DNA of 22,746 bases from a virus: IMG/VR virus record IMGVR_UViG_3300024431_000027, positions 1-22,746 of that record, one strand, 5' to 3'. The notes under the pieces are model-generated. The model did no database searches, had not been told where the DNA came from, and saw only the letters and a list, made by a program, of their open reading frames with translations. The translations under genes were made by a program, and so were the position numbers. This document shows, piece by piece, positions 1-22,746 of the stretch. The number at the start of each line of letters is the position of its first letter. Position 1 is the stretch's first letter.

Positions 1-2160
1 GACACCACCTTGAAGGGTAACGCCACCGACCGTATCGTCACCGTTGTCGAAGAAGAGTGTCACGCCGCTGCCTTCAGTAATCGTTTGCACACCGCTGCCC
101 GGTGCGATGATCTGGATCGTCGTGTAGAGAGGCCAGTTGACTTGACTGCCACTATCCTCCAACGTGATCTCATTGTTCGAGCCGTCAAAGTAGTGACCGA
201 TCCAATTGTCTGCTCGGTTGTCGGTCGTGTTGAAGTTGAAGTCATTGTTGACCTCGACGTTCGCGCCGAAGACGCCTCCCGATATGGCAACGACGAAATC
301 GTTATCGGCGTCGTCCGTGTAGCGGAAGCGGGTCGGTACGTCGTCGTCAATCCAAAGTTGACCGTTAGCGACGATGTTCGTGTCGGCTGTCGGCTGTTCC
401 ATCAGGTAGAGCGAGCCTTGAAGGCGCATCGCGTTGCTGAAGTTGACACGAGTCGGGGAGCCAAAGGCTGTCATCGTAATGCTGACCGTGCCGTTGTCTA
501 CCGCAACGCCACCGTGAACGATAAAGCTACCGACGGTATCGAAACGCAGTGTCAGCGTACCCGAACCACCACCGATGCCTTCGTTTCTCAGGAAGCAGTC
601 ATTTGCGAATGCCAGATCTTCGAACGTGAGTCGCATACCATCTTCAAGCACCAGACCGTCATCGTTCTCATCCATGCCACGAATGTTCAATTCGGTCATG
701 CCATTCAGATCGAATGTTGTCACAGTCCCGACGCGAATCTCGAAGACGCCTGTACCTTCAATTTGGAATGCTGTGCCAGTCCACCTGAAGTTTGAGTCAC
801 CTTCTACTGCACCCGGACCAGTGAAGACTGCAATCTCGTCATCAGCTGGAGTGCCATCAACGGTGAGGCCAAGAACATCGAGCGTAGCCTTCCGCATCAT
901 CCCCATGCTGTCGTCCCAGAATGCAAAGGTATCGACTGCCGTATCCACGCCTAATTCTAATGTGAGATTATCAACGTCCAACAACAGAGTGAGATCAGTC
1001 CCAAGATCTCCGCCTCCATCCAGACCACTGAGTGCAGGAGTGAGAACATCACGACCGACACCGAGGTTGTCCATCGCTCCGTCTGCTGTCGTTGCTCCCG
1101 TGCCGCCCTGACCAATGGTGATCGGGAACGCCACACTGGTCGATGATGTCGCGTTGATTACGTCAGTGGCATCGCAGTAAAGAATTACACTCTGCCCTTG
1201 CGGGACAAATATTCCTGCACCTGCAGCGGTAGCAATTTCAAGCGTAAATGCACCGCTCGTCTGATTGTCTGCCCAGTACTGTTGCGTCGTGTTCGGTACG
1301 ACGATGCGTCGGTTACCTGTCAATGCGCCTGTGAATCGATACGAAATTCGATTGAGATTTGCACCAGAGAGTACGAAGTCACCAGATCCCGGTACCGCAA
1401 GCGATACGAAATCGAACGCAATGGTCGAAGCGACAGTGAGTCCAATGGTGAAGAAGTCAGTACCGTCCGTGAAGATGAAACAGCTGCCATTCGGATCAAG
1501 GTTGAGACTTGCGCTACCATCGATGGTGCCAGACGGAGGCACAATGTTGAGCGTACCGCTGCCCGCGTTGTGCAACATGAAGAACCAGTTGTTGAAGACC
1601 ACTCCCGCTGACGGCAAATTACACGTGCCTGCGCCTGCGGTGTAAACCAAACACTTCGCTCGATCACCATTGACTACGGTGAAAGGTGTTACGGCTTTAA
1701 CATCTGAGTCAATTATCTGATCGAGCTGTGATCCCAGAGGCCGGAGACCATCACCAGCCAATGTCGAAGCAGATGCCTGAGTAGCTGCGTTGCCGCCTAA
1801 CTGGAACTGTGTCCATACACCTGCTTCGGTCGTATTGTCGGTTAGAACAATGACCCACTGCTCACCGGGCTGCACAGATTGAATCGTGCCACCTGTGCTA
1901 TCCCGCACAGTGAACTCATTGCCGCCAACATTGTTGAACGTCGCCTTATTGCCCTGCGAAGTGTTTCTGGCATCGGGCATGTCGATGTTGAGTCCACCAG
2001 CCGTGGTGTTGGTATCGATGATGTCTGCAACAACGTCGCCGCCCGTGATCTGTTGCTCGGTCGGCCACTGCAATACAACATCGATGGCTGTGGTGAGTGC
2101 GAGATAAGTGACCCTCGATGGGAAGATCAAATTGCCGCCAAATACGTCGGAGTAACCCAT
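1..2160 (-). CDS. Tail fibre / appendage protein, 5' 720 codons (partial, runs off the window)
   Basis: Reading the minus strand from the ATG at 2160 gives an open frame of 720 codons with no stop down to base 1, so the C-terminus lies outside the window. The start overlaps the stop of the upstream adaptor-like gene (TAATG). The protein is Gly/Thr/Asp/Asn-rich and beta-type. The N-terminus (MGYSDVFGGN) leads into a region with a GQWV(I/V)VLTDN segment near residue 100. A classic fibre signature, GQGGTGATTADGAMDNLGV, lies near residues 349-367. Around residues 583-625 there is a module with GQLWIDDD and YTDDADNDF that also occurs twice in the 936-residue fibre at 5064-7874. It is probably a virion fibre or receptor-binding appendage. 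The receptor is unknown, and the receptor-binding tip is probably in the missing part. Confidence 0.85.
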   Translation of the reverse strand, partial: MGYSDVFGGNLIFPSRVTYLALTTAIDVVLQWPTEQQITGGDVVADIIDTNTTAGGLNIDMPDARNTSQGNKATFNNVGGNEFTVRDSTGGTIQSVQPGEQWVIVLTDNTTEAGVWTQFQLGGNAATQASASTLAGDGLRPLGSQLDQIIDSDVKAVTPFTVVNGDRAKCLVYTAGAGTCNLPSAGVVFNNWFFMLHNAGSGTLNIVPPSGTIDGSASLNLDPNGSCFIFTDGTDFFTIGLTVASTIAFDFVSLAVPGSGDFVLSGANLNRISYRFTGALTGNRRIVVPNTTQQYWADNQTSGAFTLEIATAAGAGIFVPQGQSVILYCDATDVINATSSTSVAFPITIGQGGTGATTADGAMDNLGVGRDVLTPALSGLDGGGDLGTDLTLLLDVDNLTLELGVDTAVDTFAFWDDSMGMMRKATLDVLGLTVDGTPADDEIAVFTGPGAVEGDSNFRWTGTAFQIEGTGVFEIRVGTVTTFDLNGMTELNIRGMDENDDGLVLEDGMRLTFEDLAFANDCFLRNEGIGGGSGTLTLRFDTVGSFIVHGGVAVDNGTVSITMTAFGSPTRVNFSNAMRLQGSLYLMEQPTADTNIVANGQLWIDDDVPTRFRYTDDADNDFVVAISGGVFGANVEVNNDFNFNTTDNRADNWIGHYFDGSNNEITLEDSGSQVNWPLYTTIQIIAPGSGVQTITEGSGVTLFFDNGDDTVGGVTLQGGV
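286..414 (-). repeat. GQLWV-type fibre module, copy in the third fibre
   Basis: Coding-level module of about 40 residues with the pattern (L/I)(Y/F)(L/I)xEQxxx...D...GQ(L/I)(W/F)(V/I)(D/E)...(F/L)xxTDD. This copy contains MEQPTADTN, GQLWIDDD and RYTDDADNDF. Two other copies lie in the 936-residue fibre at 5895-6005 and 5514-5642. The similarity is at protein level; I do not claim DNA identity. Confidence 0.6.
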
Positions 2161-2804
2161 TAGACTGTGTCCCTAGTAACTTGCCTATCGACAATGCGTT
2201 TGATGTCTTGACCTTCAAGAATTGCAATGTCCTTCTCGTAAATCTTTTCCCATGTGGGAATGCGATCATCGTTCTTTAAAAATGGAGTTGCCTGCAGGAG
2301 CGCACCATGAAGCAGGGCGTTCGGGGCAAAGTCCGTCGTCCAGTTCGTCTGATTGGTGGCATCCAGAAGTGCAGGCAACTCCCAGTAGTTGACCTCGAAT
2401 GGGTAGGCAAAGTCTGCCGACGGTACAAACAGCCAGTTGAAGTAATCGTAGTCAGCGTAAAATTTCGGCTGAGCAGTCAGATCTTCATCAGGCCAATACC
2501 GTCGGCAGTACTCGTACGAGCGAGCGAACAGGGGGGTGCGCACTTGCGTCGCTCCCACACCAAAGTTAATCGAGATCGTGTCGCGCCAGCGGTTAGGTTT
2601 AGGGATGACAGACTGTCCGACACCTAACGTATCGGTCACGTTTGCCACAAATCCCAATATCTTCAGTCGATTCGCCAGCTCCCTTTCAGCCAAATTGATC
2701 AGGCTGGGGAGCTGCTCGAACACTGTGGGATCGACAGCCGTGCCTCGCTCCAGATACGCACGGAGATCTTCTAAAAGCGAGTTGAATGTCATCGAAACAG
2801 CCAT
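2160..2804 (-). CDS. Conserved phage adaptor-like protein (214 aa)
   Basis: This 214-residue protein begins MAVSMTFNSLLEDLRAYLER, and AAGGAA upstream of the ATG serves as its SD. The helical N-terminus includes a conserved-looking LPSLINLAERELANRLKILG segment at residues 30-49. It is followed by an aromatic-rich beta section (YCRRYWPDEDL, FYADYDYFNWLFVPSADFAYPFEVNYWELPALL region, residues 98-147) and a helical end (PNALLHGALLQATPFLKNDD). From memory this pattern matches a family of environmental phage proteins placed among head-tail adaptor or neck proteins. I cannot confirm that without a profile search. It lies between the lysis cassette and the third fibre and overlaps the fibre start, so the two are translationally coupled. 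A connector role is inferred. Confidence 0.6.
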   Translation of the reverse strand: MAVSMTFNSLLEDLRAYLERGTAVDPTVFEQLPSLINLAERELANRLKILGFVANVTDTLGVGQSVIPKPNRWRDTISINFGVGATQVRTPLFARSYEYCRRYWPDEDLTAQPKFYADYDYFNWLFVPSADFAYPFEVNYWELPALLDATNQTNWTTDFAPNALLHGALLQATPFLKNDDRIPTWEKIYEKDIAILEGQDIKRIVDRQVTRDTV

Positions 2805-2814
2805 GGTTTATTCC

Positions 2815-3258
2815 TTAAGGCGCGTTCGGATCTACGACCGGGTCATCATCCGGCAGCGTGTCAATTACAGGTGTAGGTTCCGGCTCAGGCTCGGCTTCAG
2901 GCTCGGGGTCCACGGGGTCGGCTGGTACTTCGTCGTCCACAGTTTCTTCCTCTTCTTCGCCAAGCAGTTCTGCCTTCGCTGCCTGCAAACGTGCATGCGC
3001 GTCGTCGGACCTTGCACGCATGATGTCCCATTCCTCAGGGGACGGTTCCCTACCTCTTGCAGCCATGTCTTCGATGGTTGCAGTGAACGCTTTGAGATCG
3101 TCGAGCGCATCGTCACCCTGCTCAAGTAGAACACCGAGTATGCCGAGTAGCTCAGCGGCTTGGCCTAACTTTACGCTGCTGCCACCACCCAATGCAGGGT
3201 TGAACATCACCGTACGCAGACCGTTGATTGCGAGTAGTGCTAATGAGAGTGGATCCAT
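2815..3258 (-). CDS. Small protein with acidic Pro-Glu-Asp tail (unknown function)
   Basis: This 147-residue protein starts at the ATG overlapping the lipoprotein stop (TGATG), behind AAGGAG. Residues 1-45 are moderately hydrophobic (MDPLSLALLAINGLRTVMFN; LGQAAELLGILGVLL) and could sit against a membrane or pack as a helix pair. Residues 46-98 are helical and charged. From about residue 100 to the end is a low-complexity acidic/proline tail (EEEEE, then repeated EPEPEP and DPVVDPNAP). I do not recognise the family. Its place next to the holin, endolysin and lipoprotein genes makes a lysis or late structural role possible, but nothing in the sequence proves either. Confidence 0.6.
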   Translation of the reverse strand: MDPLSLALLAINGLRTVMFNPALGGGSSVKLGQAAELLGILGVLLEQGDDALDDLKAFTATIEDMAARGREPSPEEWDIMRARSDDAHARLQAAKAELLGEEEEETVDDEVPADPVDPEPEAEPEPEPTPVIDTLPDDDPVVDPNAP

Positions 3259-3668
3259 CAGTTTTTCGCTCCTTTGATGTTGCGAATTAATTCATTCATC
3301 AGGGGAGCTAACTTTGTAATCCAACCATCAAGTTCCCTCGCCGCGCTAGCCAAGCGTTCTTGGCTTGTTTCTCCCGCGTCGAATTCAGCTCTTATGATTA
3401 AGAAAGCTGTGTAGGCCTCCAACAAACTGTCGGCCACTGGCTTCGCTCGTTCCTCTGCCTGAATGATGCGTAATTTGGCACCACGAGGGATAGCTGGATC
3501 TTCAACAAGATCAGCAGCCGTCTCCTGAAAGATGACAAACGTACCGTAAGCAGCAAAAGCTCGCTGCTCGGATGTTTCCGCTGCCGCAATCGGATTTATA
3601 GACTGACACCCTGCAAGAGCAAAGAGCCATAGCATTAACCATGCGTAGCGGTAATCGAGTTTCCTCAT
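3258..3668 (-). CDS. Lipoprotein, candidate outer-membrane spanin (o-spanin)
   Basis: I start this gene at the ATG at 3668, eight bases after a strong GGAGG SD. A GTG at 3686 in the same frame lies upstream of that SD and is less likely. The first 21 residues form a lipoprotein signal: basic MRKLDYR, a hydrophobic run WLMLWLFAL, and the lipobox LAGC with Cys21 as the predicted lipidated residue. The mature part of about 115 residues is mostly helical and charged, including a stretch near RAKLRIIQAEERAK. It directly follows the holin candidate (stop and start two bases apart) and ends overlapping the next gene. Lipoproteins in this position of Gram-negative phage lysis cassettes are often outer-membrane spanin subunits. 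The lipoprotein call is strong; the spanin role is inferred from context. Confidence 0.72.
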   Translation of the reverse strand: MRKLDYRYAWLMLWLFALAGCQSINPIAAAETSEQRAFAAYGTFVIFQETAADLVEDPAIPRGAKLRIIQAEERAKPVADSLLEAYTAFLIIRAEFDAGETSQERLASAARELDGWITKLAPLMNELIRNIKGAKN

Positions 3669-3669
3669 T

Positions 3670-3900
3670 CTATATACCTCCATCACCCGATCCTGTGACC
3701 TTATTCACCAAGCGTCGGGTGGTGAGCGCTTGATAGTCTTTGAAGAACGCTACTGCCGCACCACCGAGGAGCGACACCCATGTCGCTGTCGATAACTGCG
3801 CAAACGTCAGATCTGGATTGTTGGTGAACAACGTCACGACGGTTGATGTAAATAGAATCAACGCTGCGATCAGTGCACCTACGAGTGTATTAACATTCAT
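3670..3900 (-). CDS. Small membrane protein, probable holin
   Basis: This 76-residue protein has two predicted membrane helices, about residues 5-26 (LVGALIAALILFTSTVVTLF) and 40-54 (TWVSLLGGAAVAFF). A short DLTFAQLS linker joins them, and a basic, Gly-rich C-terminus (TTRRLVNKVTGSGDGG) follows. Size, two helices and a charged tail match class II holins, which form the inner-membrane lesion that frees the endolysin. A GAGGAG SD stands eight bases before the ATG, and the start overlaps the endolysin stop (ATGA). It sits between the endolysin and the lipoprotein. The alternative is another small membrane protein of the lysis cassette, such as an antiholin. Confidence 0.72.
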   Translation of the reverse strand: MNVNTLVGALIAALILFTSTVVTLFTNNPDLTFAQLSTATWVSLLGGAAVAFFKDYQALTTRRLVNKVTGSGDGGI

Positions 3901-4331
3901 ACCAAGTACTCCTCTATTTCCAAATGACCCCAGTCCATAAACGACTGGTCGGTCGTTAATCCGTCCATGTCCCAGTCGCCACCCCAGCGCAATTTAATGC
4001 CCAGTTCAACTGCCGCAGAAAGAAATACTCCGGCAACGACTGCAAACAAGTGGGTGTCATCCCACGGAATCTTGACCTCATCCACGTAAGGGGCAAAGTC
4101 AAAAGCCTTGCTGTGAGGTTTACCCTCCAGCAGAAAATTGTGTTCCGAGAAAGGCCACTCCTTCGTACTCGCGCCTTTCCTGAAAAGCATGTTCTGAACA
4201 TCTTCACCTGACCATCCACGCACAATGGAGATATCAACTGGCGACCTGCTGAGCCCCAGTTCCATCACCTCGATCAGCGGTGGTGCACATGTGTCGCAGT
4301 TCTCCCGTGATGTTTTTCCGTATATGTACAT
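3897..4331 (-). CDS. Endolysin, M15-family zinc peptidase (D-Ala/L-Ala-D-Glu peptidase type)
   Basis: This 144-residue single-domain protein is the usual size for phage M15 (VanY/T5-endolysin-like) peptidases, which cleave the peptide stem of peptidoglycan. The zinc site is visible: His73 and Asp78 in PHSKAFDFAPY, and His136 in DWGHLEIE. Asp133 stands three residues before His136, at the position of the catalytic acid in T5-type enzymes (DxxH). The LRWGGDW segment (114-120) before the last histidine is also typical. There is no signal peptide, so release through a holin is expected, and a holin candidate follows immediately. The start overlaps the upstream stop (TGATG) without a clear SD, suggesting translational coupling. 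The exact bond cut cannot be told from sequence. Confidence 0.9.
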   Translation of the reverse strand: MYIYGKTSRENCDTCAPPLIEVMELGLSRSPVDISIVRGWSGEDVQNMLFRKGASTKEWPFSEHNFLLEGKPHSKAFDFAPYVDEVKIPWDDTHLFAVVAGVFLSAAVELGIKLRWGGDWDMDGLTTDQSFMDWGHLEIEEYLV

Positions 4332-4702
4332 CAGGTTGTGTTGTTCGCCTGCAATGCATCCTTCGCTTCTTCCAAAGCATCCAACTGAATGTCCAGATCT
4401 GCTAAGTACGCAGCATCTTCAGCTGTCCAATCGGTAGCCTGTCGTTGACGGAACTTCAACGCCGCGATATCTTTCTTCGTGGCGTTGATGTCCCGCTGCA
4501 AAAGAGCAACGAACGCATTGCTGATCGGAGAGACCTCAGCTGCGACGGTCTGCTTAATCGAATCCTGCATCTCTTCAGCCAGCGCGCTCACCAGAATGGG
4601 CTGAGCGATAAACCAGAAGATAGGCACGAGCGTCGCATACGTCACGAGCTGATTCACACCTATGCGAATCCCGCGTTCCTTAATCTCTTGCTTGGTTGCC
4701 AT
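4331..4702 (-). CDS. Single-helix membrane protein with coiled coil, candidate i-spanin
   Basis: This 123-residue protein has a short basic N-terminus (MATKQEIKERGIRIG). One hydrophobic segment follows at about residues 19-41 (LVTYATLVPIFWFIAQPILV). The rest is a long charged helical region (residues 43-118) with heptad-like spacing (IAALKFRQR; LDIQLDALEEAKDALQ). An N-in, C-out helix followed by a periplasmic coiled coil is the topology of inner-membrane spanins such as lambda Rz. It lies directly before the endolysin, and a lipoprotein that could be the outer-membrane partner lies two genes further on. A GAGGT SD lies six bases before the ATG. The membrane topology is well supported; the spanin role is inferred. 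A structural or holin-accessory role remains possible. Confidence 0.62.
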   Translation of the reverse strand: MATKQEIKERGIRIGVNQLVTYATLVPIFWFIAQPILVSALAEEMQDSIKQTVAAEVSPISNAFVALLQRDINATKKDIAALKFRQRQATDWTAEDAAYLADLDIQLDALEEAKDALQANNTT

Positions 4703-4713
4703 TTCCTTACCTC

Positions 4714-5031
4714 TTAACCTTCAGCGACTTTTTCGCTTTCGGTTTCGTTTGCGGCCTTTCCCTCTTCCCCGTTTTGCTCTTGGTCCCCTTGGGGTGGGGT
4801 TTCCACGGGAGCTATAGGGGGGACTTTTCCAGCTCCTGCAATATTTTGCGGCTGTGGTGGTGCAAGCGTTACTTCACCCTGCGCCAGAGCCTGCAACATC
4901 CCTTCAAGAATATTCAGGGCACCCGACTTTGCGATGCTCATGGGCACCGGGAGGTCATCTATTTGCAACAACTTTACGCCAGCAGCTGCTGCCATCTGGA
5001 TCTGTACTGGTGATACTTCTTGCTTTGCCAT
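4714..5031 (-). CDS. Small unknown protein with acidic low-complexity tail
   Basis: A 105-residue protein with a good start: GAGGAA six bases before the ATG at 5031. Residues 1-52 look ordered and mildly hydrophobic (VQIQMAAAAGVKLLQID; NILEGMLQALAQGEV). Residues 55-105 are a disordered Pro/Gln then Glu-rich tail ending in SEKVAEG. I do not recognise it. It sits between the 936-residue fibre and the lysis cassette in the same direction. A virion-minor or fibre-assembly role is only a guess. Confidence 0.6.
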   Translation of the reverse strand: MAKQEVSPVQIQMAAAAGVKLLQIDDLPVPMSIAKSGALNILEGMLQALAQGEVTLAPPQPQNIAGAGKVPPIAPVETPPQGDQEQNGEEGKAANETESEKVAEG

Positions 5032-5063
5032 TTTACTTTCCTCTTTTGTTGTGGCTTTCGCCG

Positions 5064-7874
5064 TTATGGTCCCGGTCCAATCTTCGTGACCTTGACATAC
5101 GATGCATCGTCTATAATTGTATTTGCTGCCGTAGCAATCTGTTGAGCGAACTCAAGGTCCCAAAGGTCCCCATTTCCTACATCCACTGTACCGATGATGT
5201 GAACTGTATGATTACCCGTTGCATTCTGAATTGCTCCTAATACCGTATGGACGTTGGTGTCTTGGAACGTGAATACACCTGTGGCAGCAATGCTCGTGAT
5301 CTGGAAGACTTCGTCAGAGAGAGTTCCTGCTCCCTGAGGATTCAACCGCAGTAAGAGATCAGGTGTTGCACTTGCCTGATTAACTTTTAAGAATATCTCG
5401 ATGTGGTAAACCGAATTAGCATCCAACTGGAAGCCACTCAACTGCGTAATTACGACAGGAGTTGTAGAGTTGTTGACCTGCTGCTGTCCACCGAAGTTGT
5501 TGAACCATTGAACAGTGCTGACCCGCATTTCAGTGCCGCTATCATCGGTGAACATCAGTGTGTTGGGAACAAGACTCTCAACCCAGATCTGCCCATCCCC
5601 TGCTATGTCGGCCTCAGATGCTGCCTGTTCTCCAATAAAGATAACCGGACACTCAACTCTCGCGAAGCTGCTCTGGCTAATCTGAAAGACACCATCACCG
5701 AAGTCTCCACCAGCGATACCAAATTGAAATATAGGACCGAGGTTCTGAATGAACACGCTACTGTCATCTGCGTTGTTCCGCAGATCCAGTTCGCAGCTTG
5801 GACCGAAGTCAACACCCTGAACATCTGTAAATTCCCAATGACCAGAGATGGTTTGATCAAGCGTAGGATCGAAGACACCTGCTGACAGATTAAAATCAAC
5901 TCCAACCTCGGTGATGTAATGAAGCGCGTCGTCTGCTGAGTCAACGAAGAGCTGACCGAAGCCTGTGTCATCTGATTCTTGGGCTGCTTGCTCAGCGAGG
6001 AACAGCGTTCCATTCTGGATGCGAACACCCTCATTAGAAGTTGCCAGCCGACCGGTTGCGCTTGTGCCAGCGTAAAGAGTTACGCCACCATTCGCGGCAT
6101 CACCGGAGAAGTGCGCTCGTATTCTAGTGCCACCTCCTGTCCCAACGTTGATGATGACATGACGACCAGCAATGTGATTCCGAAGAATCATGTCGGTGAA
6201 GAATTCGTTGCCGATACTGAATCGGGTTGTTCCGTTTGCGAGTTGCCATTCAAGCTCGCGACCTTCGGCGTCTATATTGCCGACGCTGCGAATGGCACTG
6301 GTACCAGAACCTTCCGCAATGACAGCGACGTTGGCAGAACCATCGACTAACTGACTGGCTGATCCTCCACCTGCAGCAAGACTGGCAAGCGAGAACGAGA
6401 AACGACACAGTCTTGTGGTGTCAAAGATAGTTCCGTTGGCGATCAAGCTTACTGGGAAATTCCACCATCCTGTTTGATCAACCGGAGGACCAGTCAATTC
6501 ATATTGCGCCCAGTTATCCTGACTGTTCGGTTGAACGATGAATAATTTATCACCAGAGACTAATTCCGCACCCCAGAAGAGATCAAATTCAGTTTGCAAA
6601 GCGATACTTTGATCAGCGACTGCGATTTCTGTAACCAATGCAGGATTGACATTGTTCATCCTGAAGTCTTGACTTCCCGGATCAGAACCCGTGTCGGTGT
6701 TGGTATCAAAGTTGAACTCTATTTCCTTCGCACCTTTATCACTGGCAGTTCTAACTCTAGAATTACCACCGGCACCCGTCACACCATTCGCAACAAGTAC
6801 TCCGCCTGCAGAGACTGACTGGGAGAAAATGACAATCTCCTGAGTAGCACCATGACGCAGCCAGAACGAAGCAGCCGGATCAAAGAAGTACGCGAATGCC
6901 TCTGCTCCACCTGCGTCAGTCGCACTGAACAGTAATTCTCCACCGCGCATGAGGTTCTTTAAATCAAGCGTATTACTGGCATCGAAACCAAACGATCCAA
7001 TGACGTTGACGTTTTGGAGATCGCGTAACTCTAGGTCAGCCGTAATCGCTTCGGTCGTCGGCGGAGTTGCCGTATTGATATCGCCCAAGATGCCTAGCGA
7101 TGTAGCGAATGGATTGCCAGCACCAATATCACCTATGGTCAGAACACGTTCAAGACCTGCACCTGTTAGCGTGTTGTTGACTGACAAACCACCTGCGGCA
7201 GGAGCTAACGTTAAGGCAACCTGATCGACTCCGTTGCGGACGATGTCAACTTCAACCCCAGACTGCAGTGTCGTGTTCTGCGAGCCACCGGACTGACCGA
7301 ATGATGCGAGACCATCGTCCCGGAGGCGCACGAAATCGTTACCTGCAACTGAGACGGTATATTGGAATTGCCCTCCGCCCAAGAGAACATTGTCAATGAA
7401 ACAATCACCATTCGCATTGCGTAATGCGATGCCGCCGAGTGCAACGTAGGTGAAGAGATTTAAAAGCTCTCCGGCAATGTCATCCCAAAGCAGACCTCCG
7501 CCAGTGTCCTCCCAATCCGTGCCATCGATGCTATATATAAAGCTGCCGGTTTGAGCTTGTTCTATATCAACATCACTGAGATTGGCCCATGCAAGTGCCG
7601 CTGAGACGCTAATCGTTATCGGATTACCAGCACCGGCATCAGCGATGCTGATGAATTGTCCTTCAGTCAGTATCCGTTCGTTCGGCAAAGACGCATTCGC
7701 ATTCACCGTGATGAAAGTCGCATCAAGCCCAGAGATACTCCCTACCAGCTCCTCTGCCGTAACCTTGCGGCTAACCTCGATACCAGCCTCGAATGTCTGC
7801 ACCTCAAAGAGGGTGTTCGGGAGATCGAGAGGCAACGATGCTAGTGGTAGCGCTGAAATTTTTATGTTAGCCAT
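5064..7874 (-). CDS. Large modular tail fibre / receptor-binding protein (936 aa)
   Basis: The start overlaps the upstream stop (TAATG), with GAGG seven bases before the ATG. The N-terminus (MANIKISALPLASLPLDLPN) is of the kind that attaches fibres to the virion. Repetitive beta-rich sections follow, with two copies of an AGAGNPI/F segment (residues 80-86 and 250-256) and an ALAWANLSDVD segment. Residues 396-500 form a module (SGDKLFIVQPNSQDNW, then TGWWNFPVSL) that also occurs in the 647-residue fibre. Residues 624-660 and 745-787 are two copies of a GQ(L/I)(W/F)V-TDD module also present in the third fibre. Residues 788-936 form a different C-terminal domain beginning VQWFNNFGGQQQVNNSTTPV, the best candidate for a trimeric tip. 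It is a host-recognition appendage by analogy; the receptor is unknown. Confidence 0.87.
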   Translation of the reverse strand: MANIKISALPLASLPLDLPNTLFEVQTFEAGIEVSRKVTAEELVGSISGLDATFITVNANASLPNERILTEGQFISIADAGAGNPITISVSAALAWANLSDVDIEQAQTGSFIYSIDGTDWEDTGGGLLWDDIAGELLNLFTYVALGGIALRNANGDCFIDNVLLGGGQFQYTVSVAGNDFVRLRDDGLASFGQSGGSQNTTLQSGVEVDIVRNGVDQVALTLAPAAGGLSVNNTLTGAGLERVLTIGDIGAGNPFATSLGILGDINTATPPTTEAITADLELRDLQNVNVIGSFGFDASNTLDLKNLMRGGELLFSATDAGGAEAFAYFFDPAASFWLRHGATQEIVIFSQSVSAGGVLVANGVTGAGGNSRVRTASDKGAKEIEFNFDTNTDTGSDPGSQDFRMNNVNPALVTEIAVADQSIALQTEFDLFWGAELVSGDKLFIVQPNSQDNWAQYELTGPPVDQTGWWNFPVSLIANGTIFDTTRLCRFSFSLASLAAGGGSASQLVDGSANVAVIAEGSGTSAIRSVGNIDAEGRELEWQLANGTTRFSIGNEFFTDMILRNHIAGRHVIINVGTGGGTRIRAHFSGDAANGGVTLYAGTSATGRLATSNEGVRIQNGTLFLAEQAAQESDDTGFGQLFVDSADDALHYITEVGVDFNLSAGVFDPTLDQTISGHWEFTDVQGVDFGPSCELDLRNNADDSSVFIQNLGPIFQFGIAGGDFGDGVFQISQSSFARVECPVIFIGEQAASEADIAGDGQIWVESLVPNTLMFTDDSGTEMRVSTVQWFNNFGGQQQVNNSTTPVVITQLSGFQLDANSVYHIEIFLKVNQASATPDLLLRLNPQGAGTLSDEVFQITSIAATGVFTFQDTNVHTVLGAIQNATGNHTVHIIGTVDVGNGDLWDLEFAQQIATAANTIIDDASYVKVTKIGPGP
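5514..5642 (-). repeat. GQ(L/I)WV-TDD fibre module, second copy in the 936-aa fibre
   Basis: Codes for residues 745-787 and includes FIGEQAASEADIAGDGQIWV and LMFTDDSGTEMRVS. It aligns by eye with the copies at 5895-6005 and 286-414. The C-terminal domain of the fibre starts immediately after it. Confidence 0.6.
5895..6005 (-). repeat. GQ(L/I)WV-TDD fibre module, first copy in the 936-aa fibre
   Basis: Codes for residues 624-660 and includes FLAEQAAQESDDTGFGQLFV followed by DSADDALHYITEVG. This copy has drifted: Phe replaces Trp, and the TDD element is weak. Its spacing relative to the other two copies is kept. Confidence 0.55.
6375..6689 (-). repeat. WW-type fibre module shared with the 647-aa fibre, copy in the 936-aa fibre
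   Basis: Codes for residues 396-500. The common pattern in both fibres is DPGSxxFRxxN, then a D-rich stretch, GDxL(F/Y)I(V/Q)Q, a (D/K)xxxxAxW/Y core, GPxPVDxxGWW, xPVxL(I/V), and a closing hydrophobic strand. The sister copy is at 12670-12969. Confidence 0.6.
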
Positions 7875-8230
7875 TACGTGACCTCATCCTGATTCACTGT
7901 TGCATCTTCAAGCACGCGCAGTCTCCCATCTTCGCTCTCACGTGGACTTTCACCAAGAGCTTCTCGGATACCACCAAGGAAATTAACGTTCGGGTTCGGT
8001 CCCCCAGTTGTGAGAGGCTCGTCCGGTCGATAAAACGGCAACGTGATCCGGTCAGCCTGACGTGGAGCCAGACGATACGGATCGTAATCATCGAGATCAT
8101 CGATGCACACCTTCAGCCCCGGACTGTTCGGGTCTGAGTGCAGATCTTCCAGAAAAAACTTACGGGAGCATCTGGCGCAAATGCCGATGCCGTACGTTGT
8201 CTTCCCGGTTGGATCTAAAAAAACTGGCAT
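7874..8230 (-). CDS. Conserved Cys-containing small phage protein (118 aa)
   Basis: The protein starts MPVFLDPTGKTTYGIGICAR, with a GAGG SD five bases before the ATG. It has C18-x2-C21 plus Cys42 and a nearby His31, so a small zinc-binding knuckle covering residues 16-45 is plausible. An acidic DDLDDYDPYRL segment follows, then a Pro-rich and disordered C-terminus. From memory this pattern recurs in environmental phages between the neck adaptor and the fibre, without known function. Here it is exactly between those two, abutting both (TAATC-ATG upstream, TAATG downstream), which suggests a role in virion assembly. I do not assign a function. Confidence 0.7.
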   Translation of the reverse strand: MPVFLDPTGKTTYGIGICARCSRKFFLEDLHSDPNSPGLKVCIDDLDDYDPYRLAPRQADRITLPFYRPDEPLTTGGPNPNVNFLGGIREALGESPRESEDGRLRVLEDATVNQDEVT

Positions 8231-8232
8231 GA

Positions 8233-9306
8233 TTACCTCGTGTACGGTGCGATGTTAGGACGCAGGTAGGCTTCCGACTCGTCGGTTTCACCTGTCCATG
8301 CGTCTTTCAAATACTTTTCTGCGTCGCTATCGATGAAGGGTATCTGCGAAAGATCCACCTCTTTAATTTCACGACTCAACTGTCGAGCAAGCTCACAAAT
8401 AATTGCGAGGTACCAACGATCAGGCACTTCCAGTTCGTCTGTCAATGCACCGACGTCCTGCACCTGTCGTTGCACGAAGCCCGTAATCTGATCGAACGTA
8501 AATTCTGCACCGGGACTCGGCCACAACTCGATCTCCGGTCGTATGCGTTGCCTGTCGTACCAGAACTGTGTCGGTCGGCCAGTGCTTGATTTGTCAGGCA
8601 GGTTTGCGTAGTCATTCCGATTGAGTTTGTACATCGGAATCTCATTGGGCTTGTTCTGGTAGACCAGCTCAATGACATCAAGCACCGTGGTGCCGGTCGC
8701 ACGCAGACGCCAAAACTGATACTCAGTCTCACGACTCGGTGCCTGCACGTCTTCCCAGATCCACTCGTCTTGCACGACTTCCTGCCCAGTGCGTGTGATG
8801 TACGGCACTGCGGTGACGAAGTTATCGTTCGACGCCTCGATCACGTAGTCCCACGTTCCTGAAACGTTGGGCATGATGCCGAAGATAGGAATTGCAGTGG
8901 CACCGTCACTACCCAGATCCATGGTGATGGTGCCCAGTGCTGCGATCTGTGTGCACGCTGTCGCCAAGTCACTGTCAAAGGCATTGCCCGCGACACCTTC
9001 CGACGCAGTTGCCGAACCGATGACTCGCTGCGCATTGCGCAGGTTGATCGTGTAGGTGTCTTCGGTACCCAAAGGACACGGCACAGTCTGGTTGCGCTCG
9101 TAAATCGGCAGGAGGATTGGCACAACATTCCAGAGCTTAATGCCTCTGTTGCTGAGCGTCATGACATACAGCCACAGCAGTTCGAGAGCAATTTGCAAAT
9201 GCTCACCTGTGATCTGTTGCTCAACCATCTTGCAACGCCGGAAGGCGTGGTCGATAAGTTGCTGGTTCAAAAAAGTCGTTGAACCTACTGTTCCTGATGT
9301 CGGCAT
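8233..9306 (-). CDS. Neck/tail adaptor protein with inserted discoidin-like domain (357 aa)
   Basis: The N-terminal (about 1-97) and C-terminal (about 218-357) parts look like a gp4/tail-tubular-A type connector. They include YTINLRNAQR, then MYKLNRNDYANLPDK, RPTQFWYDRQ, IELWPSP, and a helical end with EVPDRWYLAIICELARQLS. These proteins dock under the portal and close the head. Between the halves lies a domain at about residues 98-217 that resembles F5/8 type C (discoidin) folds: GNAFDSDLATACTQ, ITMDLGS, WDYVIEASNDNF, then YQFWRLRATGTTVLDVIEL. Such domains usually bind glycans, so the insertion may decorate the neck. GGAG stands eight bases before the ATG. The connector call is from family resemblance; glycan binding is inferred. 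Confidence 0.78.
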   Translation of the reverse strand: MPTSGTVGSTTFLNQQLIDHAFRRCKMVEQQITGEHLQIALELLWLYVMTLSNRGIKLWNVVPILLPIYERNQTVPCPLGTEDTYTINLRNAQRVIGSATASEGVAGNAFDSDLATACTQIAALGTITMDLGSDGATAIPIFGIMPNVSGTWDYVIEASNDNFVTAVPYITRTGQEVVQDEWIWEDVQAPSRETEYQFWRLRATGTTVLDVIELVYQNKPNEIPMYKLNRNDYANLPDKSSTGRPTQFWYDRQRIRPEIELWPSPGAEFTFDQITGFVQRQVQDVGALTDELEVPDRWYLAIICELARQLSREIKEVDLSQIPFIDSDAEKYLKDAWTGETDESEAYLRPNIAPYTR

Positions 9307-9396
9307 CTATCTCGCTCCGCGTGCGCTACTTCCCCGACCACCGCGAGGACGTTGTTGATGTCCGCGTGGGCGAGGAGCTTTGACGTGTCTATCCAT
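9307..9396 (-). CDS. Possible Arg-Gly-rich micro-ORF (29 aa)
   Basis: A short frame in the gap between the Lys/Gly-rich protein and the adaptor. It runs from the ATG at 9396 to a TAG directly abutting the adaptor start (TAGATG). The peptide is extremely basic (MDRHVKAPRPRGHQQRPRGG and on), with no acidic residue except Asp2. The upstream GAGA is only a weak SD, and the adaptor's own GGAG lies inside the 3' end. Its function could be nucleic-acid binding, translational coupling, or nothing. In its favour are the neat stop/start contact and the gap it fills exactly; against it are length and composition. Confidence 0.3.
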   Translation of the reverse strand: MDRHVKAPRPRGHQQRPRGGRGSSARGAR

Positions 9397-9419
9397 AACT
9401 TTCTCAGCTTCCCGCCTCG

Positions 9420-10064
9420 CTATTTTTTTACGCTGCCACCTCGCGCCTTATGAACTGCCCCACCGTGCATCTTGACGTTTGCAGGCATGCCTGCAGCTGA
9501 AGCCTTCAAAGGTTTTTTCATTGCACCTTTCTTCGGATGCAGAACTCTTTTGGCATGTTTAATAGCAGCATCAGCCAGTGCACCTCCACCGCTATCGACC
9601 CTGCCGCCTTTGTGCAATCCCGGCAGCATCCGCTTCGTGCCTCCGGCCTCGATCTCGGCTTGATTACGACCGCGACGTGCAGGCTGAGTACCCGTGTCCA
9701 TGGTCTTTTGCTTGCCACGCTTCATCTTAAACTCACCGGAAGTGTCACCGCTTACACCGTAACCTTTCACACGACCACCGTAGGAGTAGCCCATCTTCGC
9801 GCCAGCTTTCTTCAGCTTGCCGTGCATGCCACCTTTCATGTAACCACCTTTCGCACGAGGTGTCGTGATCGTCACGTCATCGACCGTGATCTCGCGTTCC
9901 GGTCCCATGAAGCCGCCCGCCATTTTCTTGACCGGGCCACCCTTCGCTTTTCTCACGGCTCCACCACGATTGTAGCCTTTGGCTTTACCGGCAGAACCAG
10001 TGAAGCCCTGCTCAGCTGGAAAGCTGAAGTCCTTCACGTACGTTAGTCCGACGTTCTTGTTCAT
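9420..10064 (-). CDS. Lys/Gly-rich basic protein with internal GGxVxKAxGGxVKK repeats (unknown function)
   Basis: A 214-residue, strongly basic, Gly-rich protein with AGGAG six bases before the ATG. A 14-residue element appears near each end: GGAVRKAKGGPVKK at 34-47 and GGAVHKARGGSVKK at 201-214 (11 of 14 identical). Related GGRVKG and KGGRVDSGG pieces lie at 96-101 and 152-159. One short acidic beta-like stretch (EREITVDDVTITTP, 56-69) interrupts the pattern. There is no membrane segment and no fold I recognise. Similar Lys/Gly-rich proteins occur, as I recall, in environmental phages without a known role. DNA or RNA condensation, or an ejected virion protein, are possible readings of the charge. 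It shares a frame with the upstream sulfotransferase across a TAG, but its own SD explains its start. Confidence 0.68.
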   Translation of the reverse strand: MNKNVGLTYVKDFSFPAEQGFTGSAGKAKGYNRGGAVRKAKGGPVKKMAGGFMGPEREITVDDVTITTPRAKGGYMKGGMHGKLKKAGAKMGYSYGGRVKGYGVSGDTSGEFKMKRGKQKTMDTGTQPARRGRNQAEIEAGGTKRMLPGLHKGGRVDSGGGALADAAIKHAKRVLHPKKGAMKKPLKASAAGMPANVKMHGGAVHKARGGSVKK

Positions 10065-10073
10065 TTCGATCTC

Positions 10074-10883
10074 CTATTGATACCCAAAGAGTTCATTGTA
10101 TTTTGGGTACAAGTTGTGAATTGTCTGCCCCATGTCGGGAGACATAAAATCCTGCCACTCACCACGGTCTGTTGGTTGTACAGATCCTTCACCACTGTGA
10201 GGGAATTTGTTGAGCCAACTTGCATCCGGTTCTTCGGACACGTTTTCAATGTTTTCGAGGTCGTGTTCGAAATGATCGATCCCGAGGAAGTTGTAAATTT
10301 CTTTGATCTTGGTTATCGGATCAACCGAGAATGCCTCGTACTGCAAGACGTACACCTTACTCGGCAATCGAGCCATCAAGTCTTGCAGACCGACTGCGCA
10401 CATGCCGATCATCCCATCATTGGCAAACATCACATCGGCGCGTGAAAGTACCGTCTTCTCAATGGGAGTAGTCGCTTGATCAAACATCGGGGTCTTGCGA
10501 TGCTGCTTCTCGACGGAGCCGAAGACACCGCGCAGGTCGCGCACTGTCACGATGATCTTAATGTCGTCGTACAGCTCATTGAGCAGGTTGGCATTGAAAG
10601 ACCAGCCTCGTGACTTGTCGAATACAACTCGATCTTCATCCATGTACCACGACTCAATGACACCCATCAGCATCTGATTGAGTTTCTTAAGAACGCCCTC
10701 AGGATCAATCCGTAAGGCACCTTGAATCTCAATGCTGTTACTGAACTTGTTGACCATGATGCCCAAGATTTCAGGTAACGGACTCGTTGCCCCTGCATAG
10801 AAGTCTGGGTTCTGGCTCAGTATGTTACACAGCAGCGTTGATCCGCTACGTGGCACACCTGTTATTATGTGGAAGTCTTTCAT
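10074..10883 (-). CDS. Sulfotransferase family protein (PAPS-dependent)
   Basis: This 269-residue protein, close to the usual length, opens with the 5'-phosphosulfate loop GVPRSGSTLL (residues 9-18), the form seen in tyrosylprotein-type and bacterial Sulfotransfer_3 enzymes. The 3'-phosphate site is also visible: VRDLRGVFGS with Arg115 and Ser123, eight apart as in the family. VYVLQYEAFSVDP (177-189) and IYNFLGIDHF (196-205) match later core strands and helices. The enzyme should transfer sulfate from PAPS to a hydroxyl or amine of a glycan, protein or lipid; the acceptor cannot be read from sequence. It starts by ATGA overlap with the gene before it and sits among virion genes. That suggests late expression and modification of a virion or host-surface molecule. 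Confidence 0.85.
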   Translation of the reverse strand: MKDFHIITGVPRSGSTLLCNILSQNPDFYAGATSPLPEILGIMVNKFSNSIEIQGALRIDPEGVLKKLNQMLMGVIESWYMDEDRVVFDKSRGWSFNANLLNELYDDIKIIVTVRDLRGVFGSVEKQHRKTPMFDQATTPIEKTVLSRADVMFANDGMIGMCAVGLQDLMARLPSKVYVLQYEAFSVDPITKIKEIYNFLGIDHFEHDLENIENVSEEPDASWLNKFPHSGEGSVQPTDRGEWQDFMSPDMGQTIHNLYPKYNELFGYQ

Positions 10884-11380
10884 CGGTTTCTCGCCATGTT
10901 GCCTTCGACTTCGCGCCTTTCCCGGTATGCTACCAGTGTGAATTCAAGCGCGTCGATCAGAATTTGATCGGATGATGCGGTCTGGATTGCTTCCAGATGC
11001 GCAATCTCAGCATCCGCTTCGTCCAGCGAGTCAGCGCGCCACTGTTTGCGCAACGCCCTGTTTACTTCGTCCATGATCGCGTGTTCTTTGAGTTGCCGGT
11101 GAATGTGTTGCACCATCGCTTTCGATCTTGTTTCACCCTGAGCTACCACGTTATCTCGCCAACTGTTGTAAGTGCCGGGAGCAGGGAGCGCACCAATGGC
11201 TACATAGACTGTCGCCAGAGTTTCGTAATAAAGCACCGCTTCCGGTTGGTCAATGCCGACCGTCTTGCCCCTGAGGAACTGCACCGCGTCATTCCGCGAG
11301 AACGTTGGATCAGCTATGATCTCGTCAATGAGTGAGTGAAGATACCTCACCAATGGTTGTTGTTCTCTAACTCTTGCCAT
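10880..11380 (-). CDS. Helical protein of unknown function (166 aa)
   Basis: I do not recognise this 166-residue protein. It appears almost wholly alpha-helical and charged (VRYLHSLIDEIIADPTFSRN; AMVQHIHRQLKEHAIMDEVN; a long C-terminal helix rich in Glu, Ala and Arg). There are no cysteines and no membrane segment. AGAGG stands upstream of the ATG, and the gene overlaps the sulfotransferase start by ATGA, so the two are probably co-translated. Being between a fibre and a sulfotransferase, it could be a chaperone, a small virion protein or a partner of the enzyme; none of these is shown. Confidence 0.65.
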   Translation of the reverse strand: MARVREQQPLVRYLHSLIDEIIADPTFSRNDAVQFLRGKTVGIDQPEAVLYYETLATVYVAIGALPAPGTYNSWRDNVVAQGETRSKAMVQHIHRQLKEHAIMDEVNRALRKQWRADSLDEADAEIAHLEAIQTASSDQILIDALEFTLVAYRERREVEGNMARNR

Positions 11381-11391
11381 CGTTTAATCCT

Positions 11392-13335
11392 CTATCCTAG
11401 CGCCCCAATGGTTTGCAAGTCCGCAATGAGCGCGGCCAAAACGTTGTTGTTGTTTAGCGTTGTTGCCGATGCACTGGCGAGCAATGTACGATCCTCCACA
11501 ATTGCTGCGTTGCGCGTGAACGCTGCAGATTGATCGAAGTTCCAGCTGATACCATCCGACCTAAGCCGCAAGGTAGTATCCATCCAGAAGTCGCCGTTTT
11601 GCAATACGCCGGGTACGCCGGTCGTACCTTTGAATCGTATGCCAGCGTCGCCGATTTGAAACGTGTCGTCCAGCGAGTTTGTGCCGGGTCCAAACTGACA
11701 GGAGTTGTCACCGCTGGCAATAATGTCGCCGCTGTTCGCGTCGCCGATGGCGAACGCCCCGATCCCGGACGCAATGATGTCGCCACTTGCTTGTGCCCGT
11801 CCGTGAGCAAATGAACCTTGCCCAGATGCAAGGATATCTTTGTTATTGGCGCGGCCTTGTGCAAATGCGCCCGGTTGACTTGCCGAAATCGTACCACCAC
11901 TGACAACGTGACCCTGCGCAAATGATCCTGTGCCGGTTGACTCAATCGTGCCGGTGGCACCGGAAAGACCATTGGCGATTGCACCCTGCGCGAATGCTCC
12001 CGCGCCAGTTGCTCGCATCACAGTAAAGTTGTTGGCGAGGTTGGCGTTGAAAAAGCCCTGAACGAATGAACCCTGCCCGGATGACGTCACGGTCACGGTG
12101 CCGTAGCCGTAGGAATAACCCGACAGGAACGAACCAATGCCACTGTTGAGCAACGTGTGATTGTTTGCAGTAGCGCCATATCCCGTGTACGAATACGCGC
12201 AGGTGAATGTTGCAGGCCCGGTTGCGTTGATAAGTGCATTACCGGCACCGTAGGAAAATGCCGAACCCATACACACCGAACCACCACCTACATTCAGGAT
12301 CCGGGCCGCGCCGGTTGAATAGCTGAACACGTTGCCCATAACGGCGACTGCCTTATATGAGCCGCCTGCAAGAGAAAGTTCCGTGACGCCGGTATCCAAC
12401 CTGACCTGATTGCCAGCCATAATGCCGGTCGAAGCCGTGCCAGCGAATGTGCGGATCGCACCTTGCGGCGATGTGACGCCGCCTGTGTTGTTAGATTCAC
12501 CGACGAATACGCCCAAGCGTCCGGACACGCGAATCCACCGCTCTGCATCGGTGCCAAGCTCGCGCTGTTGGGCAGTTAATGGGCGAACAGCCTGAGTTAC
12601 CAGTTCGCCTGTTAGTGGATCATTCGAAGTATCGAGGCGAAGGTAAGTCAAATCCATGTCGCCGCCGATTTGCAGAACAATAATGCAGCGGGCATTGTTG
12701 TCCAGAACATCACCATCGCTTACAAGTTGAACCGAAATGGTCCACCAGCCGCCCTCGTCAACCGGGGCAGGACCGTCAACATTCCAGACAGCGAATTTTG
12801 ATGCATCGTCTGATTGCTGAATGTAAAGCCGATCACCGATTTGAATGAGGCCAAGCAAGGTTGATATGTCTACGCCGTCATTGTTGATGTCGTCGATAAA
12901 GATTTCCGTGACGCTGGCGTGTACCGCGTTGTCATACCGGAAGCGACCGCTGCCGGGGTCAGCCTTCACGATAGACGTACTGAACCGGTACTCCGAGGAT
13001 AGCAACCCCCCACTATTAGGAGGTTCCGAGTAGGCTCCAGTTTCGTCGAGGAAATTAGACGCAACACCCGTAACATCGAGTGTCACTCCATTGACGGATA
13101 CGCCTGTGATTGCTGCATCGAGATCGACAATGGGGTTGACAGGATCAGCAGCATTGACGGTGATGTTGACACCACCGACAACGGAATCTACCTGTCCACC
13201 TCCGCCTCCACCAGCTGCCCAGTCGAAGTCGAAGTCCTCGTTACTGAGTTTTGTGAGGACCTCGCCCGTCAACCCCCCATCGGGGATCTCGATGAGCATG
13301 ACACCATTGCCCGAGACGATGGCACTGCCGACCAT
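11392..13335 (-). CDS. Tail fibre with YadA-like glycine-rich repeats (647 aa)
   Basis: The N-terminal part (MVGSAIVSGNGVMLIEIPDG) passes through a Gly run (AAGGGGGGQ, 40-48) to a module at 123-222 shared with the 936-residue fibre (GDRLYIQQ, DEGGWWTISV). A capsule-like linker (TGELVTQAVRPLTAQQRELG) follows. Residues about 328-560 hold roughly ten units of 18-25 residues built on G(S/A)FxxG, for example GSFAQG, GAFAQG, GSFAHG and GAFAIG. These are reminiscent of the left-handed beta-roll head of YadA-type adhesins. The C-terminal part contains GDAGIRFKGTTGVPG, GDFWMD and a helical end. It is probably a trimeric receptor-binding appendage. It is in frame with the upstream coiled-coil gene across a TAG six bases before this ATG; GGGG is the only SD-like element. 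Confidence 0.83.
   Translation of the reverse strand: MVGSAIVSGNGVMLIEIPDGGLTGEVLTKLSNEDFDFDWAAGGGGGGQVDSVVGGVNITVNAADPVNPIVDLDAAITGVSVNGVTLDVTGVASNFLDETGAYSEPPNSGGLLSSEYRFSTSIVKADPGSGRFRYDNAVHASVTEIFIDDINNDGVDISTLLGLIQIGDRLYIQQSDDASKFAVWNVDGPAPVDEGGWWTISVQLVSDGDVLDNNARCIIVLQIGGDMDLTYLRLDTSNDPLTGELVTQAVRPLTAQQRELGTDAERWIRVSGRLGVFVGESNNTGGVTSPQGAIRTFAGTASTGIMAGNQVRLDTGVTELSLAGGSYKAVAVMGNVFSYSTGAARILNVGGGSVCMGSAFSYGAGNALINATGPATFTCAYSYTGYGATANNHTLLNSGIGSFLSGYSYGYGTVTVTSSGQGSFVQGFFNANLANNFTVMRATGAGAFAQGAIANGLSGATGTIESTGTGSFAQGHVVSGGTISASQPGAFAQGRANNKDILASGQGSFAHGRAQASGDIIASGIGAFAIGDANSGDIIASGDNSCQFGPGTNSLDDTFQIGDAGIRFKGTTGVPGVLQNGDFWMDTTLRLRSDGISWNFDQSAAFTRNAAIVEDRTLLASASATTLNNNNVLAALIADLQTIGALG
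11656..12354 (-). repeat. YadA-like G(S/A)FxxG repeat tract
   Basis: Codes for residues about 328-560 of the 647-residue fibre. Core hexads include GSVCMG (352), GSFLSG (401), GSFVQG (422), GAFAQG (446), GSFAQG (470), GAFAQG (489), GSFAHG (507) and GAFAIG (526), spaced 18-24 residues apart. The C-terminal units are the most regular and the N-terminal ones more drifted. The pattern predicts stacked beta-roll coils. Confidence 0.7.
12670..12969 (-). repeat. WW-type fibre module shared with the 936-aa fibre, copy in the 647-aa fibre
   Basis: Codes for residues 123-222 of the 647-residue fibre. It contains KADPGSGRFRYDN, IQIGDRLYIQQ, VDGPAPVDEGGWWTISVQLV and a closing RCIIVLQI strand, matching in order the module at 6375-6689. 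Confidence 0.6.
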
Positions 13336-13338
13336 GGG

Positions 13339-13926
13339 CTACCCCAGTGCAGCAGTTAGTTGCTCACTTATACCTGTGAGCCGAGTCTTCTCCTTCAGAA
13401 GGCTGTCATTAAGTTTCGTAAGTTCAGCGTCGCGCACGTCGAGTGCAGCTTCAGTTTCATCCAGAGCTGCAGCTCTCGCAGTGAGATCTTCCTCAACTTT
13501 TTTTAATTCTGCGCCACGTTGCACCAACTTGTTTTCCACAGCTGCAACTTGGTTATTGGCTTGCGAAAGTTTCAATTCCGCATCCCCTGCAATGCTGTTC
13601 GCGTCACTAACAATGCGTCCAGCTTCCTGCGTCGCTTTGTCCACGATCAGTTGCGCTTGGGTCTTGCCTTCCTCAACGATATCTTCAGCATCGAGTAACG
13701 CTTGACCTTTCGCATCAACAGCCTGCTCTTTCAAGATCGCTACTTCAGCGCGGATCGTGATGATCTCTTGGGCTGGTCCAGCCAAGTCGATTGACTTCTG
13801 CGCCCTCTCTTGCGCGTCCTGAAGAGACTTGAGCGTTCTCTCCAGCTTTTTTGGATCCGCAAGTAACTCCACGGCAGCATCGGTGAGGTTAAGAGGTCCC
13901 AAGGTTCGCTGTGCGATCCCCCTCAT
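13339..13926 (-). CDS. Long coiled-coil protein preceding the fibre (195 aa)
   Basis: This protein is almost entirely heptad-like helix, rich in Ala, Glu, Lys and Gln, from about residue 25 to 190 (for example LLDAEDIVEEGKTQAQLIVD; KVEEDLTARAAALDETEAAL). Superficially it resembles the ATP synthase b subunit, which reflects composition rather than function. There is no signal peptide or membrane segment. The start overlaps the previous stop (ATGA). The gene ends in TAG, and the 647-residue fibre begins in the same frame one codon later (TAG CCC ATG). It may form a stalk or assembly factor for that fibre, or be its N-terminal extension if the amber is read through. Either role is inferred. Confidence 0.7.
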   Translation of the reverse strand: MRGIAQRTLGPLNLTDAAVELLADPKKLERTLKSLQDAQERAQKSIDLAGPAQEIITIRAEVAILKEQAVDAKGQALLDAEDIVEEGKTQAQLIVDKATQEAGRIVSDANSIAGDAELKLSQANNQVAAVENKLVQRGAELKKVEEDLTARAAALDETEAALDVRDAELTKLNDSLLKEKTRLTGISEQLTAALG

Positions 13927-14249
13927 GATACTGCTCCGGCTTGTCTGAGAACTATCTCAACACTGCCAGTACTGGCTGACACATTAAGTCGAATAGCAGA
14001 TGGTGGAGACACGATGGTACCGTCTTGATCAGTCGTTTCAGGACCATCAAACCCCGGTGTTCCAAACCACGTTGCCGTGGCAGGGTTGAAGCCTTCCGCG
14101 AACACATCATCAAACGTATGCTCAATCGTGTACGTCGCAGTCGCACTAATGATTGCCGCCAACGCAATCGCTGTGGACCCTATGTATTGGTCAACTGGAA
14201 TAGGTGCCGAAACACCTACCCCCGTGACCGTGAGTCTAACCGGTCTCAT
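13923..14249 (-). CDS. Small beta-rich virion-type protein (108 aa)
   Basis: The N-terminus MRPVRLTVTGVGVSAPIPVD resembles small phage proteins that, as I recall, accompany the capsid cluster in environmental phages. The sequence alternates hydrophobic and Thr/Ser residues (ATATYTIEHTFDDVF; AIRLNVSASTGSVEIVL), indicating a beta-sandwich. An acidic PGFDGPETTDQDGTI loop lies in the middle (about 66-80). There are no cysteines, no membrane segment and no catalytic motif. It lies two bases after the previous stop and overlaps the next start by ATGA. A minor structural or appendage-baseplate role is likely but unproven. Confidence 0.65.
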   Translation of the reverse strand: MRPVRLTVTGVGVSAPIPVDQYIGSTAIALAAIISATATYTIEHTFDDVFAEGFNPATATWFGTPGFDGPETTDQDGTIVSPPSAIRLNVSASTGSVEIVLRQAGAVS

Positions 14250-14251
14250 GA

Positions 14252-14974
14252 CTATCGCTCCTGAATGACGACTATACGATCCATGGTAAGAGTCTTCGCA
14301 GCAGCCTCACCGGCACGAACTGCGAACGAAACCGTTAGCAATTCATCATTCGGGAAACTGGCATCAGGTGTTGAGAAGCTACCGACGGTACCGTTAAGCG
14401 CACCGTACAGCCGACCATCAGAGCCTTGACCGTCGTAGTAAGCCTGCAGCCTGAACGCTGTGGCATCCACAATGGTCCCGACATCACCAGAGACCTCAAC
14501 ACTGTTCTTCTCAGAGACCAGCGTCACGAGACCTGTAGCTTCTGCCTTGCGGAAGCTAAGACCGTCCGAGTGACCAGCAAGCAGTGTCGTATCGGTGATC
14601 GCGAAACCGATCAGAATCTCAGACAGTAGTACCTCACTGAGAGTTGCCAAAATCTCGACGAAGAATCGCTTGTCAGGATCAAACAGGATGTTCTCTACCG
14701 AGATACCTGCAGCGATCTTCTGAAGCTGGACCTCATCGTCATCTGCACCTGCGGTGAGCAGGGTGATGATGCCACCGTCACCTTCAACGACAGCGACCGT
14801 GTTGGCACCCTGTACGTCAGTCTCGGTCCACTGACCGGCGACGAACGTGTAGAAATCTTCCTCGTAAACATGCGAGCCTAAGTGACTCGGAAATTGCAAG
14901 GCATTAAAAATGCTTCCGACGTCTTCGTTGTTGACGCCGTTATTGAAGCGAGTTCGTAAATTATCAATAAACAT
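14252..14974 (-). CDS. Beta-rich structural protein, lectin-like fold possible (240 aa)
   Basis: I start the gene at the ATG at 14974, which has GGAG six bases upstream. A TTG at 14986 in the same frame would include that SD and is rejected. The 240-residue protein begins MFIDNLRTRFNNGVNNEDVG. Residues 40-240 read as a beta-sandwich of the concanavalin/laminin-G type: DFYTFVAGQWTETDVQG, GGIITLLTAGADDDEVQLQ, FFVEILATLSEV, and a last strand TLTMDRIVVIQER. No catalytic residues stand out. It is the first gene after the terminator that follows the capsid gene. I infer a virion surface or minor capsid protein; a glycan-binding role is only a possibility. Confidence 0.62.
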   Translation of the reverse strand: MFIDNLRTRFNNGVNNEDVGSIFNALQFPSHLGSHVYEEDFYTFVAGQWTETDVQGANTVAVVEGDGGIITLLTAGADDDEVQLQKIAAGISVENILFDPDKRFFVEILATLSEVLLSEILIGFAITDTTLLAGHSDGLSFRKAEATGLVTLVSEKNSVEVSGDVGTIVDATAFRLQAYYDGQGSDGRLYGALNGTVGSFSTPDASFPNDELLTVSFAVRAGEAAAKTLTMDRIVVIQER

Positions 14975-15010
14975 TTTGTTCTCCAAAAACCATGGTCTCC
15001 CGTTTACATC

Positions 15011-15049
15011 CGAGAGAAAATAGCGGGGGGCATTTCACGTCCGCCCCCC
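15011..15049 (-). terminator. Intrinsic terminator after the major capsid gene
   Basis: On the minus strand a perfect 7-bp stem GGGGGGC/GCCCCCC (15043-15049 with 15025-15031) encloses an 11-base loop and is followed by GCTATTTTCTCTC. It begins 25 bases past the capsid stop, inside the longest gap in the window. The GC stem followed by a U-rich run is a good Rho-independent terminator, though the run is interrupted by A and C, so partial read-through into the downstream genes is likely. Confidence 0.75.
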
Positions 15050-15073
15050 ACCATGCTTGGACAGAACTCTTAC

Positions 15074-16003
15074 TTAGAGTCCCGGTGTGCCGTAAACCGC
15101 ACGCGGATCCGTCCAGTCCGGAATGTAACGTTCCGTGGACTTGTACCGCATGGAATCGGTCTCGAAATCACCTTCCATCGACTTCTCCAGCCCGCGACGT
15201 TTCATCAGCTGCAAGCCGCGAGGTGCATCCGTCTGGACCCACCATGCAGTTGTGCTCGTGATACGCGACAGATTGGCCTGACCTTGAGACAGGAGTCCCA
15301 TCGACAAGATCGGGTTGATGTCGTTGTTCGCTGTGCCAGCGCGCAAGACACTCTTCAGCAGAACTTCTGCTTGGAATATCTGGCTCGGACCAGTGACAAT
15401 CTTGAGAGGCTGCAAGCGGATCCGCTTACCGTTATTGTCCACGGCATTACGGATCTGGATGAGCATCTGCTCAAGCGACGTTTGCGATAAAGCTGCAGCA
15501 GTCGTCAACAGGTTCGAGAAAACGCCACCAGCAGATCCACCCGGTGCTATCGGGTGATTGGTAACGTTCAGCGCTACACCGTCACCACCAACGAACGCGC
15601 CATTAAAGGCACGGTTGAGGATGTTGGCGCAGAGCGTCTCTTTCGTTTCGATCATCGACTGAGCGAGATGCTCAGAGTAGATCCGACCGATACGAATGTG
15701 GTCGCCGTCTTCGACCAAGACTTTGGTAAGCGCGAACGCCAGACCGAAGACCTTGTAGACGTAACGCTGAATGAACAGCACTCCGCCTGCGTCGAATGTC
15801 ACCGGGGTGCCGTCAGGCATTTCCGGTGCAGCATTGAATCCGAAGAGGACCGGCTCTTCATGGTACGAACGGGGGGTACCCTTTCGATCCGTGAAAACAC
15901 CTTTCCATTCATCGGCGCGTTGGTTATAGATTCCGTCAAAAGTCTCGTTAAGGATCGGCTCAACGATTGATCGGAAGTCGGTACTTCTCATTGGAACTGC
16001 CAT
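15074..16003 (-). CDS. Major capsid protein (HK97 fold, Mu gpT-like type)
   Basis: This 309-residue protein is of normal length for a compact HK97-fold capsid subunit without a delta domain. The N-terminal arm reads STDFRSIVEPILNETFDGIY, the pattern of gpT-like capsid proteins. It is followed by an E-loop-like region (YHEEPVLFGF, VTFDAGGVLFIQRYVYKVFG), a spine helix (IRIGRIYSEHLAQSMIETKE) and a C-terminal P/A-domain with KIVTGPSQIFQAEVLLKS and ERYIPDWTDPRAVYG. It follows the portal, scaffold and decoration-like genes in canonical order. TGGAG lies nine bases before the ATG, a hairpin precedes that SD, and an intrinsic terminator follows the stop. These flanks fit a transcript that is highly expressed and processed separately. 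I see no protease gene in the cluster, consistent with scaffold use without cleavage, but the gene could lie elsewhere. Confidence 0.88.
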   Translation of the reverse strand: MAVPMRSTDFRSIVEPILNETFDGIYNQRADEWKGVFTDRKGTPRSYHEEPVLFGFNAAPEMPDGTPVTFDAGGVLFIQRYVYKVFGLAFALTKVLVEDGDHIRIGRIYSEHLAQSMIETKETLCANILNRAFNGAFVGGDGVALNVTNHPIAPGGSAGGVFSNLLTTAAALSQTSLEQMLIQIRNAVDNNGKRIRLQPLKIVTGPSQIFQAEVLLKSVLRAGTANNDINPILSMGLLSQGQANLSRITSTTAWWVQTDAPRGLQLMKRRGLEKSMEGDFETDSMRYKSTERYIPDWTDPRAVYGTPGL

Positions 16004-16017
16004 GAGTTATGACTCCA

Positions 16018-16043
16018 GAATGATGACTACGTGCTCATCATTC
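16018..16043 (-). promoter_or_regulatory. Inverted repeat just upstream of the capsid ribosome binding site
   Basis: A perfect 9-bp inverted repeat GAATGATGA/TCATCATTC with an 8-base loop lies between the decoration-like stop and the capsid SD (TGGAG). It has no U-run, so it is not a standard terminator. A stabilising 5' hairpin, an RNase processing site, or a protein operator on the capsid transcript are the plausible roles. It could also be a chance hairpin. Confidence 0.5.
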
Positions 16044-16051
16044 AATCAAGA

Positions 16052-16600
16052 TCAGACTTCGCCGATGTTGCCGACGTACTGATGATCAGAGAGCTGGACC
16101 TGAACGATGGTGAACGCGTCACCAAAAACATTGTCAGGGGCGGGATTTACACCGATGATCCTAGCGTCCGTGCCAGCACCACCTGCAGTGTCGAGCGCAG
16201 TACTTGACAACCCAGTCGTGGTGTTACCCGCGAGAGCTGTGAAGTCAAATTGCGCGCCGACAGAAAGCAGAGCTACTGATCCGTTAGCTTGCATCTCATA
16301 GATGAGATACGGATCTTCGGTGTAATAGGCGACGATTTCTGTGCCTACTTCATTCGCAATCCACCGATTGCCAACACGACGACGACCGTCGGTGCCCGTC
16401 CATTCGACGCCCATGAAGGAGCCGATGACCGGGTTACCGGGGGCAACAAGCCCCAGACTACCGTTCGCCAGTATTGCTACCGGTGAAAATTGAAAGATGT
16501 TCGAACTAAAGCCAGAGATTATCGTACTCTGAAGTTGTCTAATAACTCCAGATGGATGGAACGCCGGTTTCAACCCGAACGGAGATGCTAATGAACTCAT
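16052..16600 (-). CDS. Head decoration-like structural protein (182 aa)
   Basis: The protein starts MSSLASPFGLKPAFHPSGVI with a strong GGAGG eight bases before the ATG. It is beta-rich: IFQFSPVAILANGSLGLV, GSFMGVEWTGTDGRRR, EIVAYYTEDPYLIYEMQANG, and DARIIGVNPAPDNVFGDAFT. I know this pattern (xPFGxRPxxHxSG, then DPxxxYExQAxGS and a PAPDNxxGD element) from a common family encoded beside phage capsid genes, usually called a capsid-associated or decoration protein. It sits directly before the major capsid gene. It would bind the outer capsid surface or stabilise the head. It has no catalytic motif or membrane segment. Confidence 0.72.
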   Translation of the reverse strand: MSSLASPFGLKPAFHPSGVIRQLQSTIISGFSSNIFQFSPVAILANGSLGLVAPGNPVIGSFMGVEWTGTDGRRRVGNRWIANEVGTEIVAYYTEDPYLIYEMQANGSVALLSVGAQFDFTALAGNTTTGLSSTALDTAGGAGTDARIIGVNPAPDNVFGDAFTIVQVQLSDHQYVGNIGEV

Positions 16601-16620
16601 TAGAGAGTCCTCCGATTAAG

Positions 16621-17205
16621 TTAATACTCATCCGGAACCTCCCCCGTCGCAACTGCGAATGGAGGTGGTTCTGGAGCCACTCCCAACGCTGCTGTGCCAT
16701 CCTCAAGAGTCAAATTTACCTGACCGCGTTTTGATGCGGCGTTCATCTCGGCTTCCATAGCACGGATTTGGCTGCTCAACTTCTCTTCTTCGCTGAGAGG
16801 TTGCTCATGATGATTGATGTACATGTACGATTCGTACAGTTCGAGAGGAAGCTTGAAAGCAATCATCTCGTTGACACCAATACAGCCTACCCACTCACCG
16901 GTCTTGAGGGACGCATGGTCCCAACCGGCTATGTCCGCTGCTTTAATCGGCTCGTAGCCCAGCCGAATGCGTGCATGAATCGGGTCGCGTGGATTTTCCG
17001 TGGTCAGCCAACAAACGTGGTAACCATTGATCTTCGGAATATCTGGCAATGCAGATTGGAAATACTGCTGGCGAAACTCCTCCACCCGTTCATCGTCTGA
17101 CAGTGCTCGGTTTTGCGTCACATTACGGTCTTTCATGTGACGATCTGCGTGCGCTCCCGATAGATCGGAATTCAGTCTCGTGTCACTTCGTCTTTTCGCT
17201 GCCAT
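16621..17205 (-). CDS. Conserved head-cluster protein of unknown function (194 aa)
   Basis: A 194-residue soluble protein; GGGAG lies seven bases before the ATG. Residues 1-50 are basic then acidic and probably flexible. The core, about 55-130, has PDIPKINGYHVCWLTTENPR, ARIRLGYEPIKAADI and GVNEMIAFKLPLELYESYM. From memory this arrangement (KIxGYHxCWLxTxNxxDPxxxRxxxGYEP) recurs in environmental phages between scaffold and capsid genes. Residues 132-160 form a charged helix (HEQPLSEEEKLSSQIRAMEA), and the end is Pro/Gly-rich. No enzymatic motif is visible. Because of its fixed place it may act in procapsid assembly or be a minor head protein. Confidence 0.68.
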   Translation of the reverse strand: MAAKRRSDTRLNSDLSGAHADRHMKDRNVTQNRALSDDERVEEFRQQYFQSALPDIPKINGYHVCWLTTENPRDPIHARIRLGYEPIKAADIAGWDHASLKTGEWVGCIGVNEMIAFKLPLELYESYMYINHHEQPLSEEEKLSSQIRAMEAEMNAASKRGQVNLTLEDGTAALGVAPEPPPFAVATGEVPDEY

Positions 17206-17207
17206 GA

Positions 17208-18221
17208 TTATGCTCCCGTTTCCGCTTGAGCTTCTTTATCGTACGTCGCGTACGACTTCAGATACTTATTGCGGAGCACTGGATCGTCCCACACACCAGC
17301 CTCTTCCATCGCAGCACGACGGTCAGGACTGATATAAACTTCGTTCTTCCTCAGCGGACGTTCCCGTCCACCAGTTCGGAACTGCGGCCCACGGTTTCGT
17401 GGTGCGGCACCATTGCCGCTTCCTTTTCCACCGTCACCTCGGTCACCGGTTCGCGAATCAAACCGGTTGGGTAATGCTTCTTCGGAACGAGTTCGTAACT
17501 CGTCCCAGTAATCTTTTTGCGTGGGGTCAAACCCCTCTAGGACCAATGCTCGATCAATTTGCAACACCAGTGCAGAATCTTGATCGCGCCCAGCTGGATC
17601 CCACCAGTCGTTATCGACCATGAACTTCTGCGCGTGGGCTACGTGACGTGGGTCCAAATCTCGTGGAGCAGGTGCCTCACGCCGCTGAGGCTGTGAAAGG
17701 TAAGTTTTTGCCTGTTCGAGATCACGCAGGTTGTCGCGGATCGTGTCACGATGGTCGAGCGCCTCGGTGAGATTGGCACCGTCTTTCTGTTCGACAGCCT
17801 GCTGAATAACTTGATTGGCAAGAGCGAGGTCCGCCCTGCCTTTGGAGAGTCCCTGATCGATGCTGTGAATTTCACTGCCAGCGATGCGGGCATCAGTCTC
17901 CTGCTCGAATTTGCTGAAGCGTTGCTCCAGATCTGCGTTTCGAGTGCGAAGGAAATTTAACTCGCGATCACTACGCTCGCGTGCTTCCTTCTGACGCTGA
18001 CGACGCGTTTTATTTTCAGAACGACGTCGAACTGCTTTGTCTTCGGGATCTTCTTGGTCTCCCGCTAGACGCTCGTCTTGCTGACCGTCATCGTCGTCGT
18101 CATCTCCATCATGCTCGTCGGGCTTGCCATCGTCTAACTCACCTTCAGGCACTTCGATGGCAGTGAACTCTTCGTCCTTGTCATCGTCAATTTTCTCGAC
18201 GTGTTCATTTTCGGGGGACAT
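17208..18221 (-). CDS. Scaffold-like capsid assembly protein (337 aa)
   Basis: The start at 18221 follows TAGGAGAT, an SD formed over the GroES-like stop. The layout is typical of phage scaffolds. Residues 1-62 are very acidic, with an eight-residue DGDDDDDD-type run at 38-45. Residues 64-85 are basic (RRRSENKTRRQRQKEARERS). A long coiled coil spans about 85-175 (LNFLRTRNADLEQRFSKFEQ; LTEALDHRDTIRDNLRDLEQ). A Trp-rich segment follows (MVDNDWWDPAGRDQD, 201-215), then a Gly/Arg-rich disordered stretch (252-292) and a short C-terminal helical region that may bind the capsid. It is placed between the portal and capsid genes. The role as scaffold is by layout and position, not by a recognised family motif. 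Confidence 0.75.
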   Translation of the reverse strand: MSPENEHVEKIDDDKDEEFTAIEVPEGELDDGKPDEHDGDDDDDDGQQDERLAGDQEDPEDKAVRRRSENKTRRQRQKEARERSDRELNFLRTRNADLEQRFSKFEQETDARIAGSEIHSIDQGLSKGRADLALANQVIQQAVEQKDGANLTEALDHRDTIRDNLRDLEQAKTYLSQPQRREAPAPRDLDPRHVAHAQKFMVDNDWWDPAGRDQDSALVLQIDRALVLEGFDPTQKDYWDELRTRSEEALPNRFDSRTGDRGDGGKGSGNGAAPRNRGPQFRTGGRERPLRKNEVYISPDRRAAMEEAGVWDDPVLRNKYLKSYATYDKEAQAETGA

Positions 18222-18231
18222 ACATTATCTC

Positions 18232-18681
18232 CTACAGATAAGCGATTACGTCCATGGGATTACAGGTGATCTGACCAATCAGATCCAAATCGTTGTACAA
18301 GACAAAACATGCCTGATCAACGCCAGTCTTCTGGCGCACGGTGTTGGGAACATCGACCATCCATTTGTCGCCGCCATACTTCGGCACGCGTACATAGGTC
18401 CCTTCCTCACACCAATTGCCTTCCGGCCAAACCTCCAGAGTGTCGCGATTCTTAAAAGCCGCTGGTCCAAGCGCGATGACTTTAGCCACTTGAGTGTTCC
18501 AGAACTCAGTGTCTTGGGTTTCATCCGGAACGATGATCCCACCTTTCGTGACCGCACGCGGTGAACGCTTCTGAACTAAAACTCTTGAGCCAAACGGTAC
18601 CAGACCGGGGTCGGTCTCCGGAAAGGCTTGATCAATCGAATCGTAATCCAAACTTATTCGTGCGCTTGCTAACATAGTCAC
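18232..18681 (-). CDS. GroES-like co-chaperonin (phage Cpn10)
   Basis: Residues about 28-105 follow the Cpn10 core: LVPFGSRVLVQKRSPRAVTK, a mobile-loop-like GGIIVPDETQ (47-56), the strand AKVIALGPAAF (66-76), and EEGTYVRVPKYGGDKWMVD (92-110), which matches the GDxVxxxKYGGxE region. The IIV in the loop is the expected GroEL-contact tripeptide. At 147-149 residues it is longer than GroES (97) and T4 gp31 (111), with extra N-terminal (about 27) and C-terminal (about 38) parts. A partner of host GroEL for capsid folding fits its place between the portal and scaffold genes. The start is either GTG at 18681, five bases from AGGA, or ATG at 18675, eleven bases away. Confidence 0.82.
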   Translation of the reverse strand: MTMLASARISLDYDSIDQAFPETDPGLVPFGSRVLVQKRSPRAVTKGGIIVPDETQDTEFWNTQVAKVIALGPAAFKNRDTLEVWPEGNWCEEGTYVRVPKYGGDKWMVDVPNTVRQKTGVDQACFVLYNDLDLIGQITCNPMDVIAYL

Positions 18682-18879
18682 TTAGATCCTGTCTTCGTCT
18701 TCCCCAACAACTTCCTCGAACAGCTGCTCGGCGCGACACAAGCCATGATAAGTGCCGCTTGCTTCACCGTATCCGAAGGCTGATTTATCCTTCGGTGTCG
18801 CGAGCAATGCGATGCACCCGGCCTGTTCCTCTTTCAGCCTCTGCAGAAACTTCTGCAGAATTACATTCTCGGCGGACAT
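18682..18879 (-). CDS. Small unknown protein (65 aa)
   Basis: A 65-residue protein (MSAENVILQKFLQRLKEEQA, then GCIALLATPKDKSAFGYGEA) ending in an acidic VVGEDEDRI tail that abuts the GroES-like start. No clear SD precedes the ATG. It has two cysteines (residues 22 and 48), no membrane segment, and a helix at each end. I do not recognise it. Its tight coupling to the co-chaperonin gene makes a head-assembly role possible. Confidence 0.5.
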   Translation of the reverse strand: MSAENVILQKFLQRLKEEQAGCIALLATPKDKSAFGYGEASGTYHGLCRAEQLFEEVVGEDEDRI

Positions 18880-18891
18880 ACTGGCACCGTT

Positions 18892-19101
18892 TTAAGCTGG
18901 TGTCGAACGGGAAGTACGCGGAACCGATTGATTTCGTGGACCTCCGGTGTCCCCAGAGGACGAAATTGTGCCCCCTTTACCCATGCCGCCTTTCAGGTTG
19001 GCGTCGCCACCAAGATCCTTCGTCTTGGCTGTCTGCAGTGCAGCACCAGTCGCCAGTGCTTTGTGCTGGCTAATCGGGCCTTTCGGATATTTCGCTTTCA
19101 T
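18892..19101 (-). CDS. Small basic protein (69 aa), unknown
   Basis: A 69-residue protein with AGGAAA nine bases before the ATG. It is basic, Gly/Ser/Thr-rich and probably disordered (MKAKYPKGPISQHKALATGA; GGMGKGGTISSSGDTGGPRN; ending RTSRSTPA). It has no cysteines or membrane segment. Its composition loosely recalls the Lys/Gly-rich protein at 9420-10064, without a shared motif I can defend. It lies between the portal/coiled-coil pair and the GroES-like pair. Confidence 0.55.
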   Translation of the reverse strand: MKAKYPKGPISQHKALATGAALQTAKTKDLGGDANLKGGMGKGGTISSSGDTGGPRNQSVPRTSRSTPA

Positions 19102-19177
19102 CGTCTTATTTCCTGTTAAATATGGAGTCCTTGCGGAACAGTAATGTCAGTTAAGATCTGCTTCTCGGATCAACTCG

Positions 19178-19657
19178 TCAAGTATCCGTGCGTGGTCTGG
19201 GGTTCGTAGAACCTTTTCCGGACGTGATCTTCGACCGATCAGTTACTGCCTTGACGCCTGCGATTTGAAGTGCCGTGAGATTATCCTCGGCATTGATGTC
19301 CTCGCTGGAAGTGATTTTCATTTCAGTACGCTCGTCCTCAGCACGTTCACGCTCTACTAGCTCTTCGAGTCGAGCAGCGTACTCGTTCGCTTTTTGGGCG
19401 TCTTCACGAGCTGAGTCTAGAGCCTTCTGTCGCTCCTCTGCCTCAAGCTCCATAAACGTTTTCTCGCGGTCGTGATCACGCTGCTCGCGCTTGTCCACGA
19501 GGGTTAATTGAGTACGTTCGCGCTCGCGTGAATCTCGAGCCTGATCCGCCTCGCGTTCTTGTTCGATAGCAGCCATCGCATTTGGATCGACTGGCGGCTG
19601 TGGCTCTTCAGGCTCAAATTGCTGCATGGCTTCTTGCAGTTGCTCAACGACTGGCAT
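19178..19657 (-). CDS. Charged coiled-coil protein, probable detached C-terminus of the portal (159 aa)
   Basis: From the ATG at 19657 (a TTG directly before it is possible) the frame encodes MPVVEQLQEAMQQFEPEEPQ, a Pro-rich hinge (QPPVDPNAMAA), and then about 85 residues of strongly charged helix (READQARDSRERERTQLTLV; KTFMELEAEERQKALDSARE; RLEELVERERAEDERTE). It ends with ITSSEDINAEDNLTALQIAG. It is in the portal frame, separated by TAG and three codons (Ala, Gly, Leu), and I find no convincing SD. In P22-like and environmental portals, as I know them, the C-terminus carries a similar Gln/charged helical tail. It is therefore either a coupled separate subunit or the end of the portal made by amber read-through. 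A stand-alone scaffold-like role is the alternative. Confidence 0.7.
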   Translation of the reverse strand: MPVVEQLQEAMQQFEPEEPQPPVDPNAMAAIEQEREADQARDSRERERTQLTLVDKREQRDHDREKTFMELEAEERQKALDSAREDAQKANEYAARLEELVERERAEDERTEMKITSSEDINAEDNLTALQIAGVKAVTDRSKITSGKGSTNPRPRTDT

Positions 19658-19680
19658 CAAACCAGCCTAAACTTGGTTCA
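19655..19680 (-). other. In-frame amber junction between portal and coiled-coil tail
   Basis: On the minus strand the portal ends in ATG AAC CAA GTT TAG, followed in the same frame by GCT GGT TTG ATG. Only the TAG interrupts an otherwise continuous frame of about 878 codons. A G follows the amber, and there is no strong SD before the ATG. Confidence 0.8.
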
Positions 19681-21811
19681 TCGCAGGAACCACATCTGCC
19701 GACTGGTACGCGAGAGTTTTATCCATCTCTCTGCGCACGTCAGGATCGTGAAGTCGCATCATCTGCGTAAAGTGTTCGTCGTCCATTCCGCTGGCTGCTT
19801 TTAACAAGTCAACATTGTAAGAGACGTAATAGAGCGCCACGTGTTCGATGATGTGTCCCATCAGCATGGGGATAAATCGAGGCGCAATTAACGGATTCAT
19901 TCCGAGTGCGGGTGACGTCGCGTAATCAAGATGCACCTGCAAGTGAGCTAAGTGATCTTGCGCCGGGAACGCTGCCACAGGTCTGCCCATGGTCATCGCT
20001 GCATTTTCGTTGACGGCATTCGTCTCCTCCGGCGTGTCGTCCGGGAGTAACAGCTCGTCTGGATTCGGTATCTTCGTTCGCTCAAGGATGCGTTTCTCAA
20101 CTTCCTTGATGTTGTAAACCTCTGGCATTTGCGCAGCGCGGTCTGCAACAATTTGTAACTGAGCCATGCGTTGAACATCCGAGAAGATCTCTGGATCTGC
20201 GACTGGCAGGACGTCATACGGTGGATCGAAATCTTTCCGGTAAGCAAGTAGCTCTCCGTGCTCGTCTTTCAGCTCTTCCTCGTCGAGGTACATCCGATTG
20301 ATGCGGCATAAGATTTCGATAACCTTGGACATCGCTCCGAACATGCGCAGGTGGATAGCGCTGAAGACCGTCATGCCTTCTTCGATAAGCGCTAACGTGG
20401 TGCCTACAGGCATATTCGTATTTTGCTCTCCTAATTTTTCGAAGGTTGTCTGAACGACACCACGCCCCAACTTATCGCAGATGCTTAGCAATTCGACCAA
20501 GACATTCGACGGTGGGTTAAACGGCACCGGCATGATCAGTTTGCGGATGTCGTCGCCAGCTACACCACCTTCGATCTCGGTGATGGCTGCAACACGCAGC
20601 TCCTTGCTCTGTCCACTGAAATTCGCCCCTTTGAGTCGAATGAGTGTGGGCAGGTTATTCATGTGAGCAGAGTCAAGGAGAGCGCGGAGTGCGCCAGTAG
20701 CTGCTCCGGACAGGGAACCAATCATCTGACCAAGGCCAACTGATCCGGCACCACGCCACGGAATGAACGGGAACTCTACAGCCCAGTCCAATTTCAGCTT
20801 GTTCTTATCGTCCTCTTCCCAGTTGCGATTAATCGCGCAGATTTTCTGGGAGGGACCGTGAATGGTGATGCGGTAAGGCGCGTAACCGTGTTCGTCTTTC
20901 TCGCCGTCTGCGTTTTCAAACTCATCGCACCAACAGTTAACTTCGTAGATGTTGTGCAATCCGTCTTCGTTGTACGCTTGCAGATTTTCTTTACCCTCTA
21001 CGGCATCGGTCGCTTTTTGCGGGCCGGATTCTTCCTCTACGATTCCGGCTTTAATCATTTCAGGACCGAGGTCGGAATACATGCCGCCGCTCACACGCTG
21101 CTTATATTCGAACTCGGTGATGTGATCAACGAAGGTGACACGGTCGGATGTATAAAAGTTTGATGCCGCGTAGGGAATGTAAACGTCATCACTGGGCCAG
21201 AATTGCGGCACGGGACGTTTCTTTTGCTCATCCCAGACGAGACGCAGATACTGCGACCCACCCAGCGGCGTTTGTGACAAGAGTTGTTCCAGCTCTGTGC
21301 GGAAGTCGGGCATCTGCTTCAGGAACTGCCAGTTCATGTAGTTCTTGATGCGGTCAGCTTTCTTGAAGCGATCTATCTCAGGGTTGTCACCGGGGATGTA
21401 CGATTTCACAGGACCGTTCGGTGGCATCAGCTCCTTGATCGCTCGTGATTGGAAATCCACCACCGCTTCAGTGAGCATGGGATGCACCGCTTTGGATGCA
21501 CCTTCGAAGTCTGCGCCTCCGGGAGTCTCTTTGCCCAGCCCTGTGCGCTTGATTGCTTCCTCGTAATCTTTCTCTCGTTTCTCACGCGCTTTTTTATCGC
21601 GTTCGATATCTTCCAACAGTCGGGTTGCGATCTTGGTTTTTACACCTTCTTCAAAATCGTCCGCGATGTTGTCGAACCATTCACGGTTGGGACCTTTACC
21701 GTCGTCTTCCCCGACTGTAACGATAGCTCCTCCGTCATCGGTGTCAACGACGTCACCTCTCGATTCTGTGAATTTTTCGACGGAACCGACTTGGTCTTGC
21801 GGTGTTGCCAT
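19667..21811 (-). CDS. Portal protein, P22-like long type (714 aa)
   Basis: The portal forms the dodecameric DNA gate at the head vertex. An acidic flexible N-terminus (15-45) precedes a charged helix (IATRLLEDIERDKKAREKRE, 61-80). The conserved-looking entry GASKAVHPMLTEAVVDFQSR (104-123) then leads to AIKELMPPNGPV and to helices with MNWQFLKQMPDF. Later elements include IPWRGAGSVGLGQMIGSLSG, ALRALLDSAHMNNLPTLIRL and LGRGVVQTTFEKLGEQNTNM. The last part is helical (LGMNPLIAPRFIPMLMGHII; DPDVRREMDKTLAYQSADVV) and stops at an amber. The length fits P22-like portals without their C-terminal barrel. It starts by TGATG overlap with the Cys-rich gene and follows the terminase, as usual. Confidence 0.85.
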   Translation of the reverse strand: MATPQDQVGSVEKFTESRGDVVDTDDGGAIVTVGEDDGKGPNREWFDNIADDFEEGVKTKIATRLLEDIERDKKAREKREKDYEEAIKRTGLGKETPGGADFEGASKAVHPMLTEAVVDFQSRAIKELMPPNGPVKSYIPGDNPEIDRFKKADRIKNYMNWQFLKQMPDFRTELEQLLSQTPLGGSQYLRLVWDEQKKRPVPQFWPSDDVYIPYAASNFYTSDRVTFVDHITEFEYKQRVSGGMYSDLGPEMIKAGIVEEESGPQKATDAVEGKENLQAYNEDGLHNIYEVNCWCDEFENADGEKDEHGYAPYRITIHGPSQKICAINRNWEEDDKNKLKLDWAVEFPFIPWRGAGSVGLGQMIGSLSGAATGALRALLDSAHMNNLPTLIRLKGANFSGQSKELRVAAITEIEGGVAGDDIRKLIMPVPFNPPSNVLVELLSICDKLGRGVVQTTFEKLGEQNTNMPVGTTLALIEEGMTVFSAIHLRMFGAMSKVIEILCRINRMYLDEEELKDEHGELLAYRKDFDPPYDVLPVADPEIFSDVQRMAQLQIVADRAAQMPEVYNIKEVEKRILERTKIPNPDELLLPDDTPEETNAVNENAAMTMGRPVAAFPAQDHLAHLQVHLDYATSPALGMNPLIAPRFIPMLMGHIIEHVALYYVSYNVDLLKAASGMDDEHFTQMMRLHDPDVRREMDKTLAYQSADVVPAMNQV

Positions 21812-22173
21812 CAGTGAGTGCTCCCGTATTTCTTATGCATGAGATCAGCAGCGTGCTGAACAATATTAGCGAACGCACATACGGGACACCCAGCGTTCTC
21901 TGCTACAACTCGGTCAGGACCGAAAATCTCTAACGCACCCATGTTGAGCATGTTGCACGCTTCCCAGCAGGGATCCAACTCCCCAGATGCAAACTTGGCG
22001 TTGAGTTCGTCGGCTGTTGCAGCAATTTGATCATCGAGGCCGCGATCTTTCAGGGCAAACATCAACTCAGTCCAGTGGCCCTCGCACCACTTGATGCGCT
22101 TCAGATCACTGCCCTCGGGGAGATCCATGGTCGGGATATCTATCAGGATGGCTTCATCCATAGGGATTTTCAC
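21811..22173 (-). CDS. Cys-rich small protein between terminase and portal (120 aa)
   Basis: A 120-residue soluble protein overlapping the terminase end by 20 bases. The start is GTG at 22173 or ATG at 22161; neither has a strong SD. Metal-ligand pairs are visible: C30-x2-H33 (CEGHW), C69-x3-C73 (CWEAC) and C96-x2-C99 (CPVC) followed by His107. A small zinc-binding domain is thus plausible. It lacks a helix-turn-helix and a membrane segment. A terminase partner or portal-associated factor is suggested by position only. I do not recognise the family. Confidence 0.65.
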   Translation of the reverse strand: MKIPMDEAILIDIPTMDLPEGSDLKRIKWCEGHWTELMFALKDRGLDDQIAATADELNAKFASGELDPCWEACNMLNMGALEIFGPDRVVAENAGCPVCAFANIVQHAADLMHKKYGSTH

Positions 22174-22746
22174 GCTTCTTCAACCGTCGCTCCGCAATAT
22201 CACGTGCACGTGCACGCTCCTTGGATTCGACGGAGTCTACCACGGTAAACGGACCAAAATATTTATCCATGAGCAGACGCAAGGCTTGCGTAGCTGTGTC
22301 GAGTAGATCGTCGCGCTCTGTGGAGCCGGGACCGACGTAAGAACAAATTTGTGAGATGAGTGGATCGGCCCATGATTTAAAATTCCCCGGATTGATCTCC
22401 GACTCAACAGCCCAGACGCGACTGGCTGCAAACATTGGAGAGACATAGTGCAGTCGCGTTAACTTGTCTTCATTACCCGGATTGTAGCCATGAGTCAAGA
22501 TGTTCTCTTCCGCAAGCTGCTGACGGATTGATATTCCGGACGCTTTTTCTTCGATCAAAATAATGTCGGCCAGACGCCCCTGATGCTTTGCGCGCTGTGA
22601 TTTCGCCTTGATCATCGGCTTAATCATCGGCTCGTCAGCGTCACCGTAGGTGTACAACATTTCTTTCTTGATACGACGCACCAAGTTAGGGAAGCCCAGC
22701 CAGTCTTCCCACGCGTCGAGCAGGATCACCTGTGGAAGGGGTGGCT
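22154..22746 (-). CDS. Large terminase subunit, C-terminal nuclease part (partial)
   Basis: The frame is open to the window edge (it reads PPLPQ before VILLDAWEDW), so the ATPase domain and start lie outside. The piece matches the RNase H-like nuclease end of phage large terminases: VILLDAWEDWLGFPNLVRRI near the edge, then ADIILIEEKASGISIRQQL, the usual (L/I)IE-K-SG motif with a central Glu. STERDDLLDTATQALRLLMD follows, whose DD/D residues fit the last metal-binding motif. It cuts concatemeric DNA during packaging into the prohead through the portal. A basic tail (RARDIAERRLKKRENPYG) ends the protein and overlaps the Cys-rich gene. Confidence 0.88.
   Translation of the reverse strand, partial: PPLPQVILLDAWEDWLGFPNLVRRIKKEMLYTYGDADEPMIKPMIKAKSQRAKHQGRLADIILIEEKASGISIRQQLAEENILTHGYNPGNEDKLTRLHYVSPMFAASRVWAVESEINPGNFKSWADPLISQICSYVGPGSTERDDLLDTATQALRLLMDKYFGPFTVVDSVESKERARARDIAERRLKKRENPYG

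What the first reader, a model, noticed from the sequence alone, without database searches (positions are those of the whole stretch)
19178..21811. Portal gene split by a single in-frame amber codon from its apparent coiled-coil tail
The portal frame stops at TAG (19669-19667), and the same frame then runs another 163 codons, reading AGLMPVVEQLQ and a Gln/Pro hinge into a charged coiled coil. The junction reads naturally as one helix (VVPAMNQV-x-AGLMPVVEQL), and no good SD restarts translation. This could be programmed amber read-through that puts the tail on a fraction of portal subunits, a coupled two-protein portal, or a recent nonsense mutation suppressed by the host. A mixed portal ring would be unusual.
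Basis: partly seen in the sequence, partly recalled or inferred. Interest (0 to 1): 0.6.

Follow-up and report, generated by a model that had tools for sequence, protein, structure and literature searches.

The report
Lone stop mutation in phage portal
In this fragment of an environmental phage genome, the gene for the portal (the ring through which DNA enters the head) carries one stop codon that none of 46 related sequences has, so it is almost certainly a private mutation or a sequence error rather than a programmed way of making two portal forms.

Summary
A 714-codon portal frame (21811..19667, minus strand) ends at TAG (19669-19667). The same frame then stays open for 162 more codons to a TGA at 19178. 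The interpretation as a programmed two-form or two-protein portal is not supported. In all 46 related records that span the junction (IMG/VR contigs, phage records including Caulobacter phage RW, and one MAG), the two parts are one uninterrupted protein. At the stop position they have Leu (18), Phe (21) or another residue (7), never a stop. The exact junction sequence occurs nowhere else in IMG/VR. TAG is not recoded in this phage: other window genes end at TAG where their relatives end, and no other window gene has an internal stop. The tail shows the same strength of purifying selection in the window as among intact relatives, so the stop is recent, or an error, or tolerated. There is no tRNA in the window and no conserved element at the junction. 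The protein is an ordinary SU10/P22-like portal, and its C-terminal helices are probably the barrel part. Best explanation: a private nonsense substitution or base error in one contig. Which of the two cannot be told without reads. Interest is low.

The parts
19667..21811 (-). portal protein, N-terminal 714 codons (portal core), ending in the private TAG
   Evidence: PHROG 1216 portal E 1.7e-8; a relative's model matches the SU10 portal 7z44, Foldseek E 2.3e-15, VIA Z 27.1
19667..19669 (-). in-frame TAG, found only in this record; relatives have Leu or Phe in most cases
   Evidence: exact junction 23-mer has 0 matches in IMG/VR
19178..19666 (-). C-terminal helical, coiled-coil-like part of the same portal gene, cut off by the TAG
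   Evidence: fused to the core in 46 of 46 spanning relatives; helices 741-786 and 789-857 in the model of a relative
19655..19657 (-). ATG that could allow weak re-initiation after the TAG; an internal Met in several intact relatives
   Evidence: sequence, relatives
22154..22744 (-). large terminase subunit, C-terminal part (5' end beyond the window)
   Evidence: PHROG 38; 86-92% identical in relatives
21811..22173 (-). small gene between terminase and portal, conserved in relatives
18232..18681 (-). GroES-like gene that ends at TAG; the TAG is kept in all relatives compared, so TAG is a true stop
   Evidence: PHROG 3188

Best explanation
This is one ordinary phage portal gene of the large SU10/P22-like type, carrying a single private nonsense codon (TAG) at codon 715, where relatives have a sense codon. 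It is either a real recent mutation in the sampled phage population or a base error in the metagenome assembly. If real, it would make a portal without its C-terminal 162 residues (the helical part that probably points into the head). The tail would then be lost, or made at a low level by host suppression or weak re-initiation. Shown: the fused state in relatives, the absence of recoding, and no decay of the tail. Inferred: that the stop is recent or an error, and what a truncated portal would do.
For: All 46 spanning relatives, 34-91% identical, are fused with no internal stop; position 715 is Leu in 18, Phe in 21, other in 7. Isolated Caulobacter phage RW and Roseobacter phage CRP-901, and the environmental record MW202545, carry single portal genes of 821-828 codons. 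The exact junction is absent from IMG/VR. Tail dN/dS between the window and its four nearest relatives is 0.12-0.20, against 0.10-0.19 among those relatives, so the tail evolved as part of a working protein until recently. Window genes ending at TAG stop where relatives stop, for example the GroES gene, and no other window gene has an internal stop in its relatives' frame. No tRNA lies in the window.
Against: Neither a consensus base error nor a real mutation is shown directly, since no reads are available. Lack of tail decay would also fit continued expression of the tail.
Confidence: 0.92

Rival explanations
1. Programmed amber read-through puts the C-terminal part on only a fraction of portal subunits, giving a mixed ring.
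For: The frame stays open and conserved after the TAG. A 7-bp hairpin starts two bases into the sequence at the TAG.
Against: No relative has any stop there. The hairpin is absent or different in relatives, and the 103-nt context folds no better than shuffles (z 0.10). The z of -2.5 for the 31-nt piece was obtained on a piece chosen after seeing the fold.
Confidence: 0.02
2. The portal is split into two coupled proteins, with the tail started at ATG 19657-19655 after termination at the TAG.
For: A weak AGG lies eight bases before this ATG, in the usual range for initiation. The tail is not decayed.
Against: No relative is split. The ATG is simply an internal Met in several fused relatives. No full Shine-Dalgarno sequence is present.
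Confidence: 0.03
3. The stop is real and tolerated because the phage grows in an amber-suppressing or TAG-recoding host, or carries a suppressor tRNA outside this fragment.
For: The window is only a 22.7-kb fragment, so a tRNA elsewhere in the genome is not excluded.
Against: The window has seven other genes ending in TAG; where relatives allow the test most end at or near the same residue. Only one gene has an in-frame TAG. No tRNA was found in the window, and none with an amber anticodon in the stretches of relatives scanned.
Confidence: 0.03

Closest known systems
Portal of phage SU10 (Pfam PF23899 SU10_portal; PDB 7z44)
   Same: Best structural match of the full-length relative's model (Foldseek E 2.3e-15; VIA Z 27.1). 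Three of 42 family members hit the Pfam model, best E 2.6e-12. [quoted passage not shown]
   Different: About 11-14% sequence identity. The family here has a longer C-terminal part, and this record has a TAG before it.
Portal gp1 of phage P22
   Same: A large portal with a C-terminal helical barrel (PMC4992974). Its core matches the model at VIA Z about 18-19.
   Different: P22 gp1 is 725 residues. Its last 50 residues are dispensable (dif1 mutant, PMC4992974), whereas here 162 residues would be lost.
Portals of Caulobacter phages RW, KcrB, RLK and GB2A
   Same: 48.6% identical over 97% of the 714-residue core, in similar gene order next to terminase and a GroES-like gene.
   Different: The portal of phage RW is one 828-codon gene without a stop at the junction; the other three give the same match in the search.

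Membership tests
Caudoviricetes portal protein (PHROG 1216 / SU10-like) | profile match to a portal family | tested here: met
   window core matches PHROG 1216, E 1.7e-8; 25 of 42 family members match it
Caudoviricetes portal protein (PHROG 1216 / SU10-like) | portal fold | tested here: met
   model of a relative with a 92-93% identical core matches many portals, best SU10 7z44 Z 27.1; mean pLDDT is only 69.7
Caudoviricetes portal protein (PHROG 1216 / SU10-like) | gene closely downstream of the large terminase gene | tested here: met
   TerL at 22154-22744, a small gene, then the portal
Programmed stop-codon read-through gene | stop conserved among relatives with coding sequence after it | tested here: not met
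   0 of 46 relatives have a stop
Programmed stop-codon read-through gene | both short and extended proteins made | not testable with these tools
   needs mass spectrometry
TAG-recoding phage (genetic code 15) | many in-frame TAG codons and TAG avoided as terminator | tested here: not met
   one in-frame TAG only; seven other window genes end at TAG
TAG-recoding phage (genetic code 15) | suppressor tRNA in the phage genome | tested here: inconclusive
   none in the window, but the genome is incomplete

The most novel reading that the evidence does not exclude
A young phage lineage fixed an amber codon in its portal and still makes the C-terminal part at a low level by read-through or re-initiation, giving portal rings of mixed or shortened subunits.
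Probability: 0.04. Interest if true: 0.55.

Novelty: not a real feature. Interest (0 to 1): 0.07.

Why it matters
The comparison settles that this portal family is a single fused protein of about 800-880 residues, so the split should not be carried into annotations as two genes or as read-through. If the stop proved real and fixed, it would be a natural test of whether the portal's inner C-terminal helices are dispensable in this phage group.

Tried and rejected
Exact junction scan of IMG/VR: no match. tRNA search in the window: none; in relatives, one odd tRNA-like call with anticodon ttca in L011, not an amber suppressor. RNA structure after the stop: not unusual over 103 nt; the short hairpin is not shared by relatives. 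First structure model from 14 sequences was too poor to use (mean pLDDT 39); a 42-sequence alignment gave a usable model. Sequence search of the PDB with profiles gave no portal. Pfam on the window protein gave only sub-threshold hits. Private-change counts on the window branch were too few in the tail (2 synonymous, 3 non-synonymous) to date the stop. Papers on read-through in portals: nothing relevant.

Full report
Observation. On the minus strand a 714-codon frame runs 21811..19670 and stops at TAG 19669-19667; the same frame then runs 162 sense codons to TGA 19180-19178. A run this long has a chance of about 0.002 under a first-order Markov model, and relatives show it is coding. The record is a 22,746-base virus fragment that equals the window, and no tRNA lies in it.

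Identity. The first part is a portal protein: PHROG 1216, E 1.7e-8, and relatives are annotated as portal or head-to-tail connecting protein. It lies downstream of the large terminase and a small conserved gene. An AlphaFold2 model of a relative whose core is 92-93% identical (L026, 42-row alignment, mean pLDDT 69.7) matches solved portals, best SU10 (Foldseek E 2.3e-15; VIA Z 27.1 over 458 residues with a large rmsd of 31.7 A, so the domains match but their arrangement in the model does not). The cut-off tail corresponds to helices 717-730, 741-786 and 789-857 of that model, the last two after a Gln/Pro-rich hinge (parts at low confidence). By analogy with the SU10 and P22 portals, which have a C-terminal barrel domain, this is probably the barrel; that is inference, since the structural matches mostly cover model residues 49-543.

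The key test. Relatives were collected from IMG/VR, GTDB genomes and phage records. Where a relative's alignment crosses codon 715, 46 records, the two parts are one open frame without any stop; the residue there is Leu in 18, Phe in 21 and something else in 7 (some records are near-duplicates). Four phage records carry one annotated gene of 798-828 codons (in the most distant, DSL-LC04, the alignment stops before the junction). The exact window junction occurs in no other IMG/VR contig. That shows the tail belongs to the portal, and it removes the case for a conserved split or conserved read-through.

No recoding. Seven other genes of the window end at TAG. The GroES-like gene's TAG is kept in all relatives compared, and gene 3670-3900 ends at TAG in four of five relatives. 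No gene of the window has an internal stop in its relatives' frame apart from the portal, although a few fast-evolving genes have only partial matches.

Age. Tail dN/dS between the window and its four nearest relatives is 0.12-0.20, against 0.10-0.19 among those relatives. So the tail shows no relaxation, and the stop is recent, or not real, or the tail is still made. Private changes in the window's tail are too few to date it.

Mechanism if real. The portal would lack its C-terminal 162 residues. P22 tolerates loss of the last 50 residues of gp1 (dif1, PMC4992974), so a shortened portal is not automatically lethal. A weak AGG and ATG 19657-19655 could allow some re-initiation. A 7-bp hairpin just after the TAG is not shared with relatives and was singled out after the fact.

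Verdict. A private nonsense change or base error in one metagenome contig of an otherwise ordinary portal gene. Reads would separate the two; none are available here.

Noticed in passing
window 15074-16003 (-): Capsid-like protein that is 98-99.7% identical in amino acids to relatives (DNA 88-97%), while neighbouring genes are much less alike: unusually strong conservation or recent exchange of this gene.
   Followed up: partly
window 14252-14986 (-): Next to the near-identical capsid gene, this TTG-started gene is only about 24-35% identical to relatives at the same place.
   Followed up: no
window 5064-7874, 11392-13335 and 1-2160 (-): Long genes with patchy, modular matches to relatives, and short segments that match at more than one place; they look like tail-fibre or adhesin genes.
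   Followed up: no
window 18232-18681 (-): Phage-encoded GroES-like co-chaperonin, conserved near the portal also in Caulobacter phage RW and other relatives.
   Followed up: no
L011 1073-1146 (+): tRNA-like gene with an odd four-base anticodon call 'ttca' in a relative's contig.
   Followed up: no
L091 (LJVB01000034.1): A contig of an Acidithiobacillales MAG holds a close relative of this phage region, a possible hint at the host or a mis-binned phage contig.
   Followed up: no
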